Below are positions 1-64,000 of a stretch of DNA of 64,000 nucleotides, one piece after another (within the stretch, counting starts at the first letter, position 1; every line of letters starts with the position of its first letter). The stretch is from Thalassospira sp. TSL5-1 (GTDB lineage Bacteria > Pseudomonadota > Alphaproteobacteria > Rhodospirillales > Thalassospiraceae). The notes beneath the pieces were generated by a model that saw nothing but the letters and a program-made list of their open reading frames with translations, searched no databases and was not told the DNA's origin. The position numbers and the translations under genes are program-made. The stretch covers positions 1 to 64,000 of the forward strand of contig NZ_KV880641.1 in NCBI RefSeq assembly GCF_001907695.1. The letters are read 5' to 3'.

Positions 1-406
1 CCACCTGTAAACACCTTTTTTGAAGAAAAATGACGTTTTTTACGGAACATTAGGTACAGGCCCGAAACGGTCCGCACAAATGCTGGGGTTTGCGCACTTT
101 GCACATGCAGCATTTTTTTACGTTGCGCAGCACGCAAGGCGATCAATGTCGGATTTATGACAAATGCCAGAGCATGATCTTTCAAAATATCGGCTTGGAG
201 TCCGGGAAGTTACCAGCGAAATGGCAAAAACCGGCGCAGAACGACACAGTATTTTCGCTTTTGTATCCTTTACTCTCGGCGTAAAGAGGTTGGAACTGTA
301 TCAGGGTATAGACCCTTTAATATGACACGGCCCTGAGCGGGTAGGCATGAGACCGATTTCCCGTTCGCAGGACCTTTTTCCCGACAAAGCAGGCAAAGAA
401 CAGATC
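1..406. other. intergenic/edge region without a supported gene
   Basis: No convincing coding region. A 64-codon frame at 90-284 on the plus strand has no ribosome binding site, no recognisable motif and a composition unlike its neighbours. The first 50 bases are rich in A and T runs. It probably holds the promoter of the glycerophosphodiesterase gene and possibly the end of something upstream of the window. Confidence 0.4.
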
Positions 407-1141
407 ATGATCCGCATTCCCCATATTGTTGCCCATCGCGGTGCCTCTATTGAAGCCCCGGAAAACACCATTGCCGCCTTTCGGGTTGCCCAGGCGCGTG
501 GAGTGAACTGGATTGAATGTGATGTGACATTAAGTGCCGATGACCAATGTGTCCTTATTCATGATGACACGCTGGAACGCACCACCAATGGCAGCGGCCC
601 CATTCATCACCATGACCTGGCAACATTACGCCAGCTGGATGCCGGAGCCTGGTTTTCAGACATATATAAAGGCGAGCGCATTCCCACCCTTTCCGAAACG
701 CTTGATACCCTGGCGGCATTGGGCATGGGGGTTAACCTGGAAATCAAACCATCGGGCTGTGATGCCATAAAGCTGGCAGAGGAAGTCGCCCGCGAAATTG
801 CCAACCGCAAGGATGTGCCGATCCTGTTATCGAGCTTTGATCGCGACATTGTTGCGGAGATGGCAAAGCTGTGCCCCGATCATGATTGCGGCTGGCTGGT
901 TGAAGAGATCCCTTCGGACTGGCAGGATGAATATAAGCGCCTGAAGGCCAGCGCCCTGCATGTTGACCATAAACAACTTACAGCAGAAATGTGTGCGGAA
1001 ATAACAGGCGAAAATGTACCTTTGATCTGTTATACGGTGAATGATCCGGACCGGGCACGTAGCCTGCTGTCCTGGGGGGTGAGCAGCATTATCACCGATA
1101 ACCCTGCTTTGATGACCACCGTGATCCCCCCGATCAGATAA
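407..1141 (+). CDS. glycerophosphodiester phosphodiesterase
   Basis: A 244-residue cytoplasmic GDPD-family enzyme, expected to hydrolyse glycerophosphodiesters to an alcohol and glycerol-3-phosphate, feeding phospholipid head-group recycling. The TIM-barrel signature is clear: HRGA with His10, the PENT turn after it, ECD with Glu37 and Asp39, and IHDD with His52; these are the family's general acid/base and metal ligands. There is no signal peptide, so this resembles the cytosolic UgpQ type rather than periplasmic GlpQ. I start at the ATG at 407, because the frame also opens 60 bases upstream but the additional 20 residues carry no homology-like features. It is followed by a MATE transporter gene after about 100 bases. 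The substrate is not predictable from sequence alone. Confidence 0.9.
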   Translation: MIRIPHIVAHRGASIEAPENTIAAFRVAQARGVNWIECDVTLSADDQCVLIHDDTLERTTNGSGPIHHHDLATLRQLDAGAWFSDIYKGERIPTLSETLDTLAALGMGVNLEIKPSGCDAIKLAEEVAREIANRKDVPILLSSFDRDIVAEMAKLCPDHDCGWLVEEIPSDWQDEYKRLKASALHVDHKQLTAEMCAEITGENVPLICYTVNDPDRARSLLSWGVSSIITDNPALMTTVIPPIR

Positions 1142-1237
1142 CAAGACCTCTATTAACAAGATGTCCTAGCAACGATTGCCGTATCACCGCCACCCACGGA
1201 CACGGCACAGAGGGACACATTTCGGAAATGTCTGGAC

Positions 1238-2635
1238 ATGACGACGCCCCAAAACGGCATGACGCCGGATTATTCGCCCCAGCCACTTTATCCCCATAAC
1301 CGGGTAAAACGGCATTTGACAGAGCTGTTCCGCCTGGCGGTTCCGGTTGTGATTGCGCGTATCGGCATGCTGATCATGTCAGTGGTTGATACCATTATTG
1401 TCGGCAATTATGACAGTGCCGGACTGGCCTATCTGAACGTTGCCCATGCGCCGTTCATTTCCCTGCTGGTCACGGGGGTTGGCCTTTTGACCGGCATCAT
1501 GATCATGACATCGCATGCGGTTGGCCGGAAAAACTACCTTGCCGCAGGCCATGTCTGGCGGGCCTGCCTGCCTTATGCCGCCCTTTTGGGGCTTGGTTTG
1601 GGGGCGTTTACCTGGAACATCCACTGGCTGTTTGTTCTGACAGATCAACCTGCCGATATTGCCCTGCATGCCTCGAACCTGGTGCGCATTCTTGCCCTGG
1701 GGCTGCCCGCAGCCCTGATTTACACCGCCTGTTCGTTTTTTATGGAAGGGTTACAGCGCCCGCTGCCCGGCATGGTCATGATGCTGCTGGCCAATGTGGT
1801 GAACCTGTTTCTGGATTACGGGCTGGTGAACGGGGCCTTTGGCATGCCCGAACTGGGTGCCAGTGGCGCTGCATGGACATCAACCATCATTCGCTGGCTG
1901 ATGGCCTTTTCCATGCTGGCCTATGTCTTGATGCTGAAAAACCATGCCCTTTATGGGTTACGGGACGGTTTTTCCGGCTGGTGGCGGAATTCGCGCGAGG
2001 CGCGGTCGGTCGGCTATGCCTCGGGTGCCAGCCAGGGCATGGAAACAATGGCCTTTGCCGCCATGCAGCTTTTTGCCGGGCGCCTGGGAATTGTCGCCGC
2101 CGCAAGTTACGGTATTACCATGACGATCCTGGCCCTGATGTTCATGTTTGCGCTGGGGTTGGCATCGGCAACTTCGGTACGGGTTGGTATTGCCTATGGC
2201 CGGCGCGACCGGGCCGATATGGCGCTGGCGGGCTGGATCGGTCTGGTCACCACCATGCTGGTGATGTTTGGCCTGAGCCTGCCGGTTTATTTCTTTCCCG
2301 GCTGGGTGGCGAACCTATTTAGCGAGGATGCCGTGGTCATTGCCGGGACTTCGGGGCTGTTGATTTTGATGCCAATCATTTTCCCTACCGATGGCGGGCA
2401 GAATGCGGCAATCAATGCCCTGCGCGGTACCGGGGAAAAATGGGCCCCGACCATGCTGCACATGTTTTCCTATATCTTTGTCATGATCCCGGCGGGGTAT
2501 TATCTGGCATTTGTTCAGGGATTGGGCGTAACCGGCCTGTTTTGGGGCATTGCCATTGCCAGCCTGGTGGCGGTCAGCGGCCTTGCCATTCGATTCAAAA
2601 TTGTATCGGCACGGGAATTGCCTGCTTATCCCTAA
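1238..2635 (+). CDS. MATE family multidrug/toxin efflux transporter
   Basis: A 465-residue inner-membrane protein with about twelve hydrophobic helices arranged as two MatE repeats. The first repeat holds the typical stretch around VVDTIIVGNYDSAGLAYLNVA near residues 50-70, and the second repeat begins near residue 260. MATE proteins are Na+ or H+ antiporters that expel cationic drugs or metabolites. Length is normal for the family. The chosen ATG follows a purine-rich GGAAATG stretch; an in-frame ATG seven codons later is also possible. The gene stands alone, with a strong terminator right behind it. Substrate unknown. Confidence 0.92.
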   Translation: MTTPQNGMTPDYSPQPLYPHNRVKRHLTELFRLAVPVVIARIGMLIMSVVDTIIVGNYDSAGLAYLNVAHAPFISLLVTGVGLLTGIMIMTSHAVGRKNYLAAGHVWRACLPYAALLGLGLGAFTWNIHWLFVLTDQPADIALHASNLVRILALGLPAALIYTACSFFMEGLQRPLPGMVMMLLANVVNLFLDYGLVNGAFGMPELGASGAAWTSTIIRWLMAFSMLAYVLMLKNHALYGLRDGFSGWWRNSREARSVGYASGASQGMETMAFAAMQLFAGRLGIVAAASYGITMTILALMFMFALGLASATSVRVGIAYGRRDRADMALAGWIGLVTTMLVMFGLSLPVYFFPGWVANLFSEDAVVIAGTSGLLILMPIIFPTDGGQNAAINALRGTGEKWAPTMLHMFSYIFVMIPAGYYLAFVQGLGVTGLFWGIAIASLVAVSGLAIRFKIVSARELPAYP

Positions 2636-2665
2636 GCGGCACGTCACATTGCACCCCTACAAAAT

Positions 2666-2698
2666 GGTCCGCCCGATATTTTCGGAGCGGACCTTTTT
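2666..2698 (+). terminator. intrinsic terminator after the MATE gene
   Basis: Inverted repeat GGTCCGC (2666-2672) with GCGGACC (2687-2693), extended by an inner CCGA/TCGG pairing, followed by TTTTT at 2694-2698. It closes the MATE transcription unit. Confidence 0.85.
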
Positions 2699-2773
2699 AT
2701 TGCGCCAAAAGCAGGTGACGATCAGACAAACACACCACCCAAAAGACAACACAAAACACGATGGAAAATCGCC

Positions 2774-3142
2774 ATGACGAAAACACCCGCCCCAGCCCCT
2801 AACCCGCCTTCCCCGCAATGGCGTGGCAGCCTGTTTGACGCGATGGCAGTTTTACGAAATCAAACCGATCCGCGATTTGAAATCCTGCTCACGCAGGGCA
2901 GCATGTCGGTCGAAATTTACGCGCCGCAAAAGCAGGACCATCAAACGCCACACCGCCAGGACGAGCTTTATATCATTCAATCCGGTTCCGGCATCTTTAG
3001 CCGGGATGGTCAACGCAGCCCGTGCCGTGCTGGCGATGTGTTATTTGTGCCCGCAGGCATGGATCACCGGTTTGAGGCGTTCACCGATGATTTTGTCACC
3101 TGGGTGATTTTCTGGGGACCGGATGGGGGCGAAACCCCATGA
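2774..3142 (+). CDS. small cupin-domain protein
   Basis: A 122-residue single-domain cupin. The metal-binding motif 1 is visible as H-x-x-x-H-x(3)-E followed by a glycine turn (HQTPHRQDELYIIQSGSG, about residues 56-73), and motif 2 as GDVLFVPAGMDHRF. It is therefore likely a metal-binding beta-barrel, either a small dioxygenase/isomerase or a sensor. It lies alone, 15 bases from the convergent end of the unknown 418-residue gene. Function cannot be narrowed from the sequence. Confidence 0.85.
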   Translation: MTKTPAPAPNPPSPQWRGSLFDAMAVLRNQTDPRFEILLTQGSMSVEIYAPQKQDHQTPHRQDELYIIQSGSGIFSRDGQRSPCRAGDVLFVPAGMDHRFEAFTDDFVTWVIFWGPDGGETP

Positions 3143-3157
3143 CCTATGATTTACCCG

Positions 3158-4414
3158 TCAATTGCGCGTTGCCGCCAGCACCAAGCGCGGCATCAGCATA
3201 TCGCAAAACGGAATAACCAGGGCATCAAAGGCGGCAGCGGCCCGCGGCGCATCAATGCGGATAATATGCTGTTCAATATCGCGCCGGGTGGAAAGGTCGT
3301 TCAGGGCGGCAAGTTCGGGCAGGTTTTGGATCAGCATATCGTAAAACCCGGCCTGATCAGCCGTGACATGTCCATCGCCAACATTGGACAGGTGATTATA
3401 AAGCGCCATCGCCAGAAACCAGCGGCAATAAGGCACCAGCCCCTGAATAATATCATCGCGCTGGGCGGACTGAACATATTGCTGCAGGTCCGGGTCGAGC
3501 CAGACGGCATTTTGCACCCCGGCAACAAAGGCATTACGCAATGCCGGGCGGTCTTCGGTAAAGAACACACCGGTGAGCCAGCCGGACAAACCATCCAAAG
3601 CAGCCTTGCGGCTTTCGGGCGTTGAATTGGGCCCATAATCCAGCGCAGGCAAAGGCGGCTGGCCCGGCATGGCAAGGGCCGCCACCGCCAGATCCATCAC
3701 CGCATGAGTCAACCAGGCCTGATGCCAGATTTGCATAGGGCGAAAGAACGGTTCCTTTTCGGCCCCGCCCGCCTCGATCCAGCTTTCAATCAAATGGCTG
3801 CGCCCCAGCGCAATGCCGATTTGCAAGGCGGCTTCAAAGCCGATACCACCGCCCTGCACCAAATGACGGGTGCCCAGCATATCTTCAAGCAACGGCAGGG
3901 TGGCAGCCGGATGATCGCTGCGCACACCCGAGCCCAGCGGCAGATAAAACGCTACTGCATCACTATGCCCGAGAACCGCACGCACATGCCGCCCGAAACG
4001 GCCCCAAAACACAAGGCGCACCGGTTCAGACCGCTTGCGCCATAAAGGCCGGGTTTCATCCCAGTTGGCGGTTTCAAAATCGGCCAGGGTCAAAGATTTG
4101 GCCAGTCGCGCCAGTGGTTTTTCAAGTGCTGCATCAAGCTCCGACAAGGGGCCGACATGGGCAATTGACAAGCGCCAGCCCGGTTGTTCATGGGGGTGAT
4201 GGTCCAGCCATAAATGGGCAAAGCCGTCGGACCCGGCACGCTCCATGGCCGGAGCGACCAGATCGAGGAACATTTGCAGGGCGGCGGGAATATTAGCCAC
4301 ATCATGATTGGGCAGGGCATCGCCGACCATGAAGGTGCGGAGCGTGACATCTTCGCCATCGGGCCGGTTGGCAAAAAGCGGAGGGAGGAAACCAGCATAA
4401 GGGTCGATGGACAT
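3158..4414 (-). CDS. conserved-looking protein of unknown function, 418 aa
   Basis: I do not recognise this protein. It is 418 residues, without signal peptide or clear membrane segment, with many Trp and His residues (for example LWLDHHPHEQPGW near residue 70 and MQIWHQAWLTHAVMDLA near 230) and a C-terminal half that looks largely alpha-helical. The codon usage matches neighbours and the frame is long and uninterrupted, so it is a real gene. It sits 53 bases downstream of the fetB-like gene on the same strand, so it may be the last gene of the araC-fetA-fetB unit. It converges on the cupin gene. Confidence 0.75.
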   Translation of the reverse strand: MSIDPYAGFLPPLFANRPDGEDVTLRTFMVGDALPNHDVANIPAALQMFLDLVAPAMERAGSDGFAHLWLDHHPHEQPGWRLSIAHVGPLSELDAALEKPLARLAKSLTLADFETANWDETRPLWRKRSEPVRLVFWGRFGRHVRAVLGHSDAVAFYLPLGSGVRSDHPAATLPLLEDMLGTRHLVQGGGIGFEAALQIGIALGRSHLIESWIEAGGAEKEPFFRPMQIWHQAWLTHAVMDLAVAALAMPGQPPLPALDYGPNSTPESRKAALDGLSGWLTGVFFTEDRPALRNAFVAGVQNAVWLDPDLQQYVQSAQRDDIIQGLVPYCRWFLAMALYNHLSNVGDGHVTADQAGFYDMLIQNLPELAALNDLSTRRDIEQHIIRIDAPRAAAAFDALVIPFCDMLMPRLVLAATRN

Positions 4415-4467
4415 AAGACATACTCGCTTTTTACAAAACCGGATGAAGACCCGGCGACCAAGAAAGA

Positions 4468-5271
4468 CTAGCGCGAAACAAGACGGTCCAGACGCAGGCG
4501 ATGTCGGGCATCACTTAACCGCCAAACACCGGACTGCACCGCCAGCCACACCCCCAGTCCGGTGGCACCGGCAATCAGAAACATCAAAAGTAGCTGATAA
4601 AGAACCGCCTGCAAGGGGTCAATCCCGGCCAGGATTTGCCCGGTCATCATACCGGGAATAAAAACAATACCGCAGGCCGACATGGAATTAAGAATGGGCG
4701 TGAGGCCATTTTGCATGGCAACCTTTACGGCCGGGGCAAAGGCCTTTCGGCGTGTACCACCAAGGGCCAGCCGGGCCTCGATCGCGGGGCGCATATCGTG
4801 CACCGCTTCGCCCAAGCGCATCATACCCAGCGACACACCATTCAAACTATTGCCCAAAACCATGCCCAACAGCGGCACAACAAACCGCGGATCATACCAG
4901 GGATCAGGCCTAAACTGGGTTGCCAGGGCGAACCCCGTGACCAGAATGGAGGCCGCCGCCATCGCCCCGGTACCAAAGGCAAAACCCCACAGCCCGGAAA
5001 AACGGTGTTTCTGGCGGGCCGTTGCCTCGCGCCCGGCAAACAACACCATCATCAGCACCAGCAATGCCGTCCAGAGCGGAGCATTCAGCGCAAACAGATA
5101 TTTCAGCACCAGCCCCAGCAGCAAAAGCTGCACCACCATGCGCAGGGCCGCGACAAGAATGCGTCGCCCAAGCCCCAAACGATAGATCACCGATACCAGA
5201 CCATGCGCCAGCAATAATGCAGCAGCCAAGCCGACATCAAAAATATCAAGCCGGATGAAAGGTTCGATCAT
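4468..5271 (-). CDS. fetB: FetB-like ABC transporter permease (UPF0014 family)
   Basis: A 267-residue inner-membrane protein with about six to seven hydrophobic helices, matching the UPF0014/FetB family. Recognisable conserved parts are LRMVVQLLLLGLVL, the PLLGMVLGNSLNGVSLG stretch and the GIVFIPGMMTGQILAG stretch, both typical of FetB. In Escherichia coli FetAB exports iron and helps peroxide resistance. The start is set at the ATG at 5271, whose ATGA overlaps the stop of the ATPase gene, showing translational coupling; the frame is open 17 codons further upstream but that segment lies inside the ATPase gene. Iron as the substrate is inferred by family only. Confidence 0.85.
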   Translation of the reverse strand: MIEPFIRLDIFDVGLAAALLLAHGLVSVIYRLGLGRRILVAALRMVVQLLLLGLVLKYLFALNAPLWTALLVLMMVLFAGREATARQKHRFSGLWGFAFGTGAMAAASILVTGFALATQFRPDPWYDPRFVVPLLGMVLGNSLNGVSLGMMRLGEAVHDMRPAIEARLALGGTRRKAFAPAVKVAMQNGLTPILNSMSACGIVFIPGMMTGQILAGIDPLQAVLYQLLLMFLIAGATGLGVWLAVQSGVWRLSDARHRLRLDRLVSR

Positions 5272-5912
5272 GCCTGAGGACCTTCTTGCATGGCCGTCGC
5301 GTCTGGCGGGATTTCCCGGCACCCCTGTGGATCGAGATGATAGTGGCGATCGCCGATCTCGCGGGCCTGGGCGGCGTTGTGGGTCACAAGCAAAATCGCC
5401 CCGCCCCGTGCGGCGAAGTGGCGCAGCATGTTTTGCACCGCCTGTGTGCTTTCCGGGTCCAGGGCGGAGGTGGGTTCATCGAGCAGCAAAACCGCCGGTG
5501 CCCCCTCCATGCCCCGCAACAGGGCAAGGCGCTGCCGCTCGCCAGTGGAAAGTTCAGCAATCGGGCGGTCCATAACGGCTTCGGCCAACAGCAGAGAGGA
5601 CAGACGGGTTTGCACCGCACTGGGTTCGCGAAAATGCGCCCGGGCTGTTTCCGCCCACCAGCCCGGTTCGGCCGCCACATAACGCACCCGGTCGCGCCAT
5701 TTGGGCGCAGGCATGGCGGATAGGGCGATATTACGCAACATGACCGTACCCGATGAGGCCGGTTCCAGGTCCGCTATGGCGCGCAAAAGGCGGCTTTTGC
5801 CAATGCCGGATGGTCCGCGCAGAGTGATAATTTCACCCACATGCAGGCACAGCGACACCGGTGGCAAATCACCCACGGTCAGACCATCAATTTCAAGAAC
5901 GCGATCAGCCAT
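5268..5912 (-). CDS. fetA: FetA-like ABC transporter ATP-binding protein
   Basis: A 214-residue nucleotide-binding subunit. Walker A is GPSGIGKS near residue 34, the signature is LSTGERQRLALLRG, Walker B is VLLLDEPTSALD, and the switch histidine is in LLVTHN. It partners with the FetB-like permease directly downstream, to which it is coupled by a 4-base overlap. The start ATG at 5912 is preceded by AAGGTGA at good spacing. Length fits FetA. It begins only 25 bases after the AraC-type regulator gene, so the three genes probably form one operon. Confidence 0.87.
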   Translation of the reverse strand: MADRVLEIDGLTVGDLPPVSLCLHVGEIITLRGPSGIGKSRLLRAIADLEPASSGTVMLRNIALSAMPAPKWRDRVRYVAAEPGWWAETARAHFREPSAVQTRLSSLLLAEAVMDRPIAELSTGERQRLALLRGMEGAPAVLLLDEPTSALDPESTQAVQNMLRHFAARGGAILLVTHNAAQAREIGDRHYHLDPQGCREIPPDATAMQEGPQA

Positions 5913-5937
5913 TGGTCACCTTGAACATCGCCAGGGA

Positions 5938-6897
5938 TCAGGCGCGGGTCAGGCCCGCATGCCCCAGCGAAGCCTCACGATAAACCGATGGCGGCATGCC
6001 GACAAGACGGCGAAAATCGCGCGAGAAATGGGCATTATCGGTAAAACCACACCAATAGCCGATTTCACCGATTGAAAGGTTCGTGCCACTGATCAGGCGG
6101 CAGGCTTCGCGCACACGGGTTAAACGCAGCAAATCAGAAAAACGGGTATTGGCGCTTTGCAACCGGCGCTGCAGGGTTCGGGCTGATGTGTCCATCTCGC
6201 GGGCGACATCATCAATCGTCCAGCCCCGGCCAACATCATTTTCCAGCATCGCGACAAGTTTGCGCACCACGGGCCGCCCCGCCACCGCAGACGGTGCCGT
6301 TCCGGGCATATTGGCCATAAACGGATAACCCGGCGACACCGGGACAAAACTTTGCCAGCTAATGCGCCAGCGCAGGCCGCGCCCGGCAAAATCACGCACC
6401 TTGACCAATTTACCATTGCGCACCATCGTCACAGCAGAGCCGTGCGATGGCAAAATCACGCTGGTAATGCCCTCGACCCCGATGGCTTCAAGAAGGCCAA
6501 CAATAAAGCCATGCAATAACAGGTTTTCCACCCGTGAGGGGGCCTGGCCGCGCACGGTGCCGCGATGCAGGGTGATCGACCGGCTGGTGGTGGTAAATTC
6601 GGTGCGCCCGCGGGCATGGGAATAGCTTTCAAGGCGACGCCAGCGTTCAACAATCAGCTGCGGGCTACCGCCATAACGCAGCATGGTCAAAACCGGAGCC
6701 TGTTCCTTTAAGGCCAAATGGCGCCCCAGCTTGACCAGCACATAAGCCCCCACGGCTTCTTCTAGAGCGAGCATGACCGAACGCAGGCGCCCCGCCGTCA
6801 TGACGGTACCCTCGGGCACAAGGCCATATCCCTGTGGAAGCCAGGCGAGCTGACGAATCAATGCTCCCTGCAGACCGAACGAAACAAATTCCTGCAT
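5938..6897 (-). CDS. AraC-family transcriptional regulator
   Basis: A 319-residue regulator with an N-terminal AraC-type ligand/dimerisation domain of the PF12625 kind (about residues 20-200) and a C-terminal AraC/XylS double helix-turn-helix (about 215-310), seen in WTIDDVAREMDTSARTLQRRL and LSIGEIGYWCGFTDNAHFSRDFRRLVG. The ATG at 6897 follows AGAGGGG. It is transcribed towards fetA-fetB with a 25-base gap, which suggests it controls the exporter genes, though no binding site could be identified. The ligand is unknown; N-terminal domains of this type bind small hydrophobic or amino-acid-like molecules. Confidence 0.88.
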   Translation of the reverse strand: MQEFVSFGLQGALIRQLAWLPQGYGLVPEGTVMTAGRLRSVMLALEEAVGAYVLVKLGRHLALKEQAPVLTMLRYGGSPQLIVERWRRLESYSHARGRTEFTTTSRSITLHRGTVRGQAPSRVENLLLHGFIVGLLEAIGVEGITSVILPSHGSAVTMVRNGKLVKVRDFAGRGLRWRISWQSFVPVSPGYPFMANMPGTAPSAVAGRPVVRKLVAMLENDVGRGWTIDDVAREMDTSARTLQRRLQSANTRFSDLLRLTRVREACRLISGTNLSIGEIGYWCGFTDNAHFSRDFRRLVGMPPSVYREASLGHAGLTRA

Positions 6898-7105
6898 TAA
6901 CGCAACGCACCCCTCTTTAATGGCGCAATCTTACAAGCATTCTGCGTTTAGGTCATCCTGCCATAAAAAATATCACGAAGCTGTTACAAAACAATTTCGC
7001 GGTCGCATCGAAGACAACAAATACAACCCTTCAGATTCAGGTGGGGGTTCGCGAATGGAATACAATGTGTCATGCTGTGGCTTTAAAAATGACGAAAGGA
7101 TAACC

Positions 7106-7582
7106 GTGATCAGGGTTTTGTTTGTTTGCACCGGAAATATCTGCCGCTCTCCCACCGCAGATGGCGTCTTTGCCAAAATGATCGAGGATGCGGGACTTGC
7201 GGGAAAAGTTATCGTCGATAGCTGCGGCACCACGGGCTATCATGTCGGCGAACCGGCTGATCGGCGCGCCATACAGGAAGCCCGCAAACGCGGTTATGAC
7301 CTGACCCATTTACGCGCCCGTAAATTGATACAAGCCGATTTCGAGAATTTCGATTACCTGATCGCTATGGATGACGGCCATCTTGAGGCGCTTGAACGCG
7401 CTTGCCCGGAACACTATCGCGACCGCGTGAAACTGTTTCTTGATTACCATCCGGCGCACCGGGGCGAAAGTGTGCCCGATCCCTATTATGGCGGGACACA
7501 AGGCTTTACCCATGTGCTTGATCTGATCGAGGAAACATCGCGGAACCTGCTTAAAGAACTGCGCCAGACCCACAAGCTGTAA
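7106..7582 (+). CDS. low-molecular-weight protein-tyrosine-phosphatase family protein
   Basis: A 158-residue enzyme of the LMW-PTP family. The N-terminal P-loop is VCTGNICRSP, with nucleophile Cys8, the C-x5-R spacing and the following Ser, and the general-acid loop is VPDPYYGG near residue 125. I choose the GTG at 7106 as start because GAAAGGA at 7094-7100 sits five bases before it and the protein then begins right at the first beta-strand; the frame remains open upstream to 6920 with ATG at 7055, but LMW-PTPs have no such extension. The next gene begins 15 bases later, so the two are probably cotranscribed. Confidence 0.88.
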   Translation: MIRVLFVCTGNICRSPTADGVFAKMIEDAGLAGKVIVDSCGTTGYHVGEPADRRAIQEARKRGYDLTHLRARKLIQADFENFDYLIAMDDGHLEALERACPEHYRDRVKLFLDYHPAHRGESVPDPYYGGTQGFTHVLDLIEETSRNLLKELRQTHKL

Positions 7583-7597
7583 ACACAATGGCTCGAT

Positions 7598-8491
7598 ATG
7601 GCACGGACAGAACGCATATTGGATCAAAAACGTATCGCAGATACCATCGGATGCACCGTCCGCCATATGCGTGTGATGACGCAAAGCGACATGACCTGCG
7701 TGATGTGGGCCGAGCTTGAGGATACCGACGGTGGCGAACCAACGGCCATGGTTCCGCGACAGGTCGTTGTCAAACACACCGCCGATAACACCGCGCTTAT
7801 TGAAGGCCGGATGTTACAAAAACTGGGCGCGCTCTCTCCCATCCGCTATCCGGGGGTGCTTTACGGCGATGATCACCTGTTGGTCATGGATTACATTGAT
7901 GCCGATGGTCAGGCGGGACCATCTGGGGCGCAGGATCTGGCACAACAGCTGGCCGCGCAACATGACATTACCCAACCGGATTTCGGGCTGGAATTTGATA
8001 CCCTGATTGGTGGCTTGTACCAGCCCAATCCCCCCTGTGCCAACTGGCTGGAATTTTTCCGTGATCAGCGCCTGTTATTTATGGCGCAATGTGCCAGCGA
8101 CAGCGGAAAGCTGCCCGCACGGCTATATCATCGCATTGAAAAACTTTGCACCCGGCTGGACGAATTTATAGCCCCCGATGTTAAACCGTCCCTGCTGCAT
8201 GGCGATTTGTGGGGCGGGAATATTCTGTATCATCAGGGAAAACTGGCCGGGCTGATTGACCCGGCACTGTATTTTGGCGATGCGGAAATCGAACTGGCCT
8301 TTGGCACCCTGTTTGGTGACCTGAATAACGACTTTTTCGATACTTATCGCCAGTATCGCCCGCTGGAGCGGGATTTCTTCACCACCCGGCGCGACCTTTA
8401 CAATCTTTATCCGCTACTCGTGCATGTTCGCCTGTTTGGCGGCAGCTATGTGAACGCGGTTGACCACAACTTGGCGCAGTTGGGGTTTTAA
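7598..8491 (+). CDS. fructosamine kinase family protein
   Basis: A 297-residue kinase of the fructosamine-3-kinase family, which phosphorylates ketosamines on glycated amines so that the adduct falls off. The catalytic loop HGDLWGGN near residue 200, the following IDPALYFGDAEIELA metal-binding segment, and VVVKH for the ATP-binding lysine are all present. A linked LMW-PTP gene lies 15 bases upstream; phosphatase/FN3K pairs are known as candidate protein deglycation partners. No strong ribosome site is seen, consistent with coupling. The unit ends at a clear terminator. Confidence 0.87.
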   Translation: MARTERILDQKRIADTIGCTVRHMRVMTQSDMTCVMWAELEDTDGGEPTAMVPRQVVVKHTADNTALIEGRMLQKLGALSPIRYPGVLYGDDHLLVMDYIDADGQAGPSGAQDLAQQLAAQHDITQPDFGLEFDTLIGGLYQPNPPCANWLEFFRDQRLLFMAQCASDSGKLPARLYHRIEKLCTRLDEFIAPDVKPSLLHGDLWGGNILYHQGKLAGLIDPALYFGDAEIELAFGTLFGDLNNDFFDTYRQYRPLERDFFTTRRDLYNLYPLLVHVRLFGGSYVNAVDHNLAQLGF

Positions 8492-8498
8492 CAAAAAA

Positions 8499-8525
8499 GG
8501 CCGCATCGGCGGGATGCGGCCCTTT
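8499..8525. terminator. intrinsic terminator between fructosamine kinase and folE
   Basis: GGCCGCATC (8499-8507) and GATGCGGCC (8513-8521) form a 9-bp perfect stem with a 5-base loop. There are A residues on the left and CTTT on the right, so it could serve both converging genes. Confidence 0.85.
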
Positions 8526-8551
8526 GAAAATCATGATCCGTGACAGGCTAA

Positions 8552-9142
8552 TTATTTGCCGATCATGGAGAAGAACTCGCGCCGAGTATTGGCATCATCA
8601 CGGAAAGCACCAAGCATGCGGCTTGTGACCATCGAGACACCGGTTTTATGCACCCCGCGCGTGCTCATGCACTGATGATTGGCATCAATGACAACGGCAA
8701 CACCCAGGGGATCAAGCTCTTCCTGAATGGTGTTGGCGATTTGCGATGTCATTTTTTCCTGGATTTGAAGACGTTTGGCATAAACCTCGACAACGCGGGC
8801 CAACTTTGAAATACCAACGACGCGCTTGCGCGGCAAATAGGCTACATGCGCCGTGCCGATAATCGGCACCATATGATGTTCACAATAGGATTCAACGCGA
8901 ATGTCGCGCAATAGGACGATTTCATCGTATCCTTCGGTTTCTTCAAAGGTACGGCGCAAAATTTCTGCCGGATCCTGCTGATAACCGGCAAAAAATTCGC
9001 CATAAGACCGCACGACACGATCAGGTGTGCCCAGCAGACCTTCACGCTCCGGATCATCCCCCGCCCAGCGCAGCAATGTCCTTACCGCTTCTTCAGCCTC
9101 TTCACGGCTGGGGCGGTTCACTGCCGTTTCCTCATTGCACAT
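8552..9142 (-). CDS. folE: GTP cyclohydrolase I, type IA
   Basis: A 196-residue enzyme converting GTP to 7,8-dihydroneopterin triphosphate, the first step to tetrahydrofolate and, in many bacteria, queuosine. The zinc site is intact: CEHH near residue 86 and the Cys of CMSTRGV near 157. The stretches GTAHVAYLP and [22 protein letters not shown] are diagnostic. The ATG at 9142 has AGAGGAAC at proper distance. It faces the fructosamine kinase gene across a shared terminator and lies 72 bases downstream of apaG on the same strand. Confidence 0.96.
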
Positions 9143-9214
9143 ATTTGTTCCTCTTTATCTGTCCTGAACGGTTCTTTGCACCTGACCCTGGCAAAGCTTT
9201 CCTGTTTTTTACAA

Positions 9215-9607
9215 TCAGTTCAACGTTGCAACACTGTGCGGACTATCGAGCGAGAAGGCCGGAATATCAATCGTAAACTCGTTTCCATCCGGGTCTTCCA
9301 TCACGTAATGGCCCACCATAAAGCCGCCTGGCGTCGAGAGCGGGGCGCCGCTGGTATATTTAAAGCTTTCGCCCGCTTCGATAACCGGTTGTTCGCCCAC
9401 GACCCCCTCACCATCGACGATTTGGGTCGCCCCGCGTGAATCCGTAATCTTCCAGTGCCGGCGCAGCAATTTTACCGCACGACTTCCCAAATTCTCGATC
9501 AGAACACGATAGGCCCAGACATAACGATGCCGATCCGGGTCTGACTGCTCATCAAGAAAGGTCGGTGTCACCGACACTCTGATGTTATGTGTTACAGCCT
9601 TGTACAT
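9215..9607 (-). CDS. apaG: ApaG domain protein
   Basis: A 130-residue ApaG protein (fibronectin-like fold; often annotated as Co2+/Mg2+ efflux protein, a role supported only by genetics in enterobacteria). The conserved HWKITDSRG, VVGEQPVIEAGESFKYTSGAPL and GFMVGHYVM segments are all there. The start ATG at 9607 follows GGAGTTCTGA. It is upstream of folE on the same strand and downstream of metZ, from which it is separated by a terminator. Confidence 0.93.
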   Translation of the reverse strand: MYKAVTHNIRVSVTPTFLDEQSDPDRHRYVWAYRVLIENLGSRAVKLLRRHWKITDSRGATQIVDGEGVVGEQPVIEAGESFKYTSGAPLSTPGGFMVGHYVMEDPDGNEFTIDIPAFSLDSPHSVATLN

Positions 9608-9734
9608 TCAGAACTCCAGACCAGATCACTCCGCAACGCGGATAACCCGGTTTTCATTATTTCAGCATTTAGATCATCACGGTTCAAATCGCTACCTCCC
9701 TAAACGCTGCAAGTCCAATATTTGTGCCATAAAT

Positions 9735-9772
9735 CCTTAAAAAAGAAACGGCCCGCACATCGCAGGCCGTTT
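9735..9772 (-). terminator. intrinsic terminator after metZ
   Basis: Read on the minus strand: AAACGGCC (9772-9765), then GGCCGTTT (9753-9746), followed by CTTTTTT. A perfect 8-bp stem plus T run closes the metZ transcript ahead of apaG. Confidence 0.85.
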
Positions 9773-9799
9773 GGCTACTCTGTCAGGTTGTGCAAAATT

Positions 9800-11002
9800 T
9801 TATACGTTCAATGCCGCAAACAGATCTTCTTTCAGATCATCAATATCTTCAAGCCCGACAGAAAGGCGCAACATCCCTTCGGTAATGCCCATCGTAATTT
9901 TGTCTTCAGCCGGAACACGCTGATGCGTCGTGGTCCAGGGATGGGTGGCGAGGCTTTTGGCATCGCCAAGATTGTTTGAAATATCAATCAGTTGCAAATT
10001 ATCCAACAGCGAAAACGCCGCCTGTTTCCCGCCCGCCAGTTCCAGCGCGATTAACCCGCCACCGCGGCCTGACATCTGTTTCATGGCCAGTTCATGCTGC
10101 GGATGGCTGGCAAGCCCCGGATAAATCACCTTGGAAATCTGCGGCTGTTCGGACAGGAAATTCGCCAGTTCTGTTGCATTTCGGATATGTGCATCGACAC
10201 GCAGGCTCAGGGTTTCAAGGCCCTTAAGCAAGGTCCAGGCGTTAAAGGGGCTCATGCTGGGCCCGGTATGACGCAGGAACTGGGTTAGATGATTATCGTG
10301 CCAGTCCTTGTCATTAAACAGGATCGCCCCACCCAGGCACCGGCCCTGGCCATCGATATGCTTGGTCGCCGAATAGACAACCACATCCGCCCCCAATTCA
10401 AACGGATGCTGCAAAATCGGTGTCGCAAAAACGTTATCAACCACCACCTTGGCACCAGCCTTGTGGGCCAGTTCGGCCACAAAGGCAATGTCGATCACTT
10501 CAAGGGTCGGGTTGGACGGGGTTTCAAGGAAAACAGCGTCAGCAGGCTTGGACAGCGCCTTTTCCCACGCGGCATGGTCGGTGCCATCCACCAGTTCGGT
10601 TTCAACGCCAAAGCGCGGCAACAGGGTGGTGAGAATAAACTCGCAGGACCCGAACAGTGCGCGTGAGCCAACAACACGACCGCCCGCCTTGGTACAGGCG
10701 GCCAGCGCATTCCAGACCGCTGACATGCCCGATGCGGTTGCGCGGCAATGTTCTGCACCTTCCAGCAGGGCAAGGCGTTCTTCAAACATGGCAACGGTGG
10801 GGTTGGCAAAACGCGAATAGACAAAACGTTCCGGCCCGCTGCCATCAAACGAGGCTTCAGCCTCGGCAGCACTGTCATAGACATAGCCGGAATTCATAAA
10901 AATGGCTTCGGAAGTTTCGTTAAAACCGCTGCGTTTGGTGCCACCACGAACAGAACGGGTGGCAGCGCGCCATGTGTCGGAAGCCTTTTTTTCGGTCGTC
11001 AT
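9800..11002 (-). CDS. metZ: O-succinylhomoserine sulfhydrylase
   Basis: A 400-residue PLP enzyme of the Cys/Met metabolism family, expected to make homocysteine from O-succinylhomoserine and sulfide in methionine synthesis. The PLP lysine is in YSATKHIDGQGR near residue 207, and the N-terminal TRSVRGGTKRSGFNETSEAIFMNSGYVYD segment is typical of MetZ. I place the start at the ATG at 11002, which has AGGAGC eight bases upstream; the frame is open to 11065, but that extension runs through a terminator hairpin. Expression is probably controlled by the SAM-II riboswitch upstream, which supports the methionine role over a MetB-like or methionine lyase function. Confidence 0.92.
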   Translation of the reverse strand: MTTEKKASDTWRAATRSVRGGTKRSGFNETSEAIFMNSGYVYDSAAEAEASFDGSGPERFVYSRFANPTVAMFEERLALLEGAEHCRATASGMSAVWNALAACTKAGGRVVGSRALFGSCEFILTTLLPRFGVETELVDGTDHAAWEKALSKPADAVFLETPSNPTLEVIDIAFVAELAHKAGAKVVVDNVFATPILQHPFELGADVVVYSATKHIDGQGRCLGGAILFNDKDWHDNHLTQFLRHTGPSMSPFNAWTLLKGLETLSLRVDAHIRNATELANFLSEQPQISKVIYPGLASHPQHELAMKQMSGRGGGLIALELAGGKQAAFSLLDNLQLIDISNNLGDAKSLATHPWTTTHQRVPAEDKITMGITEGMLRLSVGLEDIDDLKEDLFAALNV

Positions 11003-11043
11003 CGTCTTGCTCCTGTGCCCGGCTGTGTTGCGCAAACCGGGCA

Positions 11044-11077
11044 TAAAAAAACCCGACCGGCACATGATCAGGTCAGG
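11044..11077 (-). terminator. intrinsic terminator in the metZ leader (attenuator)
   Basis: Minus strand: CCTGACC (11077-11071), 12-base loop, GGTCGGG (11058-11052), then seven Ts (11051-11045). It lies between the SAM-II aptamer and the metZ start, so it would abort transcription before metZ. One G-T pair in a 7-bp stem; strength moderate. Confidence 0.7.
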
Positions 11078-11090
11078 GGGGCGATGCCAT
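11073..11090 (-). CDS. five-codon leader ORF between riboswitch and metZ
   Basis: ATG GCA TCG CCC CCC TGA, encoding Met-Ala-Ser-Pro-Pro. It starts five bases after AGAGGACAGG, a good ribosome site that is also the 3' edge of the SAM-II aptamer, and its stop codon lies inside the left arm of the metZ leader terminator. Whether it is translated is unknown; the placement is what makes it credible. It is too short for any product function and would act only through ribosome position. Confidence 0.4.
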   Translation of the reverse strand: MASPP

Positions 11091-11094
11091 CCTG

Positions 11095-11150
11095 TCCTCT
11101 TTAGCGGTTTTTAACGTGGCCGCAAGCCGGTCAACAAATCCCACGCGAAG
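11095..11150 (-). promoter_or_regulatory. SAM-II riboswitch (metA/metZ type)
   Basis: Minus strand reads like the SAM-II consensus: CGTGG (11145-11141), GATTTG, ACCGGCTTGCGG, CCACG (11119-11115) closing P1, GTTAAAAACCGCTAAAG forming the pseudoknot strand, and then the purine-rich AGAGGA. SAM-II aptamers occur before methionine genes in Alphaproteobacteria, matching metZ here. In known cases ligand binding hides the adjacent ribosome site; here that site belongs to a five-codon ORF and a terminator follows. Confidence 0.92.
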
Positions 11151-11160
11151 GGAGACTACG

Positions 11161-11591
11161 CCCGACACTTACCAACGTCAAGACATCGGCAGGCGGAAAA
11201 CCGCCCCCAAACGCCGCTTTTTACCTAACCGTATTTTTTTACACGATATTTTTATCAGCCTGACAATCGCCACAAGAGGTACCGAAACAACCGGCCAATA
11301 TACGATACCCTATAGCCCCGCCCCAACAAAACCGCAGGTTTTCTTCACGCAATGGTGAAAGCAGTTCATGTGTCAAAGTGCAAATAAGGCTCTATTGTCA
11401 GAAAGATACATGAGATGTTTTGGGCCTCCGGTTTGAAAGCGCCATGCGATCACATGACGACATACCGAAAACTTCTTCGGTCTGCCCGTCTGTCCCAAAA
11501 CACCAAAGAGAGCAACAAAACCCGCGACACAGAACGAAACCCAAAGCCTGTTTTGAACGTTTCAGTACCAGGAACCCCAAAGAGCGACTTG
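11161..11591. other. divergent intergenic region upstream of metZ leader and TVP38 gene
   Basis: About 430 bases without a supported gene. It must hold the metZ promoter (reading left) and the promoter of the TVP38-like gene (reading right). The frame of the latter remains open from 11415, but that part is rich in charged and polar residues without family resemblance. A small GGCGG-AAAA-CCGCC hairpin lies at 11192-11205. Confidence 0.4.
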
Positions 11592-12392
11592 ATGACAGCC
11601 AGCAACCGGCCCCTTTCAGACCGCACACCGCATAAAGGATGCCCCGGCACCGCCCCCAAGGCGGAACGTGCATCCTCGCGTTTTGCGCTGCGCCGCCTGG
11701 TTCCGGTCGGGGTTTTGATTGCCGGGTTGGTGCTGGCCTATTGCCTGGGCACAACCGATTTTCTGTCTTTTAAAACCCTGCACATTCATCGCGATGAACT
11801 AGAAGGCCTGGTGGCACAAAACCCGGTTTTAAGCGTTGCGGTCTTTATGCTGATTTACATTGTCGTTGTTGCCCTGTCGCTGCCGGCCGGGTCGATCCTG
11901 ACAATTGTAGGGGGTTTTTTGTTCGGGGTGACGGCCGGCACATTTTATGTTGTCACGGCTGCAACCCTTGGCGCGTTGATCGTTTATCTGGCTGCGCGCT
12001 ATGCGTTTTATGACTATATGCGCGCCAAGGCGGGAAATGCCATTCGCAAAATGCAGGATGGCTTTGCCGAGGATGCCCTGTCCTATCTGATGGTGTTGCG
12101 CCTGGTCCCGCTTTTTCCGTTTTGGCTGGTCAATCTGGTCCCGGCCTTGCTGGGTGTAAAAATTCGCGCCTTTTTGCTGGGCACGCTGATTGGCATTATC
12201 CCCGGTACATTTGTGTATGTATCGATTGGCGATGGTTTGGGCGCACTGTTTGACCAGGGCAAAACACCTGATTTTGGCATTATCTTTGAACCACGCATTT
12301 TAACACCGATCATCGGGCTGGCGATATTGGCCCTGATCCCGGTTGCCTATAAAAAATACCGCAAACACAAGGCCGAAAGCCAGACATCATGA
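11592..12392 (+). CDS. TVP38/TMEM64 (VTT domain) membrane protein
   Basis: A 266-residue inner-membrane protein of the TVP38/TMEM64/DedA-like group. After a polar N-terminus there is one helix (LVPVGVLIAGLVLAYCLG), then the VTT core with LSLPAGSILTIVGGFLFGVTAGT, the family's re-entrant GG-x-x-FG signature, and LRLVPLFPFWLVNLVPALLGV with the conserved Pro/Asn. The C-terminus is a basic tail. The start is uncertain: I use the ATG at 11592, while the frame is open to 11415. Its stop overlaps the ATG of the flavoprotein gene, so the two are coupled. The role is unknown; relatives affect membrane lipid or metal handling. Confidence 0.85.
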   Translation: MTASNRPLSDRTPHKGCPGTAPKAERASSRFALRRLVPVGVLIAGLVLAYCLGTTDFLSFKTLHIHRDELEGLVAQNPVLSVAVFMLIYIVVVALSLPAGSILTIVGGFLFGVTAGTFYVVTAATLGALIVYLAARYAFYDYMRAKAGNAIRKMQDGFAEDALSYLMVLRLVPLFPFWLVNLVPALLGVKIRAFLLGTLIGIIPGTFVYVSIGDGLGALFDQGKTPDFGIIFEPRILTPIIGLAILALIPVAYKKYRKHKAESQTS

Positions 12393-13816
12393 CCAGCCGC
12401 ATTGACACCGACATTTGCATTATTGGCGGCGGATCGGCCGGGTTGTCAGTCGCAGCCGGGGCCGTGCAAATGGGCGCGCGCGTGGTTCTGGTTGAAAAGG
12501 GCCGCATGGGCGGCGATTGCCTCAATACCGGCTGTGTCCCCTCCAAGGCATTGCTGGCCGCCGCACACCATGCCCATGCCATCAAAAACAGCCATCAGTT
12601 TGGCCTGCATACCAGTCCGCCCCAAATTGATTTTGCCGGGGTGATGGCCCATGTCCGCGATGTGATTGTTGGTATAGCCCCCCATGATTCGGTCGAACGG
12701 TTTGAACGACTGGGCTGCACCGTGATTACCGATCATGCCCGTTTTACCGGCCACCATACCCTTGTTGCCGGGGGCACAACCGTGCGGGCAAAACGTTTTG
12801 TCATTGCCACGGGTTCGCGCGCGGCCATTCCGCCCATACCGGGGCTTCAGGATGTACCGTTTCTGACCAATGAAACCCTGTTTGACAACACCACCTGCCC
12901 CCAGCACCTGATTATTGTGGGCGGCGGACCAATTGGCATTGAAATGGCGCAGGCCCACAAAAGACTGGGCGCGCGCGTGACCGTGATCGAACAGGGGCAG
13001 ATCCTGCCCAAGGATGACCCGGACCTGGTGGCGGTCGCCCGCAAGGCGCTGGAAAATGACGGGATCAGCCTTTATGAAAACGCAATGGCAAAGCAAGTGG
13101 CCCGGCATGGCACGGGCTATCGCCTGACCATGATGCACAAGGGGGCGGAACTCACCCTTGAAGGCAGCCATTTGCTGATCGCAACCGGCCGCCATGCCAA
13201 TATCGAGGATTTGGGCCTGGACGAGGCCGGGGTGGAATGCGCCAAGGGCGCGATAAAGGTCGATGCCCGCCTGCGCACCAGCAATAAACGCATTTTTGCC
13301 ATTGGCGATGTAACCGGCGGCCTGCAGTTTACCCATATGGCGTCCTATGATGCGGGCATTGTCATTCGCAATGCGCTGTTCCGTCTGCCCGCAAGGGTTA
13401 ATTACCGCGCCGTGCCGTGGGTGACATATATAGACCCGGAAATCGCACAGGTCGGCCTGACCGAGGATGCGGCACGCGCCGCACATGGCAATTGCGTTCG
13501 CACCGCAATTTGGCATTACGCCGACAATGACCGTGCCCGGGCCGAACGACGCACGGACGGGCTGATCAAGGTTGTCACAACCGCGTCGGGGCGCATTCTG
13601 GGGGCTGGCATTGCCGGGCCCCAGGCTGGCGAACTGATTGGCCTGTGGTCGCTTGCGATTAACCGGAAAATGAAAATCGGGGCGGTAGCAGGACATATTG
13701 CGCCCTATCCCACCCTTGGCGAAATTTCCAAACGGGTGGCAGGGGCTTGGTACACGCCCAGCCTGTTTAGTAAAAAAACCCGTAAAATTGTGCGGTTATT
13801 GCTGGCTTTGGGATAA
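12389..13816 (+). CDS. FAD-dependent pyridine nucleotide-disulfide oxidoreductase (mercuric-reductase/Lpd-like)
   Basis: A 475-residue flavoprotein with an N-terminal FAD site (CIIGGGSAGLS), the redox disulfide GGDCLNTGCVPSK (Cys44, Cys49), an NAD(P)H site (IIVGGGPIGIEMAQ), the second FAD segment (IFAIGDVTGG) and a dimerisation domain. At the C-terminus the family's catalytic His of the HPT motif is Tyr (PYPTLGE), so a true dihydrolipoyl dehydrogenase is unlikely; the arrangement is more like mercuric-reductase relatives, but no N-terminal metal domain or C-terminal Cys pair is present. Coupled by ATGA to the VTT protein. No lipoylated enzyme gene is nearby. Substrate unknown. Confidence 0.88.
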   Translation: MTSRIDTDICIIGGGSAGLSVAAGAVQMGARVVLVEKGRMGGDCLNTGCVPSKALLAAAHHAHAIKNSHQFGLHTSPPQIDFAGVMAHVRDVIVGIAPHDSVERFERLGCTVITDHARFTGHHTLVAGGTTVRAKRFVIATGSRAAIPPIPGLQDVPFLTNETLFDNTTCPQHLIIVGGGPIGIEMAQAHKRLGARVTVIEQGQILPKDDPDLVAVARKALENDGISLYENAMAKQVARHGTGYRLTMMHKGAELTLEGSHLLIATGRHANIEDLGLDEAGVECAKGAIKVDARLRTSNKRIFAIGDVTGGLQFTHMASYDAGIVIRNALFRLPARVNYRAVPWVTYIDPEIAQVGLTEDAARAAHGNCVRTAIWHYADNDRARAERRTDGLIKVVTTASGRILGAGIAGPQAGELIGLWSLAINRKMKIGAVAGHIAPYPTLGEISKRVAGAWYTPSLFSKKTRKIVRLLLALG

Positions 13817-13904
13817 ACTGCCAATTCCCGGTTTGCACCGGCAAACACGAACATGCAGCATGGTACGCCAATGCGTGCCACCTCCAACAACATGAAGCCG
13901 GCAT

Positions 13905-15494
13905 ATGGACAGACCACATCTTCGCCTGCCCCCCTGGACCAAATCGCTTTCAGCCCGGTTGCTGTTTTTAACCGTCGGGTTTGTCATGCTGGCGGAAATC
14001 TTCGTGTTTGCCCCCTCGGTGGCACGGTTTCGCATCGACTGGTTGCGCGCCCATCTTGATTCCGCCTATCTGGCCGCCCTCGCACTTGAGGCGACCCCCG
14101 ACCTGATGGTCTCAAAGGACCTGGCCCGCGAATTGCTGACCAATGCCGGTGTCGAGGCGGTCGTCCTCCGCCGCGATGACCGTAAATTGCTGCTTCAACG
14201 CGACGATATGCCCGAAAAGGTAGATCATAATGTCGATCTTGGGCAATTTTCCATCGCATCGGCCATCGCGGAAGCGTTTGAAACCCTGATACAACCCAAA
14301 GACCGCATGTTGCGCGTAATGGGCATGCCGTCGATGGCGCCAAACTTCAAAATTGAAATTCTGGTCCATGAAAGCAAACTGGCCCATGAAATGTATGAAT
14401 TTGGCTGGCGGGTGCTGGGCCTGTCGCTGGTCATTTCATTTTGCACGGCAGCCCTGGTTTATTTTTCGCTCAACCTGTTGCTGGTAAGGCCCATGCGCCG
14501 CTTTACCCGTGAAATGATCCGCTTTCGCCGCAACCCGCAAGATAGCGACAACATCATTGTGCCCGACCAGCGCGAAGACGAAATCGGCATTGCCCAGCAG
14601 GAACTGGCCAATATGCAACATGACCTGCAGGCCATGCTCAATCAGCGCCGACGTCTTGCCGCCCTGGGCACGGCAGCCACCAAAATCAGCCATGATTTAC
14701 GCAATGCCCTTGCCACATCCATGCTGATGACCGAACGCCTTGCCAGCAGCGAAGACAAGGAAGTCCGGGCCGTGGTGCCACGCCTGCTCGCCTCGATGGA
14801 GCGTGCGGTTTATATCAGTGAACAAACCCTGTCCTATGCCCGCGAAGCCCCGCCAATGCTGGATATTGCGCGCTTTACCCTGCGCGAATTGTTCGAGGAA
14901 TGTTCCGAAACGATACTGGAACAACTCGCCAGTGACAGCGCCGCATCCGACACGGAAACCGACCTTGCCAGCCGCCCGCTTGATCTGAATGGCGATCAGC
15001 CCCAGTCACCGCAATTAACTTTGAATGTGGCCGACGAACTGGTGGTCGAGGCCGACTACGACCAGCTTTTGCGGATTTTTGGCAATCTCATCCGCAATGC
15101 CTTTGAGGCCGGTGCCAGCCACGTCACCATCAACGCCACCCCCTGTGACCGAGCCCAACTATCGCAAAGCAACGATATGGCCGGGCCACTGGAGCTGGGC
15201 GGGGCGTCGACCGCGCTGGATGATATTGATGATTTCAACCCGGTGCAGGAGCAAAAAGCCATTGAAATTCTGATCACCGATAACGGTCCGGGCCTGCCGG
15301 AGAAAACCATCAAAAATCTGTTTGTGCCTTTTGCCGGAACGGCACGCCAGGGCGGCACCGGTCTTGGCCTTGCCATTGCCCGGGAATTGATGATGGCACA
15401 TGGCGGCACCTTGCGGCTGCGGGCATCCGGGCCAGATGGCACCACCTTTGCCGCCATTCTGCCGGTTAATGCAGCCATTGCCCATCCAGATTGA
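13905..15494 (+). CDS. membrane sensor histidine kinase
   Basis: A 529-residue kinase with a first membrane helix near residues 17-35 (LLFLTVGFVMLAEIFVFAPS), a periplasmic sensor segment of roughly 120 residues, a second helix near 165-190, a HAMP-like linker, the phospho-acceptor in KISHDLRNALATS (about residue 265), and a C-terminal ATPase domain with N-box LIRNAFEAGA, G1 ITDNGPGLP and G2 GTGLGLAIARELM. No response regulator lies next to it, so it is an orphan. A 40-60 residue variable stretch splits the ATPase N-box from G1. It follows the VTT-flavoprotein pair after 88 bases and may share their transcript. Confidence 0.88.
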   Translation: MDRPHLRLPPWTKSLSARLLFLTVGFVMLAEIFVFAPSVARFRIDWLRAHLDSAYLAALALEATPDLMVSKDLARELLTNAGVEAVVLRRDDRKLLLQRDDMPEKVDHNVDLGQFSIASAIAEAFETLIQPKDRMLRVMGMPSMAPNFKIEILVHESKLAHEMYEFGWRVLGLSLVISFCTAALVYFSLNLLLVRPMRRFTREMIRFRRNPQDSDNIIVPDQREDEIGIAQQELANMQHDLQAMLNQRRRLAALGTAATKISHDLRNALATSMLMTERLASSEDKEVRAVVPRLLASMERAVYISEQTLSYAREAPPMLDIARFTLRELFEECSETILEQLASDSAASDTETDLASRPLDLNGDQPQSPQLTLNVADELVVEADYDQLLRIFGNLIRNAFEAGASHVTINATPCDRAQLSQSNDMAGPLELGGASTALDDIDDFNPVQEQKAIEILITDNGPGLPEKTIKNLFVPFAGTARQGGTGLGLAIARELMMAHGGTLRLRASGPDGTTFAAILPVNAAIAHPD

Positions 15495-15872
15495 CGGCTC
15501 GAAAGCTATAGTTTTATCCTATCGAAAATAACATTTTATTCGATTTAACCCGCAGATCAGTATTTGGCATAGTTGCTTCAAGGCGATGCCGGGCTTTATC
15601 CCGAACCCCGATCCGCTCCTGACCCTGGGCCTGGTGTCGCCGTTCCGTTTTTCCCGGCTTGCGAAATGCACATCGGGCGCTATGTCAAAAATACAGGCCT
15701 TTAAGGCACAAAAAACGTCAGACCTTGAAGGTATAAAATCCATATACCAGCCCCCAACAGGTAGCGGTATCTGTTAGCTTCCTTACAGATGCCCCGTAAA
15801 ACCCCGTCCTCCCCTGAACTGACCCCAGGGTTTTATTTTTCAAATATGGAAATTTACCATCACAATATGAAA
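15495..15872. other. intergenic region between histidine kinase and trkH
   Basis: About 380 bases without a supported gene. A 63-codon plus-strand frame (15586-15777) lacks a ribosome site and recognisable motifs. Near its right end, TAAAACCC (15797-15804) and GGGTTTTA (15828-15835) form a hairpin followed by TTTTT, which probably terminates one or both of the converging genes. Confidence 0.45.
15797..15840. terminator. probable terminator between histidine kinase and trkH
   Basis: TAAAACCC/GGGTTTTA arms with an inner CCCTG/CAGGG-type pairing; TTTTT follows on the plus strand and TTTT on the minus strand. The loop is long, so strength is uncertain. Confidence 0.5.
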
Positions 15873-17321
15873 TCAGTCGCGCCAGAATTGCGGGGAGAGC
15901 AGGATCAGCACGGTAAAGACCTCGAGCCGACCGATCAGCATGCCAATCGCCATCATCCATTTTGCGCCATCGGGTAAGGTGGCAAAGTTGCCTGACGGCC
16001 CGACAATGGGGCCAAGCCCCGGCCCGACATTGGCAATAGCTGTTCCCGCACTGGAAATAGCGGTAATGAAATCCAGCCCCATCGCGCCCAGGCCTGCCGC
16101 CAGCACAACAAAGCAGAACACAAACAAAAAGAAAAAGCTGAGAACCGATTCCGTCACATCTTCGGTCAGGGGCTTGCGGTTATAATAGGCAATGAAAACG
16201 CCATGCGGCCGCAGCATATGGTTCAGCTGGATTTTGGCGATTTCATAAAGCACCTGCAGGCGGAAAATTTTTACCCCGCAGGTCGTGGAGCCCGCGCAGC
16301 CACCAATAAACATGACAAAAAAGAACACCGACACCGCAAATGCTCCCCACAAACCATAGTCAGTGGTGGCATAGCCGGTCCCGGTCATAACAGAAATGAT
16401 GTTAAAAGAGGCATAGCGCAAAGCGGTCAGGAAGCTAACATCATTGACCTCGCTATGCCACAGGGCAACACTGAGAATAATGGTAAGCGCGATGGTGACA
16501 AACCAGCGCACCTGGGAATCACGAAACAGGACAAAGGGCTGCCCCCGCAGGCTTTGCAAATAAAGCAAAAACGGCAAGGCCCCGGTGGTCATACCCAGGG
16601 TGATGATCACGTCAATCAGGGCATTGTCGTAATACCCGATCGAAGCATCACGGGTTGAAAACCCGCCAGTGGCGATGGTTGTCATGGCATGGGCAATCGC
16701 ATCAAAGCCCGACATACCTGCCCACCACAGCAAAAACGACCAAATGATGGTAAAGACGACATACAGGGTGAAAATGCCCATCGCGATTTGCGTCGCACGG
16801 GGAAAGGCCTTGTCGGATTTATCGGAATTTTCCATACGAAAAAGCTGCATCCCGCCCACGCGCAGCATCGGCATCACGGCAATCGCCATCACGATAATCC
16901 CGATCCCGCCCAGCCATTGCAACAGCGCCCGCCACAGCAAAATGCCCGGCGGGGCCGAATCCAGCCCGACCATCACTGTCGAACCAGTGGTCGATATGCC
17001 CGACATGGCCTCGAAAAAGGCGTCGGTATAGCTCATATTCAGGTTGGAAAAGGCAAAAGGCAGGGCGGAAACTGCCGTGAGCACCAGCCAGCTTGCCGTG
17101 GTCAGGATAAAGGCCTGACGCGAGGTCATACGCAGGGTATCGGTCCGGTTCATCATCACCAGCGCACCGCCGATAAACAGCGAAACCGCCGAGGCCGCCG
17201 AAAATACCAGCCAGTCGGGATGCCCGTAATAAAGGTCCACCAGTGCCGGCACGACCATGCCAATGGCAAGGGTCGCAAGCAAAATGCCAATGATGAAAAG
17301 GATTGGTCGAAAATCGATCAA
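15873..17321 (-). CDS. trkH: TrkH-family potassium transporter (copy 1)
   Basis: A 482-residue inner-membrane subunit of a Trk-type K+ uptake system, built from four pore repeats. The four selectivity-filter loops are visible: TTGSTVMVG, ATGGFSTRDAS, TGTGYATTDYG and AIANVGPG. The start appears to be a TTG at 17321, preceded by GGGGCTATTCA; there is no in-frame ATG nearby. Trk channels need a cytoplasmic TrkA, but no trkA is in the window. A second, clearly homologous trkH lies at 21.8-23.3 kb on the same strand. Confidence 0.93.
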   Translation of the reverse strand: MIDFRPILFIIGILLATLAIGMVVPALVDLYYGHPDWLVFSAASAVSLFIGGALVMMNRTDTLRMTSRQAFILTTASWLVLTAVSALPFAFSNLNMSYTDAFFEAMSGISTTGSTVMVGLDSAPPGILLWRALLQWLGGIGIIVMAIAVMPMLRVGGMQLFRMENSDKSDKAFPRATQIAMGIFTLYVVFTIIWSFLLWWAGMSGFDAIAHAMTTIATGGFSTRDASIGYYDNALIDVIITLGMTTGALPFLLYLQSLRGQPFVLFRDSQVRWFVTIALTIILSVALWHSEVNDVSFLTALRYASFNIISVMTGTGYATTDYGLWGAFAVSVFFFVMFIGGCAGSTTCGVKIFRLQVLYEIAKIQLNHMLRPHGVFIAYYNRKPLTEDVTESVLSFFFLFVFCFVVLAAGLGAMGLDFITAISSAGTAIANVGPGLGPIVGPSGNFATLPDGAKWMMAIGMLIGRLEVFTVLILLSPQFWRD

Positions 17322-17702
17322 TGAATAGCCCCGTCTTCCCCTGTCGGTATCAGCCCGTCTTGCCCGTTGCGTATCGCCATATCACGGACGCTGTTTAATT
17401 GCATCCTGCTTTGATCTTCGGCGGACATATGCCCCATATCGGGCGGCCCGCAAGCCGGGTATCTGCCCTGTGACAGCGACACTGGATGCTGGCGGCGGAT
17501 TCTTGGGGAAAGTGCGGGCAATGTCCAGTTTTTACGCTCACAACGGGCAGACCATGCCCGTAATATTACGCATTTCGCATACAAAAGCCCGTCTGTTTGC
17601 CCGTCAAAGCGGGTTGGCAGCCAATAAGCGGGTTGGCAGCAGCCCAGCCAGCCTTTATATCGCAAGGTCAAATCGCATTCCCAACTGAAAGCCGCAACGG
17701 AA
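17322..17702. other. divergent intergenic region between trkH and purU with direct repeat and palindromes
   Basis: About 380 bases. It holds a 15-base direct repeat AAGCGGGTTGGCAGC at 17607-17621 and 17626-17640, an inverted repeat ACGGGCA/TGCCCGT at 17543-17561, and the 12-base palindrome CGTAATATTACG at 17559-17570. These look like protein-binding sites for control of purU or trkH. Open frames here lack ribosome sites and motifs. Confidence 0.5.
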
Positions 17703-18569
17703 ATGTCCGAACTTTCAAAAACCTTTATCCTGACCATCACCTGCCCGGATACCTTTGGCATTGTCGCAAGTGTCACCAGCTTTCTGGCGGACGAAGGGGC
17801 GTTTGTGACCAAGCTTGAACAGTTTGGCGACCCTGAAAGCAAACGCTTTTTCATGCGGGTCAAATTTGATGCCGGGCGCGCCCTGCGCACCGAAGCCGAA
17901 TTTGTCGAAAAATTCACGCCGATTGGCGAACGGTTTTCGATGGACTGGAAACTGCACGACTATTTCCGCAAGCCGCGCGTGATTTTGATGGTCTCGAAAT
18001 TCGGCCACTGCCTGCACGATATTCTGCACCGGGTGGCATCGAACAATTTGGGCATTGAAATTCCCGCCGTGGTTTCCAACCACGAAGATATGCGTGGCAT
18101 TGTCGAATGGAACGGCATTCCCTATTACCATCTGCCGGTTGATCGCGATAACAAACACGCCCAGGAAACCAAACTTCTGGACCTTGTGGGCGAACACAAG
18201 GCAGATCTGGTCGGGCTTGCGCGTTATATGCAGGTTCTTTCAACCGATCTATGTCGGGAACTGGAAGGGCGTTGCATCAATATCCACCATTCCTTCCTGC
18301 CCAGCTTCAAAGGGGCAAAGCCCTATCATCAGGCGCACAAGCGCGGAGTGAAACTGATTGGCGGCACGGCACATTATGTTACCGCCGACCTTGACGAAGG
18401 CCCGATCATCCATCAGGCGGTGGAACGGGTGGATCACACCATGACCGCTGAGGATATGGTGGAAATCGGCCGGGATATTGAATCGGTCGTGTTTTCACGC
18501 GCCATTCAGATGCACTGCGAACACCGTGTCTTTCGCAACGGCAGTAAAACGGTTATTTTCCGGCGATAG
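17703..18569 (+). CDS. purU: formyltetrahydrofolate deformylase
   Basis: A 288-residue enzyme that hydrolyses 10-formyltetrahydrofolate to tetrahydrofolate and formate, balancing one-carbon pools. It has an N-terminal ACT domain (about 8-85, beginning LTITCPDTFGIVASVTSFLADEGAFV) and a formyltransferase-like catalytic domain with INIHHSFLPSFKGAKPYHQA and DLDEGPIIHQAVERVDH, holding the catalytic Asn, His and Asp. Length is typical. The gene is monocistronic with its own strong terminator. Upstream repeats may be its operator. Confidence 0.95.
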   Translation: MSELSKTFILTITCPDTFGIVASVTSFLADEGAFVTKLEQFGDPESKRFFMRVKFDAGRALRTEAEFVEKFTPIGERFSMDWKLHDYFRKPRVILMVSKFGHCLHDILHRVASNNLGIEIPAVVSNHEDMRGIVEWNGIPYYHLPVDRDNKHAQETKLLDLVGEHKADLVGLARYMQVLSTDLCRELEGRCINIHHSFLPSFKGAKPYHQAHKRGVKLIGGTAHYVTADLDEGPIIHQAVERVDHTMTAEDMVEIGRDIESVVFSRAIQMHCEHRVFRNGSKTVIFRR

Positions 18570-18600
18570 TAAAATTTACACCGATTGCATCTTAACGTTT

Positions 18601-18640
18601 AAAAATCCCGGTCAGACCCGTCTATGGCCGGGATTTTTAG
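18601..18640 (+). terminator. intrinsic terminator after purU
   Basis: AAAAATCCCGG (18601-18611) and CCGGGATTTTT (18628-18638), an 11-bp perfect stem with T run included. Confidence 0.9.
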
Positions 18641-18768
18641 TCTGAAACAACAGAAAGCCTATCATTACAGATAGTAAATGGGGCATGGTGTTACAGGCAA
18701 TTTTCCCATAGATTGCATATTCACAAATGTAAATATCGCGCCCATCATCGGCGCAAGACCGTTTTAAA

Positions 18769-20217
18769 GTGGAATCCAACGTGCCGGGAAAGAAGCTACA
18801 TTTTGCCCTGATTCTTTGTATCCTTTTGGGAATAGGGTTCCTTACAACAAGCTTTGTCAGTTTTTATGTCGCACGGGATTCCCTGCAAGAACAAATCGCC
18901 GAGAGTACATTGCCGCTTACCAGCGACAATATCTATTCGGAAATCCAGCGCGACCTGTTGCAGCCGATCTTCATTTCATCGCTGATGGCGCACGATACGT
19001 TTTTCCGTGACTGGACCCTGAATGGCGAAAAAAACACACAACAGGTCACGCGCTATTTAAGCGAAATCCAGAAACGTTATGGCACAGTAACCGCGTTTTT
19101 TGTTTCGGACAAAAGCCGGAACTATTACCACACGGACGGCATTATAAAGCAGGTCTCGCCCGACGACCCTGATGATGCGTGGTATTTTCATTCCAAAAAC
19201 ATGAAAGACACCTATGAAATCAATGTCGATCACGACACGGCCGACCGCTCAAGGCTGACGATTTTTGTCAATTATCAGGTGCGCGATTACGAAGGCAAAG
19301 TCATTGGCGTGACCGGGGTGGGACTGGCCGTCAATTCCGTGACCAACCTGATCGAGACCTATCAAAAACGATATGGTCGCACGATTTATTTTTCCGACCG
19401 TCAGGGCAATATCACCCTGCATGGCAGCGATTTTGGCAATGACAAAACCCTTCAGGCTCATAAAAGCATCAGCCCGCTGGCAACCCAGATTTTAACCTCG
19501 CCGGGAACATCGCTGAGTTACAATGACGGTACAGAAACCATTTTCGTCAATAGTCGCCTGGTACCGGAATTCAACTGGCTGCTGCTGGTCGAACAGCACG
19601 AACAAATCGGCGACCAGCGCATTGAAAATACCCTGCTGATCAATATCGCGATTTCGCTGTTCATTACATTGCTGGTTGGCTTTACCGCCTATTTTACCAT
19701 ACGCGGCTATCAAAAACGGCTGGAAGAACTGGCATCGTTTGACAAGCTGACATCGGCGTGCAACCGCCAGGTTTTTGACCTGGTGTTTGAGAAAGTCACC
19801 AAGGCTTGCCGTCGTCGCAAAGAACAGCTTGCCATGATCTGCCTGGACCTGGACCAATTTAAGGAAATCAACGATACCTACGGGCATCCGGGTGGCGATA
19901 CCGCCCTGCGCGAGGTCGCGACAATGATCAGAAGCCAGATTTCCGATGAAGATACGCTGTGCCGCTGGGGCGGGGATGAATTTGTTGTTTTGCTGCCCGG
20001 CCGTGACCGCAGCAATGCGATGCAAACCGCACGGCGCATTGCCGATATGATCCGCCAAAACGGCGTTCGCTTTGGCCGCGAAAACATCTCGCTGACCATT
20101 AGCGCCGGTGTAACCGAATATCGCGACAGCGAAACACTGTCATCGATCATCAACCGGGTGGACCAGGCGCTTTACAGTTCCAAAAATGCCGGGCGCGACC
20201 AGATTTCGCAGGCGTAA
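18769..20217 (+). CDS. diguanylate cyclase with periplasmic dCACHE sensor
   Basis: A 482-residue protein: helix near residues 9-30, a periplasmic double-Cache-like sensor (about 40-285), a second helix (about 288-310), and a GGDEF domain (about 325-480). The active-site loop is CRWGGDEFVVLLPG and the DLDQFKEINDTYGHPGGD metal/substrate segment is intact, so cyclic-di-GMP synthesis is expected. The allosteric RxxD inhibitory site is absent: the matching place reads SDED. The start is a GTG at 18769; a GTG four codons later is also possible and neither has a strong ribosome site. It converges on asd across a shared terminator. Confidence 0.9.
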   Translation: MESNVPGKKLHFALILCILLGIGFLTTSFVSFYVARDSLQEQIAESTLPLTSDNIYSEIQRDLLQPIFISSLMAHDTFFRDWTLNGEKNTQQVTRYLSEIQKRYGTVTAFFVSDKSRNYYHTDGIIKQVSPDDPDDAWYFHSKNMKDTYEINVDHDTADRSRLTIFVNYQVRDYEGKVIGVTGVGLAVNSVTNLIETYQKRYGRTIYFSDRQGNITLHGSDFGNDKTLQAHKSISPLATQILTSPGTSLSYNDGTETIFVNSRLVPEFNWLLLVEQHEQIGDQRIENTLLINIAISLFITLLVGFTAYFTIRGYQKRLEELASFDKLTSACNRQVFDLVFEKVTKACRRRKEQLAMICLDLDQFKEINDTYGHPGGDTALREVATMIRSQISDEDTLCRWGGDEFVVLLPGRDRSNAMQTARRIADMIRQNGVRFGRENISLTISAGVTEYRDSETLSSIINRVDQALYSSKNAGRDQISQA

Positions 20218-20281
20218 GCCCAGTCCAAAGCCTTTTCTGCGTAAACCTGCCCTCCGGCCAACCAGCCGCCAACCAAAATGC

Positions 20282-20320
20282 AAAAATGGCCCCGCCTGAC
20301 ATTCAGACGGGACCATTTTT
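20282..20320. terminator. bidirectional terminator between diguanylate cyclase and asd
   Basis: AAAAATGG-C-CCCG-C-CTGA pairs with TCAG-A-CGGG-A-CCATTTTT, a long stem with three single mismatches, A run left and T run right, suited to end both converging transcripts. Confidence 0.85.
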
Positions 20321-20361
20321 ATCAATTAGTCATCCGCCCGAAAGCGGGTAAAAAGCCGTGA

Positions 20362-21366
20362 TCAGGCAATCGAGGCCTCGGCAATCTGAACGGCATTAAG
20401 GGCGGCACCCTTCAGCAACTGGTCGCCAGCGACAAACAGTTCCAGGCCATGATCACCAAAGATCAGGTTGGTGCGGATACGGCCAACTTCGACATCATAT
20501 TTACGGGTCGCGTTGATCGGCATCGGATATTCCAGCTTTTCAGGATTATCCACCAGCTTCACACCCTTGGCCTTTGCCAGCACATCGCGGGCTTCCTGCG
20601 GTGTGACGGCCTTTTCGGTTTCAACAACGATGGATTCCGAATGGGTCCGTTCCGTCGGAATACGCACAGCGGTACAGGAAACCGGCAAGTCCGGCGCACC
20701 AAAGATTTTGCGGGTTTCCCACGTCACCTTCATTTCTTCACGGGTATAACCGTTATCCTGGAAGGTATCGATATGCGGAATAACGTTGAAAGCCAGCGGA
20801 TGCGCAAACACTTCCGCCTTGATTTCTTCGCCCTTAAGACCCGATGCCAAACCTTCGTGCAGTTCGTTCATGCCCGGCTGACCGGCACCCGATGCTGCCT
20901 GATAGGTAGAAACAAACACCTTTTTCAGGCCAAATGCCTGATGCAGCGGCCACAGGGCCACAGCCGCAATGGCGGTGGTGCAGTTCGGGTTGGCAATCAG
21001 CTTGGCTTTCTTGGCCAGGTCACCATTGATTTCAGGTACAATCAGCGGCACATCGTCGTTCAGACGGAAAGCCGACGAATTGTCGATCACAAGCGCGCCC
21101 TCGGCAATTTGCGGGGCATATTCCTTGGCAAAATCGCCAGATACGGCCAGAAACACGATATCGCATTTCTTGGCATCCTCAACCGAGAACAGGGTCACGG
21201 TTTTAGTGCCGTATTTAGTCTCCAGGGTTTTTCCTGCCGAACGTTCGGACGCGAAAAGGGTCAGTTCACCCACAGGAAAATTACGATCAAACATAACATT
21301 GATCAGCTCGACGCCAACCGCACCGGTTGCGCCGATCACACCGACATGGAGATTTTCGGCACTCAT
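20362..21366 (-). CDS. asd: aspartate-semialdehyde dehydrogenase
   Basis: A 334-residue NADPH-dependent enzyme reducing aspartyl phosphate to the semialdehyde, the branch point to lysine/diaminopimelate, threonine and methionine. The N-terminal GATGAVG nucleotide loop, the active-site Cys in NPNCTTAIA (near residue 129), the [14 protein letters not shown] stretch, and the catalytic His in RTHSES are present. The ATG at 21366 follows GAGG. Downstream is a shared terminator. A DUF3012-type lipoprotein gene and trkH copy 2 lie upstream on the same strand but about 200 bases away. Confidence 0.97.
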
Positions 21367-21573
21367 AATATCTGACTATCCTCGTATATTGTTGTGTCGT
21401 TTTCGACCTCCGCGATCATTCGCGGGTCGTGCATTATATTGATTTCCCGATATAACGCAAATCAGGGTTCGTGCGGGTTATCCCGCATAATGACTGCACT
21501 GACAAACGCACAACCCTGCGATTTGTTCCCGATCCTTCGAGAAACATCTTGCAAAATGGGTTCATTCATTCCG

Positions 21574-21750
21574 TCAGGACATGCAATATTTCGCAAAATC
21601 ACTGGTCTGATTCGCTGTCCAGTCCGGTTTGGGCGTATGTTGCATGGTATCGCACCAGTCACGGCTGCCAATCTCGGGTGCGCAGGCAACCAGTGTCAGT
21701 GTCACCATCATGGCGGCCAGGGCGATCAGGATTCTTTGCATCCATCCCAT
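21574..21750 (-). CDS. DUF3012-type small lipoprotein, 58 aa
   Basis: A small gene easily missed. The ATG at 21750 is preceded by GAGGAGCACG, an excellent ribosome site. The 58-residue product has a hydrophobic leader and the lipobox LVAC with Cys23, followed by the short mature part APEIGSRDWCDTMQ, then PKPDWTANQTSDFAKYCMS. The WC-x(2)-M, the PK-x-DWTANQ segment and the terminal YC match the DUF3012 family as I know it. Two Cys residues (33 and 56) could form a disulfide. It lies between trkH copy 2 and asd on the same strand. Function unknown; probably attached to the outer or inner membrane. Confidence 0.85.
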   Translation of the reverse strand: MGWMQRILIALAAMMVTLTLVACAPEIGSRDWCDTMQHTPKPDWTANQTSDFAKYCMS

Positions 21751-21843
21751 CGTGCTCCTCCGTTCCGGTTTATTTCACCAAAACCCTAAAACACGGATGG
21801 GGCAAAAACAGGGCAACAACCTTTTCTTGCACAAGTCGCAAGA

Positions 21844-23334
21844 CTAATCGCGCCAAAAGGCTGGCAGTAACAACACCAGCAGCGTTTCAAATTCCAGCCG
21901 CCCCAGGATCATGGCAATATCCAGCACCCATTTTGCCGAATCGGGCAGGCTTTGAAAATTGCCAGCCGGGCCGATAATCGGCCCCATACCCGGCCCCACA
22001 TTGGCAAGGGCGGTTGCCGCCGCACTCATGGCGGTAATTAAATCCAGACCGGCAAAACCAAGGGCAACGGTGACACCGATATAGCTGATGGACAGCAGAA
22101 AAACGAAAACCGTCACCGCGTTATAAATGTCACTGGTGATTTCATTACGGTCAATATAGCTGACCGTCACCGCACTGGGGCTGCGCAACCGCAGGAAATG
22201 GGCACGCAGACCACTAAATACCACGTAAAGGCGGAACATTTTAAACCCGCCCGCCGTCGAGCCCGAACAGCCCCCTACAAAGGTGGCAAAGAAAAACAGC
22301 ATGACGGCCACTGGCCCCCACAGCAAATAATCGCCCGAGGCAAAACCGGTGGTGGTGATCACCGATACCAGATTAAACGAGGCCAGGGTAAAGCTGGCCC
22401 ACAATCCATCGTCCGAGATTTGCATCAGACGGAATGTCAGAAGAGCAATAAAAAAGCCCGATACCAACAACAAAAGCCGGATTTGCTGGTTATCAAACAG
22501 GGCGCGAATGCTGCGTTTGCGGACCATCACGGCATAAGCGGTAAAGGGAAGCCCGCCGGCAAACATGAACACCGTTCCCACCCAGTGCAACGGCCAGTTT
22601 CCGGCAAATTTGCCAAAGGACTGGTCGGTGGTGGAATAGCCGCCGGTTGCCAGTGTGGTCATGGCGTGATTGATGGCCTCAAACCAGGTCATGCCAAAAA
22701 TGCGATACAGCACCATGCAAGTCAGCGACAGCAGCGCATAGATTACAACGATTTGCAGGCACATGTCGCGCATACGCGGGCTGAGTTTTTCCGAACGGTC
22801 CGAACTTTCCATCTGAAAAAGCTGCATCCCGCCAACCCGCATCAGCGGCAGCAGGGCAAGGGCGGTTACAATAATCCCAATCCCGCCCAGCCATTGCATG
22901 ATCGAACGCCACAAAAGCAAACCCGGCGGCATGCGGTCCAGGCCGGAAAGAACCGTGGAGCCCGTCGTGGTCAACCCGGAAATGGTTTCAAACACCGCAT
23001 CACAAAAGCTGATATCCAACGATGAAAACCATAGCGGCAAGGCCCCGGTCACACTCACCGCAATCCAGGAAAAGCCGGTTAAAACATACCCCTGCCGGGC
23101 GGTCACACGCGGGCCAATGTCAGACCGGCAGGCAAGGCAGGTCATGCCGCCCACACCAATGCTGGTAAAGGACGCCTGAGTAAAAATCAGCCAGTCAGGG
23201 TTGCCAAAATACAGATCAACAATTGCCGGAATCAGCATGGCGGCTCCGATGATGATCACCATCAGCCCAACAACAAAGAAAATCGGTTGCAGTCGTAACA
23301 AGGCAGCATCCATGCAAGTTCGTACAATCGGCAT
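21844..23334 (-). CDS. TrkH-family potassium transporter (copy 2)
   Basis: A 496-residue paralogue of the trkH at 15.9-17.3 kb. Filter loops are TTGSTVLSG, ATGGYSTTDQS, TTTGFASGDY and ALANVGPG. Both copies share the opening of the protein (IPAIVDLYFGNPDWLIF here) and the C-terminal GRLEFETLLVLLLPAFWRD ending. The start is open between the ATG at 23334 and that at 23313; neither has a clear ribosome site and the shorter form aligns better with copy 1. No trkA is nearby. Confidence 0.92.
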   Translation of the reverse strand: MPIVRTCMDAALLRLQPIFFVVGLMVIIIGAAMLIPAIVDLYFGNPDWLIFTQASFTSIGVGGMTCLACRSDIGPRVTARQGYVLTGFSWIAVSVTGALPLWFSSLDISFCDAVFETISGLTTTGSTVLSGLDRMPPGLLLWRSIMQWLGGIGIIVTALALLPLMRVGGMQLFQMESSDRSEKLSPRMRDMCLQIVVIYALLSLTCMVLYRIFGMTWFEAINHAMTTLATGGYSTTDQSFGKFAGNWPLHWVGTVFMFAGGLPFTAYAVMVRKRSIRALFDNQQIRLLLLVSGFFIALLTFRLMQISDDGLWASFTLASFNLVSVITTTGFASGDYLLWGPVAVMLFFFATFVGGCSGSTAGGFKMFRLYVVFSGLRAHFLRLRSPSAVTVSYIDRNEITSDIYNAVTVFVFLLSISYIGVTVALGFAGLDLITAMSAAATALANVGPGMGPIIGPAGNFQSLPDSAKWVLDIAMILGRLEFETLLVLLLPAFWRD

Positions 23335-23690
23335 TTACCATGCCGTGGCTTTGGTCCGGGACAGAATTGGATATACCCGTTATCGCGCGGGCCGCGCCTG
23401 CATGGCCTTATTTCCTGCCACGCATTTTTCCCCGATCCTTCTTTTGTCCTATGCTCTATAACCGCAAATGGCCTCGTGTGCATCCCGTTATCGCAAACTT
23501 GGCGTCAATCAGGCATCTTTTCGCCGTGTTTTCCCATCATGAATGCTATGGTCTGCATCATAGCCCGGTTTACTGACTTGTCCCCGCCCTCGGCTCCCAA
23601 AGCGATCATGCGCCCGATCACGCCCTGGCATGGTTGGCACCATGACAAGGGGTGAAGGCCACAACAAAGACAAAAGCAAAGAGAATATCC
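23335..23690. other. intergenic region between trkH copy 2 and the nuclease gene
   Basis: About 355 bases. Open frames on the minus strand (23505-23975) run into the nuclease gene antisense and show no motif or ribosome site. It presumably holds two divergent promoters; I see no clear element. Confidence 0.4.
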
Positions 23691-24476
23691 ATGATCCTGC
23701 GTGCTGCATTCTGGCAAAAAATCCTGCACCGTCGCATGTCTCTTCCGGTTCTGATCATCGCCCTGGTGGCAAGCGGTTTTGCGGCCAGCCCGCTTGCGGC
23801 TGCGACCAAAACCACCACCAAAGCGGCCACCCCGCCCGATGTCAGCAATCAGACGGTTTTCAAGGCCGACGGGCACAAGGTTTTTGCCATTGATGGTGAC
23901 ACCATCCTGATTGATGGGCATGTGTTTGATATTGCCGGGATCGATGCGCCGGAACTGGGCCAGCAATGCCTGCATGATGGCAATTTGAAAGATTGCGGAT
24001 TATCTGCCGGGATGCAGTTGCAAAAATACTTCACCATGTCACCTTTCCCGGCTGAATGCGTCTTGGCCGATGACCAGCGTGATAATGGCAGCACAAACAG
24101 CGGCAAAAATGGCAAAAGCTGGCCCCGCGTCGAATGCTCGATTGGAGATCGCGATGTTGGGGCAGCCATGATAGCCGATGGCGAGGCCTTGCCGATTCCC
24201 GGTTTTTCACTGGATTATGACGACCAGGCCAAACAGGCCGCCAATGCCGGAATTGGCCTTTATGGCACCAAAATGATCCCCCCGGCTGAATGGCGGGCGG
24301 GCAAACGCCTGCCGGACGAAAAGAAACGCTGCCTGTTTGTCGGCGATGGCAAGGGCCATTACATCAGCTCGCTGGACCCGCGTTTTGTCAATTATGCCAG
24401 CGAAAACCCGCCGCAAACCGTTTGTAGCGACGAGGAAGCCCGCAAATTGGGGCTGGAATATTTGCCCAACAACTAA
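23691..24476 (+). CDS. secreted thermonuclease (SNase) family protein
   Basis: A 261-residue protein with a leader (basic start, then LPVLIIALVASGFAASPLAAA) and an SNase-like OB-fold: VFAIDGDTILIDGHVFDIAGIDAPELGQQC matches the family's first strands with the DGDT and D-APE residues, and GAAMIADGEAL the later helix. Cys residues (several pairs) suggest disulfides in the periplasm. The canonical calcium/catalytic Arg residues of staphylococcal nuclease are not obvious in the middle part, so activity is not certain. The start at 23691 follows AAAGAGAA; the frame is open 13 codons earlier. Its stop overlaps the end of the converging PepSY gene. Confidence 0.82.
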   Translation: MILRAAFWQKILHRRMSLPVLIIALVASGFAASPLAAATKTTTKAATPPDVSNQTVFKADGHKVFAIDGDTILIDGHVFDIAGIDAPELGQQCLHDGNLKDCGLSAGMQLQKYFTMSPFPAECVLADDQRDNGSTNSGKNGKSWPRVECSIGDRDVGAAMIADGEALPIPGFSLDYDDQAKQAANAGIGLYGTKMIPPAEWRAGKRLPDEKKRCLFVGDGKGHYISSLDPRFVNYASENPPQTVCSDEEARKLGLEYLPNN

Positions 24477-25909
24477 GTACCCGCAACGGCCCTGAAGCTG
24501 TTTTCGGGCTTTTTGCCCTTATTCAAACGATAGCAAGACCAAAGCCAGGCCAGCTTGATGCCAAATGTCAGCACAAGCCAGCAGGCAACAAAGGCCGCAA
24601 CGCCTAATGGCAATTCGGCCATGTGCCGTTGGCCGTCGATCAGCGGGCCAATGCGCACCAGATAAACCGCCATGATTGGCAAAGAGACCAGGGGCAGGAT
24701 GGTAAAGAATGCGGCCATGACAAATGTACCGCGCCATCCTGCACCAGCTTTGCCGGAACGTTGGCGTTTTTTCATATGCAGCCAGGCCCCACTCAGGGCC
24801 AGACCGGACAAAATCAGGCCAAACACAAACCAGATAATTTTGGTTATCACCCCACCAAAGGTACCAAAATGCAGCGGATCAGCCATGTCGGACCAGCGCC
24901 AATAGGCCGATAAATCATCCGCATGTTGATTGAAAACAACCGCACCCGTTTGGGGATCAAGATAGATTTTATTGGCGCGATCCCGCACCAGCACATCATC
25001 GGACTGGCCGATGACATAAAAATACCCGCCACGATTGGGATAAATGCCGGTAATGCGCATATCGGGCCGGGCGGATTGCGCGTGCACCAATAAAGTTTCA
25101 AATGGCAGGCGGTCCTGCGGTTTTATCTGGATTTTGGGCAGGACATGCACTGCCAAGGGAAAGGAATCCGTATAGGCAAACTTGCCATCGCCCAGCTTGT
25201 AGCGCCCTTCCTCAAACAGGTACCAAAAACCGGTCAGGGCGATCAGCACCACGAACCACAGGCTCCACAAACCGGCGATTTTGTGCAGGCTGCTCCAGAG
25301 ACTGACCCGGGTTTTGCCTGTACGCAGTTCAAAAAACCGTCGCCACCAGCGCCGATAAAACAGCAGGGCGCTGACCATTGCCAACATCAACGGCAGAGAA
25401 AACGCGGTGATGATGAATTTACCCACCCCGTAAAAGCCAAACAGGGCTTCGTGATATTCGCGAAAGAACCGTTCGATCGTGAAAAGTGACTGGGTTCCCA
25501 GCACCGCCAGCGTTGCCGGGTCAACCTGGACAATCCGCCGTTCGCCCTGTGCGGTGATAATATCAACGCTTGCCGGGAAAACGGCATAAAGCGGTTCTTG
25601 CAGAAATTCGACCCGGGCGTGCGGGAACTGTTGCTTAACGGCAGCAAAAATGCCCGAAAAATCAACATGCCCGGCAAAGGGGGGCAAATGTGCGGCGGGT
25701 GTGAATAACCAGTCCAGTTCCTGCGACAAAGCGGCAAAGGCGCCGCTCCAGCATATGGAAAACAACATCAGCCCCAAACAGACACCAATCCAGCTATGCC
25801 AGTCAAACCACCTGGGTTTAACTGGCTTGCCGGTCTGTTTCCTGCCAAGAGGCGCAGGATCAGAATTCAAATCGGATGCTCCCGTAGAATGTGCGCGGTG
25901 CGCCAACAC
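24473..25909 (-). CDS. PepSY-associated membrane protein (PepSY_TM)
   Basis: A 478-residue inner-membrane protein with four main helices: FDWHSWIGVCLGLMLFSICW at the start, a second and third near residues 175 and 220, and further helices after residue 370. The intervening periplasmic segments hold the PepSY repeats (VQVDPATLAVLGTQ, IYLDPQTGAVV). Such proteins follow siderophore receptors and some act as ferric-siderophore reductases. The start is unclear: the GTG at 25909 lies inside the receptor gene; a TTG at 25870 in the same frame is an alternative. It is the last gene of the fecI-fecR-receptor run. Confidence 0.83.
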   Translation of the reverse strand: MLAHRAHSTGASDLNSDPAPLGRKQTGKPVKPRWFDWHSWIGVCLGLMLFSICWSGAFAALSQELDWLFTPAAHLPPFAGHVDFSGIFAAVKQQFPHARVEFLQEPLYAVFPASVDIITAQGERRIVQVDPATLAVLGTQSLFTIERFFREYHEALFGFYGVGKFIITAFSLPLMLAMVSALLFYRRWWRRFFELRTGKTRVSLWSSLHKIAGLWSLWFVVLIALTGFWYLFEEGRYKLGDGKFAYTDSFPLAVHVLPKIQIKPQDRLPFETLLVHAQSARPDMRITGIYPNRGGYFYVIGQSDDVLVRDRANKIYLDPQTGAVVFNQHADDLSAYWRWSDMADPLHFGTFGGVITKIIWFVFGLILSGLALSGAWLHMKKRQRSGKAGAGWRGTFVMAAFFTILPLVSLPIMAVYLVRIGPLIDGQRHMAELPLGVAAFVACWLVLTFGIKLAWLWSCYRLNKGKKPENSFRAVAGT

Positions 25910-28355
25910 TCACCCGATAGGTTCCGCCCGATGCGACATAGTATTTTTCGTCCGTCACGTTTTTAACCCCAAGGTCAAACCGCACACGGGACTCGTTGCG
26001 CACCGGAAGGTAATACCATATGCCCACATCCAGCAGGGTATAGTCACCCAGCTCAAAATTGTGCGCACTATCGCCATAACGATTACCCACATGATAAAGC
26101 CCGGCACCAAAGCCCAACCCCTTCAGGCTGCTTTCGGCCTTTTGGAACTCGTAACTCGCCCAAAGGCTGGTGGTAATATCGGGCGTATTGGTGGGGGTGT
26201 TGCCGTTATTGGCGTTCTCGCTTTCAATTTCGGCATCCAGCACACCGACACCGGCGCGCAGGTTAAAGCCCTGAACCGGATTGGCCGTGATAACTGCCTC
26301 CGCCCCGCGCGAGCGAATACCGCCGGTCAGTTCCGGGGTGCCATTCACCGTTTCAACGACATTTTCCTGACGAATGTCAAACAGGGCACCGCTTAATAAA
26401 ATACGGTCATTCCAACCGGACCATTTTGCCCCGACTTCATATTGGCGGCCCTGCTCCGGGTCAAAAACCGCCGTGGTTTCGTTGCCCGAATAAATATTCT
26501 GGGACTGGAACGTTTCGGCATAGGAGGCATAAAGCGACAGGTCTTCCACCGGTTTCCAGACCAGCCCTGCCGATTTGGTCAAATGCCCGTCCGACCCCGG
26601 ATCAAAACCGCTGGCGGTATCCGTCAGACGATCAATCTGGCTATATTCGTTGGCAACCACTTCGTAACGTGCCCCCAATGTCAGGGTCACGGCATCGGTC
26701 AGGTGAATATCCCCCTGGGCATAGGGGCCATAGGAAAGCTGTTTGACCTTGGTATAACGCCGCAGGATCGGATTGCTATCGGTATTATCAACCAGGGTAA
26801 ATGAGGACGGGTTGGAAACGGTGCCGCCGGTTTGGTTGGCACCGGCAAAGTTGGTCCAGGATTCATCCTGATGGCGCAACTCGACCCCGGAAACCAGATC
26901 CACCGGCAACCCGGCATCAAATTCGCCACGCATTTGCATACGGGCAAAAACCGTTCCCAATTCACGATCATCGTTACCCTGAACACGGCGCGTCAAGACA
27001 CCGGTATTGGAAACATTGACGACCTCGTTACGAATTTCATCAACCTGTTCGTAGGCATAAAACAGCTTGTTTTCCAGCGTCCAGTCGTCGTTAAAAACCG
27101 GTATGGCGCTATCAACTTCAAAAATGTGGGTCGATACATCGCGATTGTTCAAATTCGACTGATCAAAGCGTGTATCAACCGCTGTGTTGACGATGCTGCG
27201 CTTTCCGCCCCCCGCCGGAACGGTAATGACACCCCGGTCAATCGGCCGTTCGTCATGGGTGTATTCATAATTGAAATTCACATTCGCACCCGTTTCCCCC
27301 TCCCAGTAGAAAGAGGAAGACAAAAACTGGCGGTCAATATCGGCCTTGCGGAAATTGCGGCTGTTTTCCGCCGAAGTTGTCAGGCGGTAGGCCATTGTTT
27401 TTTCATCATTCAGCGGCCCGGTAAAATCGGCCTGAACCTGGCGTTCACCATATTCGTTAAAATCGGTCGCAACATGATTTTCGCGGGTGAATTTGGGCTT
27501 TTTGGTAATGATATTAACCAGGCCGCCCGGCGTCATCTGCCCGATCTCGGCCACCGGACCCTTGACGATCTGCACACTATCGACGGTATCGGGGTTAACG
27601 CGCCCATTGGTTTTCAGGCGCACGCCATTGCGGTAAATATCATCCCGGCGGCGAAACCCTCTGATCAGAAAATCTTCACGGCTGCCGCCATAACCATCAA
27701 CATTCACCACATTGGGGGACAGCCGGTAAACATCCTCGAGTTCGCTGGCATGCTGATCGAGCAAAAGCTGTTCGGGGATCACATCTACCGTGCGGGGAAT
27801 ATCGGTCACATCCTTGGCAAGCAATGTTCCGGTTTCGGAATAGCGGCTGTCATAGCGCGACTGACGGGTGCCAATCACGGTAATCGCATCCAGCGTAATG
27901 CCGTCACTCAGGCCGGATGCTGCCGGGCGTTTTTCAATCGTAACGGACTGATCCACCGTATAACGATATTGAAGACCCGTTCCCGCCAGCAAGGTACGCA
28001 AGCCATCATTGGTGCCAAACGTGCCCTTCAGGGCCGCCGAGCGAAGGGCATAAATTGATTTATCCGTATAAAGAACCTGAATGCCGGTTATCGCCGAAAA
28101 GGCCGCCAATGCCTGGGGCAAAGGCTGGGATGCTATGTCAAAGGCATAGGCTGCCTGATCGCTGTTCGCCAGTTTTCCGCCCGCGACCGGTTTCTGCGCT
28201 GCCTCGTCCCCCCAGGCAGCATGGCTGCTCATCAGTGCCCCAAACGACACCATAAGGCACATCCCGAAGCCAATTTTTGGTCTTGCCAAGGTTCCCAATT
28301 CCGTCCCCCAAACTCTATACATCATCAAATTGCGAATACGGCGCATTCGCGACAT
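25860..28355 (-). CDS. TonB-dependent siderophore receptor with STN signalling domain
   Basis: An 831-residue outer-membrane receptor. After a leader ending near SSHAAWG there is an STN domain (about 68-140: FDIASQPLPQALAAFSAITGIQVLY), a TonB-box-like DAITVIG, the plug (about 165-300, with LIRGFRRRDDIYRNGVRL and VKGPVAEIGQMTPGGLVNIITKKP) and a 22-strand barrel ending in the C-terminal Phe of FYGSIRFEF. The STN domain talks to FecR, encoded just upstream, so this is a transducing receptor for a ferric siderophore. The leader starts late, and an ATG at residue 11 or 12 could be the true start. The ligand is unknown. Confidence 0.92.
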   Translation of the reverse strand: MSRMRRIRNLMMYRVWGTELGTLARPKIGFGMCLMVSFGALMSSHAAWGDEAAQKPVAGGKLANSDQAAYAFDIASQPLPQALAAFSAITGIQVLYTDKSIYALRSAALKGTFGTNDGLRTLLAGTGLQYRYTVDQSVTIEKRPAASGLSDGITLDAITVIGTRQSRYDSRYSETGTLLAKDVTDIPRTVDVIPEQLLLDQHASELEDVYRLSPNVVNVDGYGGSREDFLIRGFRRRDDIYRNGVRLKTNGRVNPDTVDSVQIVKGPVAEIGQMTPGGLVNIITKKPKFTRENHVATDFNEYGERQVQADFTGPLNDEKTMAYRLTTSAENSRNFRKADIDRQFLSSSFYWEGETGANVNFNYEYTHDERPIDRGVITVPAGGGKRSIVNTAVDTRFDQSNLNNRDVSTHIFEVDSAIPVFNDDWTLENKLFYAYEQVDEIRNEVVNVSNTGVLTRRVQGNDDRELGTVFARMQMRGEFDAGLPVDLVSGVELRHQDESWTNFAGANQTGGTVSNPSSFTLVDNTDSNPILRRYTKVKQLSYGPYAQGDIHLTDAVTLTLGARYEVVANEYSQIDRLTDTASGFDPGSDGHLTKSAGLVWKPVEDLSLYASYAETFQSQNIYSGNETTAVFDPEQGRQYEVGAKWSGWNDRILLSGALFDIRQENVVETVNGTPELTGGIRSRGAEAVITANPVQGFNLRAGVGVLDAEIESENANNGNTPTNTPDITTSLWASYEFQKAESSLKGLGFGAGLYHVGNRYGDSAHNFELGDYTLLDVGIWYYLPVRNESRVRFDLGVKNVTDEKYYVASGGTYRVSVGAPRTFYGSIRFEF

Positions 28356-28489
28356 ATGAGTAAGACGGACCAGAAACGATCACCCCCTAGTCCCACATCA
28401 ATTTTTTAAAAATTCTTATTCACAGCAAAAAGGGAAGAGAAGGCACAAGCATCTACGGAAAGGTTCAAGCCCCTGTTTTAAAAACAAAA

Positions 28490-29533
28490 TCAGGCATCAT
28501 CCTGCCATGCCAGAACGACCAGATAATCCGTCACCCGGATCACACGTACAGAAAGCGTATTTTCAATCGCATCCAAAACCCGGCCAATATTATCCGTGCG
28601 AAAGACACCGCTGATATGCAAGTCAGCCAAATGGCGATTTGCGATGACGATTTTCCCCGGATAATAACGGTTCAGTTCCTTGACCACCTCGGAAACCGGG
28701 GCGTCGTAAAAAACCATCTGGTCCTTTTGCCAGGCGGTGGTTGCAAAGGCATCAAACGAATGGGCCTTGCCAATCCCGGTCGGTGTTAAATCAGCCGCCA
28801 TTCCCGGGGCCAGCAGGGTCGGCGCCTGCGACGCGGTGGCCTTATCCCGTAACGCCACCTTGCCTTGCACCAGGCTCACAATAACGGAATCCGCCATTTT
28901 GCGCACATTAAACCGGGTTCCCAAAACCGTAATGGTCCCCTGCGCCGTTTCCACGACAAATGGCTTTTGGGCGTTATGGGCCACATCAAACCACACTTCC
29001 CCCGCCTGCAATTTCACCAGCCGCTTATCCGCCCCAAAGGCGACCTCCAGCCGGCTATGCACATTCATCGTTATTTTGGACCCGTCCGGCAGGGTTTGGG
29101 TCATGGGCTGTTGGCTGGTGATATACAGACCCGGATTAAAATACTGTTCGACATCATTTTTGAAATAACCGCCCGTCACAATGCACAGCAAAATAACAGC
29201 GGCAAGGGCCGCAATGCGCCATCCGTTAGAGGGCTTTTGCCGCCCAGCCTGTGATGGCACCGCTTGTGCGTCGGATATAACCGGGGAAACCTGGCCTTGC
29301 GCCCGCCATATCCGTTTAACGGGCAATTCCAGTTTGCCCCACAGAAGCTCAACCTCGCAAAAGGCGGCCGGGTGCAGCGAAGATTGTTGCTGCCAGCTTT
29401 CAAATTCAGCCAGCACCGTTTCCTGCGACCCAGTATGGAACGCGGCCTCGCGCAGGCGGCCATGCCAGATCACGGCTTCCTGAAACAGCTCGTCAGAAAT
29501 CTCTGCGGCAAAATCCGCATCGCGTTCACTCAT
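28490..29533 (-). CDS. fecR: FecR-family anti-sigma/sigma-regulator protein
   Basis: A 347-residue protein with an N-terminal cytoplasmic DUF4880-like helix bundle (residues about 5-70, including EAVIWHGRLR and HPAAFCEVELLWGKL), one membrane helix (WRIAALAAVILLCIVTGGYF), a periplasmic FecR domain (TLPDGSKITMNVHSRLEVAF through VLGTRFNVR and VSLVQGKVAL) and a C-terminal DUF4974/STN-like domain. It relays the receptor's ligand state to the FecI sigma factor. Start at 29533, with GAGGCGG upstream; the frame is open 13 codons earlier. It lies 109 bases after fecI. Confidence 0.9.
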   Translation of the reverse strand: MSERDADFAAEISDELFQEAVIWHGRLREAAFHTGSQETVLAEFESWQQQSSLHPAAFCEVELLWGKLELPVKRIWRAQGQVSPVISDAQAVPSQAGRQKPSNGWRIAALAAVILLCIVTGGYFKNDVEQYFNPGLYITSQQPMTQTLPDGSKITMNVHSRLEVAFGADKRLVKLQAGEVWFDVAHNAQKPFVVETAQGTITVLGTRFNVRKMADSVIVSLVQGKVALRDKATASQAPTLLAPGMAADLTPTGIGKAHSFDAFATTAWQKDQMVFYDAPVSEVVKELNRYYPGKIVIANRHLADLHISGVFRTDNIGRVLDAIENTLSVRVIRVTDYLVVLAWQDDA

Positions 29534-29642
29534 GCCAATCCGCCTCAGCCATCGTTTTGCGCGGCCAAACAACCAGGGCAGCTTGCCCCTTCCCCATCAT
29601 CATGCCAATATACATACCGGGTGTGACTTACATGATGTTGTC

Positions 29643-30212
29643 TCACAATTCACGCCTCGCATCCTGCAGGCAACGACGACATTCAACCATGGCCCGCGCA
29701 ATATGGTTTTCCACCGTACGGACCGAAATATCCAGCGTTTTGGCAATTTCCGACATCGAAAGTTCCTGCCCCCGATACATCAAAAAAACCTGACGGCATT
29801 TTTGCGGCAGCCGTGTCACCACGTCGGAAATCAACGCGAGTTCCTGACGGGCCGAGACCATATCTTCATGAGACGGCACAGCGATATCATGCTGGGGCGC
29901 ACAGTTTTCCGCCTCGCTATTTTCATCATGTGGAAGGGGCGAAAGCTCAATCGTCTGGCGTGCTGAATGATGACGATGATGATCAATGACCAGATTGCGC
30001 ACCATACTATAAACATAAGCACGCGGATTTCCGGGCATCACCACACGGGTTATGCTGGCGCGGATCCAGGTTTCATGGACAATTTCTTCCGCCAATGGGC
30101 GCGATCCTGTCCGACGAACCACAAAGCCCAGCAGCTCGTCGTAATATTCTTCAACAACTTGTGCCAAATTGGAGAAACGTCGCCTGGTCATATGGTTATG
30201 CTGCAAATACAT
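29643..30212 (-). CDS. fecI: FecI-type ECF sigma factor
   Basis: A 189-residue ECF sigma factor. Region 2 is seen in YYDELLGFVVRRTGSRPLAEEIVHETWIRA through AYVYSMVRNLVIDHHR, and region 4 in LPQKCRQVFLMYRGQELSMSEIAKTLDISVRTVENHIARAM. A 35-residue acidic linker separates them. It probably directs transcription of the receptor gene downstream when the receptor binds its siderophore. A Fur box 56 bases upstream of its start gives iron repression. The ATG at 30212 follows CAGGA; an ATG seven codons later is also possible. Confidence 0.92.
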   Translation of the reverse strand: MYLQHNHMTRRRFSNLAQVVEEYYDELLGFVVRRTGSRPLAEEIVHETWIRASITRVVMPGNPRAYVYSMVRNLVIDHHRHHSARQTIELSPLPHDENSEAENCAPQHDIAVPSHEDMVSARQELALISDVVTRLPQKCRQVFLMYRGQELSMSEIAKTLDISVRTVENHIARAMVECRRCLQDARREL

Positions 30213-30267
30213 TCCTGAACGCCTGCGATCACCAGGGACCCTGGCCGCGCGAAACAGGCACCATATA

Positions 30268-30286
30268 GATTATGATTATCATTCTC
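30268..30286 (-). promoter_or_regulatory. Fur box upstream of fecI
   Basis: Minus-strand GAGAATGATAATCATAATC matches the classical 19-base Fur consensus at 17 of 19 places by my count. It lies 56 bases before the fecI start, where it would overlap the promoter. Confidence 0.85.
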
Positions 30287-30376
30287 AAATTAATAATATG
30301 AAAAGCGCGTAAATACAAATAAGGCGTGCAAACCCTAGATGCACAACACGTTAGTCTATGTAATATCGAGGGAAAT

Positions 30377-30450
30377 TGGAGCGGGTGAAGGGAATCGAAC
30401 CCTCGTCGTAAGCTTGGGAAGCTTCTGCTCTACCATTGAGCTACACCCGC
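30377..30450 (-). tRNA. tRNA-Gly (anticodon CCC)
   Basis: Minus strand folds as a cloverleaf: acceptor GCGGGTG/CACCCGC, D arm GCTC-AATGGTA-GAGC, anticodon stem-loop AAGC-TTCCCAA-GCTT with anticodon CCC, T arm GAGGG-TTCGATT-CCCTT. The discriminator T and CCA end are encoded (30380-30377). The outermost anticodon-stem pair (27-43) is G-A. It reads GGG glycine codons. Confidence 0.95.
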
Positions 30451-30530
30451 TTTGCGGCACGCTTTATAGCCTGACTGCCCCGGCTGTGCAAGACAATCAC
30501 GCAATTGCCACCGCAAATATTTTTGCCCGG

Positions 30531-31763
30531 TCAGGAACGCGGTGTCATCTTCCAGATCACCCCGGCATGGTCATCGGAAATCAGCACCGACCCATCATCG
30601 CCAAAGGGCTTGATATCCACCGGGCGGCCCAGAACCGCGCCATTATCGCGCAGGAAGCCGGACAGGAAGGGCTCTGCGGTTTGCGGCTTGCCTGCGGTGA
30701 ATTTCACCCGCACCACTTCGTACCCATCCGGCACCGTACGATTCCACGACCCGTGCAGGGCCACCAAAAGGTCGCCCTGATAAAAATGCAGGCCCAGCGG
30801 CGCGTTATGGGCGTTAAAGGTAAAGGCCGGGAAAGTTACCTTTTGCGGCACATCTTCGTTTTTGAAATCCGGCGCGCGTGTATCATTGCCCGCAAACCAC
30901 GGATAGCCATAAAAACCGCCCGGTGCGCTGGCGTGATTGAGTTCCTCGCGCGGGATATTGTCACCCAGGCCATCGCCGCCATTATCGGTAAACCACAAAT
31001 CGCCACTATCGAGGTTAAAAGTCAGCCCGACGGAATTACGAATGCCCGAGGCATAAATTTCAGGATCACCACCCCCAACCGGCAGGGTGATGATGGTGCC
31101 TTCCAGCCCCGAAACCTTGCAGATATTACAAGGAGCCCCCACTGCAACAAACAGTTTTTCACCATCGGGTGATAGGGCGGCATAGCGCCAGCCATGATGG
31201 CTTTTGTCTGGCAGGCCATCAAACAGGATATTTGACGGAGAACCAAGTTCTTTGCCGTTAAAATTGGCAAGATCAAACGAAACAACACGACCCTGATCGG
31301 CAATAAACAAAGTGCCCTTTTGATAGGCCACCCCATTGGCCGAGGTAAAATCCGATGAAATATTGCGGGCCTTGCCAGCCTTTCCCTGCCCGTCAACCGG
31401 CACAAAATACAGGTTACGCCCGCGTGTTCCGACAAACATCCCGCCCTGATCCGGGGCAAGGGCGATGGACCGGGCATTGGGCACAGTGGCAAAAACCGAC
31501 AGGTCATAACCATCGGCAACGGTGAGCTGGGACCCGATTTTTTCCAGCCTGTCCATGTTTTCATCGGCAAAAGCAGACGAAAACGGCAAGGCTGCCAGAA
31601 CAAGCGCCAGCAAGGGCAAAGCAACCAACCCGGCACGCTGCAACCTGACGGAACCCGTTTTTTGTAATAATTGGGATAAAAAATACCCGTCTTCACGCCT
31701 CTCCTGGTCGCCTTGTGACCAGAAAGAGAATGAAAACGGGCGGAATTGCGTCGTGCGGGGCAT
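30531..31763 (-). CDS. PQQ-dependent sugar dehydrogenase (glucose/sorbosone dehydrogenase family)
   Basis: A 410-residue beta-propeller enzyme of the soluble aldose dehydrogenase type. Typical segments are SHHGWRYAALSPDGEKLFVAVGAPCN, ASGIRNSVGLTFNLDSGDLWFTDNGGDGLGDNIPREELN and APLGLHFYQGDLLVALHGSWNR, holding the PQQ and calcium site residues of the family. It begins with an unusually long, about 42-residue basic/polar segment before a leader-like helix (LVALPLLALVLAALPFSSAFA); the ATG at 31763 nevertheless has a very good AAAGGAG, so I keep it. Periplasmic oxidation of sugars to lactones is expected. The adjacent gpt gene starts downstream on the same strand. Confidence 0.9.
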   Translation of the reverse strand: MPRTTQFRPFSFSFWSQGDQERREDGYFLSQLLQKTGSVRLQRAGLVALPLLALVLAALPFSSAFADENMDRLEKIGSQLTVADGYDLSVFATVPNARSIALAPDQGGMFVGTRGRNLYFVPVDGQGKAGKARNISSDFTSANGVAYQKGTLFIADQGRVVSFDLANFNGKELGSPSNILFDGLPDKSHHGWRYAALSPDGEKLFVAVGAPCNICKVSGLEGTIITLPVGGGDPEIYASGIRNSVGLTFNLDSGDLWFTDNGGDGLGDNIPREELNHASAPGGFYGYPWFAGNDTRAPDFKNEDVPQKVTFPAFTFNAHNAPLGLHFYQGDLLVALHGSWNRTVPDGYEVVRVKFTAGKPQTAEPFLSGFLRDNGAVLGRPVDIKPFGDDGSVLISDDHAGVIWKMTPRS

Positions 31764-31808
31764 GGTTTTCTCCTTTGGGCGCTGGGCCCAGGAAAAACCC
31801 CGGGCCGA

Positions 31809-32288
31809 TTAACGGGCGCGTTCGGAAATCGGTGCGTTGACCGACAGTTCCATATCCCAGGGGAAATAAATCCAGGTATCCTGGGAAACTTCGGTAACGA
31901 AGCTGTCCACAACTTCACGGCCCTGCGGTTTGGCATAGACGGTGGCAAAATGCGCCTTGGGCAGCTTTTCGCGCACGGCCTTGGCGGTTTTTCCGGTATC
32001 GACCAGATCGTCGATAATCAGCATGTTTTCGCCATCGCCTTCGACATCCTTGAGCCATTCCAGGTCGCCACGGCTTTTGTCAGAATAGCTGCGAACGCAC
32101 ACCGTATCAATCAAACGGATATCAAGTTCGCGCGCAATGATCGCAGCAGGCACAAGCCCGCCCCGCGTAATGGCGACAATACCCTTATACGGGCCTTTTT
32201 CCAGCAAGCGCCACGCCAGGGCACGTGCATCACGGTGCATTTGCTCCCAGGAAACCGGAAATCCCTTGTTGTATGCGGCTTCGCTCAC
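31809..32288 (-). CDS. gpt: xanthine-guanine phosphoribosyltransferase
   Basis: A 159-residue purine salvage enzyme joining xanthine or guanine to PRPP. The PRPP-binding loop is [17 protein letters not shown] (near residue 85), the RGGLVPA diphosphate loop is near residue 38, and WIYFPWDME near the C-terminus is typical of Gpt. The start is GTG at 32288, with AGGAGAAACGTT upstream. It lies 45 bases before the sugar dehydrogenase gene and could share its transcript. Confidence 0.94.
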
Positions 32289-32355
32289 AACGTTTCTCCT
32301 GCAAAAACCACTGTGTCAGCCCTTGGCGCACATGGCCAGGCAAACACCCAAAAAT

Positions 32356-32381
32356 GACAAGGCGCTTTCCTACGCCTTGTC
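32356..32381 (-). terminator. terminator after the CHASE2 operon
   Basis: GACAAGGCG and CGCCTTGTC form a 9-bp perfect stem with an 8-base loop; on the minus strand ATTTTT follows. It separates the CHASE2 gene from gpt. Confidence 0.75.
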
Positions 32382-32436
32382 TGATTGAAACACAAGCCTT
32401 CGGAATTGTGGATAGGGCATTTAAAGCGGAATTTTC

Positions 32437-34437
32437 TCAATCCCCCGTCCGGGAGGCATTTTCAACTCTGGCCGCAGCATCTTCTGCCTCCTGGCGCGAA
32501 GGTCGGTGCCCGGTTCGGACAGATTGTGCAAACAGGGCGCGAATATAAACCGGATAGGTCAAACCGGCGAGACCCAGGATCGACAGCCAGTTGGACGGCG
32601 CAATGCGTAAAACACTAAATTCCAGCCAAAAAGCCACGGCAAACACAAACGCGACGACCACTAGGGCTTCCACCACCAGAAACACAAAAACCGGCACCCG
32701 TTTTTGTTCGACCGTATCAATCGTTTCGCGCGAAAAACTCATCAATCGCCCCGGCAGCTTGCGCCCCCAGTCCCGCAGATCAAGCAGCACCGTGCGATAA
32801 TACAGCATCGCCCCGTCCGTTAAGGTGCAGATTTTTTCATCTGTCGCGTCCGCACCGCCATTACGAACTGAAGCATCGCCCTCCTGCTCCACATCCGTTT
32901 TGCCACCGAAAAAACGCACCAACACAAGAAATACCAGACGGATCAAAAACAGCCCCAGCATCGTCAGTAATTCAAGATTATTGGAATTAAGCGTGCCCAG
33001 CGGTTGGATGGTATCGGTCCTGGCGGTACCGGACAAATAGGCCGGGCCAAAATGCAACAGGTTTTCCAGCGCCATTGCATGCACATTCACCCCGGCAATA
33101 TCGGCTTCAACCGTTGGCGGGTGCACGATGTCCTGCAGGCCCTGCAGGTTAAAACTGTACATAATCACCCGGCCCCCCAGTTGACCGATCCAGCTGTCTT
33201 CAGCATCGGGGGTGCCTTTTTGCGCCTGGCCTGCACTTACCGTATCAAACGGACCACAGAAATTGGCATCGCCGCGATGCCCCAGCATCGTTTTGACGAC
33301 AAAGTCGTAAACCAGTCCCACCAGAAAGGAGAAATCCTTTTCCCGACCGGCAGGGCATTTTGTCGGAAAATGATCGCGGATAACCTCGGTTCCGTCGTCT
33401 TTCCTGTAAACGGATTGCAAAACCGGCCAACCGGCATAATCAGGCTGGTGATCTGGCCAAACCAAATTCATCGGCCGTTCCTGCGCATAACCGCGCCACA
33501 AATCCAGGTTTCGCTGCTGCCAAACCGCCATGTCCGAAGGGGCAGGAACGTCCCCCGCCAGGGCTTTGTCGCAATTCCAGTTGCGACCGGCAAAAGCCGA
33601 CGTCTCCAATTCTCCCCGCGCAATAGCCTCGGCACGGCGGGCACACAGATCCAGATAGATCTGCAAGGCAGCAGCCGGGTAATAGTCGGCCTGTCGGGCT
33701 GCCTTCACTTCCTTGTCCTGTGATGCCGGATCCGCATCGTCCGCCATACCGGGGCGGTTGGGAAAAAGGGCGTAATTCAGACCGCGAATATCAGCACTGC
33801 TGCGGGCATCGCCCCACCCGGCAACCAGTTTGACCTTGCCTCTCAAATCTGCCAGCACTTCGGGAAAGCGATCATCATCATGCCGCCCGGCAGTGATATA
33901 AACGGGAATGCCCAGCCTGCGATAGCCATCAACGGTCCGGACAAGCTCGTCAAGCGTGTCGTCCCGCATGGTAAATTGCGGCGGTTTATATTTATCAACC
34001 GAGATGGTCACTTCGGTATTGCGCGCATCCTGCAGGGTAAAGTCGATAAAAACCGCCAAGGGCAACGGCGCATTTTTCCGCAGAAAAGACCGCAAAACCA
34101 TGCCATGAACCATAAAAACCGGCGGCCAGCTTGTATCAAGGTCGTACATCGATTTCTGATCAAACAGAACAATGCCAATATCGTCTTTATGAGGGGCGTC
34201 ATAAACCGCCGACCCGAACAGCCGGTTAAAAAGCTGATAGCTGTATTCATCTACCGGCTCGGTGAATTCCTCGGGCTGAAAAAAGACAATCAGCCCGGCC
34301 AACAGAAAGGTAATCGCCGCCCAGTTCAAATAGGCCAAGCCCGGCCCGGCCTTGCCCCGTTGCCGGAGCGGCCTTTGCTGGGGGGTATCGTCGGACACCA
34401 TTGTTTGCCCCCGCCCGGACGGGTCATCTATCGACAT
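32437..34437 (-). CDS. CHASE2-domain membrane protein without output domain
   Basis: A 666-residue protein: cytoplasmic 35-residue start, a helix at about 37-55, a periplasmic CHASE2 sensor of about 430 residues (opening QLFNRLFGSAVYDAPHKDDIGIVLFDQKSM), one helix at about 490-512, a 75-residue cytoplasmic loop, then two helices at about 585-612 and 620-645 and a short tail. CHASE2 normally feeds a kinase, cyclase or cyclic-di-GMP domain; here there is none. The sensor carries several Cys (CARR, NWNCDK, KCPAGR, NFCGP) that may pair. It is downstream of the M48 gene on the same strand with an 83-base gap. The role is unknown. Confidence 0.82.
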   Translation of the reverse strand: MSIDDPSGRGQTMVSDDTPQQRPLRQRGKAGPGLAYLNWAAITFLLAGLIVFFQPEEFTEPVDEYSYQLFNRLFGSAVYDAPHKDDIGIVLFDQKSMYDLDTSWPPVFMVHGMVLRSFLRKNAPLPLAVFIDFTLQDARNTEVTISVDKYKPPQFTMRDDTLDELVRTVDGYRRLGIPVYITAGRHDDDRFPEVLADLRGKVKLVAGWGDARSSADIRGLNYALFPNRPGMADDADPASQDKEVKAARQADYYPAAALQIYLDLCARRAEAIARGELETSAFAGRNWNCDKALAGDVPAPSDMAVWQQRNLDLWRGYAQERPMNLVWPDHQPDYAGWPVLQSVYRKDDGTEVIRDHFPTKCPAGREKDFSFLVGLVYDFVVKTMLGHRGDANFCGPFDTVSAGQAQKGTPDAEDSWIGQLGGRVIMYSFNLQGLQDIVHPPTVEADIAGVNVHAMALENLLHFGPAYLSGTARTDTIQPLGTLNSNNLELLTMLGLFLIRLVFLVLVRFFGGKTDVEQEGDASVRNGGADATDEKICTLTDGAMLYYRTVLLDLRDWGRKLPGRLMSFSRETIDTVEQKRVPVFVFLVVEALVVVAFVFAVAFWLEFSVLRIAPSNWLSILGLAGLTYPVYIRALFAQSVRTGHRPSRQEAEDAAARVENASRTGD

Positions 34438-34520
34438 TGATTTTACCTATCGTTTTGGCGCACGAGGACACGGTGAAGGGGTTGCTCTAAAGGCCCCTTC
34501 GCCGGTTTGGTCAACACAGC

Positions 34521-35996
34521 CTAGTTTTCGATAGAACAAAGCTCGCGCTGCTGCGGGTAACGGGCAACACAGCCGACTTTAAGCTCGTTCACCCGGCCTT
34601 TTTCCCCCTCGCGGGTCAGTATCGGTATCAGGAAATGATAGGCCTCGACCGGCCAGTCGTAATGGGCGGCGGCCACTTCCATTCCCTCGATGGCCTGCTT
34701 TTTCCGGCCAACCTGTTTTTGCAGTTCCGCCCGTTCCAGGGCCAGTTGGAACGGCAGAATATCGCCTGCCTCGGGCGGGGAGACGAGATCGATATTCTTC
34801 AGTGCCAGATCATATTTTCCCTGATAGGCCCGCAATTTGGAAAACGCATAGCGGGTATAGGCATGATCAGAGGTTTCACCACTCACCGCAGAACGGGCAA
34901 GGGTTTCAAGTTTGCGGAAATTGACCTTGTAGCCTTTCTCGAATTCCGCTTGCTGTAATTCCGAGACCACACGATGGGCCGCAATATAATGATCCAGCAG
35001 GTCGGCATTGCCATCCACGGTACGCATATAAAAGGCATTATTGATGGGACGGCGGCGTTCCATCGGGTATTCGCGTTTCATATAGCCCACCAGGGCCACC
35101 ATACGGTCCTGTGCATCTTCATGGCGGCTGGCAAGCTGGTCCTGAATTTTGCCAATCGCATTGCGAAACTCGCCGATGAATTTATTCCATAACGGACTGT
35201 CGCTATTTGACTGGAACTGGGCGGACAGCTGCTTTTCAAGCTGATTGCGTGTCGACAGATGCAAGCGTTCAAAGCTGTCGTCATATTTGCCGACAATAGC
35301 CAGAAAACGAAGAGATTCTGACGGATTATACCCCGCCTTTGTCATCAGATCGAGGCCGAGAAAGTCGGCTTCCTTTTCAGCCGCCCGGTCCCAGACCGGC
35401 AACAGAATATCGCGCGAAACAATATCGCTGCCATAAAGCTGAAACGATTTGCGAAGCTGGTCATCACCACCCGCGCGCGACACGGCAAAATCCATTGCCG
35501 TCACAAGATAGGGCCGCAAAGACCGCAACAGATTATCCGGCGAATGTTGCAAGGCGACATGGCTGTATTCATGCGCCAGCAAAAACGCCAGCTGGTCTTC
35601 GGATTGCAAATACTGGAAGGCGGAAAAATGAATGTAAATCGCCCCTTCGGGCACGGCCATCGCACCTGGCCCGGCATTTGCCAGCAAATAAACGCGCGCC
35701 TTGGGGGCCCCGGCAGGCGCCCCCTTAATGATGCGATCCAGAACCGATTGGGCATAAGCCTGTAATTCGGGGAAATCGGCAATACCGACCGAAGATGCCA
35801 TCACCTTGATGCGGGCCTTTTTCAAGCCCTCGGCGGTGTCGGTTTTGGCAGCAGGCAGCTTGACACGATCGATATATTTGGCATCGTCCGGAATGCTGGA
35901 CCATAAGGGCAGATTAATACCCGTCTGGTTGGTAACGCACCCTGCCAAAAACAGCATCGCCGCACCAGGCAATGCCCATTTGAATTTTTTCATCAT
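34521..35996 (-). CDS. M48-family metalloprotease lipoprotein with helical-repeat C-terminus
   Basis: A 491-residue lipoprotein: leader with lipobox LAGC (Cys20), then an M48 peptidase domain with zinc motif HEYSH (142-146) and the third ligand in AEKEADFLGLDLM, and after about residue 290 a helical region that looks like TPR repeats. This resembles BepA-like periplasmic proteases that act on outer-membrane assembly. ATG codons at 35996 and 35993 both fit the AGGGA upstream. It follows the SH3-like gene by 10 bases and precedes the CHASE2 gene, forming an envelope operon. Confidence 0.9.
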   Translation of the reverse strand: MMKKFKWALPGAAMLFLAGCVTNQTGINLPLWSSIPDDAKYIDRVKLPAAKTDTAEGLKKARIKVMASSVGIADFPELQAYAQSVLDRIIKGAPAGAPKARVYLLANAGPGAMAVPEGAIYIHFSAFQYLQSEDQLAFLLAHEYSHVALQHSPDNLLRSLRPYLVTAMDFAVSRAGGDDQLRKSFQLYGSDIVSRDILLPVWDRAAEKEADFLGLDLMTKAGYNPSESLRFLAIVGKYDDSFERLHLSTRNQLEKQLSAQFQSNSDSPLWNKFIGEFRNAIGKIQDQLASRHEDAQDRMVALVGYMKREYPMERRRPINNAFYMRTVDGNADLLDHYIAAHRVVSELQQAEFEKGYKVNFRKLETLARSAVSGETSDHAYTRYAFSKLRAYQGKYDLALKNIDLVSPPEAGDILPFQLALERAELQKQVGRKKQAIEGMEVAAAHYDWPVEAYHFLIPILTREGEKGRVNELKVGCVARYPQQRELCSIEN

Positions 35997-36005
35997 GTCC
36001 CTGCC

Positions 36006-36461
36006 CTATTTCTTGCGACAGGTCGAACGACCGCCTGCACCCCGTCCGGTATTCCCCAGTGCCCGGGTCACATCGGCATCACAAAAAACCTCGATCACGC
36101 CGTCATAGGCGGAAATCCAGACTTCGTTGCCATCAACCCAGTAATCACCCGGCTGATTGTCCAAGCGAATATGGTGCATCCGCCCGGCGGAAACTTCAGT
36201 ACCGATATACTCCACCTCGGCCGGAAATTCGCTACCGGGAATGGATTTGACCATATTGCGATTGCGCCCTGGCGCATCATACAGGTCCACATCCAGCATC
36301 GGCATTTGAACTTCGACGGCAGAACGGACGCTTCCCGCAGCATAAGCCGGTACAGAAAGGCAAAAAATGCCCCCGACGAAACAGGCCACAGCCGCCCCAA
36401 ATTTCATCTTGGCACGCAATACGCGCCCACCCGGCAGAAAACCGGTAACAGATTTATTCAT
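36006..36461 (-). CDS. secreted SH3-like domain protein
   Basis: A 151-residue exported protein: basic start, leader (AAVACFVGGIFCLSVPAYA), then an SH3-type module with the strand pattern MLDVDLYDAPGRNRNMVKSIP, VEYIGTE, MHHIRLD and YWVDGNEVWISAYD, ending in a short basic tail with two Cys. Such domains bind peptides or glycan in the envelope. The ATG at 36461 has GGGGGAC upstream; the frame opens at a TTG four codons earlier. It is the first gene of the SH3-M48-CHASE2 operon. Confidence 0.8.
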   Translation of the reverse strand: MNKSVTGFLPGGRVLRAKMKFGAAVACFVGGIFCLSVPAYAAGSVRSAVEVQMPMLDVDLYDAPGRNRNMVKSIPGSEFPAEVEYIGTEVSAGRMHHIRLDNQPGDYWVDGNEVWISAYDGVIEVFCDADVTRALGNTGRGAGGRSTCRKK

Positions 36462-36478
36462 GCAGTCCCCCAAATCCT

Positions 36479-36504
36479 AAGGCCGCAGTCCCAAATGCGG
36501 CCTT
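36479..36504 (-). terminator. possible terminator between TPR glycosyltransferase and SH3-like gene
   Basis: AAGGCCGCA and TGCGGCCTT form a 9-bp stem with an 8-base loop. On the minus strand only TT follows, so it may be a weak or Rho-aided terminator. Confidence 0.45.
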
Positions 36505-36561
36505 CTTCAATTTTTGCATCAATTTTTGACTATTTCATACTATCCGTTCGCAGAGTTCTCC

Positions 36562-38214
36562 CTAACCATTAGGCGTGGCTATTCCCCGCGTTTTCCGTGC
36601 TACCAGCAGGTTCTCAAAATCCTGTTTCAGGGCGGCAAAAGGGGCATCCCAGTTATTGGGCTGTTGCTGGCGATAGATGCGCATGGTGGGGTACCAGGGG
36701 CTGTCGGCCCGATCCACCATCCAGCGCCAGTCGGTGGTGAAAAGCTGCAACATCCAGACCGGCAGCCCCAGGGCCCCGGCAAGATGGGCTGGCGCGCTAT
36801 CGATGGTGACAATCAGGTCCATTTCAGCCATCAGGGCGGCGCTGTCGCCAAAATCACCAATCCGGTCGCCCAGATCGTGAATAAAGGCCGAGGCCCCCAA
36901 GCGGGCAATATCGGCGCGGCGATCATCAATCTGGAAACTGAAAAAGGCCGCGCCGGGAAGCCCCATCAATCCCATGAATTTTTCCAGCGGGCAGGAGCGA
37001 TCCCGCGGGTTCAGTTTGCCCGCCCAAATAATGCCAACCTTTAATACGACATCCCCCGCAATACCGCTCAGCGCCATTTTGCGCGGCGGCGTGATATAGG
37101 GGCTGGCAGACGCCTGAAACAGTTCCTGCGCACCGATATTAAGCAGATAAGGCAAACTAAGAAGCGGGGCATGAAGGTCAAATTTTGGCGGTCTGACGCC
37201 CTTTTCAATCACCTGGCCCACCCCGGGCACGGTTTGCATAATGCCCAGCATTTCCTTGCGGCATTCCACAATCACATGGGCAGCCCTTTTGGCCACCAGC
37301 GGAATGAAACGGGCAAACTGGATCATATCGCCAAAGCCCTGTTCAGCACGCAAAAGCAGGGTTTTGCCCCGCAAATCCGCTTTGCCATCCCATTCCACCG
37401 CATCGGGAAGCGGGCGTATGGGGTTATCAGCCAGACGGCGACGGACCTCGTAGGCTTTCCAGCCCGCTTCATAATGGCCTAGTGCCAGATAAGCCAGCGA
37501 GCGGTCCCACAGGGCCTCGGTATAATCGGGGTCGATGGCGAGTGCCTTGTCAAAATATTCTATCGCCTCGGCAAAGCGGTTAAGGTCACGATAAACCAGC
37601 CCGGCATTAAACAGGTGGGATTTGTCATGATCATCGCGCGCCAGCGATTGCTCATGGGCCTGGCGGGCTTCGTCAAAGCGCATCATTTCGCGCAGGCAAT
37701 TGCCCATATTGGACCAAAGCCCGGCATTATCGGGCCGCAAGGCAGCAGAGCGACGATAGGCCACCATCGCCGCATCGAACTGTTTGGTGCGGCGCAGGGC
37801 CACACCCAGATTGTTCAAAATATCAGGCTGGTCCGGGCGGGTACGCAAAATCGCACCATAGAGGGTAATCGCTTCCTCCAGCCGGCCGGCACGATGCGCG
37901 GCCACGGCACGGGCAAACAGATTATCGCCCGCCGCACCGGTACGATGCACCGTCAATTTACGCGGAGGAGGAGACGTTGGGGTTGCCACTGCATCGGGCA
38001 CCGGGGCTGCGTTCTCGTGATCAGACGATGGCACGGACAATGGCACAGGCGATGGTATCGCGCCATTTTCTCCAGGCGGAGGATTGGCCGCAGATGTCGA
38101 TGCCGTAGCCTCAATATCTAATGCACCTGATGCACCAGACGAACCAGACGAACCACCAGCCGACTTCACCTGATCCCGCATAAGCTTGCGGGCCTTTGAT
38201 TTAGATTTCGCCAT
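36562..38214 (-). CDS. TPR-containing glycosyltransferase-family protein
   Basis: A 550-residue cytoplasmic protein. A basic start (KSKSKARKLMRDQVK) is followed by a low-complexity Ala/Ser/Pro linker of about 75 residues, then four to five TPR repeats (about 100-260, e.g. AVAAHRAGRLEEAITLYGAILRTRP and NLGVALRRTKQFDAAMVAYRRSAALRPDN), and a C-terminal heptosyltransferase-like half (LLLRAEQGFGDMIQFARFIP; LIVTIDSAPAHLAGALGLPVWML). Related proteins add sugars to proteins or surface glycans. The ATG at 38214 follows GGGGA; the frame opens 45 codons earlier. The acceptor is unknown. Confidence 0.87.
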   Translation of the reverse strand: MAKSKSKARKLMRDQVKSAGGSSGSSGASGALDIEATASTSAANPPPGENGAIPSPVPLSVPSSDHENAAPVPDAVATPTSPPPRKLTVHRTGAAGDNLFARAVAAHRAGRLEEAITLYGAILRTRPDQPDILNNLGVALRRTKQFDAAMVAYRRSAALRPDNAGLWSNMGNCLREMMRFDEARQAHEQSLARDDHDKSHLFNAGLVYRDLNRFAEAIEYFDKALAIDPDYTEALWDRSLAYLALGHYEAGWKAYEVRRRLADNPIRPLPDAVEWDGKADLRGKTLLLRAEQGFGDMIQFARFIPLVAKRAAHVIVECRKEMLGIMQTVPGVGQVIEKGVRPPKFDLHAPLLSLPYLLNIGAQELFQASASPYITPPRKMALSGIAGDVVLKVGIIWAGKLNPRDRSCPLEKFMGLMGLPGAAFFSFQIDDRRADIARLGASAFIHDLGDRIGDFGDSAALMAEMDLIVTIDSAPAHLAGALGLPVWMLQLFTTDWRWMVDRADSPWYPTMRIYRQQQPNNWDAPFAALKQDFENLLVARKTRGIATPNG

Positions 38215-38696
38215 TCCCCAATTCCCCGTCACACCGGTGCCCCGGCTTCCCCCATCGATTTTCAACCGGGACAAAATACCCGGTCTGGCGCGCAACGCAA
38301 ACGGGATAACAAGACAAAAAGCACTGTACCGATTCGCCCGCACCAACACACCAGGTCGGTTTTGCCGAATAAGTATCGGTGCAGAGCCTGAATTTCAGGG
38401 CAAAATCGCCCCAGAGCCGCCTTTCAAACTATTTTCGGAAAGTTCGTTTTAAACAGTTCAGTTATTTGAGGCCTTCGGATAGCCTTATTCACAAGGGTGA
38501 GAGAATATGCAACTGGCGCGCGATCCGAAAGGATGCGACTTGCCTGTTCGCAGGCCGGTTTGACGACTGGCAAACACAAAAGCCCCGACAACAGGGGCAA
38601 CAAAAAAAGGGACCCCGGAAGGCAGGTCTGAACCGGAAAAAAACAACCGGCATGATCTGATACCGGCCGGGAGGAAACAAAAACAGATAAGGCTTA
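38215..38696. other. divergent intergenic region before the chemoreceptor
   Basis: About 480 bases without a supported gene; it must hold promoters for the TPR glycosyltransferase and the chemoreceptor. A GCCCC-GACAACA-GGGGC hairpin lies near 38582-38600; on the minus strand it is followed by TTTTGTGTTT, and on the plus strand by an A run. I see no gene that it would end. Confidence 0.4.
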
Positions 38697-40373
38697 ATGG
38701 ACCGGGAGACATCTATGGCCGCAAAGGGAAAGTCCGGCGCATCTGTCGGACGTAAAGTGATTGTGGTGCTTGTCGCATTGCTGGTAGTGGGATTTGCCGC
38801 AATGATGAGCATCCAGGCGGTATCGCAGCGCGATGCCATGATCGATTTGATGTATCGTGAATCCGTCAAAAAAACCGAAATGCTGTCCACTGCCGTTCAG
38901 GCGGGCTTCATTGCGATGGATGCCAATTCGATTGAAAAGGAATTTCGCAAGCTGTCAGACAGCGCAGACAGTGAATTGGCCAGCTTGCAAACCAACATGC
39001 CGGATGGCACCAATATTGCCCAGTTCCAAGCCGAAAACATGCAGACCTATGACCTGAAGGCTCTGATCGAACCGCACCTGCCCAAATTGGAAAATAAGGA
39101 AGTTGTCAGCTTTGTCACTGATGGCGCGGTAATTGTGGCCGCCCCAATTACCAAATATTCCAAACGCAAGGACGAAGACGTTTATCGCGGCATGCTGTTG
39201 ACCGCCTGGAGCCTGGAAAATGTCCGGGCATCGGTAACAAAAGCGGTGGTCATGCAGTTGGCCCTCGCGGCAATCATTCTGATTGTTTTACTTGGGGCGA
39301 CATGGTTTGTTCTGCGCGGTCAGATCCTGATCCCCTTGCGTAAAATAAATGCGGTCATGACCGAACTGGCACATGGCAACCTGCAAATTGACATTCCCGG
39401 CCTGCAACGCCGCGATGAAATTGGCGAAATGGCCGGATCGGTCGAAGTATTCAAGAAAAATGCCATCCGTGTCAGCCAGTTGGACCGCGAACGCGAAAAT
39501 GAACGCCAGCGCGCCGAACAGCAACGCCAGGAGGCAATGCACAGCCTGGCCGGGCGGTTTGAACATACGGTTCTGGGTGTGGTCGACGGCGTTTCGGGGG
39601 CATCCAACGAAATGCAGCAGGTGGCACAAAGCATGGTGGCAGCCGTCCACCAGAACGAAGCCGGGTCACAAGCCGTGGTCGCCGCCGTAGACCAGGCCAA
39701 CCGCAGTGTTGAAACCGTGGCCAATGCTGCCGAGGAACTGGCACGTTCTATCCAGGAAATCAGCACGCGGGTAAATGACACCTCCAACATTACCGAACGT
39801 GCTGCAACCGAAGCCAACCGTGCCAACGAAATGGTGCAGGGCCTTGATGTTTCGGCACAAAAGGTGGGTGAAGTGGTGCAAATCATTCAGGCCATTGCCG
39901 AACAAACCAACCTTTTGGCCCTGAATGCCACCATCGAAGCCGCCCGTGCGGGCGATGCCGGCAAGGGTTTTGCCGTGGTTGCCAACGAGGTTAAAAACCT
40001 TGCCAACCAGACAGCCCGCGCGACCGAGGATATTTCCGCCCAGATTTCGGGCATCCAAGGCTCGACACAGGATACTGTTAGCGCCATTGACGGCATCACC
40101 CGCATTATCCATGACCTAAATGAAATTTCGGCCGAGGTTGCCGCTGCCGTGCAACAACAGGGCAGTGCGACCAACGAAATTTCCAACTCCGTCCAGCAGG
40201 CCGTGAGCAGCACCCAGGAAGTCACCGCCCATATCCGGGAAATGCAGGATGCCGCCAGCCAGACCGGGCAGGCCGCGCGGCAGGTTCTGGATGCGTCGGA
40301 AAAACTGGGCTCGCAATCGGGCACGTTGCGCAGCGAGGTCAGCAATTTCCTGCGCGATGTACGCGAAAGCTGA
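38697..40373 (+). CDS. methyl-accepting chemotaxis protein
   Basis: A 558-residue chemoreceptor: helix at about 22-43, a periplasmic sensor of about 135 residues (single-Cache-like), second helix at about 180-205, a HAMP domain, and a signalling hairpin whose tip is [42 protein letters not shown]. It has no C-terminal methylation-enzyme tether pentapeptide. It would steer flagellar motion through CheA/CheW. An ATG six codons later (38715) has a better GGGAG upstream and could be the start. A terminator follows. The ligand is unknown. Confidence 0.93.
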
Positions 40374-40409
40374 CCGTTACCCGCAAAACAGCCGGTAACA
40401 AACACAATT

Positions 40410-40440
40410 AAAGGCACCCTGGATAAAACGGGGTGCCTTT
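40410..40440. terminator. terminator after the chemoreceptor
   Basis: AAAGGCACCC (40410-40419) and GGGTGCCTTT (40431-40440), a 10-bp perfect stem; symmetric and usable for the converging GNAT gene as well. Confidence 0.85.
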
Positions 40441-40490
40441 AAACATTCAGCATACGATTGGCAAAATACAAGGCAACCGCCCCAAAAGCG

Positions 40491-40928
40491 TTAGCGCAAG
40501 GGCGGATGCGTTGCAGCGGCATCGTTGATGCGCATCATCAAGGTTTCATCAAGTTCGACATAGCCCAGCTTTCGATAAACCGGCTGCATGTCCCGGGTGG
40601 CAAGCAACCAGCGGCGCACACGTTGCATATCCGGGTGCTCATGCAGGGCGGCAACCAGTTTCAGGGCAATGCCGCGACGGCGATAATGCTCATCAACAAA
40701 AACATCCGCGACATACCCCACAGCGATGTTGTCGGTAACAACGCGGGCAAAACCAACCTGTCGTCCGTCGCAAAAGGCACTGGCGCACAGCGACTTTTGC
40801 ACCGCATTTTCAAATTCACCGCGTGAACGGTTCATGGCCCAGTAAGCCTTGCCGATAAAGCCGTAGCAGTAATCAATATCGACACGATCCCGGTCGCAGG
40901 TGATTTCGATCTGAGAAGCATTTTCCAT
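40491..40928 (-). CDS. GNAT-family N-acetyltransferase
   Basis: A 145-residue acetyl-CoA-dependent transferase. The coenzyme A loop is seen in VADVFVDEHYRRRGIALKLVAAL (about 70-92), and PVYRKLGYVELDE is the usual C-terminal strand. Length is normal. The start ATG at 40928 follows AGGACAG. It lies between the chemoreceptor and ubiB and is likely monocistronic. The substrate cannot be read from the sequence. Confidence 0.9.
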   Translation of the reverse strand: MENASQIEITCDRDRVDIDYCYGFIGKAYWAMNRSRGEFENAVQKSLCASAFCDGRQVGFARVVTDNIAVGYVADVFVDEHYRRRGIALKLVAALHEHPDMQRVRRWLLATRDMQPVYRKLGYVELDETLMMRINDAAATHPPLR

Positions 40929-40985
40929 AAAGCTGTCCTGTACCTGTTTTTAGACGGCACATAAAACCCACTTTACGCACACGCC

Positions 40986-42533
40986 CTATTTCAAAACCAG
41001 CGCCACCGCAAGACCAATAACTGCCGCCCATAACAGCAGGCCATTTAGGGGTACGCCCCCCCCCTTGCCACGGCGGCGCATGGACGCCACCGTATCAGGA
41101 TGCAGTTTCAGGCCCTGTTCGGTTAACACTCCCGATGCGCGTTCTGCCGCCTCAATCACACGGGGAAGACGGCGCAACATGCTGCCCGCCTGGCGGGTGG
41201 CCTCGGCTATTTTGGCTTCGGGGCCCAAATTATCGCGCATCCATTCTTCGATTAACGGGCGCGACAGGTTCCACATATTTTCATTGGGATTAAGAATACG
41301 CGACAACCCTTCGGCCACAATCATGGTTTTTTGCAGCATCAAAAGCTGGGGCTGAGTTTCCATGCCAAAGGTTTCCGTAACCTGAAACAACTGGCCCAGC
41401 AAACGCCCAACCGAAATATCGGCCAGTTCCTTGCCCAAAATCGGCTCGCCAATCGACCGGCACACCTGCTGGAAATTTTCAAGCGACTGATGGCGCGGCA
41501 CATAACCGGCCTCAAAATGGATTTCGGCCACCCGGCGATAATCACGGGTCAAAAAGCCCAGCAGCATTTCGGCCAGATAAAGCCGTGTTTGCCGGTCCAC
41601 CCGGCCCATAATGCCGAAATCAACCACGCTGACACGGCCGCTATCATCGACAAAAAGGTTGCCCGGGTGCATATCGGCATGAAAAAAACCGTCGCGGAAA
41701 ACCTGCTGGAAAAAAGCAGCCGCCGCCTTTGCCAGCAATTCGGTGCGATTGATGCCCATATTATCGAGCGCCTCGACATTGTCGATACGCACACCACGCA
41801 CCCGTTCCATTGTCAGAACATGCTGGGCAGTCCGTTCCCAATCAATTTCCGGGATATAATAGGTCGGATCATCCTGGAAGTTTTCGCGAAATTCTGATGC
41901 GGCTGCCGCCTCGAAGCGAAAATCCATTTCCATTTTAACGCTGTCTTCCAGCGTTTTGATGGTTTCAACCGGTTTTAGGCGGCGCAAACGCGGTTGCGTC
42001 CATTCAACAATTTCCGCAACCCAGTAAAACAGGTCCAGATCCCGGCCAAAACGCCTTTCGATATCGGGGCGCAGCACCTTAACCGCAACCTCGCGACCAT
42101 CAGGTGTTGTGGCGAAATGCACCTGCGCAATCGAGGCGGCGGCCACCGGTTTTTCGTCAAATTCGGCAAACAGATCGGCAAAGGGTGCCTCAAGTTGCCG
42201 GGAAATCAGACGTTTGGCAATGTCAGCTGAAAAAGGCGGCAACCGGTCCTGAAGCGAGGAAAGGTCCGTTGCGACATCCTCGCCAATCAGATCAGCACGG
42301 GTGGCAAGGGTTTGCCCCAGCTTGATAAAGGCCGGGCCCAGTTCCTCGAGCGCACGGGCCAGCCTTTTGCCCGGTGGCAGGCTGGAGCCCCCCGAAAACG
42401 GGGCCGTTAACCGGGCCAGGGCCGCCAGAAATTTACCGCCCGGCACCAGATCAAGCGGAAATAGGGCATCATGCCGCGCCAAAGTTCGCGCCATGCCGAT
42501 CAGGCGGAAACTGTTACGAACAAAGCGAATCAT
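40986..42533 (-). CDS. ubiB: UbiB-family atypical kinase for ubiquinone biosynthesis
   Basis: A 515-residue ADCK/UbiB protein, needed for ubiquinone synthesis or lipid handling. It has the family KxGQ segment (AFIKLGQTLATRADLI), the Ala-rich loop AAASIAQVHFA in place of a Gly-rich loop, the lysine in VAVKVLRP, the catalytic FHADMHPGNLF and the metal-binding DFGIMG. Two hydrophobic segments at the C-terminus (residues about 490-512) anchor it to the membrane. It follows ubiE by 12 bases on the same strand, as in many Alphaproteobacteria. Confidence 0.94.
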   Translation of the reverse strand: MIRFVRNSFRLIGMARTLARHDALFPLDLVPGGKFLAALARLTAPFSGGSSLPPGKRLARALEELGPAFIKLGQTLATRADLIGEDVATDLSSLQDRLPPFSADIAKRLISRQLEAPFADLFAEFDEKPVAAASIAQVHFATTPDGREVAVKVLRPDIERRFGRDLDLFYWVAEIVEWTQPRLRRLKPVETIKTLEDSVKMEMDFRFEAAAASEFRENFQDDPTYYIPEIDWERTAQHVLTMERVRGVRIDNVEALDNMGINRTELLAKAAAAFFQQVFRDGFFHADMHPGNLFVDDSGRVSVVDFGIMGRVDRQTRLYLAEMLLGFLTRDYRRVAEIHFEAGYVPRHQSLENFQQVCRSIGEPILGKELADISVGRLLGQLFQVTETFGMETQPQLLMLQKTMIVAEGLSRILNPNENMWNLSRPLIEEWMRDNLGPEAKIAEATRQAGSMLRRLPRVIEAAERASGVLTEQGLKLHPDTVASMRRRGKGGGVPLNGLLLWAAVIGLAVALVLK

Positions 42534-42545
42534 TTGACCAAAACC

Positions 42546-43319
42546 TCAGATTCGCCAGCCGGAATGAATGGCGGCAATTCCGCCGGACAAATTACGATAG
42601 CGCACCCGGCCAAAGCCCGCTTCGCGGATCATGCTGGCAAAAGTTTCCTGGTCAGGAAACTGGCGAATACTTTCGGCCAGATACTGGTAAGCTTCACGGT
42701 TGCCCGCAACAAACCGGCCAATTTCAGGCAGCAGCTTGAACGAATAGAGATCATAAATTTTATCAAAGCCCGGCACGACAACCTTGGAAAATTCAAGGCA
42801 CAGGAACCGCCCGCCCGGTTTGAGCACCCGGTAGGCTTCGTTCAAGGCTTCCTGAATGCGGGTAACATTGCGAATGCCAAAGGCAATGGTATAGGCATCC
42901 ATCGACTGATCGGGCAGCGGCAATTTCTGCGCATCGCCCACCATCCAGTCGATATTTTTAAGCAGGCCATGATTGGCCGCACGGTCCCGACCCACATGCA
43001 ACATTTCATAATTGATGTCACACACCGTAACGGCACCACCGCCATTTTTCAGGAACCGAAAGGCAATATCGCCCGTGCCACCGGCCACATCGATCAGGTG
43101 CATGTCGGGGCGCGGTTTGAGTTCATTGATAAAACTGTCTTTCCACAAGCGATGGATGCCACCGCTCATCAGATCGTTCATCACATCATATTTGGACGCG
43201 ACCGTGTCAAACACCTCGCGCACCATGGATGCCTTTTGGTTTTCCGGCACATCGCGGAAACCAAAGTGGGTTGTTTTTTCGCCGGTTTCGCCCGCGGCTG
43301 GGCCTTGATGCTTGCTCAT
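42546..43319 (-). CDS. ubiE: ubiquinone/menaquinone biosynthesis C-methyltransferase
   Basis: A 257-residue SAM methyltransferase for the C-2 methylation step. Motifs: [25 protein letters not shown] (family signature 1), [16 protein letters not shown] (SAM loop) and [19 protein letters not shown] (signature 2). The ATG at 43319 is chosen; the frame opens with TTG at 43340 without a good ribosome site. It is the first gene of the ubiE-ubiB operon and diverges from trpF. Confidence 0.95.
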
Positions 43320-43460
43320 GGCGGGAAAATAGCGCAGCAACCGCCCGCCCGCCAGTGTAAAGCAGCAGTTTTTAGAAATATCCTGTTGAAGGGCGGATGT
43401 TTCTGCTAAGGAAAAATAACGTTACCTTGCTACATAAAATCATCACAAACAGGATCTGCC

Positions 43461-44105
43461 ATGAGCTGTATGGTCAAAATATGCGGAATCAATAGCGAAG
43501 ACGCTGTTATTGCAGCCATGAGTGCCGGGGCGGATGCCCTGGGTTATGTATTTTTCCCACCCAGCCCCCGGCACATTTCCCTAAAAGGTGCCGCCACCCT
43601 GACCGAACGTGTGCCCGACAGTATTTTGAAAGTTGGCCTGTTTGTCGATGCGGGCAATGAAGCCATCGCCAATGCGGTAAAGGCCGGCCACTTGGACGTG
43701 ATCCAGCTTCATGGCAGCGAAACACCAGACCGTGTCAAAGAAGTGCAGGATGTTTTGGGCCTGCGCGTGATGAAGGCAATTTCCGTTAGCACCGCAGAAG
43801 ACCTGGACCGCGCGGCTGAAACCTATGACGGCGTGGCCGACTTCCTGCTGTTTGATGCCAAACCGCCCAAAGACAGCACCCTGCCCGGCGGCAATGCCGT
43901 TAGCTTTGACTGGACGCTTCTGGCCGGGCGCGACTGGCAAAGCAACTGGATGCTGGCAGGCGGCCTTGATCCCAATAATGTGGCCGAAGCGGTTGAAATT
44001 TCCAAGGCGCCGTGGGTCGATGTTTCATCCGGGGTGGAACGCACCCGCGGCGTGAAGGATGCGCGCAAGATCAATGCCTTCATCCGGGCAGCCAAAGGAT
44101 ATTGA
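43461..44105 (+). CDS. trpF: phosphoribosylanthranilate isomerase
   Basis: A 214-residue TIM-barrel enzyme, third step of tryptophan synthesis. VKICGINSEDAVIAAMSAGADALGYVFFPPSPRHI carries the catalytic Cys and GADALG turn, IQLHGSE the central strand and LAGGLDPNNVAEAV the phosphate site, with DVSSGVERTRGVKD near the end. The ATG at 43461 follows AGGATC. It is not followed by trpB or trpA; its own terminator shows it stands alone here, with trpE(G) about 1.4 kb further on. Confidence 0.95.
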   Translation: MSCMVKICGINSEDAVIAAMSAGADALGYVFFPPSPRHISLKGAATLTERVPDSILKVGLFVDAGNEAIANAVKAGHLDVIQLHGSETPDRVKEVQDVLGLRVMKAISVSTAEDLDRAAETYDGVADFLLFDAKPPKDSTLPGGNAVSFDWTLLAGRDWQSNWMLAGGLDPNNVAEAVEISKAPWVDVSSGVERTRGVKDARKINAFIRAAKGY

Positions 44106-44119
44106 TGGCCAAAGCAGAT

Positions 44120-44162
44120 AAAACCGCCCCTTGACCTGCAGATGTCCGGGGGCGGTTTTTTG
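44120..44162 (+). terminator. intrinsic terminator after trpF
   Basis: CCGCCCC (44124-44130) and GGGGCGG (44149-44155) flanked by AAAA and TTTTTT. Confidence 0.88.
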
Positions 44163-44287
44163 TTGATATCATCCCGCGATGATTGCGATCATTAATAAAT
44201 TATTGTTTTCTCAAGTAACCACTTCCATCCTGACATCCTGATCGCATTTTTGATGCGGCATCAATGCCATAGACGGAGCCTTGCTGC

Positions 44288-45271
44288 ATGAATGCGCCTT
44301 TGCGCCAACGTTGTTCAGATATTTTGCGCGCCAAAGTGCGCAATGAACCAGTAACGATGGTGGTGCATGTGGCGTTGTCGCTGCTGATTGTGATCAATGT
44401 GGCATCGGTAATGCTGGATACAGTCGAACCCTTTGCCCGCAACCATGTCGACTGGTTTTGGGGCATTGAAATTATCTGCACCACAGCCTTTACCGTTGAA
44501 TATCTGCTCAGGATCTGGAGCGCGCCGGAGGACGACCGTTTTACCGGGCGGTTCGGGCGCCTGCGCTATATCGCAAGCCCGATGGCCCTGGTTGATCTGA
44601 TCTCGATTTTACCGGTTTTTCTGCTGTTGCTGACCAGCATCGATTTGCGTTTCATCCGAATTATGCGGCTGCTGCGCCTGTTGAAATTTACCCGCTATTC
44701 CCACGGGATGGACCTGCTGACAACGGTTCTGCGCCAGCAACTAGGCATGTTGGGAGCCGCCGGTACCGGGCTGGCCTGCTTTCTTATTTTCAGTTCCGGG
44801 GCGATGTATTTGCTTGAACATCAGGTGCAGCCCGAAACATTCGGTAATTTGCCCAAAGCCCTGTACTGGTCGATCATTACCCTATCGACCGTGGGCTATG
44901 GCGATGTCGTGCCCGTTACGGTGGGGGGCAAAGTACTGGCTGCCCTCATCGCCCTTAGCGGTATTGGCATGGTTGCCGTGCCGGCCGGTATTTTGGCATC
45001 GGCCTTTAGCAGCGAATTGCGCCGCCGCGAGGAAACCTATCGCCAGACCGCCACCCAGCATATGCAGGGCGGGCTGCATCTAACCGATGCCATGCGCGCC
45101 CGCCTGCAAGACCACCAGGAAGAACTGGGCCTGACCGATGAACAGGCGGAAATGATTATTAATGATGTGCGCGAAGTCCATCGTGGGCATATCGTGGATG
45201 ACACGCTGTTTTGCCCGCATTGCCGCAAGCCACTGCGCATCGAGGTCTCGGACCGTTCACGCAACCGTTAA
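44288..45271 (+). CDS. voltage-gated-type potassium channel
   Basis: A 327-residue six-helix channel. S4 is RFIRIMRLLRLLKF with regularly spaced Arg, the pore loop and filter are TLSTVGYGDVVPVT (near residue 205), and S6 follows. A cytoplasmic tail of about 85 residues ends with a single FCPHC pair, so two subunits might share a metal site. It would form a tetrameric K+ channel in the inner membrane. GGAGCC precedes the ATG. The gene lies between trpF and the trp leader, with no sign of a shared role. Confidence 0.9.
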   Translation: MNAPLRQRCSDILRAKVRNEPVTMVVHVALSLLIVINVASVMLDTVEPFARNHVDWFWGIEIICTTAFTVEYLLRIWSAPEDDRFTGRFGRLRYIASPMALVDLISILPVFLLLLTSIDLRFIRIMRLLRLLKFTRYSHGMDLLTTVLRQQLGMLGAAGTGLACFLIFSSGAMYLLEHQVQPETFGNLPKALYWSIITLSTVGYGDVVPVTVGGKVLAALIALSGIGMVAVPAGILASAFSSELRRREETYRQTATQHMQGGLHLTDAMRARLQDHQEELGLTDEQAEMIINDVREVHRGHIVDDTLFCPHCRKPLRIEVSDRSRNR

Positions 45272-45302
45272 ACGGCTTTTTGCAATAACGGGTTCAAAAG
45301 CC

Positions 45303-45331
45303 TTGACGTTATAAAAAAGCCCGCGCATAGT
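45303..45331 (+). promoter_or_regulatory. probable trpE(G) promoter
   Basis: TTGACG (45303-45308), 17-base spacer, CATAGT (45326-45331). The -10 ends only six bases before the ATG of the leader peptide at 45338, so the transcript would start at or next to that ATG (a leaderless leader ORF). Confidence 0.6.
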
Positions 45332-45337
45332 TTGCCC

Positions 45338-45397
45338 ATGAAAACACAGGACATGACCCCAAACCGCATTGCAAATCGTTGGTGGTGGCGCGCTTAA
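45338..45397 (+). CDS. trpL: trp operon leader peptide
   Basis: A 19-residue leader peptide ending Asn-Arg-Trp-Trp-Trp-Arg-Ala-stop. Three adjacent Trp codons just before alternative hairpins is the classical design for tryptophan attenuation: slow charging of tRNA-Trp stalls the ribosome and frees the antiterminator. There is no ribosome site upstream because the promoter sits directly ahead. The arrangement resembles the leaderless trpL of Sinorhizobium meliloti. Confidence 0.9.
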   Translation: MKTQDMTPNRIANRWWWRA

Positions 45398-45401
45398 AGC
45401 G

Positions 45402-45460
45402 GGCGGCCAACCCATGTCTTGATCATTTTACCGGCCGCCTGATTTTGCAGGCGGTTTTTT
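45402..45460 (+). terminator. trp attenuator: antiterminator and terminator hairpins
   Basis: Antiterminator: GGCGGCC (45402-45408) with GGCCGCC (45433-45439). Terminator: CCGCCTG (45435-45441) with CAGGCGG (45448-45454), then TTTTTT. The two share 45435-45439, so only one can form. The first arm lies just behind the leader peptide's stop, within reach of a ribosome stalled at the Trp codons. Confidence 0.9.
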
Positions 45461-45535
45461 GTTTTCAGTCATCTTCCATGTCTTTCTGAAAAACGATCTC
45501 CGTCTGTGGCAGTGCCCCACAACAGGAGACGACCC

Positions 45536-47806
45536 GTGACCACCCCGACCCAGCCCACCCGCCTGTCGCAACCATCGCATCAGGATGATGAAGTCCCCCG
45601 CGATTATCACTATGTCACCAATGGCGGCATCCAGGTTTCGCGCCGACAGACCGAGATTGTTTATGAAAACGCCACCGCCGGGCTGATTGACAGCCTGGAT
45701 GCGGCAAAGGGTGTTTTGCTGTCTTCGTCCTATGAATTTCCCGGGCGTTATTCACGGTGGGATATGGGGTTTGCCCAACCACCGCTGGAACTGACCGGGC
45801 GGGACCGTGGTTTTGCGATTCATGCGCTAAATGAACGCGGTCAGGTATTGCTGCCCGCCATTGCCCCGATTTTGGAAAATCACCCCCATATAGAAGGGCT
45901 GACCCTGGGCGATGAGGGTATTTTTGGCACCGTTGGTCAACCCGCCAAATGGTTTGCCGAGGAAGAACGCAGCCAGCAACCCAGCCTGTTTTCGGTGGTG
46001 CGTATTTTGCGCGACCTGTTTGCCCATGCGGGCGACGAACGGTTGGGGCTATATGGCAGCTTTGGCTATGACCTGGCCCTGCAATTTGAACAGATCGCCC
46101 TAAAACAGGACCGTCCCAGCGACCATAAGGACCTGCATCTTTACCTGCCCGACAGCATTATCACCGTGGATCATGCCGCCCGCCGTGCCGTGCGCCTGGA
46201 TTATGACTTCACCATTTCCAGCGGCGAAAGCACCCAAAGCACGCAGGGCCTAGCCCGCAAAGGTGCCGCCCATCCGCCGTCGCGCGGGGCCAACCATGTT
46301 GCCCAAAACGATATGGCCGAGGGCGAATATGCCGCCATTGTCGATGATGCCAAACCGCGCTTTTCCCGGGGCGAGCTGTTTGAAGTGGTACCATCACGGG
46401 TATTTTGCACCGCCTGCACCACGCCCCCGTCGGAAATTTTCCGCCGCCTGAAACGGCGCAACCCCGCCCCTTATGGCTTTTTGATCAATCTGGGCCATGG
46501 GGAACATTTAATTGGCGCATCACCGGAAATGTATGTGCGCGTCACCGGCAAACGGGTGGAAACCTGCCCGATTTCCGGCACGATAGCGCGTGGCCGCGAT
46601 GCGATTGAGGATGCGGAAAATATCCGTACCCTTCTCAATTCGGCCAAGGAAGAATCCGAACTGACGATGTGCACCGATGTGGACCGCAACGACAAGGCCC
46701 GGGTGTGTAACCCCGGTTCGATCCGCATTATTGGCCGCCGCCAGATTGAAATGTATTCCCGCCTGATCCACACCGTGGACCATGTGGAAGGCAGGCTTCG
46801 CGAAGGGTTTGATGCGTTAGATGCGTTTTTGACACATTGCTGGGCCGTCACCGTGACCGGTGCCCCCAAACGTGCGGCCATGACCCATATTGAAAATGTC
46901 GAACGCAGCCCGCGCGCCTGGTATGGCGGGGCAATTGGCGCTGTATTATGCAATGGCGACCTTAATACCGGCCTGACCCTGCGTACCGTGCGCCTTAAAC
47001 AGGGCATTGCCGAAGTCCGCGCCGGGGCAACTTTGCTTTATGATTCAGAATCCGCCGCCGAAGAAGCCGAAACCGTGCTGAAGGCATCGGCGATGATTGA
47101 CGCCATCACCCGACCCGATAGCGAACAAAATACCGATGACCCCACCCGGTCCGGGATTGGCAAGCGGGTCTTGCTGGTCGATCATGAAGATAGTTTTGTA
47201 CAAAACCTTGCCAGCTATATCCGTGCGACCGGGGCTGAAACCCTGACCATGCGACCCGGCTTCCCCGATGAAGTGTTTGATGATTTCCAACCCGACCTGG
47301 TGTTTTTATCACCCGGTCCGGGCCGACCGGATGATTACGGCCTGCGCGGCAATATTGAACGGGCCCTGGCACATGGCCTGCCTGTCTTTGGCGTGTGCCT
47401 TGGCCTGCAAGGGATTGTTGAATTTTTTGGCGGGTCGCTGGGGCAGTTGGATACGCCGATGCACGGCAAACCCTCCAAGGTGCATTTGCAAACCAGTGAC
47501 CCGCTTTTTGCCGGATTACCGGAAAATGTCGTTGTTGGCCGCTATCATTCACTGTTTGCCGACCCGGAAACCCTGCCCTCCGACCTGATCGTCACCGCCA
47601 AAAGCAGCGATGGTGTGATTATGGGCATTCGTCACAAATCATTGCCCATCAGCGCGGTGCAGTTCCACCCCGAAAGCCTGCTAACACTGCAGGGCGAAGC
47701 CGGAATGCACATGATTGCCAACCTGTTGCGCCATCCAATGGGCCGTCCTGGTGGCAAAGAAACGAATGAAACCGGTGACACCGATGAAGCAGACAAAGCC
47801 GCGTAA
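45536..47806 (+). CDS. trpE(G): anthranilate synthase, fused TrpE-TrpG
   Basis: A 756-residue fusion. The N-terminal two-thirds is the chorismate-binding TrpE part (GASPEMYVRVTGKRVETCPISGTIARG; AVTVTGAPKRAAM), the rest a class I glutamine amidotransferase (TrpG) with the Cys in VFGVCLGLQGIVEFFGG and His-Glu in VQFHPES. It makes anthranilate from chorismate. The start is the GTG at 45536, with AGGAG at 45524-45528; the frame opens 10 codons earlier but lacks a ribosome site. Regulated by the upstream attenuator. Fused TrpEG is common in Rhizobiales and Rhodospirillales relatives. Confidence 0.95.
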   Translation: MTTPTQPTRLSQPSHQDDEVPRDYHYVTNGGIQVSRRQTEIVYENATAGLIDSLDAAKGVLLSSSYEFPGRYSRWDMGFAQPPLELTGRDRGFAIHALNERGQVLLPAIAPILENHPHIEGLTLGDEGIFGTVGQPAKWFAEEERSQQPSLFSVVRILRDLFAHAGDERLGLYGSFGYDLALQFEQIALKQDRPSDHKDLHLYLPDSIITVDHAARRAVRLDYDFTISSGESTQSTQGLARKGAAHPPSRGANHVAQNDMAEGEYAAIVDDAKPRFSRGELFEVVPSRVFCTACTTPPSEIFRRLKRRNPAPYGFLINLGHGEHLIGASPEMYVRVTGKRVETCPISGTIARGRDAIEDAENIRTLLNSAKEESELTMCTDVDRNDKARVCNPGSIRIIGRRQIEMYSRLIHTVDHVEGRLREGFDALDAFLTHCWAVTVTGAPKRAAMTHIENVERSPRAWYGGAIGAVLCNGDLNTGLTLRTVRLKQGIAEVRAGATLLYDSESAAEEAETVLKASAMIDAITRPDSEQNTDDPTRSGIGKRVLLVDHEDSFVQNLASYIRATGAETLTMRPGFPDEVFDDFQPDLVFLSPGPGRPDDYGLRGNIERALAHGLPVFGVCLGLQGIVEFFGGSLGQLDTPMHGKPSKVHLQTSDPLFAGLPENVVVGRYHSLFADPETLPSDLIVTAKSSDGVIMGIRHKSLPISAVQFHPESLLTLQGEAGMHMIANLLRHPMGRPGGKETNETGDTDEADKAA

Positions 47807-47816
47807 CACAGACATG

Positions 47817-47843
47817 TGCCGCTTAGCATTCTGCTAAGCGGCA
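47817..47843 (+). repeat. perfect inverted repeat after trpE(G)
   Basis: TGCCGCTTAGCA, TTC loop, TGCTAAGCGGCA: a 12-bp perfect stem 10 bases after the trpE(G) stop. No T run follows, so it may stabilise the 3' end or act with the next terminator. Confidence 0.7.
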
Positions 47844-47900
47844 TCACACAGTAGCCTCCCCCACCACCGGTCCCCCCTGAGACCCCGGTGGTTCACTCCA

Positions 47901-47934
47901 ACGACCATGCGGCACTTTGCATGGTCGTTTTTTT
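47901..47934 (+). terminator. intrinsic terminator after trpE(G)
   Basis: ACGACCATGC (47901-47910) and GCATGGTCGT (47919-47928), a 10-bp perfect stem with an 8-base loop followed by TTTTTT. Ends the trpE(G) unit ahead of the converging methyltransferase gene. Confidence 0.9.
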
Positions 47935-47957
47935 ATCCCGTTTATCCTTTTTTCGGC

Positions 47958-48581
47958 TCAGTCCTCGTCATCGCCAAGGGTGCCATCCACCACGCTGTAA
48001 TCGGGCGGCGGGGTGCGGCGGAAGGCATCAGGATTGCCTTTCTTTTTATCGCGAATGGTGCGGAAAAGCTGGCGACCATGAAACGGCACGGGTTTTTCCT
48101 CCGTCGGGCCACCAGCGCGCACCGGGCGCGGGGCAAAACGGCCAAGGGTGATCAGGCGGTCATACATCACGATATTGGCGGCAATGGCGACATTGATGCA
48201 AAATTTCATCGGGATTTTCAGGATGAACTCGCAATGTTCCTGGGTTTCAGGCGACAGATCCCCCCGTTCCGGTCCAAAAACATAGGCTGCCCGCGCCGGA
48301 TGTTTGAAACTGGGCAGTTCGATGGCGTCAGGCGTCAGTTCCACCCCCACCAGGGTGCAGCCCGTTGGCAGCATCATATTGTCCAGGTTGGGAAAGTGGT
48401 AATAGGGCATCTGCTCGGACGCCTTGGAAGTATCGGTTGCGTGTGCTTCTTCTGTTTGAAAATCCGCATCGACGGTAAAGGCAAAGCTGGCACCGAAGGC
48501 ATGGGCCGATCGAAACAGCGTACCAACATTCAAGGGCTTGCTGGCACCCTCAATCCCGATCCCGAAATAACCGCGCATCAT
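47958..48581 (-). CDS. TrmH/SpoU-family RNA 2'-O-methyltransferase
   Basis: A 207-residue SPOUT methyltransferase. The knot is visible in GIGIEGASKPLNVGTLFRSAHAFGASFAF (motif 1, with the Asn/Arg), AYVFGPERGDLS (motif 2, with the Glu) and MKFCINVAIAANIVMYD (motif 3). The start lies at the ATG pair 48581/48578, with GGAGG at 48585-48589; the frame opens 30 codons earlier. Substrate likely a tRNA ribose but not determined. It converges on trpE(G). Confidence 0.9.
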   Translation of the reverse strand: MMRGYFGIGIEGASKPLNVGTLFRSAHAFGASFAFTVDADFQTEEAHATDTSKASEQMPYYHFPNLDNMMLPTGCTLVGVELTPDAIELPSFKHPARAAYVFGPERGDLSPETQEHCEFILKIPMKFCINVAIAANIVMYDRLITLGRFAPRPVRAGGPTEEKPVPFHGRQLFRTIRDKKKGNPDAFRRTPPPDYSVVDGTLGDDED

Positions 48582-48817
48582 AGTCCTCCGTGCTGCACGC
48601 CTGTGCGCTTTCACACACTCCAAAATAAAAAATTGCCCCCCGGCTATAGCCCGAAGCCGCCGGTGTATCAAGCAACTCCCCCGCCAAATACGCCGCTTTG
48701 GGCGATAGATACGGTGTTTTCTGCAACATGAAGGAAGTGTGCAAACGGATTAGAGGCGAAAGGCGGCATGATGAATCCTGGGTGAATGGATCCTGATCGT
48801 CTCAAAACGCGATTTCC

Positions 48818-48844
48818 GACCTCGATCACGATTAAGGTCGCCCT
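48818..48844. promoter_or_regulatory. 27-bp element before the membrane AraC gene (copy 1)
   Basis: A 27-base block matching the one at 49968-49994 at 22 places, with the common core ATCnCGATTAAGG flanked by GACCT on the left and CGnCCT on the right. It ends 58 bases before the AraC gene's start. Confidence 0.7.
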
Positions 48845-48902
48845 TCACCGGTATTTTCTGCAAAATCAGGCGATTATTTCCCGCCGGAAGCCGAGGCCGT
48901 CC

Positions 48903-49940
48903 ATGCTGTTTATTCCTCTTCCGTTTGTTGTTTCGCTTCTGCTGATCATTCTGTTTGTCGCCGTGATCAAGCGTGACTCCGAAACGGCAGCCAATATTCC
49001 CTTCCTTGCCCTGATTTTACTCAGTGCGCTGCAATCGGTTTTTTCAGGTTTACACTGGGGATATGACGTTAAGGCGGTCATGTATATCACCCCGGTGACA
49101 GCGGCGTTCATGCCCCCGCTGACCTATCTTGGGGTTTCGCAACTGGTGGGTAAAAACACGCCAAAGCAGTTTTTCCGGCTGAGTTTTCACCTCCTACCCG
49201 CCATCATTGTGCTTTTGTGTATGGCCACACGCCGCGCGGCAATTGATATTGTGCTGATCCTGATATTCATCGGGTATGCAGCCGCTATTTTGCGGCTCAT
49301 GCGGCACGGCACGGATGCCCTGCGCCTGGCCCCGTTCGAGGGGGCGACATCCACCTATCATGCCATTCTGTTCGCGGCCTTTGCCCTGGCCCTGTCTGCC
49401 ACGCTTGATACCCTGATTTTCCTGGATTTTTTATGGAAAGATGGCGCGCTTGCCGTTCAGGTCATTACCTTTGGCAATCTTGGCACCCTGATCATTTTGT
49501 CCATTGCCGCCGGTGTTGCCAGCCGCAGTCATGTACCCGCCGAAATGCCGGAAACCCCGCCACAACCAAAACAAACCGAAGAACTGGCCGAAGACAAAGA
49601 AACAATCCTTGCCGTCCAGGCGATGATGAAAGACCGGCATGTTTATCGTGATCCCGACCTTAACCTGGATCGCCTGTCCCGAAAAATGACACTGCCATCA
49701 CGCCAGATCTCGGCTGCCATCAACCGCGCGACGGGCAAAAACGTGTCACAATATGTCAACGAATACCGCATTGCCGAGGCCTGTACCTTACTTGCGGAAT
49801 CCGCTACCCCTGTTACCGAAATCATGTTTGATGTCGGTTTTCAAACCAAGTCGAACTTCAACAGGGAATTTCGCCGGGTGACGGACATGTCGCCGCTGGA
49901 ATGGCGTAAAAAACATGGCGCAAATGGCGGCATGCACTAA
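48903..49940 (+). CDS. membrane-anchored AraC-family regulator
   Basis: A 345-residue protein with an N-terminal membrane part of about seven helices (residues 3-225: LFIPLPFVVSLLLIILFVAVI onwards) and, after a Pro/Glu-rich linker, a C-terminal AraC DNA-binding domain (LDRLSRKMTLPSRQISAAINRATGKNVSQYVNEYRI; VTEIMFDVGFQTKSNFNREFRRVTDMSPLEWR). Such proteins pass a signal sensed in the membrane to DNA. GAGGCC precedes the chosen ATG; the frame opens 39 codons earlier. A 27-bp element precedes it and is repeated before the exporter operon 140 bases further on, so it probably regulates both. Confidence 0.88.
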   Translation: MLFIPLPFVVSLLLIILFVAVIKRDSETAANIPFLALILLSALQSVFSGLHWGYDVKAVMYITPVTAAFMPPLTYLGVSQLVGKNTPKQFFRLSFHLLPAIIVLLCMATRRAAIDIVLILIFIGYAAAILRLMRHGTDALRLAPFEGATSTYHAILFAAFALALSATLDTLIFLDFLWKDGALAVQVITFGNLGTLIILSIAAGVASRSHVPAEMPETPPQPKQTEELAEDKETILAVQAMMKDRHVYRDPDLNLDRLSRKMTLPSRQISAAINRATGKNVSQYVNEYRIAEACTLLAESATPVTEIMFDVGFQTKSNFNREFRRVTDMSPLEWRKKHGANGGMH

Positions 49941-49967
49941 AAAAGCCCACCCTATCCAGACAATTTT

Positions 49968-49994
49968 GACCTGAATCGCGATTAAGGACGACCT
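49968..49994. promoter_or_regulatory. 27-bp element before the exporter operon (copy 2)
   Basis: Second copy of the element, same orientation as the first. It contains the palindrome AATCGCGATT and the flanking CCT/AGG dyad. It lies 28 bases after the AraC gene's stop and 88 before the adaptor gene's start, where an activator site would be expected. Confidence 0.7.
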
Positions 49995-50082
49995 AAAAGC
50001 TGTTTCAGGTCTCGCATTTTGCCCCATCCTGCATGCTGTCGGCATCACCACAATCATTGCCTGAAATTGCAAGGTTGCCGAC

Positions 50083-51246
50083 ATGCACACAATAACCGAT
50101 CACAACGACAAAATTGCCGCAACACTGACATCCCTGTCGTTTGAACCAGCGGCCAATGACCCACCACCCCCGAAAAAGCACAGATCAAAGGGGGCGCATG
50201 CCATCGCCATTATGACGATGATCGGGATCATCGCAGCCTTCCTGACAGCCGCGATAATGGCCCCAAATGATGACGCGCCCCTTCTTGTGCGTATGAAGGG
50301 CCTGTTTTCCGAAATAACCGATGTGTCGGAACCCGGAGCCAATGCGCGGCTTAACGCCACATCCACACAAACCACTCTGCCCTTAACCGAAACCTTCCCC
50401 ACACCGTCAAATGCACCGGCCCCAAGAGAAATTACCGGTTCCGGGTTTGTGGTAACGCCCCGTTTCACCGCCGTATTTTCCAAATATGAAGGCCGCATCA
50501 CCAATATTGCCGTTGTACCCGGCGACAGGGTGGCACAAGGGCAAATACTGGTCACACTGGAAGATGCCAATGCCGATTTTGCCCTGGAACAGGCCCTGGC
50601 CGACAAGAATGCCGCCAGTCTTTCGCTTGCGGCAGCGATGATTGATTTAAAACAGGCCCGCACGACCCTTGACCGCATTGAAATTCTGGCAAAGCGCGAT
50701 GCGGTATCCAAACAGCGGCTGGATGAAACACGCACAATGGCAAGAAGTGCAGCCAACAACGTAGAGCAGGCGCGACAAAAGATTGAGAGCACCGACCTTG
50801 CCATTCGCATCGCCAAAGAACGCCTGGCAGAACTTGTCATTCGTGCGCCTTTTGCCGGGACTGTCACACACTTAAACGCCCATACTGGCGACACGGTACT
50901 GGCCCGCGCCGATAGTGTTCGTGACAGCCAAAGCCTGCTGACCCTTGCTGATACACAGCACATGATGATCGACGCCGACGTGGCCGAAACAAATATTGCC
51001 AGCCTTCATCCGGGATTACGCGGCGAAGCCGTTCTGGATGGTTTTCCCAATTATCCTTTCCCCGTTGAAGTCACCCGGTTGTCCCCTGTCGTGTCGCTTG
51101 AAAAGGGCACAATCACGCTGCGTCTTTCCCTGATTGATCCGCCAAAAGGCATGCGGCCCAACATGGCGGCACGCATCCGCCTTTTGCTTCCCCATCAAGC
51201 CAAGCTGCATGAAAGCAGCCTGCAAACAGGTGACGTAACACAATGA
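50083..51246 (+). CDS. HlyD/MacA-type periplasmic adaptor
   Basis: A 387-residue membrane-fusion protein: cytoplasmic start, one helix at about 40-62 (AIAIMTMIGIIAAFLTAAIMA), a lipoyl half-motif (GRITNIAVVPGDRVAQGQILVTLED), a coiled-coil hairpin of about 80 residues, the second lipoyl half (LVIRAPFAGTVTHLNAHTGDTVL) and a beta-barrel domain. It would connect the ABC exporter encoded downstream to an outer-membrane channel, which is not in the window. Its stop overlaps the ATPase gene's start. Confidence 0.9.
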   Translation: MHTITDHNDKIAATLTSLSFEPAANDPPPPKKHRSKGAHAIAIMTMIGIIAAFLTAAIMAPNDDAPLLVRMKGLFSEITDVSEPGANARLNATSTQTTLPLTETFPTPSNAPAPREITGSGFVVTPRFTAVFSKYEGRITNIAVVPGDRVAQGQILVTLEDANADFALEQALADKNAASLSLAAAMIDLKQARTTLDRIEILAKRDAVSKQRLDETRTMARSAANNVEQARQKIESTDLAIRIAKERLAELVIRAPFAGTVTHLNAHTGDTVLARADSVRDSQSLLTLADTQHMMIDADVAETNIASLHPGLRGEAVLDGFPNYPFPVEVTRLSPVVSLEKGTITLRLSLIDPPKGMRPNMAARIRLLLPHQAKLHESSLQTGDVTQ

Positions 51247-51941
51247 CACAGAACAGCTATATCGCACTTGATGGCATACAAAAAAGCTATCGTATCGGCG
51301 GGGAAACCATCCCGATTTTCACCAATCTTGACCTTTCCATATCCGAAGGGGAATTTGTTGCCATCATGGGGCCGTCCGGTTCCGGTAAATCAACCCTTCT
51401 GAACCTTCTTGCCGGTATCGATACCCCGGATGCGGGCATATTGCGCATCCATCATCAGCGTATTGATCGCATGGGCGAAGCCGCACGCAGCGCGTGGCGT
51501 GCCCACAATATGGGCATTGTCTTTCAGTTCTATAATCTGTTGCCGATGTTAAATGCGGCGGAAAATGTGGCCCTGCCCCTACTGTTAAAACCCCTATCGG
51601 CAGCAGAACGCCAGCTTCGCGTCACCAAAGTACTGAATCTTGTCGGGCTTCGGGGGCGGGAAAAGCAATATCCATCCGTGATGTCAGGCGGGCAGCAACA
51701 GCGTGTCGGCATTGCGCGCGCCATTGTATCGGACCCATCCCTGTTGCTGTGCGATGAACCCACCGGTGATCTTGACCGGAAATCCGCCGACGAGGTTCTG
51801 GAAATACTCGCCTTTCTGAACCGGGAAATGGGCAAAACCATCATCATGGTCACACATGATCCCCAGGCCGCCCATGCAGCCAGCCGGTTATTGCACCTTG
51901 ACAAGGGCCAGTTCATTGACACGGAAAGGGCAGCATCATGA
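51243..51941 (+). CDS. MacB/LolD-type ABC exporter ATPase
   Basis: A 232-residue ATPase: Walker A GPSGSGKS (near residue 41), Q-loop FQFYNLLPMLNAAENV, signature MSGGQQQRVGIARA, Walker B LLLCDEPTGDLD and VTHDPQAA for the switch His. All catalytic residues are present. It is stop-start coupled to the adaptor gene and to the first permease gene by 4-base overlaps, so this is one operon. Confidence 0.93.
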   Translation: MTQNSYIALDGIQKSYRIGGETIPIFTNLDLSISEGEFVAIMGPSGSGKSTLLNLLAGIDTPDAGILRIHHQRIDRMGEAARSAWRAHNMGIVFQFYNLLPMLNAAENVALPLLLKPLSAAERQLRVTKVLNLVGLRGREKQYPSVMSGGQQQRVGIARAIVSDPSLLLCDEPTGDLDRKSADEVLEILAFLNREMGKTIIMVTHDPQAAHAASRLLHLDKGQFIDTERAAS

Positions 51942-53086
51942 CCTTTTTAATGTTGGTGCGCAAAAATGCCTGGCGGAAACCGTTTCGCAGCATCCTGTTA
52001 ACGGTCTGTGTCGCCATCGCCTTTTTGATCTATGGCCTGACAACAAGTTTCGTCGAAGGATCACAGGGAACAAGTGGGGCTAGCGACGATATTTTAGGCG
52101 TTATGAATGCGGGAGGACGCCCCCTGACCCTGCCAATGGCCTATCTTGCCCGCATCACGGCCGAACCCGGTGTTGCGGCCGTGTCGCCGGTGGCCCGCCT
52201 GCGGGGTTTTGTCAATACGCAAAGAAATATCATGGCGCTTAGTGCCGTTGACCCCGAACAAATTCTTGCCGTAAATGGCAAGGAACTGGGACTGACGCCA
52301 CCATTGATCGCCGCCCTCAACCAGGATCGTGACGGTATTCTGGTTGGACGTGCCCTGGCATCCAGCCAGAACTGGTCAGTGGGCGACACAATTACCCTGA
52401 CAACCTTTCAAACCACCCGGTCAGATGGCGGGCACAATTGGCGGTTTGCCATCAAGGGTATTTTCAACGGCGAAAGTACCAGTACCGATACCTATTTTGC
52501 CATTGGCCGGTACGATTATGTCAATGCCACCCGTGCGCAGGGACAGGGCAGGGACCAGGTCGATACATTTGCGGTTCGGCCCGGTTCGTCCGTTTCACCT
52601 GCCGAACTTGCCAGCCGAATTGACCATCTTTTTGTCAATTCGGCGGCCCCCACCCGCACACAGTCGGAACGGCAGTTTCTAAGTGCCTTCTTGCGCCAAT
52701 ATGCCGACATCACCCTGATCGTCGATCTGGTAATTGGTGCGGCCTTTGTCACGCTTTTGCTGATCGTCATCAACACCATGATTTTTGCCGTGCGCGAACG
52801 AACATTCGAGATCGCCATTCTCAAGACACTCGGCTTTTCCAATCGCAAAATACTGGTTTTGGTTCTGTCGGAAACGCTGTTTGTGTTTGTCATTGGCGGC
52901 CTGACCGGCCTTGCCCTGGCCAAACTGGCGACGGTCTTTGCCATGCCCGCACTGGGGCTGAGCTTTTCACCCCTTCTCGCCCTCAAGGCCAGTCTTCTGA
53001 TCCTTGCGCTTGGTATGGCAACCGGCCTTTTGCCCGCGTTCAATGCCATGCGCACACCCGTCATCAAAGCTTTCAGAACAAGGTAA
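51938..53086 (+). CDS. FtsX/MacB-type ABC permease 1
   Basis: A 382-residue permease: N-terminal helix after MLVRKNAWRKPFRSILLTVCVAIAFLIYG, a periplasmic MacB core domain of about 200 residues, and three C-terminal helices from about residue 265 (VIGAAFVTLLLIVINTMIFAVRERTFEIAILKTLGFS is the family coupling region). Together with the next gene it forms a heteromeric permease pair. Overlaps the ATPase gene by 4 bases. Confidence 0.9.
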   Translation: MTFLMLVRKNAWRKPFRSILLTVCVAIAFLIYGLTTSFVEGSQGTSGASDDILGVMNAGGRPLTLPMAYLARITAEPGVAAVSPVARLRGFVNTQRNIMALSAVDPEQILAVNGKELGLTPPLIAALNQDRDGILVGRALASSQNWSVGDTITLTTFQTTRSDGGHNWRFAIKGIFNGESTSTDTYFAIGRYDYVNATRAQGQGRDQVDTFAVRPGSSVSPAELASRIDHLFVNSAAPTRTQSERQFLSAFLRQYADITLIVDLVIGAAFVTLLLIVINTMIFAVRERTFEIAILKTLGFSNRKILVLVLSETLFVFVIGGLTGLALAKLATVFAMPALGLSFSPLLALKASLLILALGMATGLLPAFNAMRTPVIKAFRTR

Positions 53087-53091
53087 GTTCC

Positions 53092-54294
53092 ATGTCATCC
53101 CAGATTAAACAAACACTTGTGATGATACGTGCCAATCTTTTCAGCTTGCCACGGCGCCTCTCGGTCTCGCTTTCAATGGTGCTGTCAATTGCGCTGGTGG
53201 TTGCTGTCCTGGTGGGGTTTCTCGCCATGGCCAGGGGGTTTGAAACCGCCCTTTCCAGTGCAGGGTCCCCTGTGGTTGCCGTTGTGCTGGGCGGGGGCAC
53301 TAACCAGGAAACCGGGTCGGATATTCCGGCCAGTGCCATCCGCAATATCGCGGCAAGCGGCGGCGATATGGGTGTGGTACGCGATCCTGCCGGGAATATC
53401 GTTTTATCACGCGAACTTGTCGTACCTGTCGAAATACGGGAGCATGGTAAGAGCCCCGCGACAACACTGGCCCTGCGCGGCATGGATGTAACAGGGCCTG
53501 GCATTCGTGACGGCATTACGCTATCTGCCGGGCGCCTGTTTCGGCCTGGCAGCCGGGAAATTGTTGTGGGCAATCACTTGGCTGGCCGCTTTGATGGTTT
53601 GAGTATCGGTAATGTCATTCGGCTCGGATCGGTTGAGTGGACGGTCACCGGCCATTTTTCCGCACATGGCAGTGCCTTTGAATCCGAAATATGGGCCGAC
53701 CTTGATACCGTTCGTGCCGCCTTTGACCGGCAGGGGGATGTGCAAAGCCTGCACCTGCGCCTGCAAGACCCGGCAGCGATAGCAGAACTGAATAACAGGC
53801 TTAGAACGATCACGACAACATCCCTGATCGCGGTTTCCGAAGCCAGCCTTTATGCCGCCCAGTCGGGCCAGGTTTCCCGTCTGATCAAACTGTTTGGCTG
53901 GCCGTTGACCCTGCTGATGGCGGTTGGTGCAACAGTGGGGGCCCTTAACACCATGATGAGCTCGGTTTCCAATCGCACAATCGAAATTGCCACCGTGCGC
54001 GCGCTGGGTTTCAGCCGCCTGTCAGCATTTCTGGCAACGTGGTTTGAAGCCGTCATTTTGGCCGCCATTGGCGCTATTCTTGGTGTGATAACATCCTGGC
54101 TTGTTTTTGATGGCTGGCAAGCCAGTACAATGGCAGCCAATAACACGACTGTCGGATTTGCCTTAACCGTCACACCTGACATCATGGTCACGGCTGGCCT
54201 TCTCAGCCTTGCGATTGGTTTTTTGGGCGGGGCTTTTCCGGCACTCGTCGCAACGCGGCTTCCGTTAACAGCGGCATTACGGCCACGTAGTTAG
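53092..54294 (+). CDS. FtsX/MacB-type ABC permease 2
   Basis: A 400-residue permease with the same plan: N-terminal helix (LSVSLSMVLSIALVVAVLVGFLAMARGF), periplasmic MacB core, then three helices beginning near residue 265 with NTMMSSVSNRTIEIATVRALGFS as the coupling segment. It begins 5 bases after permease 1, with AAGGTAAG upstream. The operon order adaptor-ATPase-permease-permease is typical of exporters of peptides, lipids or drugs. Confidence 0.9.
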   Translation: MSSQIKQTLVMIRANLFSLPRRLSVSLSMVLSIALVVAVLVGFLAMARGFETALSSAGSPVVAVVLGGGTNQETGSDIPASAIRNIAASGGDMGVVRDPAGNIVLSRELVVPVEIREHGKSPATTLALRGMDVTGPGIRDGITLSAGRLFRPGSREIVVGNHLAGRFDGLSIGNVIRLGSVEWTVTGHFSAHGSAFESEIWADLDTVRAAFDRQGDVQSLHLRLQDPAAIAELNNRLRTITTTSLIAVSEASLYAAQSGQVSRLIKLFGWPLTLLMAVGATVGALNTMMSSVSNRTIEIATVRALGFSRLSAFLATWFEAVILAAIGAILGVITSWLVFDGWQASTMAANNTTVGFALTVTPDIMVTAGLLSLAIGFLGGAFPALVATRLPLTAALRPRS

Positions 54295-54333
54295 AATGTT
54301 CCCCTCCCCCGATAAACCGCTACAAAAGGTGGT

Positions 54334-54358
54334 GGAACATCTTGCAGGTTAAACCGTT
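54334..54358 (+). promoter_or_regulatory. EcfG-type general stress promoter before the csbD-like gene
   Basis: GGAAC (54334-54338), 16-base spacer, CGTT (54355-54358). This matches the alphaproteobacterial EcfG consensus GGAAC-N16/17-CGTT. It lies about 110 bases before the csbD start. Confidence 0.75.
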
Positions 54359-54466
54359 TCATTAACAGTGGGCCCGATGGGAATAACGTCCCCTCCCGAT
54401 GTGAAATTCCCTTGGGCCTGACGCCGACAAACGCCTAATCCGAAATGACACGACAGGAGATCCACA

Positions 54467-54664
54467 ATGAATTGGGATCAAATCGAAGGCAAGTGGAAGC
54501 AGTTGCGCGGCAATGTCAAAGAGCAATGGGGCAAACTGACCGAAGACGACATTGACCGCATTGACGGCAACCGTGATCAGCTTGTCGGCAAGTTACAGGA
54601 AGCCTATGGCATCGAACGCGAAGAAGCGGACCGCCAGGTCAGCGAATGGTTTGATCGCCTGTAA
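54467..54664 (+). CDS. CsbD-family stress protein
   Basis: A 65-residue helical, charged protein with the family start MNWDQIEGKWKQLRGNVKEQWGKL and the DRIDGNRDQLVGKLQ repeat. CsbD proteins are general-stress induced in many bacteria; their function is unknown. AGGAG precedes the ATG. An EcfG-type promoter upstream fits stress control. Confidence 0.93.
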   Translation: MNWDQIEGKWKQLRGNVKEQWGKLTEDDIDRIDGNRDQLVGKLQEAYGIEREEADRQVSEWFDRL

Positions 54665-54924
54665 CAGCGTTTTCATCCGGTCCGATACCGTCAGGCCCGA
54701 CATCCTGCGGGCCGGAAACAAAAGACCGCAACAATGATTGCGGCATTCACATCGCCCCTTTTTGCGCATCCCCCGGCGTGAAAAGGGGTTTTTCCTGTCA
54801 GATACAGACCGGAACCATCCCCCATAACCGGCGTAGATCCTGCTTCAGTAATTTATGCTGGCCTAAGGACGAGAGGATGTTAAAAATCCCGAGGCAACAA
54901 GATGACAGGATTTTAGGTAACACA

Positions 54925-55101
54925 ATGGCAGTTTCATCCCCCTGTATCGGCATATGCGAACTGGATGCGGAAAAACAGGTTTGCACCGGGTGTTTTCGCC
55001 ATATTCATGAAATCGGTGCCTGGGGTACGGCCAGCGACGGCCAGAAAAAACGTATTTTGCAAAAGGCGCGTGAGCGCAAAAAACAGTTTGAAAGAAACTA
55101 G
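54925..55101 (+). CDS. DUF1289-family small cysteine protein
   Basis: A 58-residue protein with SPCIGICELDAEKQVCTGCFRHIHEIGAW, the family's four Cys arranged CxxxC and CxxC as a likely zinc or iron-sulfur site. Function unknown. I begin at the ATG at 54925; another ATG at 54877 lies in frame but would add 16 residues without homology. Located between csbD and the convergent histidine kinase. A GGAAC with CGTA at 16-base spacing near 54811 is a weak EcfG-like match. Confidence 0.8.
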   Translation: MAVSSPCIGICELDAEKQVCTGCFRHIHEIGAWGTASDGQKKRILQKARERKKQFERN

Positions 55102-55164
55102 GAAAATTTGCACGGCATCCCCTAAAGCCACCACCCTAAGCGTCCCGGTACCGGATAATCAGCC

Positions 55165-57084
55165 TTAATCCGAATTATAATGCAGATCAGTCTCGACAGA
55201 GGCCAGCGGCGCTGTCGCCGGGATCACAATACGGAAGGTCGTTCCCTCGCCTTCAACACTATTGACCGTAATCTCGCCCATCAAAACCCGGTTAACGACA
55301 TTTGCCACCACGCTCAGTCCCAGGCCGCTGCCACCATTGTTCCATTTGGTGGACCAAAAGGGTTCAAAAATACGGTCTGAAAATTCCGCCGGGATGCCGA
55401 CACCGTCATCCACAATCTCGATGCAAATCGTGTCCTTGGTCAGGGCAAAGGCGCGAACCGAAACCATGCCCGACTTACGCCCGACAAAGGCATGAACCTT
55501 GGCATTCTGCAACAGATTCAAAATGATCTGATCAATCGCGCTGGGATAACTTTCCATAGCCAGGCCAGCCGGGCAGCTTTTGCGTAAAATAATGCTGGAT
55601 TTGCGAAATTCCGGTCGGACCGTTTCAAGCAGAGAATTTAACACAATTGCCAAATCAAACTTGCGGCGGTTCTGGGTGCTCTGGTCCACTGCAGTGCGTT
55701 TGAAATGCCCAATCAGGGCAACCGCACGCTCGATATTGGACTGGGCAATACGACAGCCCCCCTTAAGATGTTCCAGATGTTCCTCGACCGTGCTGCGCCT
55801 GATTTGCGAGGACCGGAATGCCGTTCCCAGTTCATCCACATCTTCGGACAGGGCCGAAACCGTGGTCAGCGCATTGCCAATCGGTGTGCGCAATTCATGG
55901 GCGACACCGGCAACAATGCGGCCCAGCGATGCCATCCGCTGAACTTCAAGCAATTGTTCATCAACACGTTTTTGCACATCCCGGGTTTGACGCCGTTTGA
56001 TCAAATAATGCGCCCCGACCCAGGATAACAGCCCGCTTAACAGCTCCCAAATTGCGAAGAAAATGAAATCGCGTTTTTCAAAGGCCATCAAACGGCTTTC
56101 CAGGCTAATCGAGCCCAAAACCAAAAGGCCATTATCCTCGACCTGACGGGCAATCAACGCCCCACCAGAAATGATGCCTGAAAGCGGCAAATGACGAACA
56201 GTATAAAGCGTATCAGCATATTCAAAAACGACATTGCTTTTCTCACTTTCCAGCTTTTGCCACAAAACAGGATCGCTTTTTGCCAGGGTCGTTTCATTAC
56301 CTGTCATAAAGCCCCACAGATACTGCTTTGGCTTACCAGCCAGCCAGTAGCCATCATTGTTCAGCAGGGTCGTTTGAACATTGCGAGGCGCAAAGGAGCC
56401 AAATTCCGCAAGCATTTGTGACGCATCGATATTAAAAACCAGATAGCCTTCCTTGCGACCCGACTTATCGAGGATCTGCGAGATCAAACGCACAGTTGGC
56501 CGCCACGGAACCTCGATCTTGCCATTTTCAACATTCAAATCCAGCGCCGAGATATAAACCTCGTCTGCCGTGATTTTTGTCGCCCGCTGGTAGTAATAAC
56601 GGTCGGACTTGTCCTGCAAGTCCTGGTCGGGAATACGCACAACGCCGCCAACAGTGCGATCCACCCGAATAACCTCCCGGCCATTGGTAGCCAGAATACG
56701 TGCCTGAAAAATATCTGGAAGCTGTTTGACGATGACCGAAAGATGCGTCGCGGCAGAATGATCATCGGATAAAAAATTGCGGATATCCTCGGTTTCCGAG
56801 GCGATCAGCAATTGTTGCTCGAAACTGATAAAGGCATTGTAGAGGACATTTTCGCGACGATTGGTAAAACGCTCGAGCACCAGTTCGCGATCTTCGCGCA
56901 AAGATTTCTGTTCCGCCTGGTACCAGCCCAGCAAACCTGCCCCAAAAAGCAAAGTACAGAACAAAAAAATCAGCCCGAAGATCCACCAGAAACGCAACGA
57001 GGACAAAATGGTATGCAAATTTCCGGCACCAGAAAGCAAACCTTCCTGGGCACGTTTGATCATGGCGCGCCGGGCCGTTGTCAT
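55165..57084 (-). CDS. dCACHE-type membrane sensor histidine kinase
   Basis: A 639-residue kinase: helix near 30-55 (FWWIFGLIFLFCTLLFGAGLLGW), a large periplasmic double-Cache-like sensor (about 65-325), second helix near 340-358, a short coiled coil, the phospho-acceptor in GVAHELRTPIGNALTT (near residue 403), and an ATPase domain with LLQNAKVHAF, DDGVGIP and GGSGLGLSVV. Its ATG overlaps the stop of the REC-DUF3369-EAL gene by 4 bases, making it a coupled two-component pair. It should phosphorylate that regulator. Confidence 0.9.
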   Translation of the reverse strand: MTTARRAMIKRAQEGLLSGAGNLHTILSSLRFWWIFGLIFLFCTLLFGAGLLGWYQAEQKSLREDRELVLERFTNRRENVLYNAFISFEQQLLIASETEDIRNFLSDDHSAATHLSVIVKQLPDIFQARILATNGREVIRVDRTVGGVVRIPDQDLQDKSDRYYYQRATKITADEVYISALDLNVENGKIEVPWRPTVRLISQILDKSGRKEGYLVFNIDASQMLAEFGSFAPRNVQTTLLNNDGYWLAGKPKQYLWGFMTGNETTLAKSDPVLWQKLESEKSNVVFEYADTLYTVRHLPLSGIISGGALIARQVEDNGLLVLGSISLESRLMAFEKRDFIFFAIWELLSGLLSWVGAHYLIKRRQTRDVQKRVDEQLLEVQRMASLGRIVAGVAHELRTPIGNALTTVSALSEDVDELGTAFRSSQIRRSTVEEHLEHLKGGCRIAQSNIERAVALIGHFKRTAVDQSTQNRRKFDLAIVLNSLLETVRPEFRKSSIILRKSCPAGLAMESYPSAIDQIILNLLQNAKVHAFVGRKSGMVSVRAFALTKDTICIEIVDDGVGIPAEFSDRIFEPFWSTKWNNGGSGLGLSVVANVVNRVLMGEITVNSVEGEGTTFRIVIPATAPLASVETDLHYNSD

Positions 57085-59360
57085 TGAGCAAACACCTTGG
57101 ACATATCCCAGCCTTTTTCCCAGGATATAAAATCGTCTTCCGGCATTGGGCGGCCATACAGAAAGCCCTGCACATATTTCACACCAATGAACCGCAAAAT
57201 CTGATGCTGTTCGACCGTTTCCACCCCTTCTGCCAACACTTCCAGCCCCAGATTATCGGCAATGGTTTGGGTTGAGGCCGCAATACTTTGCCGGGCTGTG
57301 ACCACCTGCAAGGGGCTGACAAAGGAACGGTCAATTTTGACCTCGTCAATCGGCAGGCGATCCAGATAACTGAGCGAGGAAAAACCGGTGCCAAAATCAT
57401 CCAGCGACAGGCGAAAACCGGCCTCTTTCAGCATGGAAATAACCGTGATGCCCTCACGCGCACTGTGCATGGCAAAGCTTTCGGTAATTTCAAATTGCAG
57501 GTTTTCCGGCCCCAGTTGCGCATCGCGCACATGTGACAACAACCGGGGCACAAACCCCTTTTGATTAATATCAGACACCGAAAGATTAAGCGAAACCCGC
57601 ACTTCGGGCAGCGTAAGCTGCTTGCGCCGTTCTACAAATCGCCCGGCAGCCGCCACCGCATGAAAGGTCAATTCCGAAATAAGACCGCTTTTTTCCGCCA
57701 GGGGAATAAAATGCGCGGGCGACACCGGTTCGCCTTCAAATGTCCAGCGGGCCAAAATTTCCATGCCAGAGAGTCTGCCGGTTGTGAGGGCGATTTGTGG
57801 CTGGAAATGAAACGTAATATCACCATTGCGCAGGGCATCATGCAGGCCGCTGCGCAACTGTACCGACCGGGCAATATTGTCTTGCAGGTCGGGAGTATAA
57901 AGCATGGCCTTGCCGGGGGTGTTTTGGGCCGCACGCAATAATGTGGTCCGCACAGCGCGGTCCACCGCGACCGATTCATGGTTTTCCACACCTTCGCGCA
58001 CCACGCCGATCGTGGCCGACAGGGTGATGCTGTTTCCATCAATCACAAAGGCTTTTTCAAAGACCGACAACAGGATGGTTTCCTCAACCACACAATTTTC
58101 GTCAATCACGGCAAGGCGGAATTCCCCCAGACGGGCGACAAAAATGTCATCGCCGATCATGGTTTTCATCCGCGCATGAACCACCATGATCAGGCGGTCA
58201 ACAAATTCCGTGCCAAAGGCCACGGCAAATTGCGGGGCTTCGTCGATCAGGACCAGGGCGACATGGCAATGCCGATCATCAATATCGATAATGTCAGACA
58301 GCTTGCGAAAATAGGCATTCTGGTTGGGAATACCCAGTTTCTGATCAACAAATGCCAATTCATCAAGACGTTTAAGCAGGGCAAGGTTTTCAAAACACAG
58401 CGCCAGATTGCCCGAAAACAGCCGCAGCAGCGAGATGGCATCATTATTGACCCTGCCCGCATGCTCAAAATAAACCAGCAATTCCCGGTCACGATTGGCC
58501 GCAAAGCGCATGGCAATGCTGTTGCCAATCAAAACCGGTTCATGGCTGTCAAAGGGCAAAGTGCATAGCGAAGTAATGTCGATCCCGGGAACACTGGCAA
58601 TATCCAGCCCGACCTGATCGTGAAACCGGCCCAGCCCGGCAATAATCGGCAGGCGCATCAGGGTATCGCTGCCTTCCTGTGCTGGACCAATGGCGCAAAT
58701 GGCCCCTTCCGGTTCCAGATGCAACAGGGCCGCCAGTTGCACAAGCACCCCTTGCGCAAACAGATCAAAACTGCGGCGGCTATATAGATCGCGCGTGCTT
58801 TTAATGATCAGTTCCAGCCCACTGCGCGTTTGTTCAAGAGTATTGATATAATCATAGGCACGGATGGAAGCCGTCAGGGTTGTGATCAACCTTGTGCGCG
58901 TCAGTTCATCCTTGGTGCGGTAATCGTTAATGTCATAGTCGCGGATGATCCGGCTTTCGGGGGCGTAACCGGGATGACCGGTTCGCAAAATGATCCGGGT
59001 TTTGGTATGTCCCTGTTCACGTAATTTGCGCACCAGATGCAGCCCGGCATGTTCTTCTTCCATGACAACATCAAGAAGGATTACCGCAATATCGGGCCGG
59101 GAATTGAAAATCCGTTCGGCTTCGGCACCGGAATGGGCGTGGATCAGTTCAAGCGAACGATCAAGAATAGTAACCTTACGCAAGGCAAATTCAGTCGCCT
59201 CGTGAACATCAAGATCGTCATCCACCACCAGAATTTTCCACGACGACAGCGCCGGCGGTAATAAGGTGCCATCTACGGGGTCGTCAAGACCAACACCACG
59301 GTCGGCACCATCATCAGCGCCGTCAAAAATTTCAATAAAATCGTCTTCATCGCTGTCCAC
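57081..59360 (-). CDS. response regulator REC-DUF3369-degenerate GGDEF-EAL cyclic-di-GMP phosphodiesterase
   Basis: A 759-residue regulator: receiver (about 42-160; phospho-acceptor Asp in VILLDVVM, Lys in YRTKDEL), DUF3369 (about 180-330), a GGDEF-like domain with a broken motif (ARLGEFRLAV), and a C-terminal EAL domain (about 490-745) with MEILARW, NLSVSDIN, FEITES, SLDDFGTGFSSL, EVKIDRSF, LAEGVETVEQ and QGFLYGRP, so the phosphodiesterase residues are in place. The start is GTG at 59360. It leads the operon with the histidine kinase. Predicted to lower cyclic-di-GMP under kinase control. Confidence 0.92.
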   Translation of the reverse strand: MDSDEDDFIEIFDGADDGADRGVGLDDPVDGTLLPPALSSWKILVVDDDLDVHEATEFALRKVTILDRSLELIHAHSGAEAERIFNSRPDIAVILLDVVMEEEHAGLHLVRKLREQGHTKTRIILRTGHPGYAPESRIIRDYDINDYRTKDELTRTRLITTLTASIRAYDYINTLEQTRSGLELIIKSTRDLYSRRSFDLFAQGVLVQLAALLHLEPEGAICAIGPAQEGSDTLMRLPIIAGLGRFHDQVGLDIASVPGIDITSLCTLPFDSHEPVLIGNSIAMRFAANRDRELLVYFEHAGRVNNDAISLLRLFSGNLALCFENLALLKRLDELAFVDQKLGIPNQNAYFRKLSDIIDIDDRHCHVALVLIDEAPQFAVAFGTEFVDRLIMVVHARMKTMIGDDIFVARLGEFRLAVIDENCVVEETILLSVFEKAFVIDGNSITLSATIGVVREGVENHESVAVDRAVRTTLLRAAQNTPGKAMLYTPDLQDNIARSVQLRSGLHDALRNGDITFHFQPQIALTTGRLSGMEILARWTFEGEPVSPAHFIPLAEKSGLISELTFHAVAAAGRFVERRKQLTLPEVRVSLNLSVSDINQKGFVPRLLSHVRDAQLGPENLQFEITESFAMHSAREGITVISMLKEAGFRLSLDDFGTGFSSLSYLDRLPIDEVKIDRSFVSPLQVVTARQSIAASTQTIADNLGLEVLAEGVETVEQHQILRFIGVKYVQGFLYGRPMPEDDFISWEKGWDMSKVFAQ

Positions 59361-59787
59361 TTTATCCCGATCCCCTTAAAGCCTTTAAATGCCTGCCGAC
59401 GGGACGTTCCCCCTCAGGAAAATGAAAACTGTCTCCATCATCCTGCCCCTATATGTTTGACCCCCAATCTGAATTGGGGGCATCGCACCCAGTATATCCT
59501 CAACACGTTTTTCCCCTTAACCAATTGATTGTCAAACAATAGAATTATTTTAAAAGTTAATTCGCACCATTTTCAAAAAATGTGACTCGTTTCACCTTTC
59601 GCCCCTTGTAAACGATCCCTCTGGCACCGATGAGCAGACAGAAAACAGCCCTTTCGTTTTTTATTCAGATTTATCTGATATTACATCGGAACGATGAACA
59701 GGCTTAACAACCGGCTGCCGTGTAAAAATGCTTTTTTCTCACCTTTAATTAAGGTGAACATAAAAACTTTCAACTTCAAGGGGTAAA
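59361..59787. other. AT-rich divergent intergenic region with inverted repeats
   Basis: About 430 bases between the EAL-regulator and the HugZ-like gene. It contains a perfect hairpin CCCCCAAT-CTGA-ATTGGGGG (59461-59480), an AT-rich block (59510-59580), and TCACCTT-TAATT-AAGGTGA (59739-59757) 30 bases before the HugZ-like start, with a TCACCTTT half-copy at 59592-59599. I see no gene. Confidence 0.5.
59739..59757. promoter_or_regulatory. inverted repeat upstream of the HugZ-like gene (candidate operator)
   Basis: TCACCTT and AAGGTGA separated by five bases. Its place just before the start codon fits a repressor site. It is not a Fur box by sequence. Confidence 0.5.
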
Positions 59788-60582
59788 ATGGAACAAGATC
59801 CAATTACGCCAGCCAATGACGCCGCCAGCCTGCGCCGCCTGATGCGCACGGCCCCCGAAGCAACCCTGGCGACCCTGGCCTTTACCCACAGTCAGGTGGC
59901 AAATGGCTGGCCGGTCGCCTCGATGGTGCAGCCGGTGATCGATATGGATGGCGCACCGATTATCCTGATTTCGCAACTGGCCGATCATACCCGTCATATC
60001 CATAATGACCCGCGCGTATCCTTGATGTTTCGGCCCTATTCCCCTGGTGGCACGGTAGAAACATCCCACCCCGCCGCCGCACCCAAAACCCCCGTTACCG
60101 ATACCCAGCGCCTGACAATTTTTGGGCAGGCCACGAAAATTGACGATGCAAGGATCGAACGCCGCTACCTTACTGTTCAGCCCGCAGCCGCCCTTTACGC
60201 CGGTTTTGCCGATTTTGCCTTTTACCGCATTGAAATTGAGGCGGCCTATTGGGTCGGCGGATTTGGTAAACAGCGCCGCCTGCGCGGAGAACAGCTTTAT
60301 GGCGCGGACCTTAACACCCTGACAAAAGGCCATGCCGCGCTAATTGATGATGTGAACAAAAACAAACCAGACCTGATTGCCCAAATTGCGCATTGGTATC
60401 TGCCAGCAATAACGGCGCCCAAAACCCGGTGGACACTGGCGGCCATTGACTGCGACGGAGCGTATTTTTCCTTTAATGACACCGTCTTTCGACTCGAATT
60501 TCCTCATACAATTTGCAGTATGGAAGATGCGCAAAAGATTCTGGTGAAAATAGGTCAGAAAAAGACCGAAATTCCGATATAA
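59788..60582 (+). CDS. HugZ-like heme-utilisation / PNPOx-fold protein
   Basis: A 264-residue protein with an N-terminal split-barrel of the pyridoxamine-phosphate oxidase type (ATLATLAF, PVASMVQPVIDMDGAPIILISQLADHTRHIHNDPRVSLMF) and a C-terminal DUF2470 part (about 175-255, ALIDDVNKNKPD). This domain pair is that of HugZ-type heme oxygenases and of flavin- or heme-binding relatives. The ATG at 59788 follows AAGGGG. It stands alone. Heme degradation is inferred from domain pair only; the key His of HugZ could not be checked. Confidence 0.82.
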   Translation: MEQDPITPANDAASLRRLMRTAPEATLATLAFTHSQVANGWPVASMVQPVIDMDGAPIILISQLADHTRHIHNDPRVSLMFRPYSPGGTVETSHPAAAPKTPVTDTQRLTIFGQATKIDDARIERRYLTVQPAAALYAGFADFAFYRIEIEAAYWVGGFGKQRRLRGEQLYGADLNTLTKGHAALIDDVNKNKPDLIAQIAHWYLPAITAPKTRWTLAAIDCDGAYFSFNDTVFRLEFPHTICSMEDAQKILVKIGQKKTEIPI

Positions 60583-60790
60583 AACGGCAGATTTCCGGCG
60601 TTTTCAGCATATATGAACATGCTATTTTCACATTCGGGAAAAGGGTGAAAATTGCGGGTTATTTGACCAAAGCAGCGGTTGCTTTTGCCATGCCATTGTA
60701 ACAATATGTCGCAATGTCAGGGACCCACCCCACGGGTTGCTTTCATATTTGTTTTTAAACCCCAGAATTTGATCCGACTAGGAGAGATCC

Positions 60791-62416
60791 GTGCTGCAAT
60801 CAGGACCCGTTGTCAGCCGTGTAGGCCTTGAAAAACATGGCCTCAAAAATCTTGGCGCTGTTCACTGGAATTTGGACGCCGCAGGCCTTTACGAACATGC
60901 CATTCGTCGTTCGGAAGGCAAAATTGCCAAGGGTGGCGCCTTTGTCGCCCTCACCGGCGAACATACCGGTCGCTCCCCACAGGACCGTTATATCGTCGAA
61001 GAAGACTCGGTTAAGGCCGATATTGACTGGGGCGATGTTAACCGCCCGGTTTCCCCGGATGTATTTGAGCGCATGTATCAAAAAATCCGCGCCTATTTCC
61101 AGGGAACCGAACTTTTCGTACAGGATTGTCATGCCGGTTCCGACCCGCAGTTCCGCCTGCCGGTGCGTATCATCAATGAAAATGCCTGGCACAACCTGTT
61201 TGTGCGCAACATGTTCATTCAGCCGCCCAAAGAAGACCTGCGCGATTTTGACCCCGGCTTTACCATTCTGCATGCGCCGGGCCTGCAGGCTGACCCGGAA
61301 ACGGATGGTACGCGTTCCGACGTTTTTGTCATGGTCAGCTTTGAACGTAAAATGGTGCTGATCGGCGGCACCTGGTATGCGGGCGAAATGAAGAAATCGA
61401 TCTTCTCCGTCCTTAACCACATTCTGCCGGCCAAAAACGTTTTGCCAATGCACTGCTCGGCCAATATTGGCCCGAACGGCGACACTGCCATTTTCTTTGG
61501 TCTCTCTGGCACGGGTAAAACCACCCTATCGGCCGATGCGTCACGCACCCTGATCGGCGATGACGAACATGGCTGGGGCGAAGACGGCGTTTTCAACTTT
61601 GAAGGCGGCTGTTATGCCAAGGTGATCAAGCTGTCCAAAGAGGCAGAGCCGGAAATCTACGCAACCACCCAAACCTTTGGGACGGTTCTGGAAAACGTTG
61701 TCATGAACAAGCAAACCCGCGAGCTTGACCTTGACGACCCGCGCCACACCGAAAACACCCGTTCGAGCTATCCGATCGAATTCATCCCCAATGCGTCGGA
61801 GAATGGCCGGGGTGGTCATCCGAAAAACATCGTCATGCTGACCTGCGACGCCTTTGGCGTTTTGCCGCCAATCGCAAAACTCAGCGCAGCCCAGGCGATG
61901 TATCACTTCCTGTCAGGCTATACCGCCAAGGTTGCTGGCACCGAAAAAGGCGTCAAGGAACCGACTGCGGCATTTTCCGCCTGCTTTGGTGCGCCCTTCA
62001 TGCCGCGTCACCCGTCGGTTTATGCCAAACTTCTGGGTGAACTGATTGAAAAGCACGGTTCGGATTGCTGGCTGGTCAATACCGGCTGGTCCGGTGGCGG
62101 CTTTGGCGAAGGATCTCGCATGAAGATCGGCTATACCCGTGCCCTTCTGAATGCGGCCCTGAATGGCGAATTGAAAAACGTTCCGTTCGCAACAGATCCG
62201 TTCTTTGGCCTGTCCTATCCGACCGAATGCGGCGATGTTCCGGCAAACGTTCTTAACCCGCGCGAAAGCTGGTCGAACAAGGCCGCCTATGACAAGGCAG
62301 CGGCAAATCTTACCGCACGCTTTGAAAAGAACTTTGCCAAATTTGAAGAACATGTAGATGATGGTGTCAAAGAAATTGCTATTCGCAACAGTGCCGAAAT
62401 CAAGGCTGCCGAATAA
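60791..62416 (+). CDS. pckA: phosphoenolpyruvate carboxykinase (ATP)
   Basis: A 541-residue gluconeogenic enzyme: oxaloacetate plus ATP to PEP, ADP and CO2. The kinase loop [14 protein letters not shown] (near residue 240) and the preceding HCSANIG, the metal-binding LIGDDEHGW and NTGWSGG segments are all present. The start is GTG at 60791, with AGGAGAGATCC upstream. A strong terminator follows. No other gluconeogenic gene is nearby. Confidence 0.97.
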
Positions 62417-62441
62417 CATCTGCTTTGTTTAGCACCGGAAG

Positions 62442-62471
62442 GGCTGACCCTATTCGGGTCAGCCTTTTTTT
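62442..62471 (+). terminator. intrinsic terminator after pckA
   Basis: GGCTGACCC (62442-62450), TATTC, GGGTCAGCC (62456-62464), then seven Ts. Confidence 0.92.
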
Positions 62472-62569
62472 ATGTCGCGAAACATGAACAAAAAGCGGTG
62501 CGCCAGACAACCGCAACCAGGGACCGGAATAATGTTACAGATTAAACGCGGTCAGAGGGGAGAACGCGC

Positions 62570-63370
62570 ATGACATGGTTGCGGAACCGGAATTGGGCGA
62601 TTGGTTTTTTGGCGATATTCCTGTTCTGTGGTATCAGCATCATCGCAGATGCCCACGAAAAACCGCGCCGTAATGTGACGCTGGCCTGCAACCCTTTTCC
62701 GCCGTCGAAAATCGCCGAAAACCTGAAAATGCCTGGCTATGATGTGGAAATTCTGCGCGCCGCCTTTGCCGTAAGCGACATCAAGGTCAAAACCCCGTTT
62801 TATCCCTGGAAACGGGCATATCTGCTGGCATCAGAAGGGCAGGTAGACGGCCTGTGCTCCTGTTCCTATTCGGTCGAGCGGGAAAACGACCTGCTCTATT
62901 CGATCGAGCTTGGAAATGCGCGCATCGGACTGTTTTCCATTGCAGGCCATGTTCCACAATATATTACCAAACTGGAAGATGTGCGCAATTTGCGCATCGG
63001 CGTGGTTTCAGGCTACAGCCTTGAAAAATCGGCCGGAGATGCCGGGCTGAATGTGGTAACGGCAACCAGCGAGCAGACTTTACTGGGAATGCTCTATACC
63101 GGTCAAATCGATATGATCTATTCTTTCCGCGCGCCGGTTCTTGTGGCACAAAAAAAGCATAATATTCCTTTTTCGCTGGAATATCGCGAACTGAAACATG
63201 CCCCTTATTATGGCTGCATTTCACGCAAGATCGACGACGCCTATGCGCTGGTCGAAACCCTCAATCACGGGCTCCGAACCATTCAGGCCAATGGTGTTTA
63301 TAACAGCATCCTGAAAAAATACGGCGTAAGCGAAATGTCCCTGGCCAATCCCACAAACTGGATCAATTAG
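62570..63370 (+). CDS. periplasmic solute-binding protein (family 3)
   Basis: A 266-residue secreted protein: leader (WAIGFLAIFLFCGISIIADAHE), then an amino-acid-binding type fold (VTLACNPFPPSKIAENLKMPGYDVEILRAAFA; GQVDGLCSCSYSVEREN; LRIGVVSGYSLEKSA). The Arg and Asp contacts for an amino-acid ligand of classical members are not obvious, and there is no ABC transporter next to it, so it may be a stand-alone sensor partner. The ATG follows GAGGGGAG. It converges on the EAL gene. The ligand is unknown. Confidence 0.85.
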   Translation: MTWLRNRNWAIGFLAIFLFCGISIIADAHEKPRRNVTLACNPFPPSKIAENLKMPGYDVEILRAAFAVSDIKVKTPFYPWKRAYLLASEGQVDGLCSCSYSVERENDLLYSIELGNARIGLFSIAGHVPQYITKLEDVRNLRIGVVSGYSLEKSAGDAGLNVVTATSEQTLLGMLYTGQIDMIYSFRAPVLVAQKKHNIPFSLEYRELKHAPYYGCISRKIDDAYALVETLNHGLRTIQANGVYNSILKKYGVSEMSLANPTNWIN

Positions 63371-63487
63371 TCTCTTTTTACTGGGACGAAAGCCTTTTGC
63401 CTTTACCAGAGCAAACGCATAAACATACCTGGCTGCACACAGAAATGACGCGGCCAACAAAACCAGACACATGAATGGAAAAACGCT

Positions 63488-64000
63488 CTAACTCAAACTC
63501 TTGCGCCCACGCCGCGACCGCAATTTCCGCCAATAGCTGGTAATATCTTTTTCCGGCTTGCCAAAAAGATAGCCTTGGGCGTAATCAAACCCGGCCTTGG
63601 TCACAAGGTCGCGCATATCGTCGGTTTCGATCATTTCCGCCACCACCTCGACCCCCAGCTGATGGCACAGCCCCACCAGAGAACGCAAAAAAGCCCGGCC
63701 TTTTTGGGTTTTCAGCGATTGATGAATCGACGGACCATCGATTTTGACATAATCAACTTCCATCGCGCTCAGATAGCTGAAATTGGCCGCACCGGTGCCA
63801 AAATCGTCCAGACAAATTTCAACACCATATTGCCTGAAACGCGCCAGCCAGCGCGACGCCTGCTCAAGTTCGGTAATTTCGGCTGTTTCGGTAATTTCGA
63901 TCATCAATTGCGGCAGGGCTTTTTTGCTACGCTCGAACAATGCGATCACCGAACGGCAAAAATCGGGATTAACCAGACTGTTGCCCGAAACATTAACCGC
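63488..64000 (-). CDS. EAL-domain phosphodiesterase, C-terminal part (runs off the window)
   Basis: The last 170 codons of a cyclic-di-GMP phosphodiesterase gene whose start lies beyond base 64000. Visible are NVSGNSLVNPDF, MIEITETAEI, CLDDFGTGAANFSYL, EVDYVKIDG, VVAEMIET and AQGYLFGKP, so the EAL catalytic residues downstream of the EAL motif itself are intact. A basic tail (RKLRSRRGRKSLS) ends the protein. A GTG at 63949 opens a shorter frame, but the domain clearly continues upstream. Upstream domains cannot be seen. Confidence 0.9.
   Translation of the reverse strand, partial: AVNVSGNSLVNPDFCRSVIALFERSKKALPQLMIEITETAEITELEQASRWLARFRQYGVEICLDDFGTGAANFSYLSAMEVDYVKIDGPSIHQSLKTQKGRAFLRSLVGLCHQLGVEVVAEMIETDDMRDLVTKAGFDYAQGYLFGKPEKDITSYWRKLRSRRGRKSLS

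Follow-up and report, generated by a model that had tools for sequence, protein, structure and literature searches.

The leader of metZ in Thalassospira sp. TSL5-1 is probably a SAM-II riboswitch acting as a transcriptional OFF switch of the gene, with termination predicted to depend on SAM. It lies on the minus strand of the window, the stretch of 64,000 nucleotides that was analysed. An aptamer, an intrinsic terminator conserved in relatives and a separate ribosome site of metZ can be read there, and from this arrangement we infer the steps of switching. When SAM is bound, the pseudoknot P2 would sequester the strand GCUAAAGAGG and the left arm of the terminator would stay free; RNA polymerase would then halt at seven Us, giving an RNA of about 100 nt. 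When SAM is scarce, the end of the GCUAAAGAGG strand and the following CAGG would pair with the CCUGACC of the terminator arm to form an antiterminator. Transcription would extend into metZ, which would be translated from its own Shine-Dalgarno (SD) sequence.

Transcriptional control of this kind needs no new mechanism, since alphaproteobacterial SAM-II elements usually come with a terminator and SAM-dependent termination has been reported upstream of metZ in S. meliloti. Indeed, in the available parts of two studies, SAM-II is described as most often terminator-associated in alphaproteobacteria (PMC2258182) and many members as carrying terminators (PMC1273637). This runs against the premise of the initial annotation that SAM-II usually hides the ribosome site of the methionine gene itself. 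For S. meliloti metZ, the available part of PMC9373788 reports that SAM raises an RNA of ~100 nt and lowers metZ mRNA, and that a terminator is predicted upon SAM binding. This attenuator (sRNA RZ) shares aptamer class, gene and terminator position with the window, where a terminated RNA of the same size is expected. That part of the study reports no mini-ORF for metZ, and the Thalassospira version of the shared strand has been shortened and resembles an SD.

Architecture of the metZ leader

The leader matches the Rfam SAM_alpha/SAM-II model (RF00521) at positions 11154-11080 of the minus strand with 51.6 bits and an E-value of 1.1e-8, the gathering score being 36. By this match to a model of sequence and structure, it can be classed as SAM-II; binding of SAM is predicted. 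The match and a re-reading of the letters confirmed where the initial annotation had placed the aptamer, the ribosome site at its end, the ATG at 11090, the stop codon, the hairpin, the seven Ts and the ATG of metZ (Table 1). We take metZ to encode O-succinylhomoserine sulfhydrylase. The promoter is regarded as putative because the consensus promoter scan does not list TTGACG/TAGTCT in its output.

Table 1. Positions of the leader elements and of metZ, in the numbering of the window
Feature	Position	Strand	Remarks
Predicted promoter, TTGACG - 17 nt - TAGTCT	11153..11181	-	putative; recognised by eye; directly upstream of the aptamer
SAM-II aptamer core	11096..11145	-	RF00521 match
Aptamer P1 arms	11145-11141 with 11119-11115	-	coordinates read from the sequence
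Pseudoknot P2 3' strand, GCTAAAGAGG	11105-11096	-	includes SD-like GAGG
Mini-ORF, ATGGCATCGCCCCCCTGA	11073..11090	-	Met-Ala-Ser-Pro-Pro-stop; ATG 11090; read directly
Predicted antiterminator	11071..11098	-	nascent-RNA fold
Intrinsic terminator	11045..11077	-	left arm CCUGACC or GACCUGAUC; right arm GGUCGGG 11058-11052; seven Ts 11051-11045
metZ Shine-Dalgarno, AGGAG	11010..11014	-	conserved in the leaders compared
metZ	9800..11002	-	ORF; ATG 11002; protein start MTTEKK

The elements of the leader overlap closely. The 3' strand of P2 serves also as the SD-like site. In the predicted antiterminator (-13.0 kcal/mol in the nascent-RNA fold), AGGACAGG (11098-11091) is paired to CCUGACC(U), from 11077, and encloses a small stem, GGC-AUC-GCC, at 11088-11080. 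The terminator hairpin can form in two registers, with either CCUGACC (11077-11071) or GACCUGAUC (11074-11066) as the left arm against GGUCGGG(UU), and both left arms share nucleotides with the stop codon of the mini-ORF (11075-11073). A terminator scan places the hairpin at 11074-11050, and lists 7 sites in 2 kb as compared to 2.8 expected in shuffles. Folding energy discriminates little, with z-scores against shuffles of -0.90 for the whole leader and -1.08 for the terminator stretch. A further hairpin, GCCCGG...CCGGGC, occupies 11042-11017, downstream of the terminator and ahead of the metZ SD; arms like these are found across the genus, with some paired changes seen by eye.

Conservation of the terminator and of the strand-arm pairing

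We searched 29 genomes of the genus Thalassospira, and all 29 carried the aptamer. At the level of the order, 127 of 149 genomes had a SAM-II match. In the part of PMC4239095 available, SAM_alpha was found only in Rhizobiales and Rhodobacterales among the genomes surveyed; its spread in Rhodospirillales therefore exceeds that described there. The order loci are the listed matches; G106 and G100 (score same as that of G112, presumed near-copies), two partial matches and one at a contig end are omitted. They comprise 141 loci (L001-L141), in five of which the aptamer was unparsed (L110, L119, L121, L122 and L131). The aptamer precedes metZ in 118 of the 136 parsed loci, the other 18 having no metZ match. 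These 118 metZ leaders consist of 29 in the genus and 89 outside it, and 16 of them have no terminator under the rule used. The terminator is found in 29/29 leaders of the genus and, among the listed matches, in 73/89 outside it, in agreement with the initial proposal that a SAM-II aptamer feeds an intrinsic terminator before metZ. A predicted terminator between aptamer and gene is thus kept in relatives, as an attenuator would require.

Across the order, GGUC is the prevailing sequence of the aptamer strand and GACC that of both the aptamer loop and the terminator arm, so that the strand is able to pair with either. We followed these pairs in register through the terminator-bearing leaders; 15 of the 102 could not be registered, and 58 outside the genus and 29 within it were retained. 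The search patterns fix most outer pairs, which leaves three pairs as free tests, the third between strand and arm and the first two between loop and strand. Of the 58 leaders outside the genus, 58 and 56 have standard pairs at the two free loop-strand positions and 47 at the free strand-arm position. Within the genus, the corresponding counts are 11 and 0 of the 29, and 0, so that both the P2 and the antiterminator helices are without the same pair (0/29 each). The P2 3' strand at 11105-11096, and the same strand in L003-L030, has shifted genus-wide from GGUC to GGGG, GGGU or GGAC.

Predicted nascent folds were compared with those of shuffled spacers. For the listed matches of the order outside the genus, 64 of 73 folds show pairing between arm nucleotides and the P2 strand (50.4 expected), at -12.5 kcal/mol versus -9.6 in shuffles. 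In the genus, this pairing occurs in 21 of 29 folds as compared to 19.9 expected, and the genus as a whole is not above shuffles. In the window clade, AGG-A-CAGG pairs with CCUG-A-CCU; for its six members, including L003, which carries no ATG, the fraction of shuffled spacers folding as well is 0.01-0.06. For the other 23 leaders of the genus, the antiterminator fold is not above that of shuffled spacers. In these models, ordinary antitermination outside the genus is well supported, and the direct antiterminator, made of aptamer strand and terminator arm, appears widespread in the order, shortened in the genus and partly rebuilt in the window clade. Pairing of a strand with its own rather than a foreign arm gave a weak signal outside the genus (mean rank 0.443 with 0.5 expected by chance, 46/73 below 0.5). 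When 12 nt of the aptamer strand were shuffled, the median fraction for complementarity was 0.365 in the genus and 0.130 outside, in a test that is blunt for G-rich strands. The case presents a probable SAM-II attenuator with a shortened pseudoknot/antiterminator strand, and bears on how much erosion an attenuator can tolerate.

Distribution of the mini-ORF and of its start codon

The initial annotation had linked SAM to the terminator through the mini-ORF. With little SAM, the GAGG would be free, and a ribosome initiating at 11090 would slow at Pro-Pro-stop and cover the terminator arm, causing readthrough; with SAM, the ORF would stay closed and the terminator would form. Translation termination at Pro-Pro-stop would probably be slow. 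We consider this reading quite unlikely from the way in which the mini-ORF is distributed among relatives. Taken alone, the mini-ORF is only mildly unlikely to occur by chance. When the 22 nt after the SD were shuffled 20000 times, an ATG 4-10 nt off with an in-frame stop before the hairpin end arose in 2.4% of cases, and in 6.4% when ATG, GTG and TTG starts were allowed.

The exact mini-ORF is present in 5 of the 29 Thalassospira genomes (L001 and L004-L007). In L003, the closest relative of these five, AAG stands in place of the ATG while the stop is retained; in the remaining 23 leaders, the frame continues beyond the stop position. On the metZ tree, L003 and the five mini-ORF rows form a six-row fork with support 100/99, and the five alone a group with support 80/94. 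The codon at the start site is ATG in 15 leaders, GTG in 6, TTG in 2, CTG in 1, AAG in 4 and ACG in 1. Hence, 23/29 have ATG, GTG or TTG and 6/29 have none of the three; five of these six contain no ATG, GTG, TTG, CTG or ATT 2-15 nt past the SD, and the sixth has CTG. The tree calls for 5 changes between start and no start, 4 of them forced by firm branches; shuffled labels need 5.6, and 152 of 500 shuffles are as low. Counted by column across the 29 rows, there are 5 changes at the T of NTG and 3 at the first letter of that codon; the four preceding linker columns show 4, 4, 7 and 5 changes and the adjacent GGC 0. As the T varies like the linker and the GGC is unchanged, the constraint lies on the hairpin and terminator arm and not on the start codon.

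The frame of the site codon relative to metZ is 0, 1 or 2 depending on the leader. In 9/29 leaders (GTG 6, ATG 2, CTG 1), it runs in frame into metZ and is stop-free over the 600 nt examined, as if the codon after the aptamer SD were a second start of a longer MetZ and the terminator lay inside the coding region. This is highly improbable: the frame differs among close relatives, in the window a TGA ends it after five codons, and metZ is equipped with an SD and ATG of its own.

Comparison with spacer shuffles gives some support to the ribosome-based link within the genus, where 15/29 leaders have ATG at the site (3.1 expected) and 5/29 combine it with a hairpin stop (1.4 expected); near-copies inflate both counts, and all five of the latter belong to one clade. 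With ATG, GTG and TTG as starts, hairpin stops are no more frequent than chance would give (5/29 versus 5.9 expected). For the listed matches of the order outside the genus, 68 leaders were counted, as 5 of the 73 without the SD pattern were dropped. Of these, 3/68 have ATG at the site (6.6 expected) and 0/68 combine it with a hairpin stop (1.1 expected). Allowing ATG, GTG and TTG, a start is found at the site in 19/68 (24.5 expected) and a stop in the hairpin in 3 (5.5 expected). A sample of the class, unfiltered for metZ or terminator, led from 60 places to 30 loci, 28 parsed aptamers and 26 leaders with an SD core; its L164 duplicates L090. ATG stands at the site in 4 of these 26 leaders, and none of the frames so opened is closed ahead of the T-run. 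From the order and class leaders counted, we reject the idea that SAM-II leaders commonly carry mini-ORFs, the counts of the order being below expectation. A conserved leader peptide is likewise ruled out, since start, frame, length and stop are all variable.

Overall, the joint conservation of ATG, stop and terminator that the initial annotation had proposed to look for in relatives is borne out for the terminator hairpin and not for the ATG or the stop; a mini-ORF lacking in close relatives is among the outcomes that this annotation had named as refuting. A ribosome-mediated attenuator requires conservation of the start of its leader ORF, and the aligned leaders show none. Neither does a stop or stall codon appear fixed relative to the terminator, as 23/29 leaders read past it and L003 has a stop without the ATG. 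The mini-ORF is real and confined to one small clade, where it is sited in a variable linker and in the antiterminator arm; it is probably incidental.

Folding barriers, known systems and other SAM-II loci

For each of the six window-clade members, the fold of lowest energy contains a terminator both with a free and with a blocked P2 strand; therefore, the switch must be kinetic. In L001, L005, L006 and L007, this fold places the terminator on the second CCUGA of CCUGACCUGAUC, where it coexists with the inner hairpin. The computed, approximate barrier from antiterminator to terminator is 3.0 kcal/mol in these four leaders, 4.6 in L004 and 8.2 in L003. Elsewhere, the barrier averages 8.9 for the remaining 23 Thalassospira leaders and 8.3 for the 73 leaders from outside the genus among the listed matches, where it ranges from 0 to 13.6. 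Within the clade, the direct antiterminator thus seems weakest in the five mini-ORF species, which represents one evolutionary event judged from approximate energies.

These low barriers in the five carriers, as compared to the ATG-less L003, fit the ribosome-based link. So does a ribosome modelled at the mini-ORF stop (blocked to +28, an assumed footprint), which removes the terminator and leaves -2.5 kcal/mol in L001. However, with a ribosome modelled as initiating at the ATG (blocked to +16, also assumed), the terminator remains, at -11.1 in L001. Moreover, among the other 23 leaders of the genus, the barrier is unrelated to the start codon (mean 7.5 without start, 9.3 with start, p 0.62), and two start-less leaders have barriers of 3.9, which is evidence against ribosome assistance. 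We also considered that, in the five-species clade only, the tandem CCUGACCUGAUC moved the terminator beyond the ancestral antiterminator, and that an SD-recruited ribosome at Pro-Pro-stop became a SAM-controlled antiterminator. We give this a small chance. If true, SD occlusion would have been converted into control of an intrinsic terminator inside one genus, and the riboswitch of that clade would have exchanged direct for ribosome-mediated antitermination as its output; related species could then serve as natural controls.

The persistence of the terminator in the lowest-energy folds would also suit a terminator that, in the clade, is largely SAM-independent and only lowers output, SAM acting via another route, for instance RNA stability or 30S access to the aptamer SD, as has been proposed for S. 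meliloti metA. The leader of that gene is a precedent: in the available part of PMC9373788, its terminator is not predicted to be SAM-responsive and the riboswitch SD is needed for translation 74 nt downstream. We nevertheless regard this as rather unlikely for the window, as metZ has its own conserved AGGAG, the S. meliloti leader that acts as attenuator in the same source is that of metZ and not of metA, and the antiterminator-like fold of the clade exceeds shuffles. The OFF-switch reading that we favour is supported by the behaviour of S. meliloti metZ RNA, the conserved terminator, the order-wide strand-arm pairing, the clade folds above shuffles and a start codon that varies like the linker beside an unchanging hairpin. 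It is weakened by the shared pair lost in the genus, genus pairing at shuffle level, the terminator in every lowest-energy fold of the clade, the low barriers and the weak own/foreign rank.

The metA leader resembles that of the window in its order of SD in the aptamer, AUG1 right after it, terminator and real start (PMC9373788, available part). In metA, AUG1 shares the reading frame of the gene and is dispensable in the leader context: its change to UAG keeps reporter expression, whereas a change of the SD abolishes it. In the window, the first frame stops after five codons, and the AGGAG of metZ is separate. The independence of metA from AUG1 speaks against a role of the mini-ORF start.

Riboswitches governing a small ORF that affects downstream genes, as in the model of the initial annotation, are described in mycobacteria for the B12 riboswitch of ppe2 (PMC11260477) and the Mbox of pe20 (PMC12810186). 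In the available parts of these papers, they are reinitiation- or Rho-linked and, unlike the window, involve no intrinsic terminator. As such riboswitch-controlled small upstream ORFs are published, the general idea is already in print; the literature searched on SAM-II, uORFs and Thalassospira riboswitches contained no report of a SAM-II mini-ORF attenuator. The ribosome-mediated attenuator uORFC-8-2 before cysS (PMC8632094, available part) places a short ORF beside an intrinsic terminator in alphaproteobacteria, as in the window. Its AUG and Cys codons are conserved, whereas in Thalassospira neither start nor sensing codon is.

The genome that holds the window has a second SAM-II-like match, under the cut-off at 35.2 bits (L002 1501-1578; G000:C1:1001624-1001701, plus strand). 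It lies upstream of an ABC-transporter gene, presumably metN-like, and the aptamer is again followed by a hairpin and Ts. In four of the five metN-like leaders examined (L002, L031, L139 and L140), ATGTACGACCGCCTCGG precedes the hairpin; the fifth, L141, which shares its genome with L003, is without the ATG of ATGTACGACCGCCTCGG. At class level, frames of 442 and 414 codons begin with an ATG 9-10 nt past the aptamer SD in L163 and L170, where a protein may possibly be initiated at the riboswitch.
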